From assembly GCF_006442545.2 (NCBI RefSeq), contig NZ_CP083952.1, positions 2,163,501 to 2,227,500 of the forward strand: a stretch of DNA of 64,000 nucleotides, read 5' to 3'. Under the pieces are notes generated by a model, which was not told where the DNA came from, ran no database searches, and worked only from the letters and a program-made list of their open reading frames with translations. Both the position numbers and the translations under genes were made by a program. Origin of the DNA: Mesorhizobium sp. B2-1-8. Lineage in GTDB: Bacteria > Pseudomonadota > Alphaproteobacteria > Rhizobiales > Rhizobiaceae. This document shows positions 1 through 64,000 of this stretch, in pieces. The first letter of the stretch is position 1. Every line of letters begins with the position of its first letter.

Positions 1-570
1 ATGCCCGTCCATGATGTGGAGAAGGCAAAGGCCCTTCTCAAGGAAGCGGGACTGGCGGACGGGTTCGACATGGAGTCGGTGTTCCCGAACGAGAATTACT
101 ATGGTGTCGACATGTCGACCTTAATGCAACTTGTCCAGCAGGACCTGGCCAAGGTCAACATCCGGCTCCAACTGAAGCCGGTTACCTTCCCCGTCTGGCT
201 GGACACGGTCAAAGGCGATGGAACGTCGCTTACGGCGTCCTTCTACGCGCCCGACTATTACGGCACCGACCAGTATGTGAAGACATTCGGAATGATCCCG
301 GGCACGCGCTGGCTGAAGCGTTCTGGAGCGGAGCGGGTGCAGGGCGTCGTCAACCTGAAGGAGAAGGAGTTGCTGGACAAAGCGGTCGCATCGCCCACCG
401 AGGCGCGCGACAAGCTTTACAACGAGATCGCGCTGGAGATGATCAAGGATCGCGTGATCGTCCCGTTGGTCGGGCCGGACACGGTGCTTGCCTACAGCAG
501 CAAGGTGCAAGGCATGAAGTACAGCGTCACGTCGGTGCTGCCGTTGCAGGACCTGAGCATCAAGAAATAA
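1..570 (+). CDS. ABC transporter substrate-binding protein, family 5 (C-terminal part)
   Basis: This is the last ~189 residues of a periplasmic solute-binding protein of the peptide/opine/nickel (SBP_bac_5) type; the beginning lies outside the window. The opening residues match the family's typical segment DxEKAKALLKEAG, which normally sits about two thirds into a ~500-residue protein. No signal peptide is present because the N-terminus is missing, so the ATG at position 1 is an internal Met rather than the start. It is followed after 39 bases by two permease and two ATPase genes, so it is the binding protein of that importer. The substrate cannot be told from this fragment. Confidence 0.85.
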   Translation: MPVHDVEKAKALLKEAGLADGFDMESVFPNENYYGVDMSTLMQLVQQDLAKVNIRLQLKPVTFPVWLDTVKGDGTSLTASFYAPDYYGTDQYVKTFGMIPGTRWLKRSGAERVQGVVNLKEKELLDKAVASPTEARDKLYNEIALEMIKDRVIVPLVGPDTVLAYSSKVQGMKYSVTSVLPLQDLSIKK

Positions 571-609
571 CGCCGAGCCGCGGAGTGGCCTGATCGAGAG
601 TTCGAATCC

Positions 610-1629
610 ATGCAAGCCTACAGATACGTCTTTCGTCGCTTGATTGGGCTGCCGCCGCTTCTGCTTGGTGTTTTGACCGTTGCCTTCATCCTGTCGCACG
701 GCACGCAAGCCGATCCCTTGTCATCGATCCTGCCGGAGCGCCAGCTCAGCAATCCCGAGGCCGTGGCGGCGGCCAAGGCAAGGTGGGGCCTCGATAAGAG
801 CCCGGTCGAGCAATACGTCTTCTACGTCAAGAACGTCGTCACCGGCGATCTCGGCATTTCCTTTCGCACCAAACGCCCTGTTTCGCAGGATCTCCTGACG
901 CGTCTGCCAGCCACGCTTGAACTCGTCATTGCAGCCCTGCTTGTCGGCTCGATATCCGGTATTCTGCTAGGGGTGCTCGCGGCCAGAATGCGCGACACGA
1001 TCGTCGATCACCTGGTCAGGCTGTTCGCGCTGCTCGGCTCCTCGCTTCCTGTCTTCTGGTCGGGCCTGGCGGTGCTGTCGATCTTCTCCGTGCAGCTTGG
1101 CATTCTGCCCGGGCCAGGCAGGCTCGATTCACGTTCCACTCCTCTCGATCCGATCACCGGATTCTACACCGTCGACGCGCTGCTGCATGGCAACATGTCC
1201 AGCTTCTTTGAGGCCGTTTCGCATCTGATCCTTCCGGCCGCCGTTCTGGGCTGGTCGATCACCGGCATCATCTCGCGGCTGGTGAGGGCCAGCATGCTCG
1301 ACGTCCTTGGCCAGGACTACATCATGATGGCCAGGGCAAAAGGGGCGAGCAGCAAACGCGTGCTCTTCCATCATGCGCTGCGCAACGCGCTCATCCCGGC
1401 GATCACCGTTATCGGCTATTCCTTTGCTTTCCTGATCACTGGCGCCGTTCTGACCGAGACCATTTTTTCGTGGCCCGGCATAGGTTCATACGCCGTGGAT
1501 TCAGCGCGAGCCCTGGATTATCCGGCGATTATGGGCGTGACAATGCTTGGCGGCGCGGCTTTCCTGCTGACCAATCTCTTGACCGACCTCACCTATGTGC
1601 TGGTCGATCCAAGAATCAAACTCCAATAG
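610..1629 (+). CDS. ABC transporter permease, DppB/OppB-like
   Basis: This is an inner-membrane permease of 339 residues, the usual DppB length. It has an N-terminal transmembrane helix (about residues 10-30), a periplasmic segment, then five hydrophobic helices. The cytoplasmic coupling loop is visible around residues 235-265 (GQDYIMMARAKGASSKRVLF...HALRNALIP), the EAA-type loop that docks onto the ATPase. It lies between the binding protein and the second permease, 8 bases before the latter's start, so it belongs to one operon. Family assignment is secure; substrate (dipeptide, oligopeptide, opine or other) is open. Confidence 0.93.
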   Translation: MQAYRYVFRRLIGLPPLLLGVLTVAFILSHGTQADPLSSILPERQLSNPEAVAAAKARWGLDKSPVEQYVFYVKNVVTGDLGISFRTKRPVSQDLLTRLPATLELVIAALLVGSISGILLGVLAARMRDTIVDHLVRLFALLGSSLPVFWSGLAVLSIFSVQLGILPGPGRLDSRSTPLDPITGFYTVDALLHGNMSSFFEAVSHLILPAAVLGWSITGIISRLVRASMLDVLGQDYIMMARAKGASSKRVLFHHALRNALIPAITVIGYSFAFLITGAVLTETIFSWPGIGSYAVDSARALDYPAIMGVTMLGGAAFLLTNLLTDLTYVLVDPRIKLQ

Positions 1630-1637
1630 GTGGCGAG

Positions 1638-2486
1638 ATGGCCAGTGTCGTATTCGCCCCATCACAGCGGCGCCGCCGCGACCTTTGGTCTGTGGTGCCC
1701 GGCTATATCGGCCTTGTCATCATTTTGTTCTGGATCGTGGCCGCGCTGACGTCGCAATACTGGATGCCTTATGCTCCGCTCGACATGGTCGGCCGGCGCC
1801 TTCAGCCGCCGACCTTCTCACACCCCTTCGGCACCGACGCGCTCGGCCGCGATGTCTTTTCACGCACCATGGCCGGCGCGGTCTATTCGATCCCCATCGC
1901 TTTGCTCGTTGTCTCGGTCGGCGCATTTTTCGGCAGCCTGCTCGGTGCTATCGCCGGTTTCTTTGGTGGCTGGACCAACACGCTGATCATGCGTCTGGTC
2001 GACGTGACGTTGTCGTTCCCGCCCATGCTTCTGGCCATGGCCGTGGCTGCCTCGCTCGGACCCGGGCTGTGGACCGCAACGCTGGCAATGATCGCCGTCT
2101 GGTGGCCGCTCTACACGCGGCTGATGCAGGCGCAGGTCATAAGCGTGAAACAGATGGAGCATGTCGATGCCGCCATCTCATCTGGCGTCAGGCCGGGTCG
2201 GCTGCTCACCCGCTACATTCTCCCGCTTTGCTGGACGCCCATTCTGATCAACGCGACGATGGATTTCGGCCAGGTCGTGTTGCTGGCGGCCTCCCTGAGC
2301 TTCATCGGACTTGGAGCCGCACCGCCGGCGCCTGAATGGGGGGCGATGGTCTCAGACGGCGCGGTCAACTTCTACTACTGGTGGATCGCGGCGGCCCCTG
2401 GTGCCGCCATTCTGACCGTCGTGCTGGCCCTGAATTTCATCGGCGACCGGGTGCGCGACATATTGGATCCGAGGAAGCATGCATGA
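1638..2486 (+). CDS. ABC transporter permease, DppC/OppC-like
   Basis: This second permease subunit has 282 residues counted from the ATG at 1638, which directly follows the dppB-like stop and is preceded by GGCGAG. The reading frame is open further upstream, but that part overlaps dppB and is not needed. The family features are an N-terminal helix, the DPLGTDxLGRD-like segment (here HPFGTDALGRDVFSR, about residues 60-75) and the EAA-like loop at about 175-205. Its stop overlaps the start of the next gene (ATGA at 2483), indicating translational coupling to the ATPase. Confidence 0.93.
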   Translation: MASVVFAPSQRRRRDLWSVVPGYIGLVIILFWIVAALTSQYWMPYAPLDMVGRRLQPPTFSHPFGTDALGRDVFSRTMAGAVYSIPIALLVVSVGAFFGSLLGAIAGFFGGWTNTLIMRLVDVTLSFPPMLLAMAVAASLGPGLWTATLAMIAVWWPLYTRLMQAQVISVKQMEHVDAAISSGVRPGRLLTRYILPLCWTPILINATMDFGQVVLLAASLSFIGLGAAPPAPEWGAMVSDGAVNFYYWWIAAAPGAAILTVVLALNFIGDRVRDILDPRKHA

Positions 2487-3484
2487 AGGATGAACCCCTT
2501 CTCGATGTCCGGGATCTCAAGATAGCTTTCGACACGCCGTCCGGATACGTCGACGCCGTGCGCGGTGTGTCGTTCTCCATTCGCAAGGGAGAGATCATCA
2601 GCCTGGTCGGCGAGTCCGGGTCCGGCAAAAGCATCACCATGCGTGCAGTCATGGGGCTGCTGCCGCGTTCTGCGCGGATCAGCGGCTCGGTAAAGTTGCT
2701 CGGCAGCGAATTGATAGGCTGCGCGACAAAGAAACTCGAGCAACTGCGCGGCTCCAGGATGTCGATGATCTTCCAAGATCCGTTGACCGCCTTGAACCCG
2801 GTGCTGACGGTCGGAGACCAGGTCATGGAGGCGATACGCATCCACAATCCGACGATCTCGGCGAAACAGGCGCATGATCAGGCGCTCGGATTGCTTTCCG
2901 AAGTCGCGATTCCGTTTCCCGAAAAGCGCATGCAGCAATATCCGCACGAATTTTCCGGCGGCATGCGTCAACGCGTGGTGATTGCCATCGCGATCGCGAA
3001 CAAGCCGGACTTGATCATCGCCGATGAACCGACCACGGCGCTCGACGTAACGGTCCAGGCTCAGATCCTGGAACTCCTGAAGCAGCTCTGCCGCCAGCAG
3101 GGCACCGGGCTGGTTCTGATCACGCACGATCTTGGCGTTGTCGCCGGCATGGCCGAAGGGGTCTCCGTCATGTATGCGGGATCCATCGTCGAGCGTGCCG
3201 CGGTCGAAGATCTGTTCGACCATCCCGGCCATCCCTATACCCGTGGACTGTTGGGCTCGCTTCCCGAAATGAAAGGCGAAATCGGCCGTCTCATCGACAT
3301 TGGCGGTGCTCCGCCAACGGCACAGTCCATGCCGTCGGGTTGCGCTTTCAACCCACGTTGCCATTTCGCCATCGATCGATGCCGGAGCGAATCTCCATTA
3401 TTGATGAAGGGCGGTGCCTCGGATGTGGCATGCCATTTGGCAACGATGCTGCCGCAGTACCACAGCCGAAGGAAAACGGCATGA
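2483..3484 (+). CDS. ABC transporter ATP-binding protein, DppD/OppD-like
   Basis: This is the cytoplasmic ATPase subunit of the importer, 333 residues from the ATG at 2483 that overlaps the dppC-like stop. It shows Walker A GESGSGKS (about residues 41-48), the ABC signature FSGGMRQR, Walker B LIIADEPTTALD and the H-loop histidine (LITHD). The C-terminal oligopeptide extension with the cysteine motif (CAFNPRC...C) is present and in some relatives binds an iron-sulfur cluster. The stop overlaps the start of the second ATPase (ATGA at 3481), so the two subunits are probably translated together as a heterodimer. Confidence 0.93.
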   Translation: MKDEPLLDVRDLKIAFDTPSGYVDAVRGVSFSIRKGEIISLVGESGSGKSITMRAVMGLLPRSARISGSVKLLGSELIGCATKKLEQLRGSRMSMIFQDPLTALNPVLTVGDQVMEAIRIHNPTISAKQAHDQALGLLSEVAIPFPEKRMQQYPHEFSGGMRQRVVIAIAIANKPDLIIADEPTTALDVTVQAQILELLKQLCRQQGTGLVLITHDLGVVAGMAEGVSVMYAGSIVERAAVEDLFDHPGHPYTRGLLGSLPEMKGEIGRLIDIGGAPPTAQSMPSGCAFNPRCHFAIDRCRSESPLLMKGGASDVACHLATMLPQYHSRRKTA

Positions 3485-4542
3485 TGTCGGTCGTCCGCGA
3501 TCACTCAGCACCCAGCCCAACCGGCGACGAAAAGGCTCCGCAGGGGGAGATGCCCGTTCTGCTTTCGGTCAAAAACCTGGTCAAGGAATTCGGCATCGGC
3601 GGAGCCTTCTCGGGATCGAAGAACGCGTCGGTCATCCGCGCCGTTGCCGGAGTAAGTTTCGATCTGGCGACAGGGGAGACGCTGGGTCTTGTCGGCGAAT
3701 CCGGTTGCGGCAAGTCGACCCTCGCACGCTGCATCCTGAGGCTGTCTCCTCCGACCTCGGGAGAGGTCCTCCTCGATGGCGTCAATCTGGCAAAACTCAG
3801 CGAGGAGGAGATGCGGCGGCAGCGCCGCCATCTTCAGGTCGTGTTCCAGGATCCGTTTGCATCACTGCACCCGCGCATGCGTATCGGCGAGATCATTTCA
3901 GAGCCTTTGGGACTCCTCGAGATGACGAAGAAACAAAGACTGGATCGCCTTCATGAACTTGTCGATCTGGTCAAACTGAACACCGAGCACCTTCAGCGCT
4001 TCCCGCACGAACTTTCGGGCGGGCAAAGGCAACGCGTAGGCATAGCACGCGCGCTTGCGGTCAATCCCAAGGTGGTGATCCTGGACGAGCCTGTCTCCGC
4101 GCTCGACGTCAGCATTCAGGCCGGCATTTTGAACCTGCTGGCGGATTTGCAGGAGCGGCTCGGCCTCTCCTACCTGTTCGTCGCGCACAATCTTTCCACG
4201 GTCCGTCACATCTCGAACCGGGTCGCGGTCATGTACCTTGGAAAGATCGTCGAGCTCGCGCCCAGGGAACAGATATTCGACAGCCCCAGACATCCCTACA
4301 CCGTCGCCTTGCTTTCCGCTGTGCCGACCGCCGATCCAAGGAGCGAGCGTCAGCGAAAGCGGATCGTCCTGAAGGGGGACTTGCCGAGCCCTGCCGCGCC
4401 GCCAAGCGGCTGCAGGTTCCGGACCCGGTGCTGGAAGGCACAGGATCTATGCGCTACCGAAGAGCCTATGCTGCGCACGATCGGGAAGTCCACGTTCGCT
4501 TGCCATTTTCCAGAGCCCGACATGAGCCAAGGTTTGTTCTGA
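3481..4542 (+). CDS. ABC transporter ATP-binding protein, DppF/OppF-like
   Basis: This is the second ATPase subunit, 353 residues from the ATG at 3481. The frame stays open upstream inside dppD, but the ATGA overlap marks the likely start. The first ~25 residues are a polar, low-complexity extension; the ABC domain follows with Walker A GESGCGKS, signature LSGGQRQR, Walker B VVILDEPVSALD and the H-loop (FVAHN). A C-terminal cysteine-bearing oligo_HPY segment (CRFRTRCWKAQDLC) is present. It closes the five-gene transporter operon; the regulator gene begins 84 bases downstream on the same strand. Confidence 0.92.
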   Translation: MMSVVRDHSAPSPTGDEKAPQGEMPVLLSVKNLVKEFGIGGAFSGSKNASVIRAVAGVSFDLATGETLGLVGESGCGKSTLARCILRLSPPTSGEVLLDGVNLAKLSEEEMRRQRRHLQVVFQDPFASLHPRMRIGEIISEPLGLLEMTKKQRLDRLHELVDLVKLNTEHLQRFPHELSGGQRQRVGIARALAVNPKVVILDEPVSALDVSIQAGILNLLADLQERLGLSYLFVAHNLSTVRHISNRVAVMYLGKIVELAPREQIFDSPRHPYTVALLSAVPTADPRSERQRKRIVLKGDLPSPAAPPSGCRFRTRCWKAQDLCATEEPMLRTIGKSTFACHFPEPDMSQGLF

Positions 4543-4626
4543 GTTTCGGTGCCGCGATGGAAGGCCTGCGCACTTATGCTATGGGAGAAAGAGCTTCTGC
4601 AGTTTGGCCCTATCTAATGAGCAGTC

Positions 4627-5370
4627 ATGAATTCCCCTGCGACGGAAGAAATCGATCTGGAGCCTGAGGGGCCGGATGCAAACCGCGACAGTCTGTCGGA
4701 GCGCATCTACGCGCGGTTGCGCATCGATTTGATGACCGGACAATACGAGCCTGGCAGCCGGCTCAATATTCGCCGGCTTGCTGCCAACTACGATATGTCT
4801 CCAACTCCGGTGCGTGAGGCGATCGTCCAACTCGTTCGTGAGGGCGCGCTGGAATTGCGGCTTGGCCATCAGCCGCGTGTGCCTGTCCTGACCATTCCCC
4901 AATACATCAACATCCGCGAGACCAGGGCGCCGCTTGAACGTCTCGCCGCGGAACTGGGTGCCGTCCACATAAGCGAGGATGACATAGAGACCCTCAAGGC
5001 GCTGCACGACAGGTTCGTTCAATCCGAAGACCAGGCGCGCTGGAAGGAGGCTTTGGCGGCCAACCAGGAGTTTCACTTCACCATCTACCGGGCGTCAGGA
5101 AATGATGTGCTGGTGCGTTGCATCGAGAATCTGTGGCTGCTGGCCGGCCCGTTCGTGAACAATCAATATCCGCTCGTACGCAGCGCGGCCCATAGCGTGC
5201 ATCCGCATCTTTTGATTATCGACGCTCTCGCACGCCGGGCACCCGGTGAAACCGGCGAACTGGTCGTGCGGGATTTGCGCGAAGGATCCTATGTGATCCT
5301 CGAGAAGATCAAGAACGAGGCCAACGCAGGGCATGTAAAAAAGCCCCGGCGCAAGAAAGCCGAGGCTTGA
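4627..5370 (+). CDS. GntR family transcriptional regulator with FCD domain
   Basis: A 247-residue regulator. Residues ~20-90 form a GntR winged helix-turn-helix (LSERIYARLRIDLMTG, then MSPTPVREAIVQL, a highly typical recognition helix region). Residues ~100-225 form the all-helical FCD ligand-binding domain, which in this family senses small carboxylates or sugar acids and often holds a metal. Lying between a transporter operon and a catabolic gene set, it most likely controls one or both. An AT-rich perfect palindrome at 7761-7780 is a candidate operator. The effector is unknown. Confidence 0.92.
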   Translation: MNSPATEEIDLEPEGPDANRDSLSERIYARLRIDLMTGQYEPGSRLNIRRLAANYDMSPTPVREAIVQLVREGALELRLGHQPRVPVLTIPQYINIRETRAPLERLAAELGAVHISEDDIETLKALHDRFVQSEDQARWKEALAANQEFHFTIYRASGNDVLVRCIENLWLLAGPFVNNQYPLVRSAAHSVHPHLLIIDALARRAPGETGELVVRDLREGSYVILEKIKNEANAGHVKKPRRKKAEA

Positions 5371-5414
5371 TCGGTCTGCTGTCGGCGGCCGCATTGGCGC
5401 GGTCGGTCGCGGCC

Positions 5415-6242
5415 CTATTTTGAGGGTGTCGCTTTCGCCGCGCGGCGCGCCTTGAGCTTCTCCGCACCTATTACCGCATTCCGGTCCATCATCTTCCAAA
5501 GGCTGCTCGGACTGGCGCCGAGCTTCTTGACGACCTTGCCGCGCTCGAGCGGCGCGAAGGCCTCGATCGTATTCTTCCGAATGGCTTCCAGAACAATGCC
5601 GGCGACAAACTCCGCGGTCACCGGCGTTCCGGCAAAGGACAGCGCCATTGCGTCGTCTTCGGCTTCCTTGTCGAGCATCGGTGTTTCGGTCGAGGTCGGA
5701 TGGACGATCGTGAATTTCACCGGGCTGCCGCGCTCTTCGAGCGCGAGGGCAAGATGATAGGCACGAAGCGCGTGTTTTGCCGCCGCATAGCTGGCGATGC
5801 CAGGAAAGGGCAGGAATGCCGTCATGCTGCAGACGGTGGCAAGGTGGCCGTGTCCCTGCGCCTTGAACTTCGGCAAGGCGGCCATCATGCCCCTGACGGG
5901 GCCGAAGAAGTTCGTCCGCATCGTGTCCTCGTGCTTCTCCATCGTCAGGTCGCGGGCGTAGCCCGTGTGGACGATCGCCGCGTTGTTCACCAGAACGTCG
6001 AGGTGTCCGAATTTTTCCCAGACATGGTCAAGGACTTGGTCCCACTGCTCTGACGAGCAGATGTCCAGTTTGACCGCTGAGGCGGCGGGGCCGATCGCCT
6101 TGGCAACCGTCGTGGCGCCGGGCAGGTTGATGTCGGCCAGCACCACGGTGTTGCCGGCCTCGGCGGCCAGCCTGGCGAGAGCCGCGCCGATGCCGCTTGC
6201 CGCGCCGGTGATGAGAAAGACCTTTGATTTGGACAGTTTCAT
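5415..6242 (-). CDS. SDR family oxidoreductase
   Basis: A 275-residue short-chain dehydrogenase/reductase. It has the Rossmann glycine motif TGAASGIG (about residues 13-20), the NNAA motif (about residue 87) and the catalytic YAAAKHA (Tyr-x3-Lys) around residues 155-161. The C-terminus is basic and extended (…LKARRAAKATPSK). It lies 50 bases downstream of the D-serine-dehydratase-like gene on the same strand, so the two are probably co-transcribed and it may oxidise or reduce an intermediate of that pathway. The substrate cannot be inferred from motifs alone. Confidence 0.9.
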   Translation of the reverse strand: MKLSKSKVFLITGAASGIGAALARLAAEAGNTVVLADINLPGATTVAKAIGPAASAVKLDICSSEQWDQVLDHVWEKFGHLDVLVNNAAIVHTGYARDLTMEKHEDTMRTNFFGPVRGMMAALPKFKAQGHGHLATVCSMTAFLPFPGIASYAAAKHALRAYHLALALEERGSPVKFTIVHPTSTETPMLDKEAEDDAMALSFAGTPVTAEFVAGIVLEAIRKNTIEAFAPLERGKVVKKLGASPSSLWKMMDRNAVIGAEKLKARRAAKATPSK

Positions 6243-6292
6243 TTTGCCTCTGTCTGTTGCGGTCAGGCGCTACGGCCTGGACGGTAAACTTG

Positions 6293-7594
6293 CTAGAAGT
6301 AGGTGCGGACCGAACTGATCACCTGGTAGTTCTCGTCGACGACGTGGAGCACGCGCCATTTGTCGAAGGTCAGGCAGGGGTGCGAGATGCCGAAGCCGAC
6401 CATGTCGCCAACCTTGAGCGGCGAGCCCGCCGGGATGGCCATGTGACAGTGTTGGTCGTTCAGCCGCGTGACGGTATGGTCTGGCGATAGCTTCTGCGGC
6501 TTTTCCATACCGCTTCCAGGCCGAAACCACGTCAGCGCAACCGGTTGGTCATCGTAGGAAACGTCACGCTTGCCGAGTCCGGCAATCAGCTTTTCGGTCT
6601 CCGGGCAGGATTGCACATAGGCCCAGACTTCGAGAGCTGGCGTGAGCCCGCCGCGAGCATTGGGGAGCTCGGGATTGCGTTCCCTGAGCGCATCGACCGC
6701 TTTGGCGTAAAGGACTGAATCGTGGGTTATGTAGCAACCCGATCGCACCAGAACCATGCTCGGCCGCGACAACGCGGCGGCTCCCAGTCCTTCGACCACC
6801 ACATCGTAGAAGGCGGAGCCTCCGGCACTCAGGATGATCGGATCGGCCGCAAAGAGATTTTCGGCGTCACAAAGGCGCGCAAGTGAAACCATCTGCCCGA
6901 CAAAGTTTTCGACAAGCTTCAAAGTCGCCCCATTGTCGGCGCCTTTGAGGAGGCCTTCGAAGCCTTCGATGCCGCGAAGCACGAGCAGGCCCTCGGTGCT
7001 CTCGATGTAACGAGCGAGATCCAGGGCTTCGTCACGGCTGCGGCAGCCGGTACGACCGCCGGGATAACCGAGTTCGACCAGCACCTGCAGGGGGCGGTTC
7101 GATCCTGCCTTGCGGGCGGTGTCGGCAATCGCGCGGACGTTCTCCTGCGAGTCTGCCAGAAACAGGAATTCAAAACTCGAATCGGCCCGCAGTTCGCCGA
7201 TCACATAGTCGATGGCCTGCCGTCCGATGAGCTGGTTGGCGAGGAAGATCCGCTTGACGCCGAAGCTGCGGGCGACCTGGATCTGATGCAGCGTTGAAAC
7301 GGTAATCGCCCAGGCTCCGTCGGCAAGCTGGAGGTCGAACAGGGCAGGGCACATCGTGGTCTTGCCGTGCGGCGACAGGACGGCGCCGGCATCGCCCAGG
7401 AAGGATCTCATCCATGCGCTGTTGTCCCGTACGGCCTTATCCCTGAGGACCGCAACAGGGAGCGGCAGGTCTTCCCGCAGGAGGTTCCAGCGTTTCGCCT
7501 CGACATCCTCGATCGGTATGGGCCCGCTCATTGGCGGGACGCCTTTGTCCAGGGAGGACAAGGGGAGATCCAGGGAATTTAGAAGCGAGAGCAT
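6293..7594 (-). CDS. D-serine dehydratase-like / D-threonine aldolase-like PLP enzyme
   Basis: A 433-residue fold-type III (alanine-racemase-like) PLP enzyme. The PLP lysine lies in SPHGKTTM (about residues 74-81), the glycine/arginine phosphate-binding region follows (YPGGRTGCRS), and the C-terminal domain ends with HCHMAIP…GISHPC, the His/Cys pair that binds zinc in DSD1-type dehydratases. Expected chemistry is zinc- and PLP-dependent dehydration or retro-aldol cleavage of a D-beta-hydroxy amino acid. The start could also be the Met at 7531 (MSGPIPIED). It is divergent from the aldolase/RidA pair, so a shared catabolic pathway is plausible. Confidence 0.85.
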   Translation of the reverse strand: MLSLLNSLDLPLSSLDKGVPPMSGPIPIEDVEAKRWNLLREDLPLPVAVLRDKAVRDNSAWMRSFLGDAGAVLSPHGKTTMCPALFDLQLADGAWAITVSTLHQIQVARSFGVKRIFLANQLIGRQAIDYVIGELRADSSFEFLFLADSQENVRAIADTARKAGSNRPLQVLVELGYPGGRTGCRSRDEALDLARYIESTEGLLVLRGIEGFEGLLKGADNGATLKLVENFVGQMVSLARLCDAENLFAADPIILSAGGSAFYDVVVEGLGAAALSRPSMVLVRSGCYITHDSVLYAKAVDALRERNPELPNARGGLTPALEVWAYVQSCPETEKLIAGLGKRDVSYDDQPVALTWFRPGSGMEKPQKLSPDHTVTRLNDQHCHMAIPAGSPLKVGDMVGFGISHPCLTFDKWRVLHVVDENYQVISSVRTYF

Positions 7595-7760
7595 CAGCCG
7601 ACAACCTATTTTGATATACGATTATTACATTCTCCAGCCTGCTTGAGCAAGTAGGAGTTCCCGTCGAAATTGCCTATGATTCGATCAAAGTCGCACTCCT
7701 TAGCGAACATAAAGGCCTTTATTGAACAGGGGCATAAGTCAGAGCGCGAGAGGATTTCCC

Positions 7761-7780
7761 ATTTTTGATATTTCAAAAAT
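7761..7780. promoter_or_regulatory. Perfect AT-rich palindrome, candidate operator
   Basis: The sequence ATTTTTGA-TATT-TCAAAAAT is a perfect 8-bp inverted repeat with a 4-base spacer. It lies 59 bases before the TTG start of the aldolase gene, in the 245-base region between divergent catabolic genes. A related half-site (ATTTTGATAT) occurs near 7609, just upstream of the minus-strand gene. The neighbouring GntR/FCD protein is the obvious candidate binder, but that link is inference. Confidence 0.55.
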
Positions 7781-7839
7781 GTCTATCGTGGGTTAATAAT
7801 GGCCGCCACCGCGCTCACTGAACCCCGAAGGAGACTTTC

Positions 7840-8622
7840 TTGAAGAACGCCCTCAAAGCCCGTCTCGCGGTCGACAAAGCTTGCTTGAACGGCTGGCTTG
7901 CAATCCCTTCCGGTTTTTCCGCCGAAGTCATGGCCCGAGCGGGCTGGCATAGCGTCACCGTGGATCTGCAGCACGGTGTCCAGGACTATCTCAGCATGGT
8001 CCAATGTTTTCAGGCCATGGGCGCATATCCCGTGACGCCTATGGTTCGCGTGCCTTGGAACGAGCCTGGCATCATCGGCAAGGTCCTTGATGCCGGGGCG
8101 TGGGGTGTCATCTGCCCGATGGTCAACACCGCCGAGGAAGCCAAGGCTCTGATCGCGGCCTGTCTTTATCCTCCGAAAGGCAATCGTTCGAACGGTCCGG
8201 TCCGCGCCGGCGGCTATGGCGAACCAGGCAATCTCTATCAAGGGTTCGCCAATGACGAACTGCTTGTTCTGCCCATGATCGAGACGCGGCAAGCGGTCGA
8301 TAATCTCGAAGAAATTCTGAATGTACCCGGGATCAGCGGGGTCTATGTCGGCCCGAGCGACATGGGCCTGTCCTTCGGAATGTCCCCTACACTGGATAGG
8401 GAAGAGCCGGAGATTCTGGATATCTATGCGCGGGTCATAGAAGAGACCGGCAGGCGTGGTCTGATCGCCGGTCTCCACACTGCCGCTCCTGCCTATGCCG
8501 CACGCATGATAGGGCTCGGATTCCGCATCATCACCATAACCAGCGACGCCACCCTCCTTGGAAAGATCGCCCAGGAAACGGTCCGGCAAATTCAGACCGT
8601 TGCTGGCGAGGCAGCCCGATGA
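7840..8622 (+). CDS. HpcH/HpaI family aldolase
   Basis: A 260-residue metal-dependent class II aldolase of the HpcH/HpaI (2-oxo-4-hydroxy acid) family. The TTG start at 7840 is chosen because a good ribosome site (AAGGAGA, 7828-7834) precedes it. Family marks are DLQHGVQD near residue 45, the metal ligands Glu in MIETRQAVD (~149) and Asp in GPSDMGLS (~172), and the PPKGNRSNGP active-site loop. Members cleave or form 4-hydroxy-2-oxo acids, giving pyruvate. It overlaps the RidA gene by ATGA, so the two are coupled. This fits removal of an oxo acid made by the divergent PLP enzyme, but the pathway is not proven. Confidence 0.9.
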   Translation: MKNALKARLAVDKACLNGWLAIPSGFSAEVMARAGWHSVTVDLQHGVQDYLSMVQCFQAMGAYPVTPMVRVPWNEPGIIGKVLDAGAWGVICPMVNTAEEAKALIAACLYPPKGNRSNGPVRAGGYGEPGNLYQGFANDELLVLPMIETRQAVDNLEEILNVPGISGVYVGPSDMGLSFGMSPTLDREEPEILDIYARVIEETGRRGLIAGLHTAAPAYAARMIGLGFRIITITSDATLLGKIAQETVRQIQTVAGEAAR

Positions 8623-9092
8623 CGTTCGAGGCGCCAACGGAAAGGTTGAGAAAGCTGGGTCTGACGCTGCCGCCGCCAAGAGAGCCGGTCGCCAACTTCC
8701 TGTCGTACCGGCAATATGGAGACCTGCTTTTCCTCTCCGGGCAAGGCCCTGTGAGCCATGACGGTGTGAGACATACGGGGAAGGTCGGGCTCGACATTAG
8801 TGTGAGCGAGGCATACCAGCACGCTCAACTGACCACGCTCAATCTGCTGGCCGTTGCAGAGGCAGCGGCAGGCTCGATCGACCGTATCGCGGAGATCGTC
8901 AAGGTCCTCGGATTTGTCAACGCGGCTGCAGATTTTACCGACCATCCTGCTGTCATAAATGGTTGTTCGGACCTGCTCGTTTCAGTGTTTGGAGAACAAG
9001 GCATGCACGCCCGATCGGCCATTGGAGCAGGTTCACTCCCCAACCAGATCACGGTGGAAATCGAGATGATCGTCGCGCTCGCGATCGATTGA
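8619..9092 (+). CDS. RidA/YjgF family protein
   Basis: A 157-residue member of the RidA (YjgF/YER057c/UK114) superfamily, with the YjgF-like LFLSGQGPVSHDG near residues 32-45 and the C-terminal NQITVEIEMI strand. RidA proteins hydrolyse reactive enamine/imine intermediates released by PLP-dependent dehydratases. Such a protein translationally coupled to an aldolase and next to a PLP dehydratase-like gene makes functional sense. The typical RidA arginine just before the final strand is not evident (NQITVEIEM), so this may be a subfamily lacking standard deaminase activity. Confidence 0.88.
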   Translation: MTFEAPTERLRKLGLTLPPPREPVANFLSYRQYGDLLFLSGQGPVSHDGVRHTGKVGLDISVSEAYQHAQLTTLNLLAVAEAAAGSIDRIAEIVKVLGFVNAAADFTDHPAVINGCSDLLVSVFGEQGMHARSAIGAGSLPNQITVEIEMIVALAID

Positions 9093-9228
9093 AAGTCGTC
9101 TGCCGGCTCTCAAAGGGCCCGGAGGCGCTCATATTCGGTTGATATCCGTCGATCTGGCAGTTGAGTCCGCTGGGATGTGAGCAGCCACAGAAAGGCCGCT
9201 GGGCGGGGCGATGCTGCGCGTGGGAAAC

Positions 9229-9300
9229 TGGTAGCGGTGGGGTTTTGAACCCCCGAGACAAATGCTTTTAGTATCAATAGCTTAAGGCAAGCTAGGCTTG
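9229..9300 (-). other. tRNA 3'-end-like relic (T-arm plus CCA)
   Basis: Read on the minus strand, this stretch ends in a T-arm-like GGGGGTTCAAAACCCC followed by ACCGCTACCA, resembling the 3' end of a tRNA or tmRNA. The stem spacing is one base short and no matching 5' acceptor strand is evident, so it is not an intact tRNA. On the plus strand it shares TGGTAGCGG and TTGAACCCCCGA with the tRNA-Met at 39300. It could be a remnant of an earlier integration event or part of a permuted tmRNA acceptor piece. Confidence 0.4.
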
Positions 9301-9358
9301 TCGAGACAGGCGTCTCCAACCCTTCTCGCTAAAAATATCAGATGGTTACGTGACAGTT

Positions 9359-9372
9359 GTGGTAGCGGGAGA
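9359..9372 (+). repeat. Left copy of 14-bp direct repeat, candidate attL
   Basis: GTGGTAGCGGGAGA occurs here and again at 39299-39312, where it is the 3' end of the tRNA-Met gene. The two copies are in the same orientation and bracket ~29.9 kb of accessory DNA, as expected for an element integrated into a tRNA 3' end. Confidence 0.6.
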
Positions 9373-9552
9373 CCGCTACATCGCGAGACCCACTATCGAG
9401 GAAGCACTCTTCCACTTTCGACGACGTTCAGCGTAAGCTCGAACAGATCGAAGGCGCCAGGCTGATGGGCGTTCAGCGAAACAAACATACTAACCCGCTT
9501 GGCTACACGAGTTCGCGGCCGGGGTTTTGCAAATAGCCGTCGCCGCAGATTT

Positions 9553-10098
9553 CTATGGGCCTGCCTGCGGGTACGTCTCCATGGCCTGTAGCCGCCCATT
9601 AGCAAACTGTCTATGTTCGCAAGCGCCGGTACTTTGACCGATTGTGACGCTCACTTGGTCTGACCTATCGACAGTAAAAATCTCGCTATAGTGACTTACG
9701 TCTGTTGTGGAGCGGTTGGTAGTGCGTGTGTTTGGAACGAAATGCCCGCCAGGATGAAGCGGATAAATAGTGTCGCTGTCCGATGTTCCGGTACAAGGAT
9801 TGGAATAGGTACTAGCCGCCCCCAGCTCTTTCGGCGAAATGACAAGTTTCTGAAGCCAAACCACCGGGGGAGAATCTGGCGGCGGCTTCGGTCCCACCCA
9901 CTCGGGGAATTGTTGGCTGATCAACATCAGCATGATTCCGAACACGATCAGTGCGAAGCTTGGCGTGTTAAGTTCAAACTCGAAGCCACCTGGAAGCTTG
10001 ATGATATTCTTCTGCGCCGGCGAGGACGGTCTCAAGATCCAGTAAACGACGCCAACGAAGATCAGTACCACCCCTCCATAGAACGCCACCCGGCTCAT
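9553..10098 (-). CDS. Small membrane protein of unknown function
   Basis: A 181-residue protein I do not recognise. It opens with two hydrophobic segments (about residues 4-23 and 46-65) separated by a short polar loop, followed by a soluble tail rich in Ser, Thr and Pro. This arrangement suggests an inner-membrane anchor with a ~115-residue exposed domain. It is the first gene inside the left end of the element and points toward the border. The start ATG at 10098 opens directly on the first membrane segment. That its hydrophobic pattern is coherent argues for a real gene. Confidence 0.5.
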   Translation of the reverse strand: MSRVAFYGGVVLIFVGVVYWILRPSSPAQKNIIKLPGGFEFELNTPSFALIVFGIMLMLISQQFPEWVGPKPPPDSPPVVWLQKLVISPKELGAASTYSNPCTGTSDSDTIYPLHPGGHFVPNTRTTNRSTTDVSHYSEIFTVDRSDQVSVTIGQSTGACEHRQFANGRLQAMETYPQAGP

Positions 10099-10569
10099 TG
10101 TTCACGATCCCCACTGCGCTGAAGCTCATCCAGCAAATTATCTATCCAGTAATGGCGCATCGACCCAGGGTCAAACGCAAGCTGATGGATATCAAGACCG
10201 AGGTCGGTCACTCATTCAAGATGTTCGGGCAATGGCTGGTCAGCGCGACCAGTGCAGGTCGTTTGTCAACCGTATCCGCAAACTAGTTGGTGGAGATGCG
10301 CTTGCTGGCGGGTGCTTTGGGATGAGTATCGGAAGCTGCACAAACTGCTGGTCCATCTCGTCGGCCGGGAGGAGCTGTGCGATGCGTCTTGCGACGTTCC
10401 ATAGACGGAGGGCATCTGTTGGTCCACTTGTAGACCTTGTAGGGTGCTCGACCGTTGGCCGCGGCGCCGCCAACGCCGCAGTTCGATCGACCGCATTTCG
10501 GCTGCCCATTTATGCCGGGCGAATGACCGAAAGGCTTTGACTGGAAGTCTGGCGGAAATCAGCAGCGTT
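10099..10569. other. Region without a convincing gene
   Basis: This stretch has several short overlapping open frames on both strands but none with a recognisable product, good ribosome site or coherent hydrophobicity. It separates the small membrane protein from the peroxidase promoter. Confidence 0.4.
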
Positions 10570-10587
10570 TCACGCTGGCTTCACGGC
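10570..10587 (+). promoter_or_regulatory. Paired TCACG motif, candidate SARP operator (peroxidase 1)
   Basis: TCACGCTGGCTTCACGGC contains two TCACG units starting exactly 11 bases apart. A possible -10 element, TATTTA, begins at 10591, and the peroxidase start is at 10627 after a GGGGGG ribosome site. SARP-type activators bind direct heptamer repeats at 11-bp spacing just upstream of -10. A near-identical copy (15 of 16 bases) lies at 16260. Confidence 0.5.
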
Positions 10588-10626
10588 GGGTATTTAAGAA
10601 GAATGTGAGGGTCGGGGGGAATAAGC

Positions 10627-12366
10627 ATGAATGCTCATCGCGGGGCCAATACCGCCGGGCCGGCTGTGGCGGGTGGTCAGGGCGTCGCTGCCCTTGGCGA
10701 TCCACGCCAGGTCCAGTTTCGCAATTTTGGCTGCGCTTCCGGCGCGGACGAAGCTAAGCTCTACAAAGGTCTGGGAGCCCCTTGGGCCACCCAGTGCATG
10801 TTTGCCAAACTGCTGCGCCGAATGAGCGCGCCACCCGCCGTAGCTACGAACACAACCAACGACCATATCCCCGCCGGATATACCTACCTCGCTCAACTGG
10901 CCGCACACGACATCATCCGCAATTCGTCCCTCAATCCTTTGCTTGCGGCCAACGAGGCGGGTCGTCGCAACGAGCGCGAGCAGGCACTCCTGCTTGATGT
11001 GCTTTACGGCGATGGACCATCATCGAATCCCGGTTTGTATGCCTTGCCCAAGGTTGGCGAAGCCGTCAGGTCGATGATGCGGACCGGGCCGATGGCATCG
11101 CCTTCAGCAACCGCAATGGCGATGCCGGCGGGCGCCTGTCCCTTTGCCTTGCGCGACTTGCCACGCTTCCAACCGGGCGATCTTAGCGACGGGTTCGAAA
11201 ATGGTCGAACTGACGTCTTGGTCGCGGACCAGCGTAGCGACGACAACGCCAATATTGCGCAGATGACGGCACTTTTCCTACACCTGCACAACGCAGTGGC
11301 CGCCGCACTTAGCGCAAGCGGGCTGCCTAGAGCGGACGTTGAACTGCCGGCAGGCGCATATCTTTTCGATCGGACACGGCGCGTGACGACAGCGATTTAC
11401 CGGAGCGTGCTGCAAAACGATCTGCTGCCGCGTCTCATCGCCAAGCCAATATGGGACCTTTACCAGGCTAACGGATTTCTGCCTTTGGTCGACACTCTTT
11501 CGCAAGGCGTTCCGAAAGAGTTTTCCCACGCGGCGTACCGCCTGGGCCATGCCATGATCAGGCTTTCTTATGTGTTCAATGATCAGCATCCGGAAGGGGA
11601 GGGGCTAGAGAACGTCTTGCTCAATCGCTCTTCATCGCGTCCGCACAAGTTCCCGATCTCTGAGCGCTGGATCGCTGACTGGTCGCATTTCTTCGAGATT
11701 GCGGGGTCCACGCCGCAGTTCAGTCGGCGTATCGGGCCAACTGTCAACGAAGTGCTGCTCAGTGCTTACACCATGCCGATCCTTTGCGTCGGCCCCGATT
11801 CCAAACCACTCGACCCAGCCGCGGCGGTTCTGTTGAACGAAGTCGACAAGGCGGCCCTGCCCGATCCAAATGCTTCCGGACTTTTGTTCAGCGATTTGGT
11901 GCGAGGCGCCATTGGCGGCCTTCTCAGGCTTGATGCTTTGATCGAAAAGCTGCCGCAGGCAGTGCTTGCAACCTCTCCGCTGCTCGGCGAGGCGAAGAAA
12001 CGGAGCCAGGGGATCCAATCGTGGCTTCAAGGGTCGACCGTGGCCTTCACCGCGGCTGAGTTGGCGGAATTGGGTGAAAATCCGCCGTTGTTGTTCTGGT
12101 TGCTGTTTGAGGCCGCGACCGAGCAGGACGGCCTGTGTTTCGGCGCGACCGGTTCGGTGATCGTGGGGGACGTCTTCATGGCAAGATTTGCAGCCTCGCG
12201 CGCCATGATCGAAGACGATCCAATTACGCAAGACCTCGCTGCCAGGTTGTTTCCCACTGGCATGCCCCGAACAATGTCAGAACTCATCCTCTTCGTTGCC
12301 ACCGCACTCAACCTGGGCAATGCATGGCCACGGTTTATCACCCCGCCCACAACTCCTGGAGCTTGA
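10627..12366 (+). CDS. Animal-type heme peroxidase family protein (peroxidase 1)
   Basis: A 579-residue protein of the animal heme peroxidase superfamily. The distal histidine region reads YLAQLAAHDII (about residues 90-101), and the proximal histidine lies in the classic AAYRLGHAMIRLSY (about residues 299-312). An inserted RNxxREQALLLDVLYGDGPSSNPG loop corresponds to the LDGSxxYG region. The distal motif lacks the usual Asp-His-Asp triad (AHD), so heme linkage and activity may be altered. There is no signal peptide, so it is probably cytoplasmic unless exported otherwise. It is followed 2 bases later by a 133-residue protein gene. Expected activity is H2O2-dependent oxidation of an unknown substrate. 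Confidence 0.85.
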   Translation: MNAHRGANTAGPAVAGGQGVAALGDPRQVQFRNFGCASGADEAKLYKGLGAPWATQCMFAKLLRRMSAPPAVATNTTNDHIPAGYTYLAQLAAHDIIRNSSLNPLLAANEAGRRNEREQALLLDVLYGDGPSSNPGLYALPKVGEAVRSMMRTGPMASPSATAMAMPAGACPFALRDLPRFQPGDLSDGFENGRTDVLVADQRSDDNANIAQMTALFLHLHNAVAAALSASGLPRADVELPAGAYLFDRTRRVTTAIYRSVLQNDLLPRLIAKPIWDLYQANGFLPLVDTLSQGVPKEFSHAAYRLGHAMIRLSYVFNDQHPEGEGLENVLLNRSSSRPHKFPISERWIADWSHFFEIAGSTPQFSRRIGPTVNEVLLSAYTMPILCVGPDSKPLDPAAAVLLNEVDKAALPDPNASGLLFSDLVRGAIGGLLRLDALIEKLPQAVLATSPLLGEAKKRSQGIQSWLQGSTVAFTAAELAELGENPPLLFWLLFEAATEQDGLCFGATGSVIVGDVFMARFAASRAMIEDDPITQDLAARLFPTGMPRTMSELILFVATALNLGNAWPRFITPPTTPGA

Positions 12367-12368
12367 AC

Positions 12369-12770
12369 ATGGCCGACCCCGTCGACAACCTGGACGCCTT
12401 TCCCGAACCGATCCAAACCCTTAACTTCGAGGCGACCGGCCGCAAGGTGGTGCAATGGGCGCAGGATCCGAGCACCCGTCCGCGCGACTTGGCCGAGTTC
12501 AAGGCACAACTGGATGGCCTTGTCGTCGTGCCCGAGCGCTACAAGGAAATTCAGATCGTTCAGGGATACGACCACGTCTTTTTCCTGCGATTGCCGCCCA
12601 ACAACCAGGTGACGCAATCGCAAAAGAAGCTTCAGACCGAACAGGGCGGCATGGCCGACTACGGCATTCCCGAATTCTATTTCGATGCTATTCTCGAAAA
12701 GGTGCCGTTCAACCGCGACAGCTTCTTTTATTCACGCATCGCCGACTACACCATTCGGGGCTGCCGATAG
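12369..12770 (+). CDS. Hypothetical protein downstream of peroxidase 1
   Basis: A 133-residue protein from the ATG at 12369, two bases after the peroxidase stop and with GGAG (~12356) in place. No family is recognised. It is acidic to neutral with no membrane segment. Its last ~40 residues are strikingly aromatic (seven Phe and four Tyr) and end with Gly-Cys-Arg. The tight spacing implies translation with peroxidase 1, so it may be a partner or a substrate; both are inference. Its 3' end overlaps the convergent regulator gene by 39 bases. Confidence 0.6.
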   Translation: MADPVDNLDAFPEPIQTLNFEATGRKVVQWAQDPSTRPRDLAEFKAQLDGLVVVPERYKEIQIVQGYDHVFFLRLPPNNQVTQSQKKLQTEQGGMADYGIPEFYFDAILEKVPFNRDSFFYSRIADYTIRGCR

Positions 12771-14795
12771 GGCTGGCCCCGGCAATGGCTCATGGCTGAC
12801 GACAATGCCGGCCCCGGCGAGCCCTCGGCGCAGTGTCTCGAGGGCCTCCGAGTTGCAGATCGGAAAGCTATCCATGAGCCACCTGCCGACATTGCCCGGC
12901 TCCGGAGGGGTATACCCAAACCACTCTGTCTTCAGTTGCGCTAAAAATCGGTCGGCCTCTTCGTGCGCGGCCCTCTCGTCGCCGAGCAGGGCGAGAGCGG
13001 CAGCCTTCCAGCCGCCGATATAGGACACGCTATCGGCGGCGCGCTCGGCCGCTTCGACGCAACCGGCATAGTCGCCAAGCAGGAACCGTACGCCGGCCTG
13101 ATAGCTCCATTGCAGTCGCGAAACGCCGAGCCCGGTCTGCAGCGCCAAATCGGCTATGCGGTGGGCGTTCTCGCGATCATCGCAATAAGCAAGCCCGAGA
13201 GACGCAGAGACCAACGTCCAAGGGTCATTGCCATTGAGTTCGCAGGCCAGGAGGAAGCTGATGGCGGCCTGCTGTGGCATGCCGTTCATCGCGTACGACC
13301 ACGCCAGATGCAGCTGGCTTCGAGAATCTATCGGATCGATCTGGGTCGCTTGTTTGGCAAACGTCAGCGCTTCCGCATGGCGTTCGCGCCGACGGCCAAT
13401 GCCAGGAAAGATCAGATGCCGCGAATTGATGATGCCGGCCAACCCTGCATGAGCGGCAGCGAACTGCGGCGACTCTGCGATGATCGATCTGAAGAGCGCC
13501 TCGGCGCGTTCTTCAGACTCAGGGCGCCACTGAAAGATAAGTTCCTGCGCTCTCAGCCAGCGGTCGAACTGCTCCAGCGACAGATCCGGGATGCTGGCGA
13601 TCTGAACCAGCCGTTCGGACGACATGCTTACGCCCAACGCGACCGCAATGCGGCGGATGAGGCGTTGTTGGGTCTGGTACCACTGGCTGTTCTCGATGAC
13701 GAACTGCTCGCTCCAGATGTAACGCCCCGTGGCGAGTTGCTTGAGCGTCATACTGACACGCAACGTCGGCCCCTCGAGAAAAGCGGTTGCCTCGATGCAA
13801 TAGGCATTCTCGGTGAGGCGGGGCGGTTGCCCCTCCCATTCCATCACCGCCCAGTCGCGGAACCGCACCAGGGACGCGACAAGTTCACTGCGGAAAATCC
13901 GCACCGCGTTGCGCGCGCGCACCGACCCGCTCACCAATTCGAACTCCCGCACGAACAACAGCACGCCGGCGGCAGGCTCCTGCAGCCTCGGCGCCTGTGA
14001 CCCGAGGCCGCTGGCGGGGGTGGCCACATGCCCCTTGCTCGCGCCACCGATTATGCCGAGCTTGATGTCACTGACCAGCGCTTGCGTGGCGGCTGAAGGT
14101 TCGCTGTCGAACTCTGTTTCGAGCAGGTCCCAAAGCCCGTTATAGGCTCTCAAGGCGGTTGCCTGGTCGCCCATCCGAGCCGACGCTTCCATGATGGCCC
14201 GGCACCCGACCTCGTTGGTCGGATCGAGATTGTGCAGGGCTTGCCCGGCTCGCTTTAGCGCTGGCCAGTCCGCGGCGGCTTTGGCCATCGCTTCCAGACA
14301 TGAGATAAATTCGTCCTGGAGACATTGCCGCTGGACGAGGACCCAATTGCGAAACGAAGGGTCGATGTCGTCCAGGCCATTGAGAAAGCTTTCGGCGACA
14401 CGCTGCCGCTCCAGAAGGACGGGCGGAATCCGGCCAGCTTTCAGATCGCGCCTGATCTCACTCACATCCACCGTGACGTGCGATTGCTTCAGCGTCACGT
14501 TGAGCCGGTCTCCGAAGAAAACTCCTTCGACTTCGGCCAGGCAGGCCTTGAGATCGACTACAGTTTGCCTGAGCGAGGCCCTTGCACGCGCCTCGTCCGA
14601 TTCACTCCAGAGCAAGCCGCAGATACGCTCGCGTGTTTCAAAGCCGTGGGGGCTCAGTGCAAGATAGGCAAGGACCGCGCGCGACTTGCGGTTTCTCACG
14701 GCGACCTCCCGCCCAAGTTGGCTTAGCGCTACCTGGTCAAGTGTGGTGACGCTGATCAGCGGCGCAGTCCTCGTTGGGGATTCGTGCCCGATCAT
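12732..14795 (-). CDS. SARP/BTAD-type transcriptional regulator with TPR domain
   Basis: A 687-residue regulator. Residues ~15-100 form an OmpR/SARP-like winged helix (SRAVLAYLALSPHGFETRERICGLLW…ARASLRQTVVDLK). Residues ~105-240 form a bacterial transcriptional activation (BTAD) helical repeat. A middle domain (~275-400) has the FlgO-like pattern often joined to this family (LRVSMTLKQLATGRYIWSEQF). The rest (~415-660) is TPR-like. It lies 17 bases downstream of the YcaO gene on the same strand, so they are an operon. The paired TCACG motifs upstream of both peroxidase genes have the spacing expected for its binding sites. Confidence 0.85.
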   Translation of the reverse strand: MIGHESPTRTAPLISVTTLDQVALSQLGREVAVRNRKSRAVLAYLALSPHGFETRERICGLLWSESDEARARASLRQTVVDLKACLAEVEGVFFGDRLNVTLKQSHVTVDVSEIRRDLKAGRIPPVLLERQRVAESFLNGLDDIDPSFRNWVLVQRQCLQDEFISCLEAMAKAAADWPALKRAGQALHNLDPTNEVGCRAIMEASARMGDQATALRAYNGLWDLLETEFDSEPSAATQALVSDIKLGIIGGASKGHVATPASGLGSQAPRLQEPAAGVLLFVREFELVSGSVRARNAVRIFRSELVASLVRFRDWAVMEWEGQPPRLTENAYCIEATAFLEGPTLRVSMTLKQLATGRYIWSEQFVIENSQWYQTQQRLIRRIAVALGVSMSSERLVQIASIPDLSLEQFDRWLRAQELIFQWRPESEERAEALFRSIIAESPQFAAAHAGLAGIINSRHLIFPGIGRRRERHAEALTFAKQATQIDPIDSRSQLHLAWSYAMNGMPQQAAISFLLACELNGNDPWTLVSASLGLAYCDDRENAHRIADLALQTGLGVSRLQWSYQAGVRFLLGDYAGCVEAAERAADSVSYIGGWKAAALALLGDERAAHEEADRFLAQLKTEWFGYTPPEPGNVGRWLMDSFPICNSEALETLRRGLAGAGIVVSHEPLPGPALSAAPNGVVGDA

Positions 14796-14812
14796 CCCCG
14801 CAACTCACCGCT

Positions 14813-16120
14813 CTACATAAGATCGGCGCGGCCACTTGGGCCGGCCTGATCGATCAGGCAACGAAGCCGACGTGACTGGAACGGCGACGGAAAAGGTTGC
14901 AGCCCAGGGACGAAGACTTTGGCGACGGGAATGTCAAACATCGGCGTGGTCAGATCCACAGCATATATGCAGTATTGCTTTTTAAGCATTTCGCCAACCA
15001 AGGATAGGAAATTCAAGTCCTTTTCATCATTTTTGTGCATCAGCAGGCCACTGGAAAGGTGTGAGACGAGGTCAGTGTCCATTGCGCTGGCCTCGGAGCG
15101 CTCCGACTGCAGGCGCTCGACCTCGTCGCGTTTCTCATCTCCGTGCTCTGCGCGCTTCATCGCCATCAGGTCGATCGCTAACTCCATCTGACACATTTCG
15201 AGCAGCGCCGCCCTGAGCGCGTTACCCGCATCCAGCCTGCAAGCGAGACCGACTGCCAGGTGGCGACCATCCGCGTCGAAGGATAGCGCGGCGGTCACGG
15301 GCGCGGGGAACTCACCCGATATGTCGAGAAACTGGGTGCATCTGCCGAGCTTGTCCTGCCTTATGCGTGCAAGCAGATCGGGCACACCCGCGCGGGCAAG
15401 CGCTTCCAGTCCGATTAGCCGGCCGCCGCGCCTGCTGCGCCACCACGCGGCAGCCGCATCTCGCTCGATTGTTTCCAGCAGCGCCGAGGTCAGGGCAGCC
15501 TCGTGGGTTATCCCCGCGGCGCATCCGCAACTGGTTACCCAGGCGCTTCGGTTTGCACCACGAATGAAAAGTGTCTCGGGCAAATAGCCCTGTCGTCCGT
15601 CGTCCAGCCGGCGTACGGGCACCCACCGGTCACTTTCGCCAAAACCAGATTGTACACAGAAATCGTCCAGGTGTTCAGCCAGCCGAGCGTCCTGCCAATG
15701 ACTTATACCATCTGCTATCGTGCGGTTCATCGTCCCGTGCGGCACATGCCATTCGCTGTGATATTCGATGCCCTCGCCGATGCAGGCCTCGAACGCACGC
15801 CCCGGGGTGAGGCCGACACCGCTGAAGCTGGCAGAAGCGGCCGAGGGCGAACCAGCCCAGTTGCGGTTTACCTGCGCACCAAAGAAGTAAAGTCCGGGGG
15901 AATAGCGGGCATGCAAGCGGAACAGATTGCCGAAATTTGCCGCAGCGTGCAGTAATCCACGGCGGTTATTTGCTGCCATCGGGTCGGGATCTGTATCGCT
16001 AGGGCCCAGGTAGCCAAGCGCTCCGAGCAACCCGCGCGCCATTGCATCCTGTTCAGGCGCCAATTCTTGCGGCTGTGAATAAAACCGTGCTGCCAGTTCA
16101 AACGCATTAACGGCGGTCAA
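14813..16120 (-). CDS. YcaO-domain protein
   Basis: A 435-residue protein with the YcaO fold. The segments are SGVGLTPGRAFEACIGEGIEY (~98-118), SCGCAAGITHEAALTSALLE (~200-220) followed by TIERDAAAAWW, and the C-terminal AVDLTTP…IPVAKVFVPGLQPF (~385-410). The two glutamate-bearing stretches correspond to the ATP/Mg site of YcaO enzymes, which phosphorylate amide backbones during azoline, thioamide or amidine formation in RiPPs. No E1-like partner (TOMM C protein) is visible nearby and the C-terminus lacks the PxPxP tail of cyclodehydratases. The TTG start at 16120 follows a GAGG site. Its substrate is unknown. Confidence 0.85.
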   Translation of the reverse strand: MTAVNAFELAARFYSQPQELAPEQDAMARGLLGALGYLGPSDTDPDPMAANNRRGLLHAAANFGNLFRLHARYSPGLYFFGAQVNRNWAGSPSAASASFSGVGLTPGRAFEACIGEGIEYHSEWHVPHGTMNRTIADGISHWQDARLAEHLDDFCVQSGFGESDRWVPVRRLDDGRQGYLPETLFIRGANRSAWVTSCGCAAGITHEAALTSALLETIERDAAAAWWRSRRGGRLIGLEALARAGVPDLLARIRQDKLGRCTQFLDISGEFPAPVTAALSFDADGRHLAVGLACRLDAGNALRAALLEMCQMELAIDLMAMKRAEHGDEKRDEVERLQSERSEASAMDTDLVSHLSSGLLMHKNDEKDLNFLSLVGEMLKKQYCIYAVDLTTPMFDIPVAKVFVPGLQPFPSPFQSRRLRCLIDQAGPSGRADLM

Positions 16121-16506
16121 TCCACCATCCTCGCTGTTGAAGCAAACCGTTCCCTACCGACTGCCACTTTCGCCTGACGATTTTGATCGGGTCAACAAAA
16201 CGTTGCGTGCAAGACGATCCGAACTTCACAAAAACACGGGAGCCAAAGACGTCATCATCTCACGCTGGTTTCACGCTAGTTGGTCTAATGGTCAATTCAG
16301 AGAGGTCATCTCGGAGTTGGACCTCCCAAGCCCCATCGCGACGCCTGCGGATCGGCGCGAACTCGCATCCTCCCGGCGCGCTGCCGCGGGGCCAAGACCG
16401 GATGGGGTCGGTTTTGTGCCTCGCGGCCCGCTGGAGTGGCAACGGCAGATTCTTCGACACAAAGCCATCCTGCGACAAGGCAGGGCGGCAAGATATGGAG
16501 ATCACA
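16121..16506. promoter_or_regulatory. Divergent intergenic region between ycaO-like and peroxidase 2
   Basis: This 386-base region separates the minus-strand YcaO-regulator operon from the plus-strand peroxidase. It holds the second TCACG pair and otherwise only short open frames without recognisable products. It probably contains the promoters for both directions. Confidence 0.5.
16260..16277 (+). promoter_or_regulatory. Paired TCACG motif, candidate SARP operator (peroxidase 2 / ycaO)
   Basis: TCACGCTGGTTTCACGCT has two TCACG units 11 bases apart and matches the motif at 10570 in 15 of its first 16 bases. A TCTAAT hexamer at 16284 could be a -10. It sits 140 bases from the ycaO-like start and 230 bases from the peroxidase start, so it could serve either direction. 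Confidence 0.5.
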
Positions 16507-18060
16507 ATGGTATCGCATGGCACACCGCCTCGGGGCATTGATGCGACACGATCGCCGCTGTTTGAAGGCCGTTTCGGCCGCATGTTCCGCAATCTGGCGC
16601 CCGCCTCGTTCGGGGCAAACGAGGCACAGAACCGGCGCAATCTCAAGGCGCTCGGCACGGCCATGTCCGCTGGCATTGACGAACCGAAAGATGGGCCTGA
16701 TGCCGAGGAAAGCGGCATCCCTGCGCTCTACACTTATTTTGGACAGTTCGTGGATCACGACATCACCTTTGATCCCGTCAGCACCCTACGCAAATCGCTT
16801 GACCCGGATGGCCTGGTGGATTTCCGCACGCCAAGCTTCAACCTGGACAACGTCTATGGGCGCGGCCCGGCCGACCAACCATACATGTACACAAGCGAGG
16901 GCCGATTCCGGCACGGGGAAGCCTTGACGGGAACGGGCGGCCACTCCGGACACGATCTGCCCCGCTTCGGCGGACGAGCGATCATCGGCGACCCCCGCAA
17001 TGACGAGAACAGTCTCGTCTCCCAGCTTCAGGGGCTGATGCTCGACGTGCACAACCGGATGCTCGATGACAATCCGGGGTTGGACTTTGAAGCCGTTCAG
17101 CAGCTTGTCCGTTTCCACTACCAATATGTCGTCCTGAACGACTTTCTGGCCCGGATTGTTTCGGCGCCAATCCTCGACGCCCTCAGGACGGACGGCCACT
17201 TTGATCAAAAGCTCTTACGCTACTTCCACTGGCGCAACCTGCCGTTCATGCCGGTGGAGTTTTCGGTTGCCGCCTACAGGCTTGGCCATTCGATGGTCAG
17301 GCCCGGTTACCGGCTGAATAATGACAAACTGCTGCCGATCTTCCCGCGCGCCCACGAACCACACGAAGAAGCTCTCACCGGATTTCAAGCTATGAGACCA
17401 GGGCGCGCGCTGGATTGGGGTCGATTTATCGATGTTGACGAGCGTGCCGGTGGAACAGATCCCGGCACAAGCGACCCGGCAAACAAACGTCGCCTGCAAT
17501 TTGCCTACAGGATCGACACATCTCTCGTAGGCTTCCTGCACGACCTACCAAAAACCGTGGCGGCTGACCCGCCGGCGTCGCTCGGTGAGCGCAACCTCTT
17601 GCGGGGCTGGCTGCTCGGCCTGCCGTCCGGCCAGAGCATTGCACGCGCCATGCGGATCGAGCCCTTGACCGATGAAGCCATCATCATAGGCAAGGCAGTG
17701 GACGCTCCAGAGGATGGAGATGTCGTGGGGCCAATTATCAAGGCGGTCAATGACAACGGTGGGGACGGCAACGCGTTCGCCGGCAACTGTCCGCTTTGGG
17801 CTTATGTTCTGGCCGAGGCGTCGGCAAACAGGAGCGACATTCCAATCCCTGTCACAGGGGGCGGCACCCGCTCGACGCCGCAACTTGGACCGGTCGGCGG
17901 TCGCATTGTCGCGGAGGTCTTCCTTGGGTTGCTGTTTGGCGACGGCAGATCCTACCTGTCGCTTGATCCTTTGTGGAAGCCCGTGACTGGAGCGGGCTTC
18001 AGACTCAAGGACCTGGTCTCCTACGGGCTCGGTATGGGGCCGTCGCTTCACTACCGGTAG
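16507..18060 (+). CDS. Animal-type heme peroxidase family protein (peroxidase 2)
   Basis: A 517-residue animal heme peroxidase from the ATG at 16507, chosen because GGAG (16497-16500) is well placed; the frame is open further upstream but without family similarity. The distal site is canonical: YFGQFVDHDITFD (~75-87) with the Asp-His-Asp motif used for heme attachment and calcium binding. LDNVYGRGP, the proximal AAYRLGHSMVRPGY (~250-263) and NDxxFAGNCPLW near the end are also present. No signal peptide is seen. It is better conserved than peroxidase 1. It is divergent from the YcaO-regulator operon and shares a promoter motif with peroxidase 1. Confidence 0.92.
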   Translation: MVSHGTPPRGIDATRSPLFEGRFGRMFRNLAPASFGANEAQNRRNLKALGTAMSAGIDEPKDGPDAEESGIPALYTYFGQFVDHDITFDPVSTLRKSLDPDGLVDFRTPSFNLDNVYGRGPADQPYMYTSEGRFRHGEALTGTGGHSGHDLPRFGGRAIIGDPRNDENSLVSQLQGLMLDVHNRMLDDNPGLDFEAVQQLVRFHYQYVVLNDFLARIVSAPILDALRTDGHFDQKLLRYFHWRNLPFMPVEFSVAAYRLGHSMVRPGYRLNNDKLLPIFPRAHEPHEEALTGFQAMRPGRALDWGRFIDVDERAGGTDPGTSDPANKRRLQFAYRIDTSLVGFLHDLPKTVAADPPASLGERNLLRGWLLGLPSGQSIARAMRIEPLTDEAIIIGKAVDAPEDGDVVGPIIKAVNDNGGDGNAFAGNCPLWAYVLAEASANRSDIPIPVTGGGTRSTPQLGPVGGRIVAEVFLGLLFGDGRSYLSLDPLWKPVTGAGFRLKDLVSYGLGMGPSLHYR

Positions 18061-18109
18061 GGCCGTGACCGACATACGTCCCGATGCCGGGAAGGGAAAG
18101 ATACCAACT

Positions 18110-18126
18110 GCCTCACCTGGTGAGGC
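18110..18126 (+). terminator. Small stem-loop after peroxidase 2
   Basis: GCCTCA-CCTGG-TGAGGC forms a 6-bp stem with a 5-base loop 50 bases after the peroxidase stop, followed by GTTTATG. The weak T-run makes it only a possible terminator. Confidence 0.35.
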
Positions 18127-18176
18127 GTTTATGACCCTTCCTTCCAAAAGCTTACTTCGTCTTGCGAGGAAAGAGA

Positions 18177-19469
18177 ATGTCTTTGCCAATATTTGGCTAT
18201 TTCTACCGCTTTCTTTGCATCGGCGTGTTGTGCATGGCTGCTGTAGGCTGCATGCCTGAAGACGGCTTCCGTCGCTATGCGGGCGCTGTTGGCCCTGATC
18301 TTTATTCCAAGCAAACCGTGGCCAACACTGCCTTGCTCAACGCTTACACCGAGAGCATTTGCACTCAAGCAGGACTGGCGTCCGGCGGGCAATGCGCCAT
18401 CAGGACGACCACTGACTGGAAGAACTTCGTCGATATGGGTCTCTACGATATCGATCAACGCTGCGACTCTTTCTTGGATGGGCTCTACTACAAAGCTAAG
18501 ACCAGCGACTCGATCCTGGCCCAGGTCGCGGACACTGGCAGTTTTTCTGCTGCGGTTCTGGATGCAACCTCGTCGTCGGTACCTTCGATAAAGATCGTTG
18601 CCGCCGCCTTCGGCCTGGCCGAAAACACTTTTCGCAACACCAACAAGACCTTGCTGGAGGCGCTAGACGCGACGACGGTCAAGTCCCTAGTTTTCCGCCG
18701 TCAGCACGACATCAAGCAAGAAATCTACGGCACGACGGTCTGGAACAAGCCGCAGGCGCTGCACGCTCTACGCACCTATCTACGCGTCTGCATGCCGTTT
18801 GCCATTGAAATGGAAGCCAATGCGGTGCTGACCACTGCGCAGCGGACGGATGAACCTGGCAAGTCATACATCACATTCGACTCGAACAATGCCCCACTGG
18901 GTGGCGGCGCCAAGGTCAATGAGGGTCGCATTCGGCCGCGCCCACCCGTGAAATCTTGGGCGTCCGTCAACACTAGCGGCATTCCGATCGACCTGCCCAC
19001 TGCCAAGGCCATCCAGAAAGCGCTGTGCTTTCCTGACACAGCGCCGGTCGGCAAACCGCAGGCTAATGGCGAATATGGTGCCCAGACCGAGGCCGCACTT
19101 AAGATCTTCAAAGCCGCAAACGCACGTAAGTACGACTTGAAAGAATGGCGAGATATAAAGGTGGTCCTTGATACATCCGACTTGGGTGTTCTACGTGACA
19201 GCAAGGATTGTGGCGTTGAGCAAAAGAATTACCTGGAGAGACACCTTTCCACAGATAGCACTTTCAACAAAGCCTTGACTGTATTTCTCAGGAAGAAATA
19301 TGGCGCGGAGATACCCGATAACGCGTCGCTCGATGCCTTGAGAAAATATATCGTGAAGTACAAAACTGATCCAAAGGTCAGCCCAAAAATCTCTTCCGAT
19401 CCGGACGGAATGTTTCTCGATCAGATAACTCCCGATTTTTACAATTTATTCAGCGGGTTCAGCAGTTAG
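18177..19469 (+). CDS. Lipoprotein with peptidoglycan-binding-like segment
   Basis: A 430-residue protein from the ATG at 18177, which has a GAGGAAAGAG ribosome site. It begins with a signal peptide ending in the lipobox AAVGC (Cys ~25), so it should be lipidated and envelope-anchored. Residues ~275-320 (DLPTAKAIQKAL…NGEYGAQTEAALKIFKAANA) resemble a PG_binding_1 repeat. The remainder is not recognised. It lies 30 bases before the muralytic gene on the same strand, suggesting a shared envelope role. Confidence 0.7.
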   Translation: MSLPIFGYFYRFLCIGVLCMAAVGCMPEDGFRRYAGAVGPDLYSKQTVANTALLNAYTESICTQAGLASGGQCAIRTTTDWKNFVDMGLYDIDQRCDSFLDGLYYKAKTSDSILAQVADTGSFSAAVLDATSSSVPSIKIVAAAFGLAENTFRNTNKTLLEALDATTVKSLVFRRQHDIKQEIYGTTVWNKPQALHALRTYLRVCMPFAIEMEANAVLTTAQRTDEPGKSYITFDSNNAPLGGGAKVNEGRIRPRPPVKSWASVNTSGIPIDLPTAKAIQKALCFPDTAPVGKPQANGEYGAQTEAALKIFKAANARKYDLKEWRDIKVVLDTSDLGVLRDSKDCGVEQKNYLERHLSTDSTFNKALTVFLRKKYGAEIPDNASLDALRKYIVKYKTDPKVSPKISSDPDGMFLDQITPDFYNLFSGFSS

Positions 19470-19499
19470 CTTGGGAATTTTTCTCCAAGGGAGATGGTT

Positions 19500-21473
19500 A
19501 TGTACTACCAGTTCAAGCTGCCAACTCGTTTGAAGGTCAGCCCTGATCTTGCATCCGCTGACGGCGATGAGGTTCTTCCGGATGAAATTGGTTTTGCAAA
19601 CGCCGAGAATGGGAATTGGGTCCAACTGACAATTTATAGCCAGCTGGACAAACCCGCCACCGGCTGGGCCCGCAAAAGCGGCGACGATGGGCAGGTTCGG
19701 CTGGTTGAGGTCGCTGCCCCACCACGATTAGAATTCGGCATCTGGTCGTTTATCAAAGGATGTATCGACGCAGAGTTCTGGATCAACGGTCAAGACAAAA
19801 ATAGCCCGTTCTTCGTGGCGGCGGACTACCTGATAGCTTGGGCTCTCATCGAGACGAAGAACAAACCTGGCAACATCGGACCCAAGACATCCCCCGGAGA
19901 CGGAACCGGACCTTTCCAACTAACCACCACGGAATGGGCTACATTCCTGGCAGACCCGATAGCAGCTGACTACTCAGCGGCCAGCCGCGATATTGGCCTC
20001 GATCAAATTGCCGGGGCGGCATTTCTCGCCCGCAAGGCGATGTCCGATATGTCAGCCGCAATCACGCAGAACGATGCGGCGGCCGGCGTGACGGATACGC
20101 AAACCGTCGCGGGCCCCTACATTCCGGCCTATATCGATGTTCTCCTGGTTCACATGTTCGGCTTGCCAACAGCCAAGAGTTTTCGAACTGTGAAACTTGC
20201 CGGCCAGGGCGGGACCGCGGTTGACGACGTTCTCAAGCAATCGTTCAGCGATGCGGATGTGCAAGCGTATCTCAAGACACGGGACAATGTTCTGAAGGAT
20301 TGGGATTCGGGTGTCATCGAAACGGTCGACGGGGCGATCGTCAATGTCCAGAACCTGTTGGCAGCCGCTTTCGCCAAGGCGTTTGCACTGATCCAAGAGC
20401 AGGCTCCGGAGGATCTGCCAAAGGCTGATGGTGTGGCGTCATGGTTTGCGATTGCCGACAACGAGCGGGTGGCTTGGGAACCTTTGGGCGATGAGACAAC
20501 ACCCACCGCTCAAACACGCATTCGAGGGTATTTCCAGTCGATTGGCCAGCCCCTGCGCGATGCGGATGCCATACCACCATGGTGCGGCGCCTTTGCCGGA
20601 TTTTGCGTGAACACTGCCAGTCCAGTTCTTCTCAAGACGATCAAGGGAAATCCGCTAAGCGCGGGCAGTTGGCAATCCTTCGGCAACGAGAGCATCCAAC
20701 TTGGTGATCCCAATCCACCGCGGGGTGCGATCGTCGTGCTTTCGCCGGACAAGAATTCGTCCAGCGCCAGCCATGTCGGCTTCTTTTCACGCTATCTGGG
20801 CTCCGACAACGCGCAAGTCGAATTGCTCGGCGGCAACCAGAGCGACCGCGTGACTTTGACCAAGTTTGATCGCTCGAAAATAATCGTCATCCGCTGGCAG
20901 AGCGCGCAGAAGTCTGTCGATAACAATGCCGGTGACGCAGCGCTAGGAGCCGCCGACGCTGGACAGTTCAGCACGTTGCTCGATTTCATCGGGCAGTTCG
21001 AGAGTGGCGACAATTACAACGCCTATTTTGCCCATTCCGGGAACACCAACAATCCTGCATTGGTGGGCATGACCCTGCGAGACATCCTGATTTTTCAGGA
21101 CCAGCTGGTCGCTCGCCACAAGATCTCTTCCGCCTGCGGCAAGTACCAGATTGTCAGGAACACCCTGCGGGGCCTGATAACCCACGGCGCCATCGGACCT
21201 GCCGACACTTTCTCGTCAGGCAACCAGGACCAGTTGGCAATAGCGCTGATGAAGGAACGAGGCCTCGGCGCCTTCCTCAGTGGCAACATGTCGGAAGATC
21301 AATTCGCACTAAATCTGGCCAAGGAGTGGGCCTCCATGCCGGTGCCGATTGCTACCAAAGGCCAGTTTAGAAACGTGAAGCCGGGCGAAAGCTACTACGC
21401 GAGCGACGGGGTGAACAAGGCGCTCACGACGGTTGAAAAATTCCGGGCAGCGGTAAGAAGCGCTCAGAAATAG
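19500..21473 (+). CDS. Multi-domain peptidoglycan hydrolase-like protein
   Basis: A 657-residue protein; the second Met (19500) is preferred because AAGGGAG lies at the proper distance. No signal peptide is seen. Residues ~110-215 look like a degenerate lysozyme/transglycosylase fold (ALIETKNKPGN…GTGPFQLTTTEW). Residues ~350-460 fit a CHAP/TIGR02594-type cysteine peptidase (PPWCGAFAGFCVN, PRGAIVVLS, SHVGFFSRY). Residues ~490-650 look like a phage-type lysozyme (FIGQFESGDNYNAYF…SACGKYQI). Three putative muralytic units in one protein recall phage endolysins or secreted antibacterial toxins. How it is exported is unclear. Confidence 0.7.
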   Translation: MYYQFKLPTRLKVSPDLASADGDEVLPDEIGFANAENGNWVQLTIYSQLDKPATGWARKSGDDGQVRLVEVAAPPRLEFGIWSFIKGCIDAEFWINGQDKNSPFFVAADYLIAWALIETKNKPGNIGPKTSPGDGTGPFQLTTTEWATFLADPIAADYSAASRDIGLDQIAGAAFLARKAMSDMSAAITQNDAAAGVTDTQTVAGPYIPAYIDVLLVHMFGLPTAKSFRTVKLAGQGGTAVDDVLKQSFSDADVQAYLKTRDNVLKDWDSGVIETVDGAIVNVQNLLAAAFAKAFALIQEQAPEDLPKADGVASWFAIADNERVAWEPLGDETTPTAQTRIRGYFQSIGQPLRDADAIPPWCGAFAGFCVNTASPVLLKTIKGNPLSAGSWQSFGNESIQLGDPNPPRGAIVVLSPDKNSSSASHVGFFSRYLGSDNAQVELLGGNQSDRVTLTKFDRSKIIVIRWQSAQKSVDNNAGDAALGAADAGQFSTLLDFIGQFESGDNYNAYFAHSGNTNNPALVGMTLRDILIFQDQLVARHKISSACGKYQIVRNTLRGLITHGAIGPADTFSSGNQDQLAIALMKERGLGAFLSGNMSEDQFALNLAKEWASMPVPIATKGQFRNVKPGESYYASDGVNKALTTVEKFRAAVRSAQK

Positions 21474-21503
21474 AAGACGATGGGTCCTGGGGGAGGGCGA
21501 CAC

Positions 21504-23099
21504 ATGCTTGAGGGATTGACGTCACGGTTTGTGGCCAAATGTTTTGCCGTAGCTGGTGTCGGACTGTTGGTCGTGTGCCTCGCACTTGCCGGATGGCAGA
21601 GACTGCACGGCACCAGCGATCCAACCGAAGCCGAGTGCGAGGCCAATCTCTTGCCCGCCGTCGCGCCGCAAGGTGAGGCTTTGATGAGAGCTGGCAAACT
21701 GCAAGTGTTGGGCGTCTGGCCCCACAAGACGTCCATAAACCGCAGTATCTGCCTAGCCATCGCCGGCGTGGTTTCAGAATCTTCCGACATAGGCCTAGCG
21801 GATGACGTCAACCGAGCGCAAAAGGCGCGTGACGATGCGCAAGCCAGCTATGAGACTGCGGCTCTGTCTTCAAGAGACGCTGCGTGGGACAAGCTGCAAA
21901 AGGCCAACACGACCCTGTCAACGGCGCTTGCCGCCGCGGCTGGTCTACCACAGCCGGTCCCCTTGTCGGTCTTCCTGAATGGCAACGTCGTTCCCAATTT
22001 GACGGTCAAAGCCTATGCCAAATGGGCACGCCAGATTGTTCTAATCCCACTGATGGTACCGCCGAGTGCTGAGGAAAGCGGCGCAGGCTTCTGGCGCGAT
22101 CTCCTGGGCGCCAGGCCAACAGACGGAAACAATACCTCCGCCGGCGCGGATAAGCCCAAGGTCGGCGAAAAGGCCGTTTCTGTCGGCCTTTCCCGCAGCT
22201 CAGCCACAATGCCCGAACCGATGGGGCGCACTGCCCTCACAGTTGTGATCTACGATATGGTAACCCTGTGGGCCGGCATCCTTGCATTCCTTTGCTTTGC
22301 CATCAGTTTCTGCGGTTTGGCACGACATACGACGATGCTACGCGACAACAGCCAAACCGGCAAAGCGTCGCTGTTGGCCTCTGATGCTGTGGCGGCAGCG
22401 CTCGCGGCTGATAGCGAAGCAACAGCAAAGGCAAAGGTTGCAGCCGCTGCCGCCGAGAAAGCCAAGAGCGACGCCGACGCCGCCCAGGCTGCTGCCGCCG
22501 CCGCAGATGCGGCCACGAAAACCGCCGCGACCGACAATGCGGCGAAGGCCGCGGTCGCGCTGACGGTTGCTGCCGGTGCCGTCACAGCCACAACTGCTGC
22601 AGCGAATGATGCTGCGGCGGCCTTGACGGCAGCTCAAACCACGGCGCTCGCAACGGCAAAGACAGGAGATGTTGACCAGCCGCTGGGTCCATACAGCCTT
22701 GCTCGGACGCAAATGGCGTTCTGGATGATTCTCACGATCGCCGGGTTCATTTTCATCTGGCTCAGCATGGGTATTTACATTGGATTGATCACCAGCGGAA
22801 TTCTTGTACTGCTAGGGATTAACGCCACGTCTGGGCTGGCTGCAATCAGTCTTAACGACGAAAGCGACAAAACCAGCGTGTCAAAATCGTTCTGTCAAGA
22901 CATCCTGAACGATGGTGACGGGCCGGCGCTGCATCGCATCCAAGCGGTGGCCTGGACCGCGATTCTAGGCATTATTTTCATATGGAACGTCTTCTGGAAT
23001 TTCGCTTTCATCAATTTCGATACCAACCTGCTTCTGCTGATTGGCGTGGCGCAAGGCATGTACCTGGGCTTCAAATGGAAGGAGGCACCGGCCAAGTAG
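21504..23099 (+). CDS. Alanine-rich membrane protein of unknown function
   Basis: A 531-residue protein from the ATG at 21504 with a strong GGGAGG site (31 bases after the muralytic gene). It has an N-terminal membrane helix (~12-32), a soluble domain (~35-245), a second helix (~250-275), and then ~110 residues of almost pure Ala/Lys/Asp/Thr repeat likely to form a long helix or coiled coil. Three more helices follow near the C-terminus (~405-435, 430-450, 490-525). No family is recognised. Its position suggests that it works with the lipoprotein and muralytic protein as an envelope-spanning unit; this is inference. Confidence 0.7.
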   Translation: MLEGLTSRFVAKCFAVAGVGLLVVCLALAGWQRLHGTSDPTEAECEANLLPAVAPQGEALMRAGKLQVLGVWPHKTSINRSICLAIAGVVSESSDIGLADDVNRAQKARDDAQASYETAALSSRDAAWDKLQKANTTLSTALAAAAGLPQPVPLSVFLNGNVVPNLTVKAYAKWARQIVLIPLMVPPSAEESGAGFWRDLLGARPTDGNNTSAGADKPKVGEKAVSVGLSRSSATMPEPMGRTALTVVIYDMVTLWAGILAFLCFAISFCGLARHTTMLRDNSQTGKASLLASDAVAAALAADSEATAKAKVAAAAAEKAKSDADAAQAAAAAADAATKTAATDNAAKAAVALTVAAGAVTATTAAANDAAAALTAAQTTALATAKTGDVDQPLGPYSLARTQMAFWMILTIAGFIFIWLSMGIYIGLITSGILVLLGINATSGLAAISLNDESDKTSVSKSFCQDILNDGDGPALHRIQAVAWTAILGIIFIWNVFWNFAFINFDTNLLLLIGVAQGMYLGFKWKEAPAK

Positions 23100-23223
23100 G
23101 ATTATAGCTCAACAGCCGTTGGCTGCTGTTAAAGTCGCATCCTCTTTTGATATCTGGAATGCTATTGCGCTATTGCAATGCAACTGGACCGCTGGTGAAT
23201 TTGTGCCGTTAATGTGAGGGCAG

Positions 23224-23805
23224 ATGGTAAAGAATATTGTCGTTTTCTCAGACGGCACCGGCCAACGTGGCGGGATCTTCGTCGATGAGAACCGAAGTAA
23301 CATCTACAAGCTCTACCGTGCCACCCGCTGCGGCCCTGAATCCTTGGTAAATCCTGCGGAACAAGTAGCTTTCTATAATCCGGGAATTGGGACGCTCGCG
23401 CCCAAGGCCGGCCTTATCGGTTCTATCAGCAGGCGAGTTTATAACCTGGTCAGCCAAGCGCTAGGATTAGGGCTAACCGGGAATATCATAGACTGCTATG
23501 CCGCTACCATTCGTCTTTGGCGGCCCGGTGACCGAATTTTCCTTTTCGGATTCAGCCGCGGCGCCTACACGATCAGGTGCCTGGCGGCAACCATCTGTAA
23601 ATGTGGAATTCCCACAAGGATGAAAGATGGCTCGCCGCTTCGGTATGACGAACCCACTTTCAAAGCCATCGCGCGGGAAGCAGTATTGCGTGTTTATCAG
23701 CATACGAGCTCTTGGAATCGATCGACGGCAACGTCCCGACAGTTAGAGCTCCTCGATCAGCGTGATGCGCTGGCTGCACCTGTCGATAATTTGGCGGACT
23801 CCTGA
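23224..23805 (+). pseudogene. DUF2235 lipase-like protein, truncated
   Basis: The first ~185 residues of a DUF2235 (T6SS Tle1-type phospholipase/alpha-beta hydrolase) protein: KNIVVFSDGTGQ at the start, the nucleophile elbow FGFSRGAYT at ~115, and AREAVLRVYQHTSSW and RQLELLDQRDALAA near the end. Family members usually continue for 200 or more further residues with the catalytic Asp and His; here a stop follows at 193 residues after a short unrelated tail. It is therefore probably inactive or a remnant. The start ATG follows GTGAGGG. Its upstream neighbours are envelope proteins. Confidence 0.75.
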
Positions 23806-24016
23806 ACAAATTCGAATTCATCCGACTATCCTCTGGCTTCTACTCAATGCCAGACTTTACGAGAAAATATGCATCCACCAGCATCCATTCCGTCGTCTCC
23901 CAAAAGATATAACTAGGCTTGTCACAATGTGAAATAATGCTTGTAAAGCGGCAGACAAAATGACAAAATGCCGCTATCGATGAACGCATGTTAAACTCTC
24001 TTATGGAGTTATGAGC
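23806..24016. other. AT-rich spacer before small peptide gene
   Basis: These 211 bases show no continuation of the DUF2235 domain in any frame that I can recognise. Base composition becomes clearly more AT-rich from here to about 26.0 kb. Confidence 0.4.
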
Positions 24017-24133
24017 ATGAAAAAGCTACTAGTTGTAATAATTGGAGTTGCAACCTTGGCCTTAGTTGTTCTTGGGCCGACCTCAGGCAATGCGCTTGGC
24101 TCGTGTAACCCTGCTTCTCAAGTTTGCAGCTGA
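24017..24133 (+). CDS. 38-residue exported peptide
   Basis: A short gene with GGAG at ~24005. The product starts with a basic Met-Lys-Lys followed by a ~17-residue hydrophobic stretch and a possible signal-peptidase site (TSGNA), leaving a ~12-residue mature end LGSCNPASQVCS with two cysteines six residues apart. It is 12 bases upstream of the membrane-protein gene and probably co-transcribed. No family is recognised; it may be a secreted peptide, a small membrane protein or an entericidin-like peptide. Confidence 0.5.
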   Translation: MKKLLVVIIGVATLALVVLGPTSGNALGSCNPASQVCS

Positions 24134-24145
24134 TGGGGAATTCTC

Positions 24146-26020
24146 GTGTTGCCGACCACGCCGATTGTTGCCGCCTCCGCTGAGGGAGATGCTCTTCGAG
24201 CCTATCTATGGTATTGGGGAACTTTTTCGTTCGGATTGTTGATATTGTTATTGTTTTCCTGGCGGAAATTTAATGAAATAATTCTCCCCCCGGACAAAAA
24301 TCTCACGGTGCTTCTGTCTGGTCTCACGGTTTCGTCAATTTCTACTCGCGGTCAGTCTCTGCGGGGGTTCGCGGGATATTTCTTTGGATTTGGCCTTGCC
24401 TACACCGGCTTGTGCATTTGCCAACCGCTTGCTGCGTGGAGCTTCCAAGTTTCGACGGGTCAAAAGCTTGCCGACGCTTGGGCGAGCCCTGCGGGCCCAT
24501 TAGTAGTCCTCTCGCTTCTTGTGGGCGTTGTGCCAAATTTGAAAGTAGTTGACGAGTTCGAAAAGGCTTTAAGACGGATTTCGCAAAGGATCGCAGGAAT
24601 ACCTGATGATATACTTGACGTTATGGATACGATTAGGAGTCTGCCAATCGACGCAGAGGCATCACGCGACATTTCGTCGGAGACGAGGCAGTTATTATCG
24701 AGCCTCAATATGATCGTTGCGGTTCTACGGTACTCCGAAGTAGATCGAAAATCTCTTATGACCGCGATACTGCACGCCAATCTCTTAGGTCCATGGATTT
24801 ACGGGCCCGGTGCGCCTGTGATTTGGTCAGGTCGAATTCTCAGCAGGTTAACCGTCCCGCGGTCCCTCGTCTCGGTTGAGGCAAACCAATATATAGCGGA
24901 CCTTGAGGTCCTGATACGTGACTGGGACAGGCATCTCCAGCCCGCTCTCGACGTGGTTCTGGCTGATAAGAAATCGTCGTTTCTTGAAATTGTCAACGAT
25001 AGCTCGATGTCCATAACCCCACTGCTGCGCGAGGCAGTTGATGTATTCATTAGAGATAACGACGAGGCGTTGGATGACGTAAAGATCCGAATGCTGAAAG
25101 TTCAGGACGATGTGCAGATCGTTTCAGACCATTGTGACTGTCTTTTCGCGATACTTGCAACAGGCGACGAAAAGAGGCGCGACGACGTTGGTTCGATATT
25201 TGTAAAGACTGCGATATCGCAACTAAAGCGTGCATCTCTTGGGCATATTCTCGACCCGATCATTTTTTCATCCCTAATTGGTTCATTATCTTGTTTGGTT
25301 GTTGCGATTGGACTGAGAACTGTGAAGTCAATTGCTCGGCACGACACGGTCGATTCATCCAAGTTTATTTCTGCGACATTGAACCTAGGCCTAAACAATT
25401 CTATCGCGCTGCTATTTCTTTTTACTATTCCGGTTCTGGCTGCAGTCACAATTCGCTATTGGGGGCGCGGATATAGGCCGCTATTCCGAAAGAATGAGCC
25501 GTTTCCTGTATCGCGGGTTTTTTACTTGTTGGTAGCTGTATTTATTGTCGCCGCCTTATTTCAGGTCGTTTATTATCTCGGGTCACAGCTGATTTATGTT
25601 GGTCCTACTCCTAACGTAAAATCGCAGATGTCGGAGATATTCTATACTTTTTTCTTTGTGATACTGCTTCAACAGATTGCGCTATCCCTTGTTGGGTGTT
25701 TTCTGGCGATGGCCGTCTGCTATATTTTTGATATTGGCCTGTTCGGTACCGGTAACGACGGAGTTGGCGGTGGTGGTCGGATCGGCGCATCAATTTTCAC
25801 GGTTTCGTTAGTCGTCGTTTTATTGTTGATGTTTGTGGCGGTGCAGGTCAAGTTATTTCCCCCGTACTATTTCGCTGATCGGGTTGATGAAAGCGGCATA
25901 GTTGTGAAATGGTATGATAACATTACCGGTGATTGTACTGCGATTGGTGTCTTTCTGTTGGTTTTTGTCTCGACACTTCTGCATCAGGTCACATATTTGA
26001 GAGCCCAGGACGGCCGATAG
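24146..26020 (+). CDS. Polytopic membrane protein of unknown function
   Basis: A 624-residue protein starting at GTG 24146, preceded by GGGG. It has two to three helices at the N-terminus (~20-40, 75-95, 110-130), a large central soluble region (~135-370) rich in charged helices, and about six further helices (~375-395, 415-440, 460-485, 505-535, 555-575, 595-615). Its DNA is distinctly AT-richer than the neighbouring genes, indicating a separate origin. No family is recognised. The small exported peptide gene immediately upstream is likely part of the same transcript. Confidence 0.75.
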   Translation: MLPTTPIVAASAEGDALRAYLWYWGTFSFGLLILLLFSWRKFNEIILPPDKNLTVLLSGLTVSSISTRGQSLRGFAGYFFGFGLAYTGLCICQPLAAWSFQVSTGQKLADAWASPAGPLVVLSLLVGVVPNLKVVDEFEKALRRISQRIAGIPDDILDVMDTIRSLPIDAEASRDISSETRQLLSSLNMIVAVLRYSEVDRKSLMTAILHANLLGPWIYGPGAPVIWSGRILSRLTVPRSLVSVEANQYIADLEVLIRDWDRHLQPALDVVLADKKSSFLEIVNDSSMSITPLLREAVDVFIRDNDEALDDVKIRMLKVQDDVQIVSDHCDCLFAILATGDEKRRDDVGSIFVKTAISQLKRASLGHILDPIIFSSLIGSLSCLVVAIGLRTVKSIARHDTVDSSKFISATLNLGLNNSIALLFLFTIPVLAAVTIRYWGRGYRPLFRKNEPFPVSRVFYLLVAVFIVAALFQVVYYLGSQLIYVGPTPNVKSQMSEIFYTFFFVILLQQIALSLVGCFLAMAVCYIFDIGLFGTGNDGVGGGGRIGASIFTVSLVVVLLLMFVAVQVKLFPPYYFADRVDESGIVVKWYDNITGDCTAIGVFLLVFVSTLLHQVTYLRAQDGR

Positions 26021-26455
26021 CATGCGGGGCCGCGAGGCCGCACGGAGGTTCAAAGGCCTTCGTATCGTCTAGATATTGCTGGTATTGCGCGATTCCATGG
26101 CTGACATGAAGCTCAAAGCTGCCGTCGGGTCAGATACGTCGCGAACCTGCGATTGCGAGATCCGAAAGCGAAGCGCAGCATCGGAAGAAGAATACTCTAC
26201 CGAATGGAGTCGAAGGCACTTAAGTTTGTGTCCGGAGACCGCTGAATGGCATTTCGATTCGATCGTCTTCCCGCAACGACGTCGCTGCGTTTTCTTCCCC
26301 TGGTCGCTGCGCGTCCATTCCTCGCGGCCTAAGAAGGCCTCGCGCCGCCGTCTTTCACTTCGTTTCAGCCCCTTCGGGATGCAGATCGATCGTCTCACGA
26401 CCACCATCGAGGCCGTGATGGGCGCGGCCCGAGAAGACACAGAGAGACCACCACA

Positions 26456-26795
26456 ATGGCTACGATCGGCACTTTCCACCGCGAACGGCTTCTCCGGCTC
26501 GGTCAAGACTCTGAACCTCAACGTCAAGACGGTAACGTTATCTCCGGCGGACGGCGACAATGGAAAGAATCTCGACTTCCGCATCTTCGCAACAGAGTTC
26601 GGGGCGGCATGGAAGAAGACCTCGCGCGAGGGCCGCGGCTACCATTCTGTAAAGCTCGATGATCCCAGCTTCCCCGCTCCGATCTATGCGAGCCTAGTCG
26701 AGACCGACACCGAGGGCGACTTCTCGCTCATCTGGTCACGCCGCGCCGCAGAGTGCTCCGACAAAGCACGAAGCCCCGCCGCAAGGCGGGGCTTC
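26456..26795 (+). pseudogene. DUF736 family protein, frameshifted
   Basis: DUF736 proteins (~105 residues) are common on rhizobial plasmids. The start MATIGTF is at 26456, but the reading frame shifts within ~20 bases; the rest (ANGFSGSVKTLNLNVKTVTLSPADG … PIYASLVETDTEGDFSLIWSR) lies in another frame. Two internal stretches also look shortened (NVKTVTL, FATEFGAAW). The natural stop is lost and the frame runs into the downstream hairpin. It is therefore a decayed gene. It sits next to transfer genes, the usual setting of this family. Confidence 0.75.
26770..26795 (+). terminator. Stem-loop after DUF736 remnant
   Basis: GAAGCCCCGCC-GCAA-GGCGGGGCTTC is a perfect 11-bp stem with a GNRA tetraloop. 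It probably ended transcription of the intact DUF736 gene; no T-run follows. Confidence 0.6.
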
Positions 26796-26843
26796 GCCAT
26801 GTTCAGGTCAGGCGCAGCCTAGGCTTCTGTCAGATGCAGCAGG

Positions 26844-27374
26844 TTACGCTTTGGCCCGCGCCTTGCGCGCCTTGTTCACCGGCGACTTGATTGCAGCCGC
26901 AGTTGTTCTCGCTGCCGCCGCACGCACGACCGGTTTCCGTTTTTCTGCCGCGGCAGATGTGGGCGCTGGCGCCTTGCGCCCGAGTCCAATTGATTTCGCC
27001 AGGGCCGAGCGCGTGGCCGCATAGTTCGGCGCCACCATCGGATAGTCCGCTGGCAGGTTCCACTTCTGACGATATTGGTCAGGGGTCAGGTCAAAGTGCT
27101 GAAGATGCCGTTTGAGCGATTTGAATTTCTTTCCATCTTCCAGACAGATGATGAAGTCGGGCGTCACCGACCTCTTGATCGATACTGCCGGCTCCTGCTT
27201 GACCACAGGTTCTACCGCTGGCGCGCCAATGCCGTCCAGAGCGGCATGAATATCGCCGATCAGCTTCGGCAACTCGCCAACCGGCACCGGATTGTTCGAT
27301 ACATAGGCGGCGACAATGTCAGCCGTGATCGACACGGTGTCCAGTGCGTTGTCTTGTTCGAGAGCAGTGGTCAT
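26844..27374 (-). CDS. MucR/Ros family zinc-finger regulator
   Basis: A 176-residue regulator; the start at 27374 (MTTALEQD) is preferred because AGAAGGAAA precedes it. The Ros/MucR domain is at ~75-125 ([19 protein letters not shown] … [28 protein letters not shown]). The second zinc ligand is Asp instead of Cys (CLED), as in some Mesorhizobium Ros homologues, and the His spacing in RHLQHF looks one residue short. The C-terminus is a long Ala/Lys/Arg-rich tail. MucR proteins silence AT-rich or exopolysaccharide genes. It sits between DUF736 and the transfer genes, as on rhizobial plasmids. Confidence 0.85.
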
Positions 27375-27538
27375 ATAATTTCCTTCTTTTGTACCGGATG
27401 AATTGAGCGATGTTTGATGTTTTTGCCCTGCCCACGACAAAATAGTACGCTTCTTCGTAAAATCCACCTCTCTTGCGCAACATGACAAGAGTACGTTTCG
27501 TTTCCTTCGTCCCTTCGGCCGGGATGCCTTTGCCGATC

Positions 27539-27914
27539 TCATCTAAAGCGAGGAGCTTCCCTCGCTTTTTCGCGGTTCCAGCTGTGCAGTGCGATGCCGC
27601 TGGCTCGCACCCTGGCTATAGAGTTGGTATCAACGCGCAGTGTGCATGATCGCATCAGTGGGACGTGGGAGGTTTCGAGGGAACACGATCTGGCGTTTGA
27701 AGTTTTGATCATAGGACAGCGCCTGCTTTGACGAGCTTCGCCCTTGCGCTCTTCATCATCTGGATCAAGGCTCGCAAGAGAAGATTGCCGCCGGTAGCGA
27801 CGAAGATCGCGAAAGCTTCCTGCGCAGGCGCATGACTGCAGCGTCGGCGCTGACGCATCGGCGGAGATCTGCTGTTCGGGGCTTCGTGCCGGCCGCTGCC
27901 CGCGCCAACTGTGG
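27539..27914. other. Region downstream of traD without a recognisable gene
   Basis: In Ti-type transfer regions traG, encoding the coupling protein, follows traCD. Here the corresponding 376 bases have only short open frames on the minus strand with no TraG similarity I can see, so traG is missing. Confidence 0.45.
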
Positions 27915-28163
27915 CTACGTTCGCCGGCCCATCTGCTCTTCTCGTCGCTCACCATCGAACGCCTGCCTACCCTTCGCGACCCATAGGTCCCGCGCATGCG
28001 CGCCTCCATGGCTTTGCAGCTTGGCGGCGATCCAAAGCATCGCGCCGTAGATGATGGTGCGATCGTCGTTGGTGAGCTCAACGATGCCTGCCTTGACAAC
28101 GAGCCCGCCGAGTTCGATCAGATGTCGAGTGCGTTTGCGTCTCTCGACCTGCCACGTCCTCAT
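27915..28163 (-). CDS. traD: Conjugal transfer protein TraD
   Basis: An 82-residue small basic protein matching rhizobial TraD: RRKRTRHLIELGGLVVKAGI near residues 8-27, followed by a helical segment (DRTIIYGAMLWIAAKL). TraD proteins are accessory factors of Ti-type DNA processing. It begins one base after the traC stop, so the two are translated together. Its usual downstream neighbour traG is absent. Confidence 0.8.
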   Translation of the reverse strand: MRTWQVERRKRTRHLIELGGLVVKAGIVELTNDDRTIIYGAMLWIAAKLQSHGGAHARDLWVAKGRQAFDGERREEQMGRRT

Positions 28164-28164
28164 C

Positions 28165-28491
28165 TCATTGCGAGCTCGTGCCGCCTGCCGGCGATTGTGT
28201 GCTGCCTGGTTGCGCTGGATCGCTGCGAGGGTTGCGCTGAGCTGCCGAAGCAGTTCGCCGGAAGCCGCTCTCGAAAAACATCACTCCACGCTTGGCCCAT
28301 GCCTCACGCTTTGCGGCGTCTTTTGTCTCAGCGATTGCGACCAGCGCGCCCGCCAGTTCATCGGTGCTGAGTTGATCGGCGCCGGTGGCAATCACCAGTT
28401 CGCCAAGCTGCTGCACCTTTCGCGTTCTGAGCTCTCGCGCCTTGTCTTCCAGCGCTTTCAGTTCCGCGTCGAAGTCGCGTGGTTTGCGCAT
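28165..28491 (-). CDS. traC: Conjugal transfer protein TraC
   Basis: A 108-residue, charged, helical protein matching rhizobial TraC-type proteins (RDFDAELKALEDKARELRTRK, then QLGELVIATGADQLSTDELAGAL), followed by a Ser/Pro-rich tail. TraC is a relaxosome accessory protein in Ti-type systems. It is divergent from traA across the oriT-like site, the classical arrangement. Confidence 0.78.
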   Translation of the reverse strand: MRKPRDFDAELKALEDKARELRTRKVQQLGELVIATGADQLSTDELAGALVAIAETKDAAKREAWAKRGVMFFESGFRRTASAAQRNPRSDPAQPGSTQSPAGGTSSQ

Positions 28492-28605
28492 GGCTGTCTC
28501 CGTCCATTGTCGATGCAGCGATGATAGGGGAGCGCCTGCCAGAACGCTTCAGGGTTGCCGAGACAGCCCGGGACGGGCTGGTCCATCCCGAGAATTTTTC
28601 GAGGG

Positions 28606-28633
28606 AGGGCGCGCTTATACGTCGTGCCGACGT
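28606..28633. other. oriT: Candidate origin of transfer (oriT), Ti/RSF1010 type
   Basis: AGGGCGCGCTTA (28606-28617) closely resembles the nick region of RSF1010 and Ti-plasmid oriT (AGGGCGCACTTA-like), and it is followed by a perfect inverted repeat ACGTCG-TGC-CGACGT (28619-28633). It lies between divergent traC and traA, exactly where Ti-type plasmids carry oriT. Confidence 0.7.
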
Positions 28634-28663
28634 GCGCTTTGCCGTGCAAATGATCCTGTCGCG

Positions 28664-31600
28664 ATGGCAATCTATCATCTTCACGTCAAGGTCATTGGCC
28701 GCAAGGCAGGCTCAAGCGTTGTGGCGTCGGCCGCGTACCGCTCGGCCTCGCGGTTGCGCGACGAGCGCATTGAACGCACTCACGACTTCTCGGCTAAACG
28801 CGGTGTCGTTCATTCCGAGGTGATGCTGCCTGCGAATGCACCGGAGGTCTGGCGCGAGCGCGAACGGCTGTGGAATGACGTCGAGGCCTTCGAGGTACGC
28901 AAGGATGCGCAGCTTGCCCGCGAGGTGGAGTTTGCCCTCCCGCGCGAACTCAGCCAGGCGCAAGGCATCGAACTGGCGCGCGACTTTGTACAAGTCGAGT
29001 TTGTCAGCAAGGGCATGGTCGCGGACCTCAATGTGCACTGGGACCGGGCAGAGGATGGAAGCCCCAAGCCGCACGCTCATGTCATGCTCACCATGCGGTC
29101 CGTGGACGAGAACGGCTTTGGCGCCAAGGTTCGAGACTGGAATGCTACCCAGATGGTCGAGCGCTGGCGCGAGCGGTGGGCGGAGCTTGCCAATGAGCGC
29201 CTGGCCGAACTCGACATCGACGCCCGCATCGATCATCGCAGCCTGGAAGCGCAGGGCATAGCGTTGGAGCCGCAAACCCAGATTGGTGCACCGGCGCAAC
29301 GCATCGAGGGCAGTGGCCTTGATGCTGGCGACATTGAAGCAGATCGCGCCGAACTGCATCGCGAGATCGCGCGCAACAACGGGGCACGCATCATTGCCGA
29401 TCCATCCGTGGCGCTGGATGCCATCACGCATCAGCAATCGACTTTCACCCGAAAGGACATTGCGAAGTTCGCGCATCGGCACAGCGACGGAATGGAGCAG
29501 TTCAACGCGGTCGTGGCAGCCATCGGCAATGCACCCGATCTGGTCGAACTGGGCAAGGACGGACGCGGAGAAGATCGCTTCACCACCCGGCAGATGATCG
29601 AGACCGAACAGCGCCTTCACCGCGCGGCGGAGCGTATCGATTTGGACGAGCGACACGCGGTGAGTAACGCGCATCGCGAGGCCGCTTTGGCGCGGGCTGC
29701 GCAACGCGGGCTTGTTCTGTCAGGCGAGCAGACCGATGCGCTGGCGCACATCACCGACGGCCGCGGTCTTGGTGTCGTCGTCGGCGTTGCCGGAACGGGC
29801 AAGAGCGCCATGCTGGGTGTTGCGCGCCAGGCATGGGCAGCGGCGGGCTACGAGGTTCGAGGCGCGGCACTCTCCGGTATCGCGGCCGAGAACCTGGAAG
29901 GCGGATCAGGCATCCCGTCACGCACCATTGCCAGTATGGAGCAAAGCTGGGGACAGGGCAGGGATCTGCTCACCACGCGCGATGTCCTGGTGATCGACGA
30001 GGCCGGCATGGTCGGCACGCGCCAGTTGGAGCGCGTGCTTTCCCATGCGGCCGAGGTTGGCGCAAAGGTTGTGCTGGTCGGAGATCCGCAGCAGCTGCAG
30101 GCGATCGAGGCCGGCGCCGCCTTCCGCTCGATCCACGAGCGTCATGGCGGCATCGAGATCGGCCAAGTGCGCCGCCAGCGCGAGGACTGGCAGCGTGACG
30201 CCACGCGCGAGCTGGCAACCGGCAGGATCGGCGCTGCGATCAGCGCCTACGACGGGCAAGGCATGGTGCATCAGGCTGTAACGCGCAATGAGGCGCGAGG
30301 TGAACTCGTCGAGCGCTGGGATCGCGACAGGCACGCGCGTCCAGAGGCAAGCCGGATCATCCTCACCCACACAAACGACGAGGTGCGCGCGCTCAACCAG
30401 GCAGCGCGCGAACGCATGCGCGCTGCCGGCGATCTCGGAGATGATGTTCAGGTGAACGTGGAACGCGGTGCAAGGGCCTTCGCCAGTGGCGACCGGGTGA
30501 TGTTCCTGCGTAACGAGCGCGGGCTCGGCGTCAAGAACGGCACGCTCGGTGTGATCGAAGAGGTCAGCACGCAGGGCATGACTGTGCGTACTGAGGACCA
30601 CAGGTCGGTGCGCTTCGACCTGAAAGACTACGCACACATCGACCACGGCTATGCCGCGACCATCCACAAGGCGCAGGGCATGACCGTCGATCGCACGCAT
30701 GTGCTGGCGACTCCGGGAATGGATGCGCACGGCAGCTACGTTGCCCTGTCGCGACATCGCGACGGGATGGACCTGCATTATGGCAGCGACGATTTTGCTA
30801 CGCGGGAAAAGCTCGTGCGGACACTGTCACGCGACCGCACCAAGGACATGGCGTCGGATTACAAGCAGATCGACCCGGCGCAGACCTATGCCGAACGGCG
30901 CGGAATCACCTTCCGACAGCGTGTGGTCGAGATCGTGCGCCAAATCGTTCCGGAGAAGCTGCGCGACAGGATCGGCGGGCTGCTCGACGGATTGCGCTCG
31001 CCCGCATTCGCCGAGCCAGGACAAGAGCGTGGGCAAGGGCCGGAAAGGGGAGGCGGTGGAACGCGGCACGGCGATGCCGGCCCTACGTCCGGAAGAGAAG
31101 CTTCCGCCAAGGGAGCGCAGCGCGAGGCGGATGCGCGGGCGGACCCGGAAGCGGCGCTGCGCGGCGCTCGCACGAAGGCGCTGGTGCGCCACGCGCGCGC
31201 ACTCGACGTGATCCTCAGCACTGGAAACGCGGATGGCCTGGGCAGCCCCGAGCAGATGCGCGAATTGACGGATGCCCGCAGTGCGTTTGAGAAGGTTCGG
31301 CCGCATGGCTGGCGCGATGCCGAGGCGGCCTACGTCAAGAGTCCCGAGTTGGTTCGTGAAGCGGGGGCCGGCCGTGTCAATCGCATAGTGCTTGCTCTCC
31401 AGCTCGAAACGGAAATCCGCACCGGACTGGACAACGATCCAAGCCGCCGCGTAGATCGTTTCGTGGAGCGTTGGCAAAAGCTCGATCGCACGAGCCAGGG
31501 CCAGTACCAGGCCGGCGACATCTCGGGCTACAAATCAACGCGCACGGCAATGTCCGACATGGCCAAAAGCCTCGAACGCGATCCGCAGCTTGAGTCCCTT

Positions 31601-31717
31601 CTTGCCAATCATAAGAAGGCGCTTGGCATCGAAGTCGAATCCGGCCGGCGTCTGGGTGTAGAACTCGCGTTCAACCACGGCATCGACCTCGGTCGAGGTC
31701 GCGGCATCGGACTGTAG
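28664..31717 (+). CDS. traA: TraA relaxase/helicase
   Basis: A 1017-residue Ti-type relaxase from the ATG at 28664; the frame is open upstream across oriT but that part is not homologous. Residues 1-~230 form the MobA/MobL (MOBQ) relaxase domain (AIYHLHVKVIGRKAGSSVV… with HAHVML metal-binding histidines at ~143). Residues ~330-720 form a RecD-like helicase with Walker A VAGTGKSA, Walker B VLVIDEAGM, VGDPQQLQ and a C-terminal motif AATIHKAQGMT. The rest is a basic tail. It should nick oriT and unwind the transferred strand. The gene is intact over its whole usual length. Confidence 0.95.
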   Translation: MAIYHLHVKVIGRKAGSSVVASAAYRSASRLRDERIERTHDFSAKRGVVHSEVMLPANAPEVWRERERLWNDVEAFEVRKDAQLAREVEFALPRELSQAQGIELARDFVQVEFVSKGMVADLNVHWDRAEDGSPKPHAHVMLTMRSVDENGFGAKVRDWNATQMVERWRERWAELANERLAELDIDARIDHRSLEAQGIALEPQTQIGAPAQRIEGSGLDAGDIEADRAELHREIARNNGARIIADPSVALDAITHQQSTFTRKDIAKFAHRHSDGMEQFNAVVAAIGNAPDLVELGKDGRGEDRFTTRQMIETEQRLHRAAERIDLDERHAVSNAHREAALARAAQRGLVLSGEQTDALAHITDGRGLGVVVGVAGTGKSAMLGVARQAWAAAGYEVRGAALSGIAAENLEGGSGIPSRTIASMEQSWGQGRDLLTTRDVLVIDEAGMVGTRQLERVLSHAAEVGAKVVLVGDPQQLQAIEAGAAFRSIHERHGGIEIGQVRRQREDWQRDATRELATGRIGAAISAYDGQGMVHQAVTRNEARGELVERWDRDRHARPEASRIILTHTNDEVRALNQAARERMRAAGDLGDDVQVNVERGARAFASGDRVMFLRNERGLGVKNGTLGVIEEVSTQGMTVRTEDHRSVRFDLKDYAHIDHGYAATIHKAQGMTVDRTHVLATPGMDAHGSYVALSRHRDGMDLHYGSDDFATREKLVRTLSRDRTKDMASDYKQIDPAQTYAERRGITFRQRVVEIVRQIVPEKLRDRIGGLLDGLRSPAFAEPGQERGQGPERGGGGTRHGDAGPTSGREASAKGAQREADARADPEAALRGARTKALVRHARALDVILSTGNADGLGSPEQMRELTDARSAFEKVRPHGWRDAEAAYVKSPELVREAGAGRVNRIVLALQLETEIRTGLDNDPSRRVDRFVERWQKLDRTSQGQYQAGDISGYKSTRTAMSDMAKSLERDPQLESLLANHKKALGIEVESGRRLGVELAFNHGIDLGRGRGIGL

Positions 31718-31842
31718 CCCTCCGATCTGCCGCCGTCTCCGCGCCACAGCCGGGTCAGGCGAAAAGTCAGATTGCGTTCAGCATTGGTTCGCCCTGTAGT
31801 CCCAGCAGATACCGGCAACAACCAATGAGAAGCAGGCGAGCC

Positions 31843-32058
31843 ATGTCCGAGCCGGATCGCATCATACGCCTCAGAACCGTTCTTGACCGAACCGGCCTGT
31901 CCCGCTCGACCATCTATCGTAAGATAGCCGAAGGCACGTTCCCGGCTCAGATCAAGATAAGCATAAACGGGGCGGGTTGGAGAGAATCTGATGTCAGTCT
32001 CTGGGTCGCTGACCCTATCTCCTGGGACACCAATGCATCACGAAAAAACAGCGACTAG
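31843..32058 (+). CDS. AlpA-family excisionase-like regulator
   Basis: A 71-residue MerR-like helix-turn-helix protein of the AlpA type (IIRLRTVLDRTGLSRSTIYRKIAEGTFPAQIKI … GWRESDVSLWV). Such proteins act as recombination directionality factors or prophage/island regulators. In an element with a serine recombinase it is a candidate for controlling excision. The Met at 31843 is chosen; an upstream ATG at 31825 is poorer. It lies 125 bases after traA. Confidence 0.88.
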   Translation: MSEPDRIIRLRTVLDRTGLSRSTIYRKIAEGTFPAQIKISINGAGWRESDVSLWVADPISWDTNASRKNSD

Positions 32059-32457
32059 TAGCGGTCGAGTGGCACGTTGCTGCCACCGTTGAACTGTCCC
32101 CTCTGATGTAAGTTCAACGACTGGGAAGGGGCCGTTAGGCGACCGTGAGCTTTCGGTAACGAGGTACCGAATAGCAGCCATCCGATGCCCTATTGCTGCC
32201 CGCAACCCGATTTCGTTTATCCATTTTTCGTTAGTAACCCTGCCTGCTATCACGCACCCGATGAGTGATGGCGACCGTCCCGGAGTGTCGTCGGTGCTGG
32301 TAAATTTCGCCTTTTCGCCCATGTTTTCGCTAGCGAAAGGAGGCATTCGTCTCAAAAATGGTTTCTATATTCAAATGCAAAAATGGATGAAACCGGAATT
32401 TATGAAGTCGAATTGATGAGGTGTCCAGTTTTTGGTAATTCTAAGGTGAATAGTGAG
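32059..32457. other. Stretch without a recognisable gene
   Basis: Short open frames are present on both strands, but none has a recognisable product. The region separates the transfer module from the isochorismatase/pirin cargo. Confidence 0.4.
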
Positions 32458-32481
32458 GGGCCACCTGTCGCCAGGTGGCCC
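32458..32481 (-). terminator. Strong stem-loop downstream of isochorismatase-like gene
   Basis: A perfect 10-bp stem (GGGCCACCTG/CAGGTGGCCC) with a 4-base loop lies 23 bases beyond the stop of the minus-strand hydrolase. It is a likely terminator or mRNA 3' stabiliser; a T-run is present only in the plus direction (TTTTT near 32491). Confidence 0.6.
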
Positions 32482-32503
32482 AAGTCCATGTTTTTGCCTG
32501 GAC

Positions 32504-33268
32504 TTATTTCGCGGCCTTCTGTGCCGCGTAATAGCTTTCAAACAACGCCCCATATGCGGGTTCGACGTTGTCGACAAAGACCTTGGCGAATTCCATCGCG
32601 TCTGGGCGATCCCAAGTGTGCATCACCTCCGTAATCGCCGCGAATGTGTCAATCGGCATTGCGCCTGCCTGCGTGACCCGGGCAATGGATATGTCGGTCG
32701 CCATCTTCGACCAATTGCCCGATGCATCTACGATGCAGAACACTTTGTATCCAGCCTCGAGGGCTTTCAGTGCAGGAAACACCATGCAAATGCTGGTGAG
32801 TGTGCCTGCGATCAGCAGTGTCTTCCGCTTGGTCTTCTCGATGGCTTCGACAAAGGGACGGTGATCCCACGCGTTGATCGGGCCGCTGCGCGGAACGTAC
32901 ACCGCATCGGGGTTGCTCTGAAGGATATCGGGAATGGTCGGACCATTAGCACCTTCGGGAACGGATGCCGTTACAACGGTCGGGATCTTCGCGATTTTCG
33001 CTACCTTCGCAAGAGCAATTACGTTGTTACGGAGTTCCCGATACTCCATATCACGGACCAATTGGAACAAGCCGCTCTGATGATCTATCAGCAGCAAGAC
33101 AGCATCGTTCGGGTCAATCATCCACTTGTTTGATGTCATGTCATTTCCTTTGGTTTTGGAACTGGATGTGCTGCCTGCGGCGGCGGCGGCCACCGCTGTC
33201 GTCGGCGTCGTCAGCAATGTCGCTGCGCCGGCTGCAGCGCCGGCAATAAGTATCTCTCTGCGCTTCAT
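32504..33268 (-). CDS. Isochorismatase-family cysteine hydrolase, exported
   Basis: A 254-residue protein. It starts with KRREILIAG and a long Ala/Thr-rich segment, a possible Tat-type signal peptide (~1-32). The hydrolase domain has the expected Asp (LLIDHQ, ~62), a conserved region ([11 protein letters not shown]) and the nucleophile Cys in GTLTSICM (~161), the pattern of YcaC-like amidohydrolases. Expected activity is hydrolysis of a small amide or ester in the periplasm; substrate unknown. A strong hairpin follows it. Confidence 0.85.
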
Positions 33269-33386
33269 TTACTTCTCCGATCGATTGATATTGTTAAATG
33301 TGTCCCATCAAGCTGAAGAGGCGGGCGCTCGACCACGACTGCCAACTCAAGCCGTTTCTCGCCAATGACTGTGGACTGATCCAGTA

Positions 33387-33508
33387 TCAGACACCGCCAT
33401 GACCACCTTGGCCGCCCAGAACGCATCCTGGATGTCCACCGCGCTGCGGCGCTCTACCCAAGGCATGCCAGAGAAAATTGCGGCGAAACTTGTCGATGCC
33501 GATTTCCA
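33387..33508 (-). pseudogene. Possible flavin-dependent oxidoreductase remnant
   Basis: The minus strand has a MEIGID start (33508) like LLM-class luciferase-like oxidoreductases, but only ~40 residues follow before a stop and the similarity ends quickly. It lies 18 bases beyond the pirin stop. Support is weak. Confidence 0.25.
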
Positions 33509-33526
33509 TAGTGCCACCTTGCGAGG

Positions 33527-34456
33527 TCATGAGCCGGCAGACTCGACCCGCGGCGGCTCTGGCGGCAACGGAATGAACTCGGTTTCGCCAGCGACTTCGG
33601 GGAAGCGGCCATGCCGCCAATCGTCCTTGGCCTGCTCGATCCGGTCCTTGGAGCTCGAAACGAAGTTCCAGTAGATGTGACGTTGCTCGGGAAAAGGTTC
33701 GCCGCCGACCAGCATCAGATGCGCTCCGCCGCGTGTGCTCACGATGATCTCCGCGCCAGGCTTGAAGACGACAAACTGCGCTTCGCCGAATGTTCCTGTC
33801 TGGCCGGCGACTTCAATCTCGCCAGAGACGACAAACACGGCCCGCTCAATATGCTCCGTGGGCACTTGCAACCGCGCACCAGGCTTAAGCACGGCGTCGA
33901 CATACATCAGGTCCGAATAGACCGGCACCGGCGAGCGTTCTCCGAACGCGCTGCCCGCAACGACGGTGAGCGAGGCTCCCTCGGCCTGGAGCCTAGGCAG
34001 AGCGCCGCTGGCGTGATTGGAGAAACCCGGCTGCATTTCTTCGAGCGCCTTGGGCAAGGCGACCCAGATTTGCTGGCCGAACATCGTTCCACCTTGAGCC
34101 TGCAACTTCGCGGGTGAGCGCTCCGAATGGACGATGCCGCTGCCCGCTGTCATCCAGTTCACGTCACCGGGACGGACCGTCTCAACGCTCCCGATGCTGT
34201 CTCGATGAACCATTTCGCCTTCGAGCAGGTAGGTGAGGGTCGACAGGCCGATATGGGGATGGGGGCGGACATTCAGGCCAGCCCCTTCTCGAAACACCAC
34301 TGGTCCGAAATGATCGAGGAAAATGAAGGGACCAACCGTGCGGCGCTGTGCCGATGGGAGCGCACGGCGAACCTTGAACCCATCACCCAGATCGCGAACA
34401 GGCGGAACGATCAAATCTTCCACCGCCAAGTCTGGCAGGGCACTCGTAACAGTCAT
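33527..34456 (-). CDS. Pirin family protein
   Basis: A 309-residue pirin (two-cupin) protein from the Met at 34456 (MTVTSALPD); a start 12 bases upstream is also possible. The N-terminal cupin shows the metal-binding pattern HPHIGLSTLTYLLEGE (~70-85) with the later His (IVHSER, ~110), and the second cupin spans ~190-280. Bacterial pirins are iron-binding, and some have quercetinase activity or modulate metabolic enzymes. It is divergent from a LysR gene, which is the likely regulator. Confidence 0.92.
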   Translation of the reverse strand: MTVTSALPDLAVEDLIVPPVRDLGDGFKVRRALPSAQRRTVGPFIFLDHFGPVVFREGAGLNVRPHPHIGLSTLTYLLEGEMVHRDSIGSVETVRPGDVNWMTAGSGIVHSERSPAKLQAQGGTMFGQQIWVALPKALEEMQPGFSNHASGALPRLQAEGASLTVVAGSAFGERSPVPVYSDLMYVDAVLKPGARLQVPTEHIERAVFVVSGEIEVAGQTGTFGEAQFVVFKPGAEIIVSTRGGAHLMLVGGEPFPEQRHIYWNFVSSSKDRIEQAKDDWRHGRFPEVAGETEFIPLPPEPPRVESAGS

Positions 34457-34468
34457 TGCCGCCTCCAT

Positions 34469-34883
34469 TGCAGAGTTTCAATTCGGCGCTGTCGCGCAGT
34501 GGTCTCGCTCCAACAGCGCAAGTTCATCTCAACAAGCACGTTGAGCTCCCGTCATCACATCCTGCGTGGCTTTCAGGGGCGGAATGTGTTGCGCTACCAA
34601 TCGGTTAGGATCGGGTTCGGTGGAATTTCTTGATCGCGTCTAAGGATCGTAAATCCCACATGCGTACGTGCCGGGAAAGCCGGTATGTTACGATACCATC
34701 CATCGGCAAGGCCGATGGGTTTAAATCAGCGAAGCATCTTTGTCAGCATTTCAGTCGTGCAGGCGCGCCTTGCCGCAACGATTGTACCGTGAGCGTTGAC
34801 GTGTCAGTCGCACGTTCGCATAAATAGGAGCAGCCTGCATATCTTTAGTGGATCCATCGGTTAATTCGATAGAAGGGCACAAC
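34469..34883. promoter_or_regulatory. Divergent promoter region between pirin and LysR genes
   Basis: This region contains two inverted repeats: GGTAT-GTTACG-ATACC (34682-34697) and CCATCGGC-AAG-GCCGATGG (34700-34718). The first is shaped like a LysR site (an interrupted dyad) and may be the operator of the neighbouring regulator. Confidence 0.45.
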
Positions 34884-35843
34884 ATGCTTGATGGCGTATC
34901 TCTTGACCAGTTGCGGACTTTTGTTGCCGCGGCTGACGAAGGAAGCTTCTCTGCTGCGGCCCGACGCCTCAGGCGAACCCAGTCCGCCGTCAGTGAAACC
35001 ATGGCCAACTTGGAAGCCCAACTTGGTGTCACGCTTTTCGACCGCAGCGCTCGATATCCGCGGCTGACGACCGAAGGTGGTGTCCTTCTTGCCGACGCTC
35101 GCGCTGTCGTTTCAGGCGTTGATGGCATGAAGGCACGCGCGAAAGGAATATCAGGCGGGCTGGAGGCGGAGCTGGCTGCGGTGATCGACGTCTTCTTTCC
35201 GATCACCGCGATTGCCGAGGTCGCTCACGAGTTCCGCGGACAATTCCCCGCCACACCTTTGCGGCTACTTGTCGAGGCGCTCGGCGGCGCGGTGCAACCC
35301 GTCATGGATGGGCGCGCGAGCTTCGGCATCGTTGGATCTTTGCCAGTACTGCCCTCTGGCCTTGTGGCCGAGCGCGTCACCAGCGTTGACTTTGTCATGG
35401 TCGCGGCTGCAAACCATCCGCTGGCGGCGTATGGTGGCCTCATTCCGCGGGATGAGCTGGCGCGACACGTTCAACTGGTGCTCACTGATCGATCCGATCT
35501 ATCAGCCGGGAAGGAGATCGCAGTCATATCGCCTTCCACCTGGCGGTTGGCTGACCTGTTTGCCAAGCACGCCTTTCTCATCAGTGGGCTGGGTTGGGGT
35601 GGCATGCCGCTCCACGTCGTCGGGAAGGACATCGCCGAGGGGCGGCTTGTTGAACTTTCGATCCAAGATATACCACGGGGTGGACTCAAGCTGCCGATAT
35701 CGGCCATCTACCCAATCGCCGCGCCTCCGGGACCCGCGGGCCGTTGGATGATCGAGCGCCTTAAACAGTGTTCAAACGAAATGCCGGGCAAATGGCCTAT
35801 GGACAAGGTCTTCTCGACGTCCGTGTCCGACCCTGGGCGGTGA
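34884..35843 (+). CDS. LysR family transcriptional regulator
   Basis: A 319-residue regulator from the ATG at 34884 (AGAAGGG upstream). Residues ~1-62 form the LysR helix-turn-helix (LDQLRTFVAAADEGSFSAAARRLRRTQSAVSETMANLE), and ~88-290 form the substrate-binding domain. The last ~18 residues (…MDKVFSTSVSDPGR) are encoded by DNA that in the opposite strand encodes an aldo/keto reductase segment, so the C-terminus is probably mosaic. It is divergent from pirin and likely controls it. Confidence 0.9.
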   Translation: MLDGVSLDQLRTFVAAADEGSFSAAARRLRRTQSAVSETMANLEAQLGVTLFDRSARYPRLTTEGGVLLADARAVVSGVDGMKARAKGISGGLEAELAAVIDVFFPITAIAEVAHEFRGQFPATPLRLLVEALGGAVQPVMDGRASFGIVGSLPVLPSGLVAERVTSVDFVMVAAANHPLAAYGGLIPRDELARHVQLVLTDRSDLSAGKEIAVISPSTWRLADLFAKHAFLISGLGWGGMPLHVVGKDIAEGRLVELSIQDIPRGGLKLPISAIYPIAAPPGPAGRWMIERLKQCSNEMPGKWPMDKVFSTSVSDPGR

Positions 35844-35915
35844 ATCTGATACAGATCAATCTGCTCTGTCTCAAGGCGACGCAGGGCGTAGTGTTTCCGA
35901 GCGATGTTCGAGTCT
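35790..35915 (-). pseudogene. Aldo/keto reductase fragment
   Basis: The minus strand encodes an internal aldo/keto reductase segment (LRRLETEQIDLYQIHRPG and then SDTDVEKTL), normally about 100 residues into a ~320-residue enzyme. Neither the N-terminal beta strand nor the C-terminal half is present. It overlaps the 3' end of the LysR gene, marking a recombination junction. Confidence 0.65.
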
Positions 35916-36185
35916 CTCGCGCACCATTGTGTCATCGACACCGACCAAGACTGAAGCCCAACCACCGCTTTCGGAGAACGCATCGCCATCCTAAAGGACC
36001 GAAATGAGGCGCAAAGCCGCCGCTCGCTCGCTACGGCGCCGTTTGCAAGCGCGCTCGCGAGCGGCTACGCGCCGGCTTAGTCTAAATGACCGCTCGTTGA
36101 TTTGCGGATGAAAGCTTCCGGCTCCATTCCGAGCGCGTCGGCGAAGCGACCGGGAGCCATGACACTGGCCGAAATGTCAAGCTCA

Positions 36186-36446
36186 CTAAACGCTCTTCGA
36201 TTTGTCGTCGGTCAGGGTCCGCCGCAACCTGACGCCCGGATGATTGCCGTTCGTGAATTCCACACCCTCTGCCTCAAGAACGGCACGGATTTTGTCCTGT
36301 GTTTCAGCGGCTACCGCCGCGACGCGCTCGCTGTCGCTCTCACAGCGTTTTACAGTAGGAATAGAAACGCTAGCCCGCTTGGCAAGCTCCGATTGTGATA
36401 GGCCGATCAAGGCTCGGGCCGCGCGCATTTGTGCTGCTGTCACCAA
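36186..36446 (-). CDS. XRE-family helix-turn-helix regulator
   Basis: An 86-residue DNA-binding protein: AQMRAARALIGLSQSELAKRASVSIPTVKRCES is a textbook Cro/C1-type helix-turn-helix (~5-40). A short C-terminal part follows (RAVLEAEGVEFTNGN…GVRLRR), as in many phage/island repressors. It is divergent from a hypothetical gene, with a palindromic operator-like site between them. Confidence 0.88.
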   Translation of the reverse strand: MVTAAQMRAARALIGLSQSELAKRASVSIPTVKRCESDSERVAAVAAETQDKIRAVLEAEGVEFTNGNHPGVRLRRTLTDDKSKSV

Positions 36447-36482
36447 TTTCTGTTTGATCCCTTTAGATCATTGCGCTATGAT

Positions 36483-36508
36483 CCAAAGGTATCAGTGGAT
36501 ACCCTTGG
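36483..36508. promoter_or_regulatory. Near-perfect palindrome, candidate XRE operator
   Basis: CCAAAGGTATC-AGTG-GATACCCTTGG pairs in 10 of 11 positions with a 4-base spacer. It is between the divergent XRE regulator and the hypothetical gene at 36592. A second short dyad, TGATC-CCTTTA-GATCA, lies at 36455-36470 beside the regulator start. Confidence 0.55.
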
Positions 36509-36591
36509 CCTGTTGTCGGGGGTGCGGCTAGACGCAGTGTTGACGCACCATGCCTAGCCTGACCACGCCAAAGCTGTCTGGAGCTCGGATC

Positions 36592-37194
36592 ATGGCTGAT
36601 TCCGACAATACCACGACTTTGCCTTTCGTCATCGGTCGGCAAGGGGTTAAGCAGAACGTTCCCGAACGGCAAGCAATAGACCCGGCTTCAGGCCTCTGGA
36701 GCGAGTGGCAAAAAGCTCAATATGCCTCGTTGCTATTGTGTCGGGTGCAGCAGCGCTTGGAGGCACGAATGATGGCCACTACGGGAATTCCGGTATCGAC
36801 CTCAGGCCAATCCGGGTATTGGCCGATGTCGGTGGCCGCGTCGGAGGCGAGCGCCGAGTATGCGGTGGCTCGCGAGGCAGAGGTGTTTGCCATGACCGAG
36901 GCACTCAAATTTCAGGATGCTATCCCCAGTGTTGCTGCTCTGTCGCTCGTTGGGATCATCGCGAAGCTGGACATGATTGTTGGCGCCGACCGGGACATCG
37001 GCGATCCGACGGATTTCCCATGGCCGCACATTGCGTCCGTATTGCGCGACCTCAAGGCACTTACGGGCGATCTGCCAGCCTATCGACCGGACCGCACCGC
37101 TACCCGTGCTGACGTGGAGAGATATTGGAACGAAGCCATCAAGCTCGTGACGGCGCTTTCGGAGGATTCCCAGCGGAATGCGCCTGTCTTATGA
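36592..37194 (+). CDS. Hypothetical protein of the element
   Basis: A 200-residue, mainly helical protein from the ATG at 36592 (GGAG at 36580). It has no signal peptide or membrane helix and no family I recognise. The composition is ordinary for this genome. It is divergent from the XRE gene and probably under its control through the palindrome between them; it lies upstream of the recombinase module. Confidence 0.55.
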   Translation: MADSDNTTTLPFVIGRQGVKQNVPERQAIDPASGLWSEWQKAQYASLLLCRVQQRLEARMMATTGIPVSTSGQSGYWPMSVAASEASAEYAVAREAEVFAMTEALKFQDAIPSVAALSLVGIIAKLDMIVGADRDIGDPTDFPWPHIASVLRDLKALTGDLPAYRPDRTATRADVERYWNEAIKLVTALSEDSQRNAPVL

Positions 37195-37439
37195 ACTTCT
37201 AGCAGCCGCCGTAGGCGCGGGCTCGCAACCGAGGGGCACCTCTGTTGTAGGGAATGGTGCGAATCGGAGCAGGTTGGAAAGTTCGGCGACGCCCTGCGGC
37301 GAGGTTCGTGACATACGCACCGGCGAAATCACGTCGCCATCCAGCCTCGTTAAGTTGACCCCTGTCCGATTTCTACGCTGGGGCGTGCCAATTGCACGAT
37401 TGATGGGACGCGTCTCTTCGCTCGTCGCTGGCCGTCGCC
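37195..37439. other. Spacer before the recombinase operon
   Basis: No convincing gene is seen in these 245 bases; they probably hold the promoter of the small gene and recombinase. Confidence 0.35.
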
Positions 37440-37664
37440 ATGCTAACTTTCGTGAAGCCGGCACCAGACACAGGCAATGGTTCTTCCCTCATCGAAACCG
37501 CCGCTGCGGTAACGCCGGAAGAGCTTCGCAAAGCCATGCTTGAGTTCGTCGAAGCGCTCGCCGTCGCTGATGCCAGGCGCGATCATCTCAGCGCTATCGG
37601 CTCTTCGATCGACCGAAGCGCCGCGATTGACTCACGTCACGCCAAGAAGGCTCCCAGAAAATGA
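37440..37664 (+). CDS. Small protein translationally coupled to the recombinase
   Basis: A 74-residue protein with a predicted helix in the middle (TPEELRKAMLEFVEALAVADARRDHLSAI) and a basic end. Its stop overlaps the recombinase start (ATGA at 37661). No family is recognised. The coupling suggests an accessory role in integration or excision. Confidence 0.55.
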   Translation: MLTFVKPAPDTGNGSSLIETAAAVTPEELRKAMLEFVEALAVADARRDHLSAIGSSIDRSAAIDSRHAKKAPRK

Positions 37665-39343
37665 TGCGAGCCGCTATCTACGCTCGTTTCTCGACGGAGC
37701 TCCAAAACGAAAAGTCCACCGAAGACCAAATTGCCCTTTGCCGCGCGTATGCAGTTCGCAACGGTCTAGATGTCGTTGCTGTCTATGAGGATAAGGCGCG
37801 CTCCGGAGCGTCGTTATTCGGTCGCGACGGGCTCCTGACCTTGATGGAGGCGGCAGGCCAAAAAATCTTTGATACGATAGTCGTCGAAGCGCTTGACCGC
37901 CTTTCACGTGACATGGCGGACCTCGCGGGTCTTCATAAGCGGCTCTCCTTTCTCGGTATCGAAATCCAGGCAGTTCATGATGGTATCGCCGATGCGGTCC
38001 TTATCGGTATTCGTGGACTGGTCGGTCAAATGCAGAGGGAGGATGGTGCCAAGAAGGTGCGGAGGGGCATGGCTGGCGTCGTCCGCGACGGCCGTCATGC
38101 CGGAGGCCGGCCCTACGGCTATAGACCTATCTTGGGTCGCCCTGGTGAACTTGAGGTCGTCGAGGCGGAGGCAGAGGTTGTCCGGCGCATTTTCGACGGC
38201 TATTCGGCCGGTCGAACCCCACGTGACCTAGCTGGTGAGCTGAACAGGGAGGGGATAGCGCCGCCGCGGGGGACACGCTGGAATGGTTCCACGATCAACG
38301 GAAATGCCCAACGCGGGGTGGGTCTGCTCTTTAACGAGCTCTACGTTGGTCGGATCGTTTGGAACAAGGTCCGAATGGTGAAGAACCCCGATACTGGCAA
38401 GCGCGTCTCCAGGCCAAATCCGAAGGACCAGTGGCAGACGAAAGAGGTTCCCCATCTTCGCATTGTCGATGAAGAAGTTTGGCAGAAGGCACAGGCGCTC
38501 AAAGTCGCGAGGGTGAACGCATCCTCTCATTTCAAGCGCCGCCCGGCACACCTGTTATCCGGTCTGCTTCGCTGCGGCGTTTGCGGGGCGGGAATGTCGG
38601 TTCACGATCGTGATAAGACGGGCAAAACGCGTATCAGGTGCTCCGCAGTTCGTGAAAGCGGGAGCTGCTCCAATCGGCGCATTATTTACCTGCCTGAGAT
38701 CGAGTGGGCAGTCCTCGATGGCATGCGCGAGCAGCTGAAAGTGCCGGACCTGATCGAGGCATATATCCGAAAATACAACCAAGAGCGCCAACAATTGGCG
38801 GCACAGGTGAACTCGGTGCGTACAGCACTGGAAGGTAAGCGCGATCGGGTGGAAGGCGAACGTCAGCGGACGATCGATCTTGTGATCAGGAGCGTGATTG
38901 CTGAAGCGGATGCCAAGCAGCGGATTGCAGACCTCAAGGCACAGCTTTCTCTGATCGAGGCACAACTCTGCAGACTCGATGAGCCACCATCAACCGTGGC
39001 TCTCCACCCCGCCACCCTGCAGCGGTATACCAAAACCGTTGATTGCCTTTCAAAGGCGTTGGCCGACCACGCGACTGCTGCAGATCACCGTGGCCCACTC
39101 ATTCAAAACTTCCGAGAGCTCGTTCACAGCGTTACCGTGCACCCAAAACCTGCACGCAAGGGCTTCGAAATCGAGGTCAAGGGCAAGCTCGCCGCTCTTA
39201 TTGGCGGAGCCGCGTTCCCTACCGCTCGGTACACTGGAAAGCCCACCTCATTGGGCGTCCGCTTTGGTATGGCCGTCGGAGACGATAGTGGGTGTGAAGT
39301 GGTAGCGGGAGAGGGACTTGAACCCCCGACCCCAGGATTATGA
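37661..39343 (+). CDS. Large serine recombinase
   Basis: A 560-residue large serine recombinase. The resolvase catalytic domain (~1-140) has the nucleophile serine in YARFSTELQNE (Ser 11) and the arginine motif EALDRLSRDMAD. The recombinase domain covers ~155-260 (GGRPYGYR…GLLFNELYVGRIVWNK), the zinc ribbon ~290-335 (LLRCGVCGAGM…CSNRR) and a coiled coil ~365-425. The final residues (EGLEPPTPGL) and the stop lie inside the tRNA-Met gene, indicating that the gene end is created by integration there. It should catalyse integration and excision of the element. Confidence 0.93.
   Translation: MMRAAIYARFSTELQNEKSTEDQIALCRAYAVRNGLDVVAVYEDKARSGASLFGRDGLLTLMEAAGQKIFDTIVVEALDRLSRDMADLAGLHKRLSFLGIEIQAVHDGIADAVLIGIRGLVGQMQREDGAKKVRRGMAGVVRDGRHAGGRPYGYRPILGRPGELEVVEAEAEVVRRIFDGYSAGRTPRDLAGELNREGIAPPRGTRWNGSTINGNAQRGVGLLFNELYVGRIVWNKVRMVKNPDTGKRVSRPNPKDQWQTKEVPHLRIVDEEVWQKAQALKVARVNASSHFKRRPAHLLSGLLRCGVCGAGMSVHDRDKTGKTRIRCSAVRESGSCSNRRIIYLPEIEWAVLDGMREQLKVPDLIEAYIRKYNQERQQLAAQVNSVRTALEGKRDRVEGERQRTIDLVIRSVIAEADAKQRIADLKAQLSLIEAQLCRLDEPPSTVALHPATLQRYTKTVDCLSKALADHATAADHRGPLIQNFRELVHSVTVHPKPARKGFEIEVKGKLAALIGGAAFPTARYTGKPTSLGVRFGMAVGDDSGCEVVAGEGLEPPTPGL
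39299..39312 (+). repeat. Right copy of 14-bp direct repeat, candidate attR
   Basis: GTGGTAGCGGGAGA matches 9359-9372 exactly. Here it is the antisense of the tRNA-Met acceptor end with CCA, so integration leaves the tRNA intact. Confidence 0.6.
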
Positions 39344-39376
39344 TTCCCGTGCTCTAACCAACTGAGCTACCCCGCC
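39300..39376 (-). tRNA. tRNA-Met (CAT)
   Basis: On the minus strand this folds as a full tRNA. The acceptor stem is GGCGGGG/TCCCGCT with A discriminator and encoded CCA; the D-arm is GCTCAGTTGGTTAGAGC; the anticodon stem is CGGGA/TCCTG around the loop ATCATAA (anticodon CAT); the T-arm is GGGGGTTCAAGTCCCTC. It is the integration target of the element on its 3' side. It is most likely elongator Met; an Ile2 lysidine-type tRNA cannot be excluded by sequence. Confidence 0.93.
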
Positions 39377-39615
39377 AGGGCGGCGACAGGCCCGAAATCC
39401 GCCTCAAATCGAAAGGCATTTCGAGGCGTTCGCCAAGGTCGCGCGGATATAAGGTTGGGAGGGCGAGCCTGTCAAGCTTCGATGCATTCGATATCAGCGC
39501 ATATTCCCATTGGCGAAAAGCTTTGCCGCGCGAACGCCTGGTTGCGGCCGCTGGGGTTGAGTTCGACGGGGCACGTCGCTATGTCTCGGCCACGAGTTTT
39601 TAGAGTTTGAAACAT

Positions 39616-40575
39616 ATGAAGCCGCGCATTGCAGTCCTCGGTTGCGGATACTGGGGCTCAAACCACATCCGCACCCTCAAGGCGCTCGGCGCATTGCACG
39701 CGGTTTCCGACACCAATCGTGCCCGCGCCGAAGGTTTCGCCAGCGAACAGGACTGCCTGGCGATCGAGCCGGACCAGCTGTTCGTCCGCGATGACGTCGA
39801 CGCAATCATCATGGCCTTGCCGCCGCAGTTCCATGCCGATCTTGCCGTGCGCGCCGTCGAGAACGGCAAGGACGTGCTGGTGGAAAAGCCGATCGCGCTG
39901 ACGGTGCCGGATGCCGAACGCTCGGTGCAGGCAGCCAAGGAGAATGGCCGCGTGTTCATGGTCGGCCATGTCCTGCGCTTCCATCCCGCCTTCGAGACGC
40001 TCAAAGGGCTGATCGACAAGGGCGAACTCGGCGAGGTCCGCTACATCCATTCGCACCGGCTGGGGCTCGGCAAGTTCCATACCGAGAACGACGCGCTATG
40101 GGACCTTGCGCCGCACGATCTGTCGATGATCCTGGCCATCACCGGCACCGAGCCGATCGAGGTGCGCGGCGAGGGGGCGGCACTCCTCGACAATCTCAGC
40201 GATTTCGCGCATCTGCACATGCGCTTTCCCAACGGGCTGCGCAGCCATCTTTTCACGTCGCGGCTAAACCCCTATCGCGAGCGGCGGCTGACGGTGGTCG
40301 GCACCAAGGCGATGGCGGTGTTCGACGATGTCGAGCCATGGGAGCGCAAGCTTGCCGTCTACCGCCACGCGGTGTGGCAGGACAGCGGCCAGTGGGCGTT
40401 CACCACCAATGAGCCCTCCTATGTCGCGGTTGCCCAGGGCATGCCGCTGACGCGCGAGCTGGAGCATTTCATCCAGTGCATCGAAACGCGTGCCGAACCA
40501 CGCACCAGCGGCGAGGAAGCGATCAGGGTGCTGCGCATCCTGACGGCCGGCACGGTCACGCACACCAAATCCTGA
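39616..40575 (+). CDS. Gfo/Idh/MocA family oxidoreductase
   Basis: A 319-residue NAD(P)-dependent oxidoreductase from the ATG at 39616. It has the Rossmann motif GCGYWGSN (~8-15), the conserved VEKPIALT (~94-101) and the C-terminal GFO_IDH_MocA_C fold with the active-site segment LWDLAPHDLSM (His ~173). Members oxidise sugars or nucleotide sugars; resemblance to WlbA-type UDP-sugar dehydrogenases is possible but unproven. It is the first gene beyond the element on the tRNA side. A RIME-like repeat follows. Confidence 0.9.
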   Translation: MKPRIAVLGCGYWGSNHIRTLKALGALHAVSDTNRARAEGFASEQDCLAIEPDQLFVRDDVDAIIMALPPQFHADLAVRAVENGKDVLVEKPIALTVPDAERSVQAAKENGRVFMVGHVLRFHPAFETLKGLIDKGELGEVRYIHSHRLGLGKFHTENDALWDLAPHDLSMILAITGTEPIEVRGEGAALLDNLSDFAHLHMRFPNGLRSHLFTSRLNPYRERRLTVVGTKAMAVFDDVEPWERKLAVYRHAVWQDSGQWAFTTNEPSYVAVAQGMPLTRELEHFIQCIETRAEPRTSGEEAIRVLRILTAGTVTHTKS

Positions 40576-40648
40576 GACTGTTTGGAAATTCTACTTTGGA
40601 GGCTATCCGATGGCTGCCAGAGCGGATTTCGAAACGGTCTCTGAGACG

Positions 40649-40754
40649 CTACAGCATGTCGCGGCGAATAGGATTCGCCCGACCTGCCATAAGCCTCTGA
40701 TTTTATGCATGTCGTTGTCCCGGAACCGAAGACACTTCCGGGCGACATGCATTA
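40649..40754 (-). repeat. RIME-like intergenic palindromic repeat (copy 1)
   Basis: This 106-base element is repeated in opposite orientation at 63459-63564 with roughly 90% identity by eye. It contains two nested palindromes: TGCATGTCG…CGACATGCA around CCGGAA/TTCCGG, and CAGCATGTCGCGGCGAATA with its imperfect complement. The size and structure fit the ~108-bp RIME1 family of Rhizobium. It lies between the 3' ends of two convergent genes. Confidence 0.75.
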
Positions 40755-40760
40755 GCGGTT

Positions 40761-41951
40761 TTATTCAGCCGGAACTTGCGCCGGCCTCGCGGCGAGCCGG
40801 CTCAGCATCGCTTCGGCTTCGGCGCCGCGCTCGGAACGCTCGATGAAGCCGCCGCCGAAGACGCGGGCCTCGTTGCCGTCGTCGGAATAGAGCACGCAGG
40901 CCTGTCCGGGCGCGATGCCCGATTCACCATCGGCCAGTTCGACCGAGGTCACGCCTGCCTCGTGGCGCAGCACGGCCGGCCGTGGCGGCCTGGTCGAGCG
41001 CACCTTGGCGAACAGCTCGATGCCGCCGGCGGAAACATCGGCGAGTGCGCCGTCTCCCAGCCAGTTCATGTTGCGCAGATAGATCTTGTGCGTCTCCAGC
41101 GCCTCGCGCGGGCCGACCACGACACGGGCGCGCTCGGCGTCGAGATGGACGACATAGAGCGGCTCGCCGGACGCGATGCCGATGCCACGGCGCTGACCGA
41201 TCGTGTAGCGCAGAATGCCCTCGTGGCGGCCGAGCACGCGGCCGTCGATATGGACAATGTCGCCCGGGTTGGCGGCCGCCGGCTTCAGCTTGGCGATGAT
41301 GTCGGAATATTTGCCCTGCGGCACGAAGCAGATGTCCTGGCTGTCCTGCTTGGCGGCGACCGTCAGCCCCATCTCCTCGGCGATGGCGCGAACCTGCGGC
41401 TTCGACAGGCCGCCAAGCGGGAAGCGCAGATAGTCGATCTGCGCCTGCGTGGTGGCGAACAGGAAATAGCTCTGGTCGCGATCGGCGTCGACCGGCCGGT
41501 AGAGCGCGCGGTGGGCGCCATTGGCGCCGGAACGGATGTAGTGGCCGGTGGCGAGCGCGTCGGCGCCGAGATCCTTGGCCGTGGCCAGGAGATCGGCGAA
41601 CTTGACCGTCTGATTGCAAGAGACGCAAGGAATGGGCGTCTCGCCGGCGACATAGCTTTCGGCGAAGGGATCGATGACCGCCTTGCGGAACCGCTCCTCA
41701 TAATCGAGCACATAATGGGGAATGCCCAGGGTCTCGGAGACGCGGCGGGCATCGTCGATGTCCTGGCCGGCGCAGCATGATCCCGCCCGATGCGTTGCCG
41801 CACCATGATCGTAGAGCTGCAAGGTGACGCCGACGACATCGTAGCCCTCGCGCTTCAACAGGCCGGCGACCACGGATGAATCGACGCCGCCGGACATGGC
41901 GACGACGATGCGGGTCTCTTCGGGACGTCTGGGAAGGTCGAGACTGTTCAT
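40761..41951 (-). CDS. mnmA: tRNA-specific 2-thiouridylase MnmA
   Basis: A 396-residue enzyme from the Met at 41951 ([15 protein letters not shown]). It has the PP-loop SGGVDSSV (~19-26), the catalytic Cys pair in IPCVSCNQ (first, ~110-117) and GSCCAGQD (~60), and the second Cys (FVPQ/CF region, QDICFVPQ ~209). It thiolates U34 of tRNA Lys, Glu and Gln with ATP and a sulfur carrier. Length matches alphaproteobacterial MnmA. The frame stays open 33 bases further upstream. Confidence 0.96.
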
Positions 41952-42235
41952 GGTGCTTTCATTCTGCGGCAGCTCAAATGCCAATGTCGAGAATATAGGT
42001 CAAGCTTTCATGCGGCGCCAGCTTGCACGGCGACCCACGGCGTGGCGACGTGGTGAATGGGTACATTTCTCCCGGCTGAAACAGGGCTTCCAGCCGGATA
42101 TTTCAAATGCGCGCCAAAAGACTAACGCGGCGTTCACGATCCTTACCTAGTCATTAGGGTCTGCTTAGGCAATTTTTAAAGCTGTGGCGGTAACGTGGCG
42201 GGGATTGGGTCTTTGAGTTTTTTGTAGAGAGTACG

Positions 42236-42511
42236 ATGACCGATCTGGTTAGACCTAGAGTGAAGTATGTTATCGGGCCCGACGGCAGCCCTCTCACGAT
42301 TGCCGATCTGCCGCCAACGAACACCCGTCGCTGGGTTATCCGGCGCAAGGCGGAAGTGGTTGCAGCGGTGCGCGGCGGACTTTTGAGCCTTGAAGAGGCA
42401 TGCCAGCGCTACAAGCTGACCACGGAGGAATTCCTGTCCTGGCAAGCGTCGATCGACGAATACGGCCTTGCCGGGCTGCGCACCACGCGTATCCAGCAGT
42501 ACCGGCACTAG
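42236..42511 (+). CDS. sciP: SciP, CtrA inhibitor (DUF1153)
   Basis: A 91-residue DUF1153 protein (VRPRVKYVIGPDGSPLTIADLPPTNTRRWVIRRKAEVVAAV … SLEEACQRYKLTTEEFLSWQ), with a helix-turn-helix of the trp-repressor type. Caulobacter SciP binds CtrA and blocks its activation of transcription. It lies ~2.7 kb from ctrA in the same region, supporting orthology. A rho-independent terminator follows at once. Confidence 0.93.
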   Translation: MTDLVRPRVKYVIGPDGSPLTIADLPPTNTRRWVIRRKAEVVAAVRGGLLSLEEACQRYKLTTEEFLSWQASIDEYGLAGLRTTRIQQYRH

Positions 42512-42529
42512 GCCGGTCTCACCACGATC

Positions 42530-42557
42530 AAAGGGCGCGGCATGCCGCGCCCTTTTT
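42530..42557 (+). terminator. Rho-independent terminator after sciP
   Basis: GGGCGCGGCATGCCGCGCCC is an uninterrupted palindrome flanked by AAA and TTTTT, 19 bases after the sciP stop; it can also end the minus-strand oxidoreductase. Confidence 0.85.
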
Positions 42558-42574
42558 GCTTTCGGTGTCGCCGC

Positions 42575-43501
42575 TCAGATCGTCAGCGCTACCTTGCCGA
42601 TCGGCTTGGTGGCGAGAAAGGCGTGGGCGGCTCCCGCCTGGTCGAGCGGAAAAGTCCTGGCCACGTGGACGGCAAGCTTTTGGGCATCGATCAAACCGGC
42701 GAGCTCAAGCAGACCCCCGCGGTCGGGCACGACCGACATTCGCTCGACCCTGATATCGCGCGAACTGGCGTCGGCGCGGGTGGCGTCGTTGACATTGAGC
42801 AATGAGACGAGCACGCCGCCGGGCTTCAGCACCTTCAGCGAGCGATCGGCATGGTCGCCGCCCACCGGCTCCAGCACCAAGTCGATATCGCTGATCTGGC
42901 TGGTGAAATCACCCGTGGTGTAGTCGATCACCTCATCGGCGCCGAGCTTGCGTACGAAGTCGAGCTTGCCCGGGCTGGCGGTGGCGACGACGTAGGCACC
43001 ACGCGCCTTGGCGATCTGCACGGCCAGATGGCCAACGCCGCCAGCTCCGGCGTGCACCAGCACGCGCTGGCCTGGTTTCAGTCCGCCATGGCGGACAAGG
43101 CCTTGCCAGGCGGTGAGACCGGCCAGCGGCAATGCGCCGGCCTGGATATGGTCCGCCCGCTTCGGCTTCAGCGCGATCTCATCGGCCGGCACGGCCGCCA
43201 GTTCGGCGTAGGCCGCGGCCTGCTTAGGGAAGCGCGGCATGCCGAACACCTCGTCGCCGACCTTGAAGCCGGTGACGCCGGCGCCCAGCGCCTCGACCGT
43301 CCCCGAAATATCCCAGCCAAGGATGAAGGGTGGCTCGCCGAGCAGCGGATAGTGGCCGGCGCGCACGGCGCCATCGACCGGATTGATGCCGGCCGCCTTG
43401 ACGCGGACCAGCACCTCGCCGGCCTTCGGCGTGGGATCGGGCAATTCGGCGGTGACAAGAACGTCGGGCCCGCCAACGGAATTCTGGGTTACGGCACGCA
43501 T
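42575..43501 (-). CDS. NADP-dependent quinone oxidoreductase-like (MDR family)
   Basis: A 308-residue zinc-free medium-chain reductase (quinone oxidoreductase/zeta-crystallin type). N-terminal GroES-like domain ~25-110 (AGINPVDGAVRAGHYP), nucleotide-binding GAGGVGHLAVQIAKARGA (~151-168). It likely reduces an alpha,beta-unsaturated carbonyl or quinone with NADPH. It is divergent from an HxlR regulator, the common arrangement in which the regulator controls the reductase in response to electrophiles. Confidence 0.9.
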   Translation of the reverse strand: MRAVTQNSVGGPDVLVTAELPDPTPKAGEVLVRVKAAGINPVDGAVRAGHYPLLGEPPFILGWDISGTVEALGAGVTGFKVGDEVFGMPRFPKQAAAYAELAAVPADEIALKPKRADHIQAGALPLAGLTAWQGLVRHGGLKPGQRVLVHAGAGGVGHLAVQIAKARGAYVVATASPGKLDFVRKLGADEVIDYTTGDFTSQISDIDLVLEPVGGDHADRSLKVLKPGGVLVSLLNVNDATRADASSRDIRVERMSVVPDRGGLLELAGLIDAQKLAVHVARTFPLDQAGAAHAFLATKPIGKVALTI

Positions 43502-43590
43502 AAAATCTCTCCTGCTTGACTAACGCCACTATCATTTGGAGAGTAAGGGCCTATTGTCCAGTATGCACCTTTTTGATATATAGGTACCTC

Positions 43591-43989
43591 ATGGATAGTG
43601 ATTGCGATTCCCCCTACGGCTACGACGCGTTCCGGCGGACATGTCCGTCGCACACCGTTTTGGAGATGCTGGCCAGTAAATGGGTCTATCTGGTGGTCTG
43701 CGCGCTGCGCAAAGGCCGGCAGCGCAATGGCGCGCTTGCCCGCAAGCTCGAAGGCGTCACGCCCAAGATGCTGACCCAGACCTTGCGTGTGCTCGAGCGC
43801 GATGGCTTGGTGCGGCGAGAGGTCTATCCGGTCATTCCGCCACGCGTCGAATATGAATTGACCGAACTCGGTCAGAACCTAGCGGGACTGCTTGCCCAGA
43901 TCAGATCATGGGCGGAGCAGCATGCGCCCGATATCAAGGATGCCCGGGCAAGGGCGATTGCCGGAAATGAGGGGGACTGGGCGGCCTAG
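43591..43989 (+). CDS. HxlR family transcriptional regulator
   Basis: A 132-residue regulator from the ATG at 43591. The HxlR winged helix covers ~17-110 (CPSHTVLEMLASKWVYLVVCAL…NGALARKLEGVTPKMLTQTLRVLERDGLVRREVYPVIPPRVEYELT), with a conserved N-terminal Cys often used as a redox/electrophile sensor. The 89-base intergenic region shared with the divergent oxidoreductase probably holds its operator. Confidence 0.92.
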   Translation: MDSDCDSPYGYDAFRRTCPSHTVLEMLASKWVYLVVCALRKGRQRNGALARKLEGVTPKMLTQTLRVLERDGLVRREVYPVIPPRVEYELTELGQNLAGLLAQIRSWAEQHAPDIKDARARAIAGNEGDWAA

Positions 43990-44097
43990 GCCTTGCATGC
44001 CATCAGCGCATTCGCGGCGGCCCGCCGGCGCCGGGTGCAGGCTGTCGCCCGACAGGGTGCGCGCTTGTGTGCGCGCCGAATAGCGCGGATGTCCGCT

Positions 44098-44475
44098 TCA
44101 GCCGATCATGGCGCTGCGGCCACCGGTTTCGGCCTCGCGAATCTTGGTATCGCGCGATTCCAACATCTCCGCCTTGGAAAGCTCCGCTTCAGCTTCACCG
44201 AGTAATGATTCGGCGGCGCTTCGCTGCAGGGCGAGGTCGCCTTGCGAGTTCCTTAGATTGTCACGGCGCAGGCGCGCCGCCTTGGCGAAGGTCGGATAGG
44301 CGAAATGATTGATATCTGTGATGCCGGCTTTCTTTTCCTCGGCGGTGATCTGAAGCTCCAGTTCGACGGCCATGCGCTCGAACTCGGCGATCATCATGTC
44401 GAGCTGCAGCATCTGGCGACGCTTCTCATTCACCTGAAACTGTTTCAGCCGAACGAGGTTTTCACGTGACTTCAT
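44098..44475 (-). CDS. FliJ-like flagellar export chaperone
   Basis: A 125-residue coiled-coil protein from the Met at 44475 (MKSRENLVRLKQFQVNEKRRQ). The long amphipathic helices (ERMAVELELQITAEE … LRRDNLRNSQGDLALQR) fit FliJ, which promotes export of flagellar substrates. In related bacteria fliJ or fliI lies beside ctrA, as here. The sequence of FliJ is poorly conserved, so the call relies on size, coiled coil and location. It is divergent from ctrA. Confidence 0.7.
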   Translation of the reverse strand: MKSRENLVRLKQFQVNEKRRQMLQLDMMIAEFERMAVELELQITAEEKKAGITDINHFAYPTFAKAARLRRDNLRNSQGDLALQRSAAESLLGEAEAELSKAEMLESRDTKIREAETGGRSAMIG

Positions 44476-44926
44476 GATTCGGTACTCCCGGAAACGCACA
44501 CCCGCACATATCGTCCAAACCACTTGGAAAGGCCCAAGCGCTGCCCGTGTCCACCGGCTTTCCCCGCACTATGGGAAACAAAACCCTAAAGTTTTTTGCC
44601 GATGGTAACCATTCGTTTACGGGCATTGTTAATCATACGTGTCAGGGCTTAAGGCCGGGTAAAAATTCCGGCCGCCGAAGCGAAGCCGCGTCGATGAGTC
44701 CCTGGAGTCACTTAGTCCAGGTTATTAATGTGTCGCATTAGGAAATTTGGTCTGTGATTCGTTATTAGATTCAAGAGGGTGTAGAAAGGGGTTAAAAAAT
44801 CTGGTACCGTATTGGACGGGAAATTAGGTTTTGTTAACCATTCGATGGCAGCCTCTCTACAAGGCAACCACTGCTCCGGGGCAGGACGGGTCGTGAAATG
44901 GTCCGGCGGCAGAAAAGGGGAATGAA
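44476..44926 (+). promoter_or_regulatory. ctrA upstream regulatory region
   Basis: A 451-base region without a gene. It contains four GANTC sites (44696, 44705, 44756, 44768), the target of CcrM methylation, and AT-rich TTAA-type elements (TTATTAATGTGTCGCATTA near 44721; ATTAGGTTTTGTTAACC near 44821) resembling imperfect CtrA boxes. In Caulobacter the ctrA P1 promoter is controlled by such a GANTC site, so cell-cycle control is likely here too. Confidence 0.65.
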
Positions 44927-45622
44927 ATGCGTGTTCTGCTGATAGAAGATGACAGTGCAACCGCACAAAGCATCGAGTTGATGCTGAAATCGGAAAGTTT
45001 CAATGTCTATACGACGGACCTCGGCGAAGAGGGTGTCGATCTGGGCAAGCTCTACGACTACGACATCATCCTTCTCGATCTCAACCTGCCCGATATGTCC
45101 GGCTACGAGGTCTTGAGAACGCTTCGCCTCTCCAAGGTAAAGACGCCCATCCTCATCCTCTCCGGCATGGCCGGCATCGAGGACAAGGTACGCGGCCTCG
45201 GCTTCGGCGCGGACGACTACATGACCAAGCCGTTCCACAAGGACGAGCTGGTGGCGCGCATTCATGCCATCGTGCGCCGCTCCAAGGGCCACGCCCAGTC
45301 GGTCATCACCACGGGCGACCTGGTGGTCAACCTCGACGCCAAGACCGTCGAGGTCGGTGGCCAGCGCGTGCACCTCACCGGCAAGGAATACCAGATGCTG
45401 GAGCTGCTCTCGCTGCGCAAGGGCACCACGCTGACCAAGGAAATGTTCCTCAACCACCTCTATGGCGGCATGGACGAGCCGGAGCTGAAGATCATCGACG
45501 TCTTCATCTGCAAGCTGCGCAAGAAGCTCGACGCCGCGTCCGGTGGCCAGAACTATATCGAGACCGTCTGGGGCCGCGGCTATGTGCTGCGCGAGCCGGA
45601 AGACATCCGCGTCAGCGCCTGA
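44927..45622 (+). CDS. ctrA: Cell-cycle response regulator CtrA
   Basis: A 231-residue OmpR-type response regulator: receiver domain ~1-115 with the phosphorylated Asp in ILLDLNLPD (~51), Thr/Lys of the switch ([15 protein letters not shown]), and a winged-helix DNA-binding domain ~125-228 ([30 protein letters not shown]). These are the CtrA hallmarks. CtrA controls cell division, motility and DNA replication. Neighbouring sciP, chpT and the terminator support the identification. Confidence 0.97.
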
Positions 45623-45645
45623 GCGCAGTGGGCGGAGCTTTTCTC

Positions 45646-45671
45646 AAAAACCCGGCCATGGCCGGGTTTTT
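45646..45671. terminator. Bidirectional rho-independent terminator after ctrA
   Basis: AAAAA then CCCGGCCATGGCCGGG then TTTTT is a perfect symmetrical terminator 24 bases after the ctrA stop. It also ends the minus-strand response-regulator gene. Confidence 0.9.
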
Positions 45672-45742
45672 GCATGTGAGCCGATAATTATTTTGCGCAC
45701 TGCGAGACGGCGGACCGCCGCGCGGGTCTCCTGGAACAGCGT

Positions 45743-46111
45743 TCAGGCAGCGATCTTCAAGGCGCGAAAGCGCTCGAGCAGTTGCGGGCGATTGAAGGGC
45801 TTCAACAGATAGCCCTGCGCGCCGGCGCGCTTTGCCCGCATGATCGATGCGATATCGAGCTCGACCAGCGAGATCAAAATCTGCGGCCTGATCGGGCTTT
45901 CCATGGCACAGACGCGCCGGATGAGGTCGACCGCCTGCACGTCCGGCAGAGCGCCGTCGACGACGATGATGTCGGGCATGTCGGCGGCGCACATCTCCAG
46001 TGCGTCAAGCCCGCTGGCTGCCTCGATGACCATCATGTCGGAACCGCCCAGGATGCGTTTTGCCACCTTCCTGATGACGCTAGAATCGTCGACGAACATG
46101 CAGCGTTTCAT
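45743..46111 (-). CDS. Single-domain response regulator near ChpT
   Basis: A 122-residue stand-alone receiver from the Met at 46111 (MKRCMFVDDSSVIRKV). Acidic pocket DD (~8-9), phospho-acceptor Asp in VVDGALPD (~52), and Lys in YLLKPF (~102). No output domain is present. Lying between ctrA and chpT, it could be an additional phosphoryl partner of ChpT. It is not an obvious CpdR or DivK, although it is similar in size; which one it equals is open. Confidence 0.85.
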   Translation of the reverse strand: MKRCMFVDDSSVIRKVAKRILGGSDMMVIEAASGLDALEMCAADMPDIIVVDGALPDVQAVDLIRRVCAMESPIRPQILISLVELDIASIMRAKRAGAQGYLLKPFNRPQLLERFRALKIAA

Positions 46112-46349
46112 TTCCGGTTCCTCTCTGCCCTTGGACAGCCCGGTCGTTCGGGGCATCTGCGGCGTAGCCTAGACCGATCTGGTAAAGAAGCCGAAAAGCC
46201 GTTAGGTAAAATTTTTGCAAAGATGTCGTTCGAAGGCCTTTTCCTTGCGGATGCTTCGGCGGGCAAAGATCATCGCGCCTATCTGGGGCGTCAATGAAAT
46301 ATTTCAGACTGAAATACTTTGTTCGGTCGCGCGCCACCGGGCGCCGGTT

Positions 46350-46979
46350 TCAGGCCGCTGAAAGGACGATTTCTTCAGCCGTCGCATGGATCGAAATCGT
46401 CATGTTGGCCTCGCGGGCCAGCAGCAGCGTATAGTAGGGTTGCACCGAATGCGCGTCGATCGGCTCTTCCGGCTTGTGGCCGGAATGCAGTTCGAGGAAT
46501 TTCGGCGGCACACGCAGCATCGGCCCGCTTGCCGAAAGCGAAAAGCGCGGCTCGGTTTCGAGATTTTCGAGCGTGACGACCAGTTTGCCGCCGCGCGGAA
46601 TGGCGGCATTGGCGACCAGGAGCAGGTTGAGCAGCAGCTTGACCTTGTTCTTGGGCAGCAGCGCGCGGATTCCGTTCCAGACCAACTCCGGCTTTTCGTT
46701 CTTGAGGAAGGCGATGGCGACGGCCTCGGCATCTCCGGTGTCGATCATCATGCCGGCCGAGCCGGCGGCGCCGAAGGCGATCCGGGCGAACTGCAAGCGG
46801 GCCGAGGCGTTCCTTGCACTCTGGCGGATGAGCCGCATGGCGTCTTCGTCGGCGCCGCCTTCGTCGAGCAGTTCAAGCCCGTTGTTGATCGCGCCGACCG
46901 GCGAGATGATGTCGTGGCAGACGCGGCTGCACAAAAGCGCCGCCAGGTCGGGAGCGGAAAGGGTGAACAGATCGGCCAT
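46350..46979 (-). CDS. chpT: Histidine phosphotransferase ChpT
   Basis: A 209-residue DUF2328 protein from the Met at 46979 (MADLFTLSAPDLAALL). The phosphorylated His is in CSRVCHDIISPVGAINNG (His ~22), the DHp-like helices follow, and a degenerate ATPase-like domain makes up the C-terminal half. ChpT passes phosphate from CckA to CtrA and CpdR. Proximity to ctrA fits. Family and residues agree well with ChpT. Confidence 0.93.
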   Translation of the reverse strand: MADLFTLSAPDLAALLCSRVCHDIISPVGAINNGLELLDEGGADEDAMRLIRQSARNASARLQFARIAFGAAGSAGMMIDTGDAEAVAIAFLKNEKPELVWNGIRALLPKNKVKLLLNLLLVANAAIPRGGKLVVTLENLETEPRFSLSASGPMLRVPPKFLELHSGHKPEEPIDAHSVQPYYTLLLAREANMTISIHATAEEIVLSAA

Positions 46980-47319
46980 CGGCGAAATCCCTGCAAAATC
47001 TTCCAGTTCGTGGCCAAGCGATCGATCTTCGCGCCTGCCCACACGAATCACGCTTCAACCCAAGGCTTTCTGAATACACAGCGCCCGCGCGTGCAGCAAC
47101 AAATCCAAATTGTCGTCATGGCATATGGCGCATTCACGCAGGCTGCGTGTCCCCTCAAGCGGCCAAACAGCCTTCGAACCGCCATCTTCATGTGGGAGTT
47201 TAATGGTTGAAAAAGGATTACGGCATAGTTTGCCCCTAACAGTCATCCTTAACGGCCGCCTAAAGAGCCGTACGGATGCGAGGCGTCGGCGAAAGTGCTT
47301 CATGACGGAGATTGGAAGC

Positions 47320-47901
47320 ATGTTTTCCCGATTCTATGACCGGAGTTTTCTCCGTGTCCTCTCAATGGCGATCACGCTCATGGGCGTTCTCGTTTTCACG
47401 ACATCGCCCTTGCGGGCCCAGGAGTACACCGCTCAGGAGATTGTCGATTCCGGCCACAAGTTCTTCGGCGCGACATCGGGCGGATTGGCCACCGTCGTGG
47501 AGAAGATATTCGCCTCCTACGGTCTGCCCAATGGCTATCTGCTCGGCGAGGAGGGATCCGGTGCGCTGATCGGCGGCCTGACCTATGGCGAAGGCACGCT
47601 TTACACCAAGAATGCCGGCGATCACAAAGTCTTCTGGCAAGGCCCGTCGCTGGGCTGGGATTTCGGCGGCGAGGGGTCACGCGTGATGATGCTGGTCTAC
47701 AATCTCGACGATGTCGGCAACCTCTACAATCGCTATGGCGGCGTCGCCGGTTCGGCCTATGTGGTGGCGGGTATCGGCTTCAACGTTCTGAAGAACAACA
47801 ATGTGCTGCTGGTGCCGATCCGTACCGGCGTCGGCGCGCGGCTCGGCGTCAATCTCGGCTACCTGAAACTGACCGAGCGAGCGACCTGGAATCCGTTCTG
47901 A
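47320..47901 (+). CDS. eipA: EipA-like envelope protein (DUF1134)
   Basis: A 193-residue DUF1134 protein. The start at 47320 gives a clean signal peptide (MFSRFYDRSFLRVLSMAITLMG… ending at SPLRAQ). The mature part (YTAQEIVDSGHKFFGATSGGLA … GGEGSRVMMLVYNLDDVGNLYNRYGG) fits EipA of Brucella, a periplasmic beta-barrel-like protein needed for envelope integrity and part of the CtrA-controlled set. It is convergent-free and lies next to chpT. Confidence 0.9.
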   Translation: MFSRFYDRSFLRVLSMAITLMGVLVFTTSPLRAQEYTAQEIVDSGHKFFGATSGGLATVVEKIFASYGLPNGYLLGEEGSGALIGGLTYGEGTLYTKNAGDHKVFWQGPSLGWDFGGEGSRVMMLVYNLDDVGNLYNRYGGVAGSAYVVAGIGFNVLKNNNVLLVPIRTGVGARLGVNLGYLKLTERATWNPF

Positions 47902-48032
47902 TCTGTCCGATATGATGGAATCGCGGACCGTTCGACCGGATTCCCGAGCCACGACCCGAATGACCCGCGGCAAGCCCTTGCCGCGGTGCCGGATTTCCGC
48001 CATGCCAACATGGCACAGTCCAGCCTTCCAAG

Positions 48033-49211
48033 TTGTCGTCGATAACGGGTAGTCCTTTGGTTCAGTCGGTCCTGTTCTTTGCCCTCGGCTTTCTCTGTGC
48101 CGGCTTTCTGGCTCTGATGGTGGCTCCGGCCGTCTGGCGGCGTGCCGTCGCCCTGACCCGCAGGCGCATCGAAGCCTCCATCCCGCTGACGCGAGCTGAA
48201 ATCCAGGCCGACAAGGACCGGATCCGGGCCGAGTACGCCATGTCGACGCGGCGACTTGAAATCAACGTCAAGACGTTGCGCGAGAAGGTGGCCGAACAAC
48301 TCGTCGAAATCAATCGCGGCCGCGAGGCGCTGAAGGGGCTGGCGGTCGAGCGAGCGGGCAAGGATCATGCGCTCGCCGAACTCGGCGCCAAGAGCGAAGC
48401 GCTACGCCAGCGCGAAGAGGAACTGCATCAGCTTTCGGAGCGGCTCAAGGAAACCGAGCGAAAACTGGAAAGGCGGGCGCTCGATCTCGAGAAGCTGGAG
48501 CACATGTATGACGATGCCAGTTTTGCCTCCAGCAGCCGCCAGATCGAGCTCGTGGCCCGCGAATCCGAATTGCAGAAGCTCGCCAGCGACATCTCGCTGC
48601 TGCGCGGCCAGCGCAAGGAAGCGGATCGGCGCAGCCAGGAGATCGCGGCCGAAAGCAAGGCCGCGCGTGATGGCCTGAAGGCCGAGAAGAAAAGGGCCGC
48701 CGAACTCGACAAGAAGGTCGAGCGGCTGCTGGCAACGCTCGCCGACCGTGAGGACAAGCTTGATCGGCGCGAAAAGGAGTTGGCGCGGTTGCGGGAAAAA
48801 ACGAAAGCCGAGGACGGCGCATCGGCCTCGCGGCTGGTCGGCAAGCCCGATGAAGCGGGCCGGCATGACGAGGTCGGCAAGCGCGACGACATGGACCGGG
48901 CGATTGCCAAGCTCGACGGCGACCGCGAACGGCTGGAGGCCAGGCTGACGGCGCTGGCGCGCGAGAACAAGCGGCTTAAGGCGGATCTCGGCGCCGTGGC
49001 ATCGTCGGGTTTGGCGAATGGCAATGGCGCCGCGTTGCGTGAGCAGATGAACGAACTGGCGGCGGAGGTCGTCCATCTGACGGCCAAGCTCGAGGGTCCC
49101 GATTCACCAATCGCCAAGGCGCTGGCGGCGCCGCAGGACAACCGCTCCGCCGGCCACGACCGCAGCCTCGCCGACCGCGTGCGCGCCTTGCAGAAGGCAG
49201 AAGCCAACTGA
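48033..49211 (+). CDS. Coiled-coil membrane-anchored protein of unknown function
   Basis: A 392-residue protein with a TTG start at 48033; no better ATG is available in frame. One N-terminal membrane helix (~9-32), then a basic stretch and ~300 residues of heptad-rich charged helix (ADKDRIRAEYAMSTRRLEINVKTLREKV … ERKLERRALDLEKLEHMYDD), with a short Gly-rich segment near the end. It resembles bacterial scaffold or chromosome/division-linked coiled-coil proteins, but no named family is recognised. Confidence 0.75.
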   Translation: MSSITGSPLVQSVLFFALGFLCAGFLALMVAPAVWRRAVALTRRRIEASIPLTRAEIQADKDRIRAEYAMSTRRLEINVKTLREKVAEQLVEINRGREALKGLAVERAGKDHALAELGAKSEALRQREEELHQLSERLKETERKLERRALDLEKLEHMYDDASFASSSRQIELVARESELQKLASDISLLRGQRKEADRRSQEIAAESKAARDGLKAEKKRAAELDKKVERLLATLADREDKLDRREKELARLREKTKAEDGASASRLVGKPDEAGRHDEVGKRDDMDRAIAKLDGDRERLEARLTALARENKRLKADLGAVASSGLANGNGAALREQMNELAAEVVHLTAKLEGPDSPIAKALAAPQDNRSAGHDRSLADRVRALQKAEAN

Positions 49212-49257
49212 CGGGTGCGGGCTGGCCGCTTTCGTCGCGTCCTGACTCACATCAAAG

Positions 49258-50052
49258 TCAGCGCGAGAAATGATGCAGGGCAATGGCCGAGGCGGCGGCG
49301 ACGTTCAAGCTGTCGAAACCTTTCGACATGGTGATCCGCACGGTTTGCAATCGGGAAAGCAGGCTTTCGGGCAGACCTTCGCCCTCGGTGCCGAGGTAGA
49401 GCGCCAGGCGCTCGCCGCGCCGTGCGTCGCGTATGTCGATCCGGCCGCGCGGTGACAGTGCGAACTGGTCATAGCCCCGCCGATCGAGGTCCGCCGTGAA
49501 GTCCGCCGTGTCGGTGAAGGACGCGAAAGGGATCTTGAGCGCGGCGCCGACCGAAACCCGGATCGCCTTGCGATACAGCGGATCGCAGCATGTCGCATCC
49601 ATCAGCACCGCATCGGCGCCGAAAGCGGCGGCGTTGCGGAAGATCGAACCCATATTGTCATGGTTGGCGATGCCGACAAGCACGACGACCAGGGCTTGAG
49701 CGGGCAAGGCATCCAGCAATGATCCGGCCGGGTGCGGCATCTCCTTGCGGCCGATGGCCAGGATGCCGCGATGCATATGGAATCCGGCAATCGCGTCCAT
49801 CACCGCACTGGCGACGATGTAGACCGGCAGGTCCGCTCGTGTCTTGCGCAGCATGTCCTCCAGGCCGCCAAGCCGGTTTTCCAGGATCAGGATGGATTCG
49901 GCGCTGAAGCGGCGCGACGACAAAAGTAGGTCGAGCACCACCTTGCCTTCGGCGACGAAGCGGCCTTGCCGGCCCGCCAGATCGCGCTCGCGGATATCGA
50001 GATAGGCAGCGACACGCGGGTCGCGCGGATCGTCGATACGAATTGGGTCCAT
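49258..50052 (-). CDS. TrmH/SpoU-family RNA methyltransferase
   Basis: A 264-residue SpoU/TrmH-type methyltransferase (knotted SPOUT fold). N-terminal RNA-binding region (~20-90) and catalytic domain with HDNMGSIFRNAAAFGADAVLMD (motif 1, ~135-160), LYLGTEGEGLP (motif 2) and MSKGFDSLNVAAASAIALHHF (motif 3, ~240-262). It should methylate 2'-OH of ribose in rRNA or tRNA. The target base cannot be told here. Confidence 0.94.
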   Translation of the reverse strand: MDPIRIDDPRDPRVAAYLDIRERDLAGRQGRFVAEGKVVLDLLLSSRRFSAESILILENRLGGLEDMLRKTRADLPVYIVASAVMDAIAGFHMHRGILAIGRKEMPHPAGSLLDALPAQALVVVLVGIANHDNMGSIFRNAAAFGADAVLMDATCCDPLYRKAIRVSVGAALKIPFASFTDTADFTADLDRRGYDQFALSPRGRIDIRDARRGERLALYLGTEGEGLPESLLSRLQTVRITMSKGFDSLNVAAASAIALHHFSR

Positions 50053-50153
50053 GTCCCGCTCAACAATAAAGAACGTGGCGCGTGTACCGGGAAAGACACA
50101 CGAGCCACGCTCCGCAAATTGTCAGCGAGGTAAACGGCCGCGGCAGCGTCCGG

Positions 50154-50522
50154 TCAAGTCCCGGCGCGGCGCAACCTCTGCGCCATCTGCGACAGATCCT
50201 CCTTGCCGCTGCCGAAAATGCCATCCAGCATGGCGAGCAGCTCGCGCACCGCATCGGATTTGCAGGAATAGTAGATCATCTGACGATCGCGGCGGGTGTC
50301 CACGAGGTCGAGTGCGCGCAACTTGGCCAAGTGCTGCGAGAGAGCGGATTGGCTGAGCATCACCTTGTCGGCGATGGCGCCGACCGACATTTCACCGTCG
50401 ATCAGATAGCTCATGATCAACAGCCGTTTTTCGTTGCCCATCAGCATCAGAAATTCGGCAGCCGATTCGGCGTTGGCGATTAGCTTTGTCGAGACCATTG
50501 ATGCCCCATGCTGTTTGCTCAT
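50154..50522 (-). CDS. ArsR-family transcriptional regulator
   Basis: A 122-residue ArsR/SmtB regulator: AAEFLMLMGNEKRLLIMSYLIDGEMSVGAIADKVMLSQSALSQHLAKLRALDLVDTRRDRQMIYYSC. Start ATG 50522; an alternative Met is 50498. The SQSALSQHLAKL recognition helix is typical. Metal-binding Cys pairs of ArsR proper are not seen, so it may be a redox- or ligand-responsive type such as BigR or NolR/HlyU. It lies upstream of a HugZ-like gene on the same strand. Confidence 0.9.
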   Translation of the reverse strand: MSKQHGASMVSTKLIANAESAAEFLMLMGNEKRLLIMSYLIDGEMSVGAIADKVMLSQSALSQHLAKLRALDLVDTRRDRQMIYYSCKSDAVRELLAMLDGIFGSGKEDLSQMAQRLRRAGT

Positions 50523-50664
50523 CGAGGCGCCATGGGGGCAATGGTGCCTGAATCCATAAATTCACTTGCGAAGGACGCCGACGAGTCAGCGCCAGAACCA
50601 AAGCCTAGAACATTTCTTTCAAATCTCAAGGGTTGCTTTTGATCAAATGCAATTTAGTCGCGTC

Positions 50665-51450
50665 TTATGCCTCCGATGCGGCCCTGCCGGCCCTGGCCAT
50701 GGCAACTAGAACGGGACGCAATTCCGATACATTTATCAATGGTTGCGCGAAGAACACCCGGCAAACATTGTCCCCCGACACCAGATCCATGCCATCGGCG
50801 TCCAAACCGGCAATGGTCCAGCCATCGCCGGATGCCTTGGCGAAATGACGGGCATAGACGGCGATCGCCTCGAGATGGTCCGCATTCATGTGCTCAATGG
50901 CCGATTGTTCGCTTCCGGCGAGTTCCTCGATGATGGACCCAACGGCGAGGAGGTCGGACCGTTCGAGCAGATAGGCCTTGCCGAAGCCGCCGTTGAGGCT
51001 GGCGCGTTGCGGCTCCAGGCGAAAGATCGAAAAGTCGCCGAGCCCGGCATAGAGGCCCGCCTTGGGATTGCGGTTGAGATAGCGGCGCTCGGCGCGGGCA
51101 TGCGCCTGCGAGTAGCGCTCCAGCCGTGATGCCTGGCAGATCAGCGTCAGCCTCGGATGCGCCAGCGGATCGCCTTTGCCGGGCTCGCCAAGCAACAGGG
51201 AACAGCGCGGATCGGCAAGCAGGGCTGATGTGTGCGCCGCAAGCATCGATACCAGGATAAGCGGCGCGCCGTCGATGTCGGTGGCGACGCCGACCCGGCT
51301 CGCCAGTGGCGATCCGGTCTGTGGTTCCAACACCGCCAAGGCGCCGAAGCGGGCACTGCGCAGAAGCGTTTTCGCCAACCGGATCGCCTCGGCGTCGGTC
51401 TCGCGGATTACATCCCTATCTTGATTTTGCTGCATCAAAACGCTCGCCAC
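50665..51450 (-). CDS. HugZ-family heme-utilisation protein
   Basis: A 261-residue protein of the pyridoxamine-phosphate-oxidase-like fold: split-barrel N-terminal domain ~20-170 (ARFGALAVLEPQTGSPLASRVGVATDIDGAPLILVSMLAAHTSALLADPRCSLLLG) and a C-terminal DUF2470 domain ~180-260 (AIEHMNADHLEAIAVYARHF … GMDLVSGDNVCRVFF). HugZ proteins bind or degrade heme in the cytoplasm. The upstream Met may not be the true start. Confidence 0.88.
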   Translation of the reverse strand: MASVLMQQNQDRDVIRETDAEAIRLAKTLLRSARFGALAVLEPQTGSPLASRVGVATDIDGAPLILVSMLAAHTSALLADPRCSLLLGEPGKGDPLAHPRLTLICQASRLERYSQAHARAERRYLNRNPKAGLYAGLGDFSIFRLEPQRASLNGGFGKAYLLERSDLLAVGSIIEELAGSEQSAIEHMNADHLEAIAVYARHFAKASGDGWTIAGLDADGMDLVSGDNVCRVFFAQPLINVSELRPVLVAMARAGRAASEA

Positions 51451-51514
51451 AATTTGTCCCGCTTATCGGTGCTGCCGGCCGGATCCGGTCCCTCCGACAA
51501 CAGTTCGGCTAGCC

Positions 51515-52276
51515 CTATTTCGGCGCCATGCGGATGGCGCCGTCCAAGCGGATGGTCTCGCCGTTCAGCATCTGGTTTTCGATGATGTGCAGGGCAAGCG
51601 CGGCATATTCGGATGGTTCGCCGAGGCGCGGCGGGAAGGGCACGGCGGCGCCCAGCGAATCCTGCACGTCCTGCGGCATGCCGGCCATCATCGGCGTCTT
51701 GAAGATGCCGGGCGCGATGGTGCAGACCCGGATGCCGGAACGGGCAAGATCACGCGCCACCGGCAGCGTCATGCCGACCACGCCGCCCTTGGAGGCGGAA
51801 TAGGCGGCCTGGCCGATCTGGCCGTCATAGGCGGCGACCGAGGCGGTGTTGACGATGACGCCGCGCTCACCACCCTGCAGCGGCTCGAGTTTCGCGGCGC
51901 GGTCGGCAACCAGGCGGATCATGTTGAAGGTGCCGATCAGATTGACCTCGATCACCTTGCGGTATTGGTCGAGTGGATGGGGTCCATCCTTGCCGATCGT
52001 CTTCACGCCAATGGCGATGCCGGCGCAATTGACCAGGATGCGCGGCTCGCCCAGCTTGGCGGCGACATCGGCGAGGGCGGCGGCGCCACTGTCGGCACTC
52101 GCGACGTCGCACTGGACGGCGATGCCGCCGATCTCGGCCGAAACCTTGGCCGCGCGCTCCATGCCGACGTCGAGGATGGCGACGCGGGCTCCCTTGGCGG
52201 CAAGCGCGCGCGCTGTTGCCTCGCCAAGGCCGGAGCCGCCGCCGGTCACGATCGCGATCTGGCCATTGGGGTTCAT
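51515..52276 (-). CDS. SDR: 3-hydroxyacyl-CoA/HSD10-type dehydrogenase
   Basis: A 253-residue short-chain dehydrogenase. Glycine motif TGGGSGLG (~11-18), NCAG (~91), catalytic SVAAY...Y-x3-K in YSASKGGV (~163) and [15 protein letters not shown] at the end. The C-terminal signature and family pattern ([26 protein letters not shown]) fit HSD17B10-like 3-hydroxyacyl-CoA dehydrogenases (type II). AGGAGGG before the ATG at 52276 supports that start. Confidence 0.9.
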
Positions 52277-52360
52277 CGCGTCATCCCTCCTGTGAGAATG
52301 GCTTTGCTATGAAAATAGGGACGGATCAGGCCCGGATCGACGGGCCAGGTCAAGCCATCG

Positions 52361-52885
52361 CTAGACGTGCTCGGCAATCCTGGCCTGGCTGGCGTGACCG
52401 ACCTCGCCCGAAAGCCTGGCAACCGCGCCCGGTATGATCTCATGCGACAAAAGGCGGTCGAAGTCGACAGGCCGCGGCATCGAAATCTGGCCGCGCGGAA
52501 TGCGCTTGAATCCGAGCGGCCCGTAATAGGGCTCGTCGCCGACCAGCATCACGGCGGGTGCACCGGCCTTGGCGGCCGCCTCTAGCGCGATTGCCACCAG
52601 CCGGCGGCCGATGCCGAGATTCTTGAAGGTCGGCCGTACCGCGAGCGGCCCGAGCATCAACGCCCGGCCGGCACCGGCCGCTATGCGCGTCATGCGCACC
52701 GAGGCGACGACGAGGTCGCCGTCGACCGCGACAAAGGACAGGGCGCGCTCGTGACCGCCGGCCTCGCGGATCTTGTAGGCGGCCAGCACGAAACGGCCAG
52801 GCCCGAAGGCTTCGTCGTTGATGGCTTCGATTTCAGGATCGTGCGCCGGGGTTTCCGGCAGGTATTTCACGTCGGCAAGGCTCAT
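52361..52885 (-). CDS. GNAT-family N-acetyltransferase
   Basis: A 174-residue GNAT protein from the Met at 52885 (MSLADVKYLPETPAHD); the frame continues upstream but without family similarity. Acetyl-CoA-binding motif A is NLGIGRRLVAIAL (~85-97) with the preceding strand LGPLAVRPTFK, then YYGPLGFKRI. The substrate is unknown; this type (YhbS-like) acts on small molecules or proteins. Confidence 0.88.
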   Translation of the reverse strand: MSLADVKYLPETPAHDPEIEAINDEAFGPGRFVLAAYKIREAGGHERALSFVAVDGDLVVASVRMTRIAAGAGRALMLGPLAVRPTFKNLGIGRRLVAIALEAAAKAGAPAVMLVGDEPYYGPLGFKRIPRGQISMPRPVDFDRLLSHEIIPGAVARLSGEVGHASQARIAEHV

Positions 52886-53154
52886 GGTCGTTGCGTTCCG
52901 GTAGAGGAGGAAAGGTTGCTGCAAACGGCAGCATTCGCCAGTCAGCGCTTCATCAAGCGCGGGCGCCCTTTCGTCGTCGGTCAAACCGGATCAAAGCAAA
53001 GTCGAACATGCGGAGTGTCCGCTAGCACCAATTTTGCGCCGCCGCAATCGACCCGTTCGCTGGCCCTGCCGATTGACGATCTGTTCAGTCGCGAAGGATT
53101 TCCACCCTGCCGCCTCGCGCCCTACATGAAGTTCGAGCGCGAAAAGGAGACCCC

Positions 53155-54147
53155 ATGGGATTGCTGGTCGATGGCAAATGGCAGGAGCGTCCGTCCACAA
53201 CCAAGAACAGCGGCGGCAAATTCGTGCGGGCGCAATCGCAATGGCGCGACTGGATCACCCGCGACGGAACGCCGGCCGAGGGCCGCAGCCGCGGCTTCAA
53301 GGCGGAGCCCGGCCGCTATCACCTCTATGTCTCGCTTGCGTGTCCGTGGGCGCACCGGACGCTGATCTTTCGGGCGCTGAAAAAGCTCGAAGACGTCATT
53401 TCGGTGTCCGTGGTCCATCACTTCCTGGGCGCTGATGGTTGGACCTTCCTGGCGCAGGACGGCGGCACCGGCGACGCGCTCTATGGCCTCGATTTCCTGC
53501 ATCAGATCTACACCAAGGCCGATCCCGCCTATTCCGGCCGGGTAAGCGTGCCGGTGCTGTGGGACAAAAAAGAGCGGACCATCGTCTCCAACGAATCCTC
53601 CGAGATCATCCGGATGCTCAATTCCGCCTTCGACGAATGGGGCGACGCAAGCCTCGATTTCTATCCGCATGCCCTGCGTGGCGAGATCGACGCGGTCAAC
53701 ACGCCGGTTTATTCAAACGTCAACAACGGCGTCTATCGCGCCGGCTTCGCCACCACGCAAACCGCCTATGAGGAAGCGTTCGGCGAGTTGTTTTCGACGC
53801 TCGATGCGCTGGAGGATCGCCTTTCCAGGCAACGCTATCTGGTTGGTTACCGCATCACCGAGGCCGACTGGCGGCTGTTCACCACTCTGGTGCGCTTCGA
53901 TCCGGTCTATGTCGGCCACTTCAAGTGCAATATGCGCCGTATCGCCGACTATCCGAACCTGTCGAATTATCTGCGCGATCTCTATTCCGTGCCTGGTGTC
54001 GCCGACACGGTCAGCCTGCACCACATCAAGGCGCATTACTATCGCAGTCACGAGACGATCAATCCGAAACGGATCGTGCCGGTGGGACCGGAGCTCGACT
54101 ATGGCGCGCCGCACGACCGAGCGCGATTCGGGAAGGCGGCTGCCTGA
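53155..54147 (+). CDS. Glutathionyl-hydroquinone reductase
   Basis: A 330-residue GST-superfamily xi-class protein. The catalytic CPWAHRT motif (Cys ~63) in YHLYVSLACPWAHRTLIF is diagnostic of glutathionyl-hydroquinone reductases (EcYqjG-like). The C-terminal helical domain carries RYLVGYRITEADWRLFTTLVRFDPVY. It reduces glutathionyl-hydroquinones using GSH. AAGGAGA precedes the ATG. Confidence 0.94.
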   Translation: MGLLVDGKWQERPSTTKNSGGKFVRAQSQWRDWITRDGTPAEGRSRGFKAEPGRYHLYVSLACPWAHRTLIFRALKKLEDVISVSVVHHFLGADGWTFLAQDGGTGDALYGLDFLHQIYTKADPAYSGRVSVPVLWDKKERTIVSNESSEIIRMLNSAFDEWGDASLDFYPHALRGEIDAVNTPVYSNVNNGVYRAGFATTQTAYEEAFGELFSTLDALEDRLSRQRYLVGYRITEADWRLFTTLVRFDPVYVGHFKCNMRRIADYPNLSNYLRDLYSVPGVADTVSLHHIKAHYYRSHETINPKRIVPVGPELDYGAPHDRARFGKAAA

Positions 54148-54645
54148 TTACCAATAGGGCGATGCTGGCGTGTCGCCGAAGACCTCGGCAATCCGCCGCA
54201 GCGTTGCCGGTGTCGTGCCTTCCGGCAAGCGATCGAGCGGGAAGAAGCCGGCCTCGGCGATTTCACGGTCGGGCAGTTTCGGCGCGGTCTGGCTGAAATT
54301 TTCGACGAGATAGAAGCCGACATGGTCGCGCCGGCTCGAGCGGCGGTTCAAATGCATCGATTTGAAAACCGGTGGCGTGGTCAGCGCGATGTTGCCTTCC
54401 TCGGCCAGTTCGCGCGCCAGCGCGTCGGCCATTGTCTCGCCAGCCTCGACACCGCCGCCGGGGAGCTGCCAGCCGGGCACATAGGTGTGGCGAATGAGGA
54501 AGACGGAATTGGTGGCGGCATCGTGGATCAGGCCGCGCACACCGAGCGTCATCGGCCGCCGCAGCACGAAATAGAGATGGAACAGGCGGGCCCTCAAACC
54601 CGGCCAGCCAGTCTGGCGGAACGGAGCCTCGTCGTCGCTCGCCAT
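54148..54645 (-). CDS. Nudix hydrolase
   Basis: A 165-residue Nudix protein with a full Nudix box GVEAGETMADALARELAEE (~73-91), containing the catalytic REx2EE. N-terminal basic helical segment (RLFHLYFVLRRPMTLGVRG). It hydrolyses a nucleoside diphosphate linked to a moiety X; the substrate is unknown. It is convergent with the hydroquinone reductase (stop codons abut) and divergent from the phosphoesterase. Confidence 0.93.
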   Translation of the reverse strand: MASDDEAPFRQTGWPGLRARLFHLYFVLRRPMTLGVRGLIHDAATNSVFLIRHTYVPGWQLPGGGVEAGETMADALARELAEEGNIALTTPPVFKSMHLNRRSSRRDHVGFYLVENFSQTAPKLPDREIAEAGFFPLDRLPEGTTPATLRRIAEVFGDTPASPYW

Positions 54646-54698
54646 CAGTCGCGAAACCGTGGGTGGAAAGGGGCGCGCGCGTCGCCTATGAAGGAGGA

Positions 54699-55628
54699 AT
54701 GTTCAGGCTCGCGCATATTTCCGATGTCCATCTGGGGCCGCTCCCCGATGTATCCTATCGCGATCTCGCGTCCAAGCGCGTGCTCGGCTACGTCAACTGG
54801 CAGCGCAATCGCCGCCGCCACATGCACGATGCCGTCATCGACGCCATCGTCGCCGACATCAAGGCGCAAAACCCGGACCATCTCGCCGTCACCGGCGACC
54901 TCGTCAACCTGGCGCTCGACGGCGAGATCGAGATGGCCAAACACTGGCTCGAGACGCTGGGGCCGCCGCATGACGTTTCGGTCGTGCCGGGAAACCATGA
55001 TGCCTATGTGCCCGGTGCCTTCGACAAGATCTGCCGGTCGTGGGCGGCGTGGATGAGCGGCGACGGTGTCAACACGCCGGTCGATCGCAATGCCTTTCCG
55101 TATGTGCGCGTGCGCGGCAATGTCGCGCTGATCGGCGTCTCGACGGCGCGCGCCACGGCGCCCTTCATGGCCAATGGCTTCTTCATGGAGGGGCAGGCGG
55201 AGCGGCTCGGCAAGATCCTCGAGAGCACGGCGAAGCAAGGGCTGTTCCGCGTGATCATGATCCATCACCCGCCGGTGCGGGGCGCCGTTTCCCAGCACAA
55301 GCGGCTGTTCGGCATCGCCCGCTTCCACAAGATCATCCGTCGCCATGGCGCCGAGCTTGTTCTGCACGGCCATTCGCATCTGCCGTCGCTGTTCCAGATC
55401 GGGCTTCGCGGTGTAAAGGTCCCAGTCGTCGGCGTCGCCGCCGCCGGCCAGGCGCCGGGCGGCAAACAACCCGCCGCGCAGTACAATCTGTTCGAGATTG
55501 ACGGCGAAAAGGGGGACTGGCGCATCCGGCTGACGCGGCGCGGCCTGACCGGACCGTCCATACCGCCTTCCGACCTGCAGACCCTGGAACTCGGTGTCGA
55601 AGCCGGCGAGGCTATGGCCGCCAGTTGA
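54699..55628 (+). CDS. Calcineurin-like metallophosphoesterase
   Basis: A 309-residue metallophosphoesterase. The ATG at 54699 (MFRLAHISDVHLG) is preferred although its AAGGAGG sits very close; a GTG at 54663 is the alternative. Motifs: DVHLG (~9-13), GDLVN (~64), GNHD (~102), HHPP (~192) and HGHSH (~225), the complete dinuclear metal site. Many relatives act on cAMP or other phosphodiesters. It is divergent from the Nudix gene. Confidence 0.9.
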   Translation: MFRLAHISDVHLGPLPDVSYRDLASKRVLGYVNWQRNRRRHMHDAVIDAIVADIKAQNPDHLAVTGDLVNLALDGEIEMAKHWLETLGPPHDVSVVPGNHDAYVPGAFDKICRSWAAWMSGDGVNTPVDRNAFPYVRVRGNVALIGVSTARATAPFMANGFFMEGQAERLGKILESTAKQGLFRVIMIHHPPVRGAVSQHKRLFGIARFHKIIRRHGAELVLHGHSHLPSLFQIGLRGVKVPVVGVAAAGQAPGGKQPAAQYNLFEIDGEKGDWRIRLTRRGLTGPSIPPSDLQTLELGVEAGEAMAAS

Positions 55629-56226
55629 GAACCATGGCGGCGAGGCGGTCCCAAAAGACCGCGGCGGACACCGCGAGGCCAACCAGTCCGCCGGCGGCGA
55701 TCAGCCCAAGGCCGGACAGGAAGGCCGACCAGCCCTTGCCTTGCGTCGACGCTCGCAGCGGCGGCTCGGCTTCCGCGACCTCGGCGCGTCTCATGCCGGC
55801 GACCGCCGGCTCGACGCCACCTTCCATCATCCTCTGGCGCTCGACGATGCGCTCGGCGACATAACGCGTCACGGAATCGGCGACCGGCTTCATCTCGGTC
55901 GATTCGGCAAGCACGACACGGCCAACACGGGTGTCCTTGAGGAAGCGGTAGGTGCGGCGGTCGCGCCCCATCGCGACATGGCTGACGGCGTCGATCCACA
56001 GGCGCGGCTGTAGCCCCGAGGAGACCACAAAGTCGAAATTGTCCATGTCGGCTGGAACATCGGCAAAGACGGGCGCGAGGTCCGCGGCCAGGAGGTCGAG
56101 GCGCATGCGGTGCGCCTCGCGCATGTCGACCACGACATCGTCGCGGTCAGCGAAGGCGTTCTTCACGTCACGGATGGCATCGGACAGTTTGCTTGACGGA
56201 TCGATCTTCTCGCCTGCGTCCTTCAT
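55612..56226 (-). CDS. Hypothetical protein with C-terminal membrane helix
   Basis: A 204-residue protein from the Met at 56226 (MKDAGEKIDP). Soluble alpha/beta-type N-terminal part (DDVVVDMREAHRMRLDLL … RLWIDAVSHVAMGRDRRTYRFLKDTRVGRVVLAES), then a basic linker and a single membrane helix near the end (LSGLGLIAAGGLVGLAVSAA). The arrangement resembles tail-anchored proteins. No family is recognised. It overlaps the phosphoesterase stop by 17 bases on the opposite strand. Confidence 0.75.
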   Translation of the reverse strand: MKDAGEKIDPSSKLSDAIRDVKNAFADRDDVVVDMREAHRMRLDLLAADLAPVFADVPADMDNFDFVVSSGLQPRLWIDAVSHVAMGRDRRTYRFLKDTRVGRVVLAESTEMKPVADSVTRYVAERIVERQRMMEGGVEPAVAGMRRAEVAEAEPPLRASTQGKGWSAFLSGLGLIAAGGLVGLAVSAAVFWDRLAAMVLNWRP

Positions 56227-56335
56227 CGGCGTCTGCCTCGCGGGGTTGGTTAACACGCAGTTAACACAGCCGCCGGCAAAATGCACTGGCGCTATCAAGG
56301 CGGCGAGGCGCCAAGGCGGCGTCGCGCGGGAAGTG

Positions 56336-57136
56336 TCAGCCGGTCGCGGCGAGTTTCGGGCGCAAGGGCCTGGCGCGGCGGTTCATGTTGCGACGGATGA
56401 TCGTGGCGACCAGATCGGGCGCCTCCTCGATCAGCATATGGCCAGCCCCCAGCACGTGGTGCACATGAAATCGCGCGGGCAGATTATCCGTGTGGGTAAA
56501 GGGCAGCACGGAGTCGTCGCTGCCCCATACCACCATCACCGGCATGGTCAGTGTGTCCAACCGGTCGCGCGGGATGACGCCCTGCCGGTCGTCGCTGGTC
56601 ATGGCGGCAGCAATCTCGATGAGTTTCTCCACCTGGCCGGGTCGCCTGCGCATGTCCCCAAGGGCGTCCACGGTGTGATCGATGGGCCGCGTCAGTGGCC
56701 CCGACATCGCGACGAGGCACGCCCGGATGTCGGATGGGTCCCTCGCGGCGGCAAAGCGGCGCAACAGCGGGCCGTTGATCTCGGCGCCGAAGCCGCCAGG
56801 CGCCAAAAGTGTCAGCGATGCCACCCTCTCGGGCTCGGCCAGCGCCATCAGCGTCGCCACCGCGCCGCCCATCGAGTGGCCCACCAGATGAACGCGCCTT
56901 ACCGATCGTGCGGTGAGATCGGCGAGGACGGCCTTCGCCGCCACCTTGGCCGGGCCGGCGCCGGGGAAATCGAGCGACAGCCCGTGTCCGGGCAAATCAT
57001 AAGCGAGTGTGCGCGCGGCAGGCGACAGCGACGGGACCACTTCGTGCCAACTGTCATGGCAGCCGCCGAAACCATGCAGCAGAACGATGGTCTTCGAACC
57101 GGCACCTCGTTCGGTGGCATGAAGCGATGAAATCAT
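56336..57136 (-). CDS. Alpha/beta hydrolase
   Basis: A 266-residue alpha/beta-hydrolase: HGFGGCHDSW oxyanion segment (~21-30), nucleophile GHSMGG (~87-92), Asp in VWGSDDSVLPF (~214) and His in GAGHMLIEEAPD (~242). It is an esterase/peroxidase-like hydrolase of unknown substrate. Confidence 0.9.
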   Translation of the reverse strand: MISSLHATERGAGSKTIVLLHGFGGCHDSWHEVVPSLSPAARTLAYDLPGHGLSLDFPGAGPAKVAAKAVLADLTARSVRRVHLVGHSMGGAVATLMALAEPERVASLTLLAPGGFGAEINGPLLRRFAAARDPSDIRACLVAMSGPLTRPIDHTVDALGDMRRRPGQVEKLIEIAAAMTSDDRQGVIPRDRLDTLTMPVMVVWGSDDSVLPFTHTDNLPARFHVHHVLGAGHMLIEEAPDLVATIIRRNMNRRARPLRPKLAATG

Positions 57137-57334
57137 GAAGCTGGGACTTGTTGCAGGGCTATGAGAAACGCGAGACCACCGTCAATTGCGGCTGGATTGC
57201 GCCTCGTCTAGTGGGATGGCCAGTAAAATTTTCGCGATTTGTACGGTTGATGACAGAACTCGCCGGCTAACCGATATTCGATGATCGGTGCGTACGAAAT
57301 CGACAATGCTCAGCGCCGTCGATATTGCTGGGCG

Positions 57335-59185
57335 TTAGCCTGCGCTGCCGAGTCCGGCGGCGCGTAACGCGCCGACCAAGCGCTCGGTCAGATCGGCCGG
57401 ATATTTTCGGTCTATGAAGGTCGCGCGCGGGTTGGCGGCGAATTTCGGAAATTTGGCGGTCAGTTCGTCGAGCAGCCTGCGCGCCAGATTGTCCCGACCG
57501 GCGATCTTGGCGCCGATCAGCCGGGCGGCAAGATAGTGCGACTTCGTTGCGGTTGTTCTGAGAGAAGAACTGGCGATCGCGGCCTTGTTCGTGTCGCCAA
57601 GCATAAGTTCGCCGGCGAAAAGTCCAAAATCCCACCATGTCGGATGGCCGCTGGAGGCATCCACCGCCTGGGCCAGGATCGGCGTCCCCTCGGCATACCG
57701 GCCGGCGAAAATCAGACCGTAGCCATAAGCGGCGGCCATGGCGAGATCGTAGCGATTGAGGTCATAGGCCTTGCGCATCCAGCGCAGCGCCTCGTCGGCA
57801 TTGCCAAGACGGGAATTGATGTAGCCGTAAGAGCGATGCGCATAAGGGCTGGTCGGTCCCATCTGCACGGCGCGGTGGGCGAATGTCATCGCCTTCTCGA
57901 TGGTGGCATCCGGCGGATAGGCGTAGTGGTCATTCACGGCCTCCAGGTGGAGCGAGGCGAGTTCCGAATAGACCAGCGGTGACTTGGCACCGTTTTCGGC
58001 GAGGGTTTCGAGGCAGCGATAGGCGTCCTCGTGGGTCCTCGCGTTCTGGTCGAGATAATATTTGTCGTTGAGCGTCAGGCACTGCGTGAGGGCGGTCTGA
58101 ATGCCGCTTTGTTCGAGATAGCCGTAGATCGTGCCGGAAGCAGGGAGAGCGGACGTCAAGATGCCGGCTATACTGTTCTCGACGGCGGTCGGTGCGCTGT
58201 CGGCGGCGGTCAGATTGCGCGACAAAAGCACCCGTCCGGTCGCCACGCTCTGCAGTTCGATCGTGATGTCTCCCGTATCCGGCCCAGGCAGAATATCGAA
58301 GATGAAGCTCGTGGCATTGGTGGCCGGATCGGTCGTGTCGACCGTGTTGCGACCGATGAAGTCGATCGTATCGAAGCTGCTCAAGCCGGCGCGCAGCGAT
58401 GCGGCGACACGGCTGGCATCCGTGCCACTGGCCTTGACGGCGATGTAGACGAGCGGCAAGGCCTCGCTGGCGGGGGACGACGCGACGCTGTCGGTCAGGC
58501 CCGCGGTCTCGAGCGTGGCCGCAAGGTCGCCGCCTGCCAACAGCGCACCGCCGCCCTGACGCAGGATCAAAACGCCGAGCATGGCGATGACGACGGCGAT
58601 CGCCATCCAGAAGAATCCGAGGTGACGTGCCACCGACGGCGCCGGCGCGACCATCGGTGCCGGCAAAGTAGCGGCCGGAATGGCACTTTCGGCGGTGCCG
58701 CGTTGCGCCGATGGAGCCGCCGCCGCTCCGTTCTGGATGGCGGGTTGGGACGTCTCCGGCAAGCGGATTGCGTTGAGCTCATAGGCCGGGACATAGCCGC
58801 CGCGCGGAATGGCTATGCGGACAGGCTCGGCAACACCTTCATTGGCGAAATATTGCTGCAGCAAGTCGCGCAGCCGGCCGGCCTGAACCCGCACCACCGC
58901 ATCGGTCGAAGGATCGAAATCGCCATCCTTGCCGAAGACATCCATGGCGATAGAAAAGCCCTTGAGCCTGTCGGCTTCGCCTGCCTGTTCGCGCTCGACA
59001 AGATAACGCAGCAGCTTGCGTGCCCGTTCGGATCTTCCGAACGTTTCGCTGGCAAGCAGTCGCTCCAATGTTTCGCGCACTGCGGGGGCGGCAGGCGTGG
59101 CATGCTGCAAGTGTCGATCCTCTCGAAGTCGGCACAGGTTAAGGCACGGATCATATAATGCCCACACCGCCATACAAGTATACAC
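57335..59185 (-). CDS. Membrane-anchored regulator-like protein with TPRs
   Basis: A 616-residue protein. The N-terminal domain (~30-120: SERARKLLRYLVEREQAGEADRLKGFSIAMDVFGKDGDFDPSTDAVVRVQAGRLRDLLQQYF) is the one found in rhizobial CadC/adenylate-cyclase-like regulators and resembles a winged helix. A Pro/Ala-rich linker and a single membrane helix (~190-212) follow, then a periplasmic domain and a C-terminal TPR region (~390-560). It may sense envelope or peptide signals. The start is uncertain, perhaps about 25 codons downstream. Confidence 0.75.
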   Translation of the reverse strand: MYTCMAVWALYDPCLNLCRLREDRHLQHATPAAPAVRETLERLLASETFGRSERARKLLRYLVEREQAGEADRLKGFSIAMDVFGKDGDFDPSTDAVVRVQAGRLRDLLQQYFANEGVAEPVRIAIPRGGYVPAYELNAIRLPETSQPAIQNGAAAAPSAQRGTAESAIPAATLPAPMVAPAPSVARHLGFFWMAIAVVIAMLGVLILRQGGGALLAGGDLAATLETAGLTDSVASSPASEALPLVYIAVKASGTDASRVAASLRAGLSSFDTIDFIGRNTVDTTDPATNATSFIFDILPGPDTGDITIELQSVATGRVLLSRNLTAADSAPTAVENSIAGILTSALPASGTIYGYLEQSGIQTALTQCLTLNDKYYLDQNARTHEDAYRCLETLAENGAKSPLVYSELASLHLEAVNDHYAYPPDATIEKAMTFAHRAVQMGPTSPYAHRSYGYINSRLGNADEALRWMRKAYDLNRYDLAMAAAYGYGLIFAGRYAEGTPILAQAVDASSGHPTWWDFGLFAGELMLGDTNKAAIASSSLRTTATKSHYLAARLIGAKIAGRDNLARRLLDELTAKFPKFAANPRATFIDRKYPADLTERLVGALRAAGLGSAG

Positions 59186-59365
59186 GCATTATGTGATCGC
59201 GTACCTCACTGGATATTTTTCCGGTGGTTAACGACACGGTCGGTGTCGGCCACGCAATGGTCTTGGGAGTCATCATCAGCCAGTCGAGGCCAAAGCCTTG
59301 TTCGGGCTTGAAAAATGGCGGCGCGAGGGAAGCTACTTCTGCCTTCGCACCGCCGACCGTCGATG
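59186..59365. other. Intergenic spacer
   Basis: 180 bases separating the regulator start from the leuA stop; no gene, repeat or clear terminator noticed. Confidence 0.4.
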
Positions 59366-61111
59366 TTATCGCGCCTTGTGACCGACGATACGGTTGGCCG
59401 CTGACGTCACCGCTTCCAGCGAGGCAGCGACGATGTTGGTGTTGATGCCGGCGCCGAACAGCTTGCCGCCGGGATACTCCATCTCGACATAGGAGATGGC
59501 CGACGCATTCGAACCGCGCTGCATCGAATGCTCGGAATAATCGAGCACCGACATCTCGACGCCGACATGGCGCGACAGCGCGTCGACGAAGCCGTCGATC
59601 GGGCCGGTGCCGGTGCCGGAGATCGTCATTTCCTTGCCATTGTCGAGGATGACCGCCTCGACCACGCGCCGGCCCTTCACCTCGGTGTCGGGATAGGTGT
59701 GATGGTCGAGGAACTTCAGCCGGGCGCCCGGCTGGTCGACATAGGTTTCGAGGAAGCGGTCATGAATACGTTTTGCCGGTACTTCCTTGCCTTCGGCGTC
59801 GGTGATCGCCTGGATCGCCTGGCTGAACTCGATCTGCAGGTTGCGCGGCAGATTGAGGCCGTAATCGGCCTGCAGCACATAGGCGATGCCGCCCTTGCCC
59901 GATTGCGAGTTGATGCGGATGATGGCCTCGTAGCTGCGGCCGACATCGGCGGGATCGATCGGCAGGTAGGGCACTTCCCAGTGCGGCGTGTTGGCCTTCT
60001 TCAAGGCCTTCATGCCCTTGTTGATGGCGTCCTGGTGCGAGCCGGAAAAGGCGGTGTAGACGAGTTCGCCGACATAGGGATGGCGCTCGGGAATCTTCAG
60101 TTGGTTCGAATATTCGTAGACGTCCTTCATCCGGTTGATGTCGGAGCAGTCGATGCCCGGATCGACGCCTTGCGTGTACATGTTGAGCGCCAGCGTGACG
60201 ATGTCGACATTGCCGGTGCGCTCGCCATTGCCGAACAGCGTGCCTTCGACGCGGTCGGCCCCGGCCATCAGGCCGAGTTCGGTGGTGGCGATGCCGGTGC
60301 CGCGATCATTGTGTGGATGCAGCGAGATGATCAGGTTTTCGCGGTTGTCGAGGTTGCGGCACATCCATTCGATGCGGTCGGCATAGATGTTGGGCGTCGA
60401 CATCTCGACCGTCGACGGCAGGTTGATGATCAGCCTGTTGTCAGGGGTCGGCCTGACGATCTCGGTGACGGCGTTGCAAATCTCCAGCGCGACCTCGAGT
60501 TCGGTGCCGGTGAAGCTCTCCGGCGAATATTCGAAGCGATAGCCGCCGCCGGCCTTGGCCGCCATGTCGGTGATCATCTTGGCGGCGTCGGTGGCGATGC
60601 GCTTGATGCCGCCGACATCCTTCTCGAAGACGACGCGGCGCTGCAATTCGCTGGTCGAGTTGTAGAAATGCACGATCGGGTTGGTGGCGCCCTTCAGGGC
60701 CTCGAAGGTGCGGCTGATCAGTTCGGGTCGGCACTGCACCAGCACCTGCAACGACACGTCGGCCGCCACATTGCCTTCCTCGATGCACCAGCGGGCGAAA
60801 TCGAAGTCGGTCTGCGAAGCCGACGGGAAGCCGATCTCGATCTCCTTGAAGCCCATGTCGAGCAGCAGGCCGAACATGCGCGCCTTGCGCTCGTGGCCCA
60901 TCGGATCGATCAGCGCCTGGTTGCCGTCGCGCAGGTCGACCGAGCACCAGATGGGCGCCTTGTCGATGACCTTCGAGGGCCAGGTCCGGTCGGTGAGGCC
61001 GACGGTAGGGTAGGGCTGATATTTTCGGGCCGCGTCCGGCATGCCCCGGATTGGTTCCATTTCCTTGCCGGCTACCGCGGCATCATGGCGGATTTCTTCT
61101 CGTGCGTTCAT
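59366..61111 (-). CDS. leuA: 2-isopropylmalate synthase
   Basis: A 581-residue leuA product from the Met at 61111 (MNAREEIRHDAA). TIM-barrel condensing domain with DLRDGNQALIDPM (~75-87), HPHNDRGTGIATTELGLMAGADRVEGTLFGNGERTGN (HMGL signature, ~280-320) and the regulatory LeuA_dimer domain (~430-565) that binds leucine. It joins acetyl-CoA and 2-oxoisovalerate, the first step of leucine synthesis. Length matches the long (LeuA2) form. A leucine-rich leader peptide precedes it. Confidence 0.95.
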   Translation of the reverse strand: MNAREEIRHDAAVAGKEMEPIRGMPDAARKYQPYPTVGLTDRTWPSKVIDKAPIWCSVDLRDGNQALIDPMGHERKARMFGLLLDMGFKEIEIGFPSASQTDFDFARWCIEEGNVAADVSLQVLVQCRPELISRTFEALKGATNPIVHFYNSTSELQRRVVFEKDVGGIKRIATDAAKMITDMAAKAGGGYRFEYSPESFTGTELEVALEICNAVTEIVRPTPDNRLIINLPSTVEMSTPNIYADRIEWMCRNLDNRENLIISLHPHNDRGTGIATTELGLMAGADRVEGTLFGNGERTGNVDIVTLALNMYTQGVDPGIDCSDINRMKDVYEYSNQLKIPERHPYVGELVYTAFSGSHQDAINKGMKALKKANTPHWEVPYLPIDPADVGRSYEAIIRINSQSGKGGIAYVLQADYGLNLPRNLQIEFSQAIQAITDAEGKEVPAKRIHDRFLETYVDQPGARLKFLDHHTYPDTEVKGRRVVEAVILDNGKEMTISGTGTGPIDGFVDALSRHVGVEMSVLDYSEHSMQRGSNASAISYVEMEYPGGKLFGAGINTNIVAASLEAVTSAANRIVGHKAR

Positions 61112-61210
61112 CGTCGTTTCTCCCGGCGGCCGGCGGGTCCGCCCTTCAGGCGGATGTGGTGCCAAGCGGCGCCTATACCAGAATTTCGTTCGCTTGATGT
61201 GAATTGCCAA

Positions 61211-61251
61211 GGAGCATGCGCTTGCGCGGCGGTTCGACCGCCGGGCGCTCC
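61211..61251 (-). promoter_or_regulatory. Attenuator-like stem-loop before leuA
   Basis: Two nested stems (GGAGC…GCTCC outside, CGGCGGT-TCG-ACCGCCG inside) form a compact hairpin starting immediately after the leader-peptide stop codon. No strong U-run follows, so it could be an antiterminator/attenuator arm or a translational switch. A second hairpin TCCGCC-CTTCA-GGCGGA lies at 61138-61154. Confidence 0.5.
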
Positions 61252-61252
61252 T

Positions 61253-61369
61253 TCAGCGAACCCGGCGATCGCCGATAAGGCCGAGAAGAAGCAGGGTCGA
61301 GGCAAGCGCACGCACGGTCTTGCCGGCAAAGCCGGTCTGACGGGAAGCGATGGTGGCGCGCATGTTCAT
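61253..61369 (-). CDS. Leucine leader peptide
   Basis: A 38-residue ORF directly upstream of leuA: near its end it reads ASTLLLLGLIGD, i.e. four tandem Leu codons (CTG CTT CTT CTC) then Gly, Leu and Ile codons. A run of leucine codons just before a stem-loop is the hallmark of transcription or translation attenuation by leucyl-tRNA supply, as in leu leader peptides. The start could be the ATG at 61369 or 61381. Confidence 0.65.
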   Translation of the reverse strand: MNMRATIASRQTGFAGKTVRALASTLLLLGLIGDRRVR

Positions 61370-61513
61370 GGCCGCTCTCATACAGGAGCGGCCTGTTTGA
61401 GGCAAGCGGGGCCGGCCCCGTCGAATTTTATCCCTGGGCGGGTGCTCTTCCCCATACGCTGCAAATGGGCCAGAGTTGAACGGTGGCGGGGTGCCGCCGG
61501 CAGGGGGTCGTCT

Positions 61514-62680
61514 ATGAATTTCGTGTTCTTCTCGCCGCATTTTCCCGCCAATGGCGCCGATTTCTGCGACCGGCTGAAGAAGGCCGGCGCGACCGTGCTC
61601 GGAATTGGCGATGTGCCGTTCGATGCGCTCGATGGCAAGCTGAAGGCATCCCTTTCCGAATACTACCGTATCGCCGACATGGAGGACTATGACGCAGTGC
61701 TCCGGGCGATCGGCCATTTCATCCACAAATGGGGCCGCATCGACCGGTTCGAATCGCTCAACGAGCACTGGCTGGAACTGGAAGCCAACATTCGCACCGA
61801 CTTCAACATCTACGGCACCAAGCTCGATTTCGTGAAGAACCTGAAGCGCAAGAGCCGCATGCGCGCCTTCTTCCGCAAGAGCGGCGTCGAGACCATCGCG
61901 CAGCGCAAATGCTCCGACCGGGCCGGCGCCATGACCTTCATCCGCCGCGTCGGCTATCCCGTCGTGGTCAAACCGGATTCAGGCTCCGGCGCTTCGAACA
62001 CGTTCAAGATCTCCAATGCGAAAGAGCTCGACCAGTTCTTCCGGGACAAGCCGGAGGACGTGACCTTCGTCATGGAGCAGTTCATCGAGGGGCTGGTGGT
62101 GACTTATGACGGGCTGGTCAACCGCGACGGCGAGGTGGTGCTGGCGGCCAGCCATCGCTACGATCAGAGCGTCATGGACGTGGTCAACAAGGACCGCCAC
62201 ATGAGCTATACCTGCTTTCCTCGGATCAGGCCTGTCGTCGAGGAGGCCGGCCGTAAGATCCTGAAGGCGTTCGACGTGCGCGAGCGCTTTTTCCACATCG
62301 AGCTGTTCGAGACCAGGGACGACCGCATCATCGCGCTGGAGGTCAACATGCGGCCGCCCGGCGCCTGGATGACCGACGCGATCAACTACACGTTCGACAT
62401 CGATGTCTACGCGGCGTGGGCGGACATGGTGGTCAAGGACGCCGCCGGCGGCCCCTATGAGGGCAAGTATTTCACCGCCTATGCCAGCCGCAAGCGCCAT
62501 CTCGACTATTTGCACAGCCATGCGGACGTGCTAGCCGCGCACGGCGACAAGATCGTCCATCATCAGCCAATAGAAGAGGTTTTCAGCCGCGCCATGGGGA
62601 ATTACGCCTACCAGATGCGCTCGAAGGATCAGGCGGAGCTGCGCGAGGCGGTGGCCTATATCCACGCGGAAAAGGCTTGA
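61514..62680 (+). CDS. ATP-grasp domain protein
   Basis: A 388-residue ATP-grasp enzyme from the ATG at 61514; the open frame extends far upstream antisense to leuA but has no relevance. ATP-binding VVVKPDSGSGASNTFKISNAKEL (~154-176), then EQFIEGLVVTYDG and Mg-binding FHIELFETRDDRIIALEVNMRPPG (~260-285). Such enzymes join a carboxylate to an amine or thiol. It is followed 4 bases later by an esterase, so the pair likely acts together. Substrate unknown. Confidence 0.88.
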   Translation: MNFVFFSPHFPANGADFCDRLKKAGATVLGIGDVPFDALDGKLKASLSEYYRIADMEDYDAVLRAIGHFIHKWGRIDRFESLNEHWLELEANIRTDFNIYGTKLDFVKNLKRKSRMRAFFRKSGVETIAQRKCSDRAGAMTFIRRVGYPVVVKPDSGSGASNTFKISNAKELDQFFRDKPEDVTFVMEQFIEGLVVTYDGLVNRDGEVVLAASHRYDQSVMDVVNKDRHMSYTCFPRIRPVVEEAGRKILKAFDVRERFFHIELFETRDDRIIALEVNMRPPGAWMTDAINYTFDIDVYAAWADMVVKDAAGGPYEGKYFTAYASRKRHLDYLHSHADVLAAHGDKIVHHQPIEEVFSRAMGNYAYQMRSKDQAELREAVAYIHAEKA

Positions 62681-62684
62681 GGCC

Positions 62685-63461
62685 ATGGACGTCTCCTATC
62701 ACAAGGGTTTCGCCCGCAATCTCGGCCGCGACATGGAGTACAAGCGCTACGGCCATGCCGGCCGGCCTGTCGTGGTGTTCCCGACCTCGCAGGGCAGGTT
62801 CTACCAGTTCGAAGATTCCGGCGGGGTGGGGGCGCTGGCCGAGTTCATCGACACCGGCCGCATCCAGCTGTTCACCGTCGACGGCATCGATTCGGAATCC
62901 TTCTTCGCCAGCCATGTCGATGCCGCGCACCGTATCGCCCGCCACGAGGCCTATTTCCGCTACGTGCGCGAGGAGGCGCTGCCGGAATTTCTGGAAACCG
63001 CCGCGCAAGCCAACGGCGGACGGCGGCTGAAGCCGCTGTTTTCAGGCTGTTCGATGGGCGGCTATCATTCCTCGAACTTCGTCTTCCGTTTTCCCGAACT
63101 CGCCAGCGGCGTCATCTCGCTGTCGGGGGTCTATTCGGCACGCGATTTCTTCGGCAAGGCGCTCGACGGCGACATCTTCTACAACTCGCCGCTCGATTAT
63201 CTGCCAGGGATCGTCGACCCGAAACTGCTGGCGCGGCTGAAGACGCTCAGGCTGATCTTCTGCTGCGGGCAAGGCGCCTGGGAGGAGCGCATGCTGGTCG
63301 AGACGCGCCAGCTGGAACAGATCCTGCGCGACAAATCCATTCCGGCCTGGGTCGATTATTGGGGTGGCGACGTCAGCCATGACTGGCCGTGGTGGCACAA
63401 GCAACTGGCCTATTTCTTCGGCCGCTGGCTGGATGACGATCTGATGCACAGGCTGGACTAA
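62685..63461 (+). CDS. Esterase-like alpha/beta hydrolase
   Basis: A 258-residue protein of the putative-esterase (PF00756) type: PVVVFPTSQGRFYQFEDSGG, nucleophile in FSGCSMGGYHSSN (~123), an acidic residue in the LIFCCGQGAWEERM strand and His near SHDWPWWHKQL (~240). It is translated just after the ATP-grasp gene. Its stop codon lies inside the RIME-like repeat. Confidence 0.85.
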   Translation: MDVSYHKGFARNLGRDMEYKRYGHAGRPVVVFPTSQGRFYQFEDSGGVGALAEFIDTGRIQLFTVDGIDSESFFASHVDAAHRIARHEAYFRYVREEALPEFLETAAQANGGRRLKPLFSGCSMGGYHSSNFVFRFPELASGVISLSGVYSARDFFGKALDGDIFYNSPLDYLPGIVDPKLLARLKTLRLIFCCGQGAWEERMLVETRQLEQILRDKSIPAWVDYWGGDVSHDWPWWHKQLAYFFGRWLDDDLMHRLD

Positions 63462-63564
63462 TGCATGTCGCCCGGAAGTGTCCTCGGTTCCGGGACCACG
63501 ACATGCATAAAATCAGAAGCTTACAGCAGGTCGCGCGAATACTATTCGCCGCGACATGCTGTAA
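63459..63564 (+). repeat. RIME-like intergenic palindromic repeat (copy 2)
   Basis: Opposite-orientation copy of the element at 40649-40754, starting at the TAA of the esterase and the same 106 bases long. The same nested palindromes are present. It probably folds into strong stem-loops and can end or stabilise the esterase transcript. Confidence 0.75.
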
Positions 63565-63600
63565 GGTGCGTTGATATTCTGGCCCGCAAATGGCTGATGC

Positions 63601-64000
63601 CTACCCTTCCTGGCAGGCCGGCAGCGGGACGACCTCACGTTCCGCCGCCGATCCGCGACGCAGGCCGAGGAAGACGACCAGGGCGGTGACGATGGTGATA
63701 GCCGCCAGCACGATCAGCAGCCTGTCGAACGCCGCTTCGTAGGCCTCGACCAGAACGGTGGCGGCGGCCTCCGGTAAATGTTGTGCGGTTCCACCGACAT
63801 TGCCAGTTACCAGCAACTGCGCCGCGGCGGCCGCATCGCTGGAAGGCGCAGCACCTCGAGCGGCGAGCTGCGCTGCGGTGAAGCCTGACAGCGTCGCCAT
63901 GACGATGGCCAGCGCCACGCCCTCGCAGGCGACACGCGTGGTGTTGAAAATGCCGACCGCCATGCCGGCGCGCTCCGTCGGCACGACGCTGACGGCGAGC
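63601..64000 (-). CDS. MFS transporter, C-terminal end (partial)
   Basis: The last ~133 residues of a major facilitator; the frame is open at the window edge. Two hydrophobic segments are visible: one near the start (GVALAIVMATLSGFTAAQLAAR) and one near the end (LLIVLAAITIVTALVVFLGLRR), with a periplasmic loop (ASSDAAAAAQLLVTGNVGG…) between. DHA2-type 14-helix drug transporters often end this way. Substrate unknown. Confidence 0.75.
   Translation of the reverse strand, partial: LAVSVVPTERAGMAVGIFNTTRVACEGVALAIVMATLSGFTAAQLAARGAAPSSDAAAAAQLLVTGNVGGTAQHLPEAAATVLVEAYEAAFDRLLIVLAAITIVTALVVFLGLRRGSAAEREVVPLPACQEG

Follow-up and report, generated by a model that had tools for sequence, protein, structure and literature searches.

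Organization of the locus

The window analyzed was a 64,000-nucleotide stretch of the Mesorhizobium sp. B2-1-8 genome (contig NZ_CP083952.1, positions 2,163,501 to 2,227,500), and all coordinates refer to it. Gene calls and Pfam searches placed a first peroxidase gene (px1) and the gene of a 133-aa protein on the plus strand, converging on a SARP-YcaO gene pair on the minus strand, and a second peroxidase gene (px2) was divergent from YcaO. px1 (10627..12366, plus strand) encoded an animal-type heme peroxidase of 579 aa that matched PF03098 with 52 bits (cut-off 25). It was followed on the same strand by the gene of the 133-aa protein (12369..12770, ATG at 12369 and stop at 12770), a family-less, predicted folded protein and the candidate substrate or carrier. 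Its C-terminal motif RIADYTIRGCR was encoded at 12735..12767 of the plus strand, with the Cys132 codon at 12762-12764. The minus strand carried the SARP (BTAD) regulator with a C-terminal TPR-like part (12732..14795; PF03704, 49.8 bits against a cut-off of 22.1) and the YcaO protein, a predicted ATP-dependent amide-activating enzyme of 435 aa with a TTG start (14813..16120; PF02624, 148.5 bits against a cut-off of 25.7). The 3' ends of the 133-aa protein gene and the SARP gene overlapped by 39 bp on opposite strands. px2 (16495..18060, plus strand) encoded a second animal-type heme peroxidase (PF03098, 35.4 bits), and its start was probably close to ATG 16495 rather than TTG 16183. Two SARP-type boxes, TCACG-N6-TCACG direct repeats with an 11-bp period, were found on the plus strand. 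Box 1 (10568..10585) lay 41 bp 5' of the px1 start codon, and box 2 (16258..16275) lay in the divergent intergenic region between YcaO and px2. The initial annotation had described two peroxidases flanking a minus-strand SARP-YcaO pair, with a small protein after px1; its families and limits were right, with two refinements, the px2 start and the overlap of the 133-aa protein gene with SARP. A defence system was rejected, with no PADLOC match for any of the five proteins.

The YcaO enzyme

YcaO was the sole PF02624 match in the 6.87-Mb genome. The residues that we take to form the ATP-binding Glu/Gln motif were retained: E116, E216, E219 and E308 in 57/57 aligned sequences, Q311 in 56/57 and E119 in 55/57. 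Against TIGR03604, the NCBIfam model of SagD-type, azole-forming TOMM cyclodehydratases, the score was 122.5 bits, below the cut-off of 219.25. Azole-forming (TOMM) cyclodehydratases carry a C-terminal PxPxP. This motif was absent from the last 22 residues of the YcaO C-termini compared (L047 was Pro-rich further in), and the protein of the window ended in GPSGRADLM. Among the 60 largest of 322 neighbour clusters, no C protein or ThiF-like partner and no flavin dehydrogenase stood out, and no leader-binding partner was found among the conserved neighbours.

TfuA (PF07812) was not found in this genome and was absent from 32 of the 40 module genomes. In the other eight, the nearest copy lay about 8 kb from YcaO (G351), and each remaining copy was either separated from it by 90 kb or more or placed on a different contig. 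The initial annotation had pointed to a TfuA-type YcaO with an unrelated role as the case against its reading. This type was rejected for the present genome because no TfuA was encoded.

The 133-aa protein and its C-terminal cysteine

The 133-aa protein family ended in R-x-[GA]-[DE]-Y-x4-C-x. Cys was the penultimate residue in all 65 genes extracted, a set that included loci found through YcaO and predated L201-L203. In L203, Cys was at -3. Among database homologs, Cys was penultimate in 38/40. As a control, a penultimate Cys was seen in 0/70 SARP, 0/73 YcaO and 1/65 peroxidase sequences. The 133-aa protein was also the most constrained gene, with dN/dS of 0.007-0.037. The values were 0.17-0.26 for YcaO, 0.11-0.12 for SARP (0.23 in L164, where this gene is split), 0.11-0.16 for px1 and 0.075-0.10 for px2. 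By this measure, the 133-aa protein is under strong purifying selection. Tail conservation as a by-product of the overlap with SARP was ruled out, because most listed loci beyond the window's own Mesorhizobium type had no overlap and dN/dS was 0.008-0.035 without the 13 codons overlapping SARP.

The structure model of the 133-aa protein had a pLDDT of 87.9, and the protein was predicted to be folded. No PDB match was obtained for the model; the VIA-align comparison covered only 4 chains. No known family was matched, and no signal peptide was evident. The genes were single as a rule, with one tandem pair (L130).

A second family of small proteins was located between the peroxidase gene and SARP or YcaO in L154, L155, L156 and L159. 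It also ended in Cys-x, as did 10/10 of its database homologs. No similarity or homology between the two families was detectable (hhalign probability 0.3%). The model of the second family was of lower confidence (pLDDT 71.5) and gave no structural match below E 0.001.

Conservation of the gene linkage

Profile searches gave 47 loci of the 133-aa protein besides the window, with the tandem genes of L130 counted once. Their annotation used peroxidase, SARP and YcaO profiles for which the fetched loci were also the source. SARP was convergent with the 133-aa protein gene within 450 bp in 44/47, and YcaO was present 0-5.5 kb away in 46/47. A peroxidase was present in 40/47, and 39 of these lay within 250 bp of the 133-aa protein gene on the same strand. 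All four gene kinds co-occurred in 37 of the 47 loci. This recurrence meant that the linkage was not due to chance, and since the loci are kin by descent, the counts are not independent. The gene group was conserved through Hyphomicrobiales and further, in root-nodule bacteria and their relatives. The initial annotation had named the absence of conserved linkage in relatives as a case against its reading, and conserved linkage was found. The conserved short ORF that it suggested looking for was the 133-aa protein gene after px1.

A YcaO match was found in 62/297 genomes of the bacterial family, and the matches were mostly weak. The 16 YcaO-found loci fetched at length (L144-L159) held the 133-aa protein family in 10, the second family in 4 and a variant in L157, and no Cys-tailed partner was found in L158. 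In a set of 17 loci, the 133-aa protein family was present in 15 and absent from L041 and the partial L046. L041 lacked both SARP and the small protein, and its contig stopped 1.5 kb past YcaO. YcaO was present only as two short pieces in L120 (34 and 36 bits), and SARP-YcaO was lost in L106. An undescribed protein of 170-209 aa was divergent from YcaO in 10 loci (L035-L041, L120, L123, L124), and the three members scanned gave no Pfam match. It was a fifth conserved neighbour in some lineages only.

A classical RiPP bacteriocin, in which a proteusin/NHLP-like N-terminal leader would carry a short C-terminal core to be cleaved and exported, was unlikely. YcaO and SARP are typical of specialised metabolism, which was counted for it. 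An EamA transporter lay 5' of px1 in L107, and an S8 protease was present in the L157 variant. However, no protease or exporter/transporter conserved across all lineages was found among the 60 largest of the 322 neighbour clusters. NHLP leaders (6 proteins from two genomes) did align with the middle of the 133-aa protein, with an hhalign probability of 70% and a score of 32.1 over 52 columns at 13% identity, a weak similarity below the usual certainty. The maximum score in 100 column shuffles was 13.9, and the probability was 12% with the L105-type subset alone. This weak similarity was also counted for the YcaO-dependent system proposed below. Against the bacteriocin, none of 13 family members matched TIGR03793 or TIGR03795 at E≤1 or any other NCBIfam precursor model. 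No double-glycine cleavage site was apparent in the alignment rows shown, and the Cys tail was constant between genera rather than diversifying. The idea of a classical RiPP toxin was not supported, since the whole 133-aa protein was near-invariant and predicted to be folded.

The heme enzymes

His94, Arg203 and His308 of px1 were kept in 49/49 aligned sequences and are presumably the distal His, the catalytic Arg and the proximal His. No signal peptide was evident in px1 by eye. Among the loci scanned, a px2-type second peroxidase adjoined YcaO only in the window and in L160-L164, all from Mesorhizobium. The initial annotation had treated two peroxidases as the core of the module, and this was given up.

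A peroxidase was missing near the 133-aa protein gene in 7/47 loci. PF03098 was absent genome-wide in 8 of 9 checked genomes with peroxidase-less modules, one of the nine being only 72% complete. An obligatory peroxidase was rejected on these counts. In L114-L116, L145, L043 and L045, which had no adjacent peroxidase, a homologous protein with one CxxCH adjoined the 133-aa protein gene. This was predicted from the sequence to be a heme protein unrelated to the peroxidase. In L114 and L145, the CxxCH protein appeared by eye to be secreted, unlike the 133-aa protein. L125-L128 kept YcaO, SARP and the 133-aa protein with Tyr127 and Cys132, although neither heme protein was close by and their genomes lacked PF03098. 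Therefore, a heme step could not be universal.

These data bear on whether the heme enzyme might be the working enzyme, with the YcaO-modified 133-aa protein as a subunit, a carrier of its cofactor or a partner in its maturation, used rather than modified by it. The adjacent, co-directional genes in 39/47 loci were consistent with such a role, as was the replacement of the heme partner by an unrelated CxxCH protein. A folded, near-invariant protein is also unlike a diversifying peptide product. On the other side, L125-L128 retained the module without a heme partner, and the L114 and L145 partners looked secreted, unlike the 133-aa protein. Overall, we considered this explanation doubtful.

SARP and the TCACG-N6-TCACG box

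The N-terminus of SARP matched Trans_reg_C, the OmpR-type DNA-binding domain, with 13.5 bits, under the cut-off of 26.2. Boxes 1 and 2 were also found in five other Mesorhizobium px1 promoters and YcaO loci. TCACG-N6-TCACG was strongly enriched, with 104 occurrences in 66 module loci, and the 59 other letter orderings had a maximum of 18 and a median of 1. The ordering that scored 18 was probably the same box shifted. Control sequence from 33 loci (131.5 kb) held 2 boxes, one of them in the YcaO locus L158. The window held 2 boxes, a number also reached in 1 of 100 shuffles; the word had been taken from an alignment of two promoters before it was tested, so this count was not independent, and those from other genera were. 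The exact box was missing in 13/66 module loci. It was near the start of the peroxidase or 133-aa protein gene in 25/47 loci and near YcaO in 10/47, and 59 of 110 boxes (72 loci) fell outside -60 to +350 of the mapped px1, YcaO or SARP start. SARP sites are described as heptameric direct repeats, classically with 11-bp units (PMC10972967). A predicted direct-repeat operator with 11-bp units is present upstream of px1 and YcaO, and SARP is predicted to bind it.

The box common to both units, the convergence of the 133-aa protein gene on SARP in 44/47 loci and the class III cyclase with TPRs that occupied the SARP position in L157 could also fit co-regulation only. SARP would then govern an oxidative-stress or redox regulon including YcaO, whose substrate would lie elsewhere (e.g. 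a ribosomal protein), and the 133-aa protein would be a regulator or anti-regulator of SARP. This was quite unlikely. The penultimate Cys in two dissimilar families beside YcaO was hard to explain without YcaO chemistry, and YcaO accompanied the 133-aa protein in 46/47 loci.

Proposed function of the module

The linkage, the Cys tail, the retained catalytic motifs, the common box and the purifying selection were consistent with a SARP-controlled, YcaO-dependent system that probably modifies the penultimate Cys132 of a folded carrier, usually with a heme-enzyme oxidation afterwards. SARP would bind the repeats at the px1-133-aa protein and YcaO-SARP/px2 promoters and turn both units on. The cell would make the 133-aa protein as a folded carrier whose C-terminal tail is short. 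With ATP, YcaO would activate the backbone amide adjoining Cys132, most likely giving a thiazoline, with a thioamide as the alternative. px1, or the CxxCH protein in some lineages, would then probably oxidise the product, either from thiazoline to thiazole or to a Tyr127-Cys132 or other Tyr-based cross-link. In classical azole clusters a flavin dehydrogenase has this part, and the heme enzyme would take its place.

The initial annotation had suggested that YcaO and the peroxidases modify a peptide or protein. The conserved linkage lent support to this, and the short ORF after px1 supplied a conserved partner whose penultimate Cys, present almost throughout, would suit YcaO chemistry and be the site of modification. 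The two-peroxidase core was given up, and a classical RiPP toxin was not supported.

More tentatively, the product may be the folded protein in its entirety, not an excised peptide, in a new class of YcaO system. At its penultimate Cys, YcaO together with a heme oxidant that can be exchanged might build a redox-active or metal-binding group, for instance a Tyr-Cys-linked heterocycle or a thiazole. The protein would then bear a cofactor, which could serve the heme enzyme or the SARP sensor. The rule of a penultimate Cys beside YcaO and a TPR regulator might then have arisen at least twice, in carrier families that do not resemble each other.

If the proposed function is right, YcaO chemistry would not be confined to peptide antibiotics but would include a conserved folded protein, and a function would be assigned to a group of bacterial relatives of myeloperoxidase-type enzymes.

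Comparison with known systems

No description of the YcaO, peroxidase and SARP combination was found in the open-licence PMC papers searched. The module points to a widespread though patchy YcaO pathway with a candidate substrate, one predicted modification site and a predicted operator. Its proposed oxidant, a heme peroxidase of the animal type, would be unusual. MauG/TTQ exemplifies protein cofactors made by heme enzymes. In both, a peroxidase-type heme enzyme would complete a modification on a folded protein. The enzyme family here is unrelated, a YcaO step would precede and the cofactor is only proposed.

For YcaO and peroxidase together, the same literature gave one RiPP-like case, which is unrelated (PMC8776678). 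YcaO-TfuA thioamidation clusters resemble the module in that YcaO acts on a ribosomal product, also in Bradyrhizobium (PMC8120280), and that paper mentioned neither "peroxidase" nor "SARP". The present genome encodes no TfuA, and the precursor is different. Azole clusters with a stand-alone YcaO, such as that of bottromycin, lack a C protein (PMC4603692), and none stood out among the neighbour clusters here. In the module, the 133-aa protein is predicted to be folded, a heme oxidant is proposed, and no radical-SAM enzyme or methyltransferase was among the conserved neighbours. Streptomyces SARP-controlled clusters share a direct-repeat operator with 11-bp units 5' of the cluster genes (PMC10972967), whereas the regulator here is an alphaproteobacterial BTAD-TPR protein and the repeat word TTCACG differs. 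In the NHLP and NHLP-Burk azole-precursor systems (TIGR03793, TIGR03795), a protein-like leader of about 100 aa adjoins a YcaO-type cyclodehydratase, and some NHLP-Burk proteins have Cys or Cys-Cys as their last residues (Haft et al. 2010, PMC2887384). In contrast, the Cys here is penultimate rather than last, the genes are mostly single and lie with a heme peroxidase and SARP, and there is no fused cyclodehydratase-docking scaffold.

Conservation of the module

The gene families and layout of the initial annotation were confirmed by gene calls and Pfam, and five genes were present in this part of the 6.87-Mb genome. The first heme peroxidase gene, px1, was located on the plus strand (10627-12366, stop codon at 12364-12366). 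The gene of a 133-aa small protein lay directly after this stop codon on the same strand (12369-12770, ATG at 12369), and its 3' end was opposite the last codons of the SARP/BTAD regulator on the other strand. The regulator (12732-14795) and YcaO (14813-16120) were both encoded on the minus strand. The second heme peroxidase gene, px2, was found on the plus strand at about 16495-18060. Three more plus-strand genes were observed beyond px2 (18162-23099), one of which resembled TIGR02594/CHAP with a score under the cut-off. M. intechi keeps the first two of them adjoining px2.

Conserved linkage in relatives, which had been proposed as a check, was found. A profile search with the small protein gave matches in 17/146 genomes at the genus level, 28/397 at the order level, 4/337 at the class level and 6/349 at the phylum level, where each count included the own genome and the searches overlapped. 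The phylum-level matches all came from the same order as the window. In the 47 loci obtained besides the window, YcaO was present in 46 and a peroxidase in 40, and SARP was convergent with and adjoining the small gene in 44. All four gene kinds occurred together in 37. Full-length YcaO orthologs with 79-88% identity were from Mesorhizobium wherever the source was named. Relatives at 30-37% identity were found in Bradyrhizobium, Nitratireductor, Amaricoccus, Roseibium and others, and these retained SARP and the small protein, often with the peroxidase. Two peroxidases were not a general feature: among the loci scanned, a second peroxidase adjoining YcaO was limited to the window and L160-L164.

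Several loci deviated from this layout. YcaO was about 5 kb away in L141 and L142. In L120 it was detected just as two short pieces (10707-11133), with SARP, small and peroxidase genes also found. Genome G377 (L106 / L204) retained px1 and the small gene, and had lost SARP-YcaO except for a C-terminal remnant of SARP. The small gene was present in two tandem copies after a single peroxidase in L130 (7435-8339), and the SARP gene of M. intechi was split across two frames (L033 11302-13367; L164).

The neighbor ORFs of 55 loci were clustered, and the 60 largest of 322 clusters were re-read after frames overlapping core genes were dropped. An undescribed protein of 170-209 aa, divergent from YcaO, was found in 10 loci, in the position held by px2 in the window. 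Its hosts were six Bradyrhizobium (L035-L040; L035 9318-9827, minus strand), a Nitrosovibrio MAG (L041 5508-6083, minus strand), and L120, L123 (12016-12567, plus strand) and L124. Three members were scanned and gave no Pfam match. The remaining clusters among these 60 were lineage-limited or generic. An EamA transporter was located 5' of px1 in Mesorhizobium loci such as L107.

The small protein and its cysteine tail

When 13 members were searched against Pfam and NCBIfam, the small protein could be assigned to no family, and the single match was at chance level. It also had no relative in the PDB. Its AlphaFold2 model was confident and compact (pLDDT 87.9, pTM 0.80), with a C-terminal helix followed by a short tail, and had no fold match in the PDB. 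Across 42 diverse members (mean column identity 23%), Pro38, Arg123, Tyr127 and Cys132 were invariant, and Gly24, Pro76, Tyr98, Pro101, Tyr104 and Asp126 were near-invariant. The tail consensus was R-x-[GA]-[DE]-Y-x4-C-x. The penultimate Cys was observed in 65/65 extracted ORFs and in 38/40 database homologs; the two others were P0041, which is extended at its C terminus, and P0059, whose end is aberrant. In the L203 protein, the Cys was third from the end. The residues on either side of this Cys were variable, as expected if the thiol alone matters. The collected loci, many of them related or duplicated, contained 14,275 ORFs, of which 129 had the tail pattern; 128 of the 129 were small-protein matches.

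Between the window and five Mesorhizobium loci, dN/dS of the small protein was 0.007-0.037. The values were 0.17-0.26 for YcaO, 0.11-0.16 for px1, 0.075-0.10 for px2 and 0.11-0.12 for SARP, with 0.23 for the split SARP gene of L164. The small protein was constant over its whole length, which argued against a diversifying antimicrobial peptide.

A different ORF was located between the peroxidase and SARP or YcaO in four YcaO-SARP-peroxidase loci (L154, L155, L156 and L159; the L154 and L159 proteins were 94% identical), and each ended in Cys-x. In the database homologs of this second family, the Cys-x end was found in 10/10 and the identical tail MAYLLGTILLRRCR in 8/10. No homology to the first carrier family was detectable. 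The Mesorhizobium variant L157 (7973-13206) encoded YcaO, a TPR-containing class III nucleotide cyclase occupying the position of SARP, a 217-aa protein ending in GCR, an S8 protease and DUF1501. This 217-aa protein was weaker evidence because it was chosen by its Cys tail. No Cys-tailed protein was found in the YcaO locus L158.

YcaO and the heme partners

YcaO retained the Glu/Gln motif residues, and LynD and TruD were the closest solved YcaOs by sequence. A typical azole cyclodehydratase was rejected, as YcaO was under the SagD cut-off and had no PxPxP tail. The TfuA-type set, considered at first as a non-RiPP alternative for YcaO, was rejected for this genome, in which TfuA was absent.

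The distal His, Arg and proximal His were kept in 49/49 px1-type enzymes. The peroxidase was missing in 7/47 loci. In three of these seven (L114-L116), and in L145, L043 and L045 from YcaO-led searches, a homologous protein with one CxxCH adjoined the small gene (L114 8422-10095, plus strand; L145 12016-13782, L045 3766-5406 and L043 12850-14460, minus strand). The family is undescribed, with no NCBIfam match for four members and no Pfam match for two. A putative export signal was recognized by eye in L114 and L145. L043 additionally encoded a peroxidase, some 3 kb away from YcaO. Neither heme partner was present in L125-L128, which meant that an oxidative heme step was common and not universal.

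A predicted SARP operator

When the promoters of px1 and YcaO from six Mesorhizobium loci were aligned, one element was found to be common to both, TTTCACGCTGGTTTCACG and, on the opposite strand, TCTCACGCTGATTTCACG; in the window, one base deviated at each of the two sites. The direct repeat TCACG-N6-TCACG occurred exactly twice in the 64-kb window, in the px1 (10568-10585) and YcaO (16258-16275) promoters. SARPs classically bind heptameric direct repeats with 11-bp units (PMC10972967), and the repeat was therefore predicted to be the SARP operator. If at most two mismatches were allowed, the longer pattern had three copies in the genome; the third, with two mismatches, was at G000:C1:4276060-4276077.

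The box had 110 copies in 72 module loci (1.15 Mb), where nine alternative spacings gave 0-6 copies and seven alternative words 0-7. All 60 orderings of its letters were compared in 66 loci: the box gave 104 copies, the runner-up, probably a shifted form of this box, gave 18, and the median was 1. It was present somewhere in 53/66 loci, and 33 control loci (131.5 kb) held 2 copies. With respect to the mapped starts of px1, YcaO and SARP, 51 of the 110 boxes fell in the interval from -60 to +350, and the other 59 were outside it. The box was near a peroxidase or small start in 25/47 loci and near a YcaO start in 10/47. Some distant boxes preceded small genes with no mapped peroxidase or genes upstream of px1, such as an amidase in L112; others were unexplained. 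In L123 (12765-13597) and L120, a box was close to genes on the far side of YcaO that encode a 108-aa protein and an HTH regulator and may likewise belong to the regulon.

Proposed function and comparison with known systems

In the most likely mechanism, SARP would switch on both units, and YcaO would phosphorylate the amide adjoining Cys132 of the folded carrier. The Cys132 thiol would then close a thiazoline, or a sulfur donor could yield a thioamide, and either px1 or the CxxCH protein would oxidize the product. Candidate positions for a cross-link formed by the peroxidase are the invariant Tyr127 together with Tyr98 and Tyr104. These residues were conserved also without any heme partner, indicating that cross-linking was not required. 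The heme enzyme may either make or use the modified small protein.

In open-access papers searched for YcaO with a peroxidase, SARP or a Cys tail, no account of the present gene combination was found. The small protein failed the NHLP models and was not classed as NHLP, and the second family scored 10.1 against NHLP leaders. The middle of the small protein showed a weak likeness to these leaders, with a score of 32.1 (probability 70%) compared to at most 13.9 for shuffled controls.
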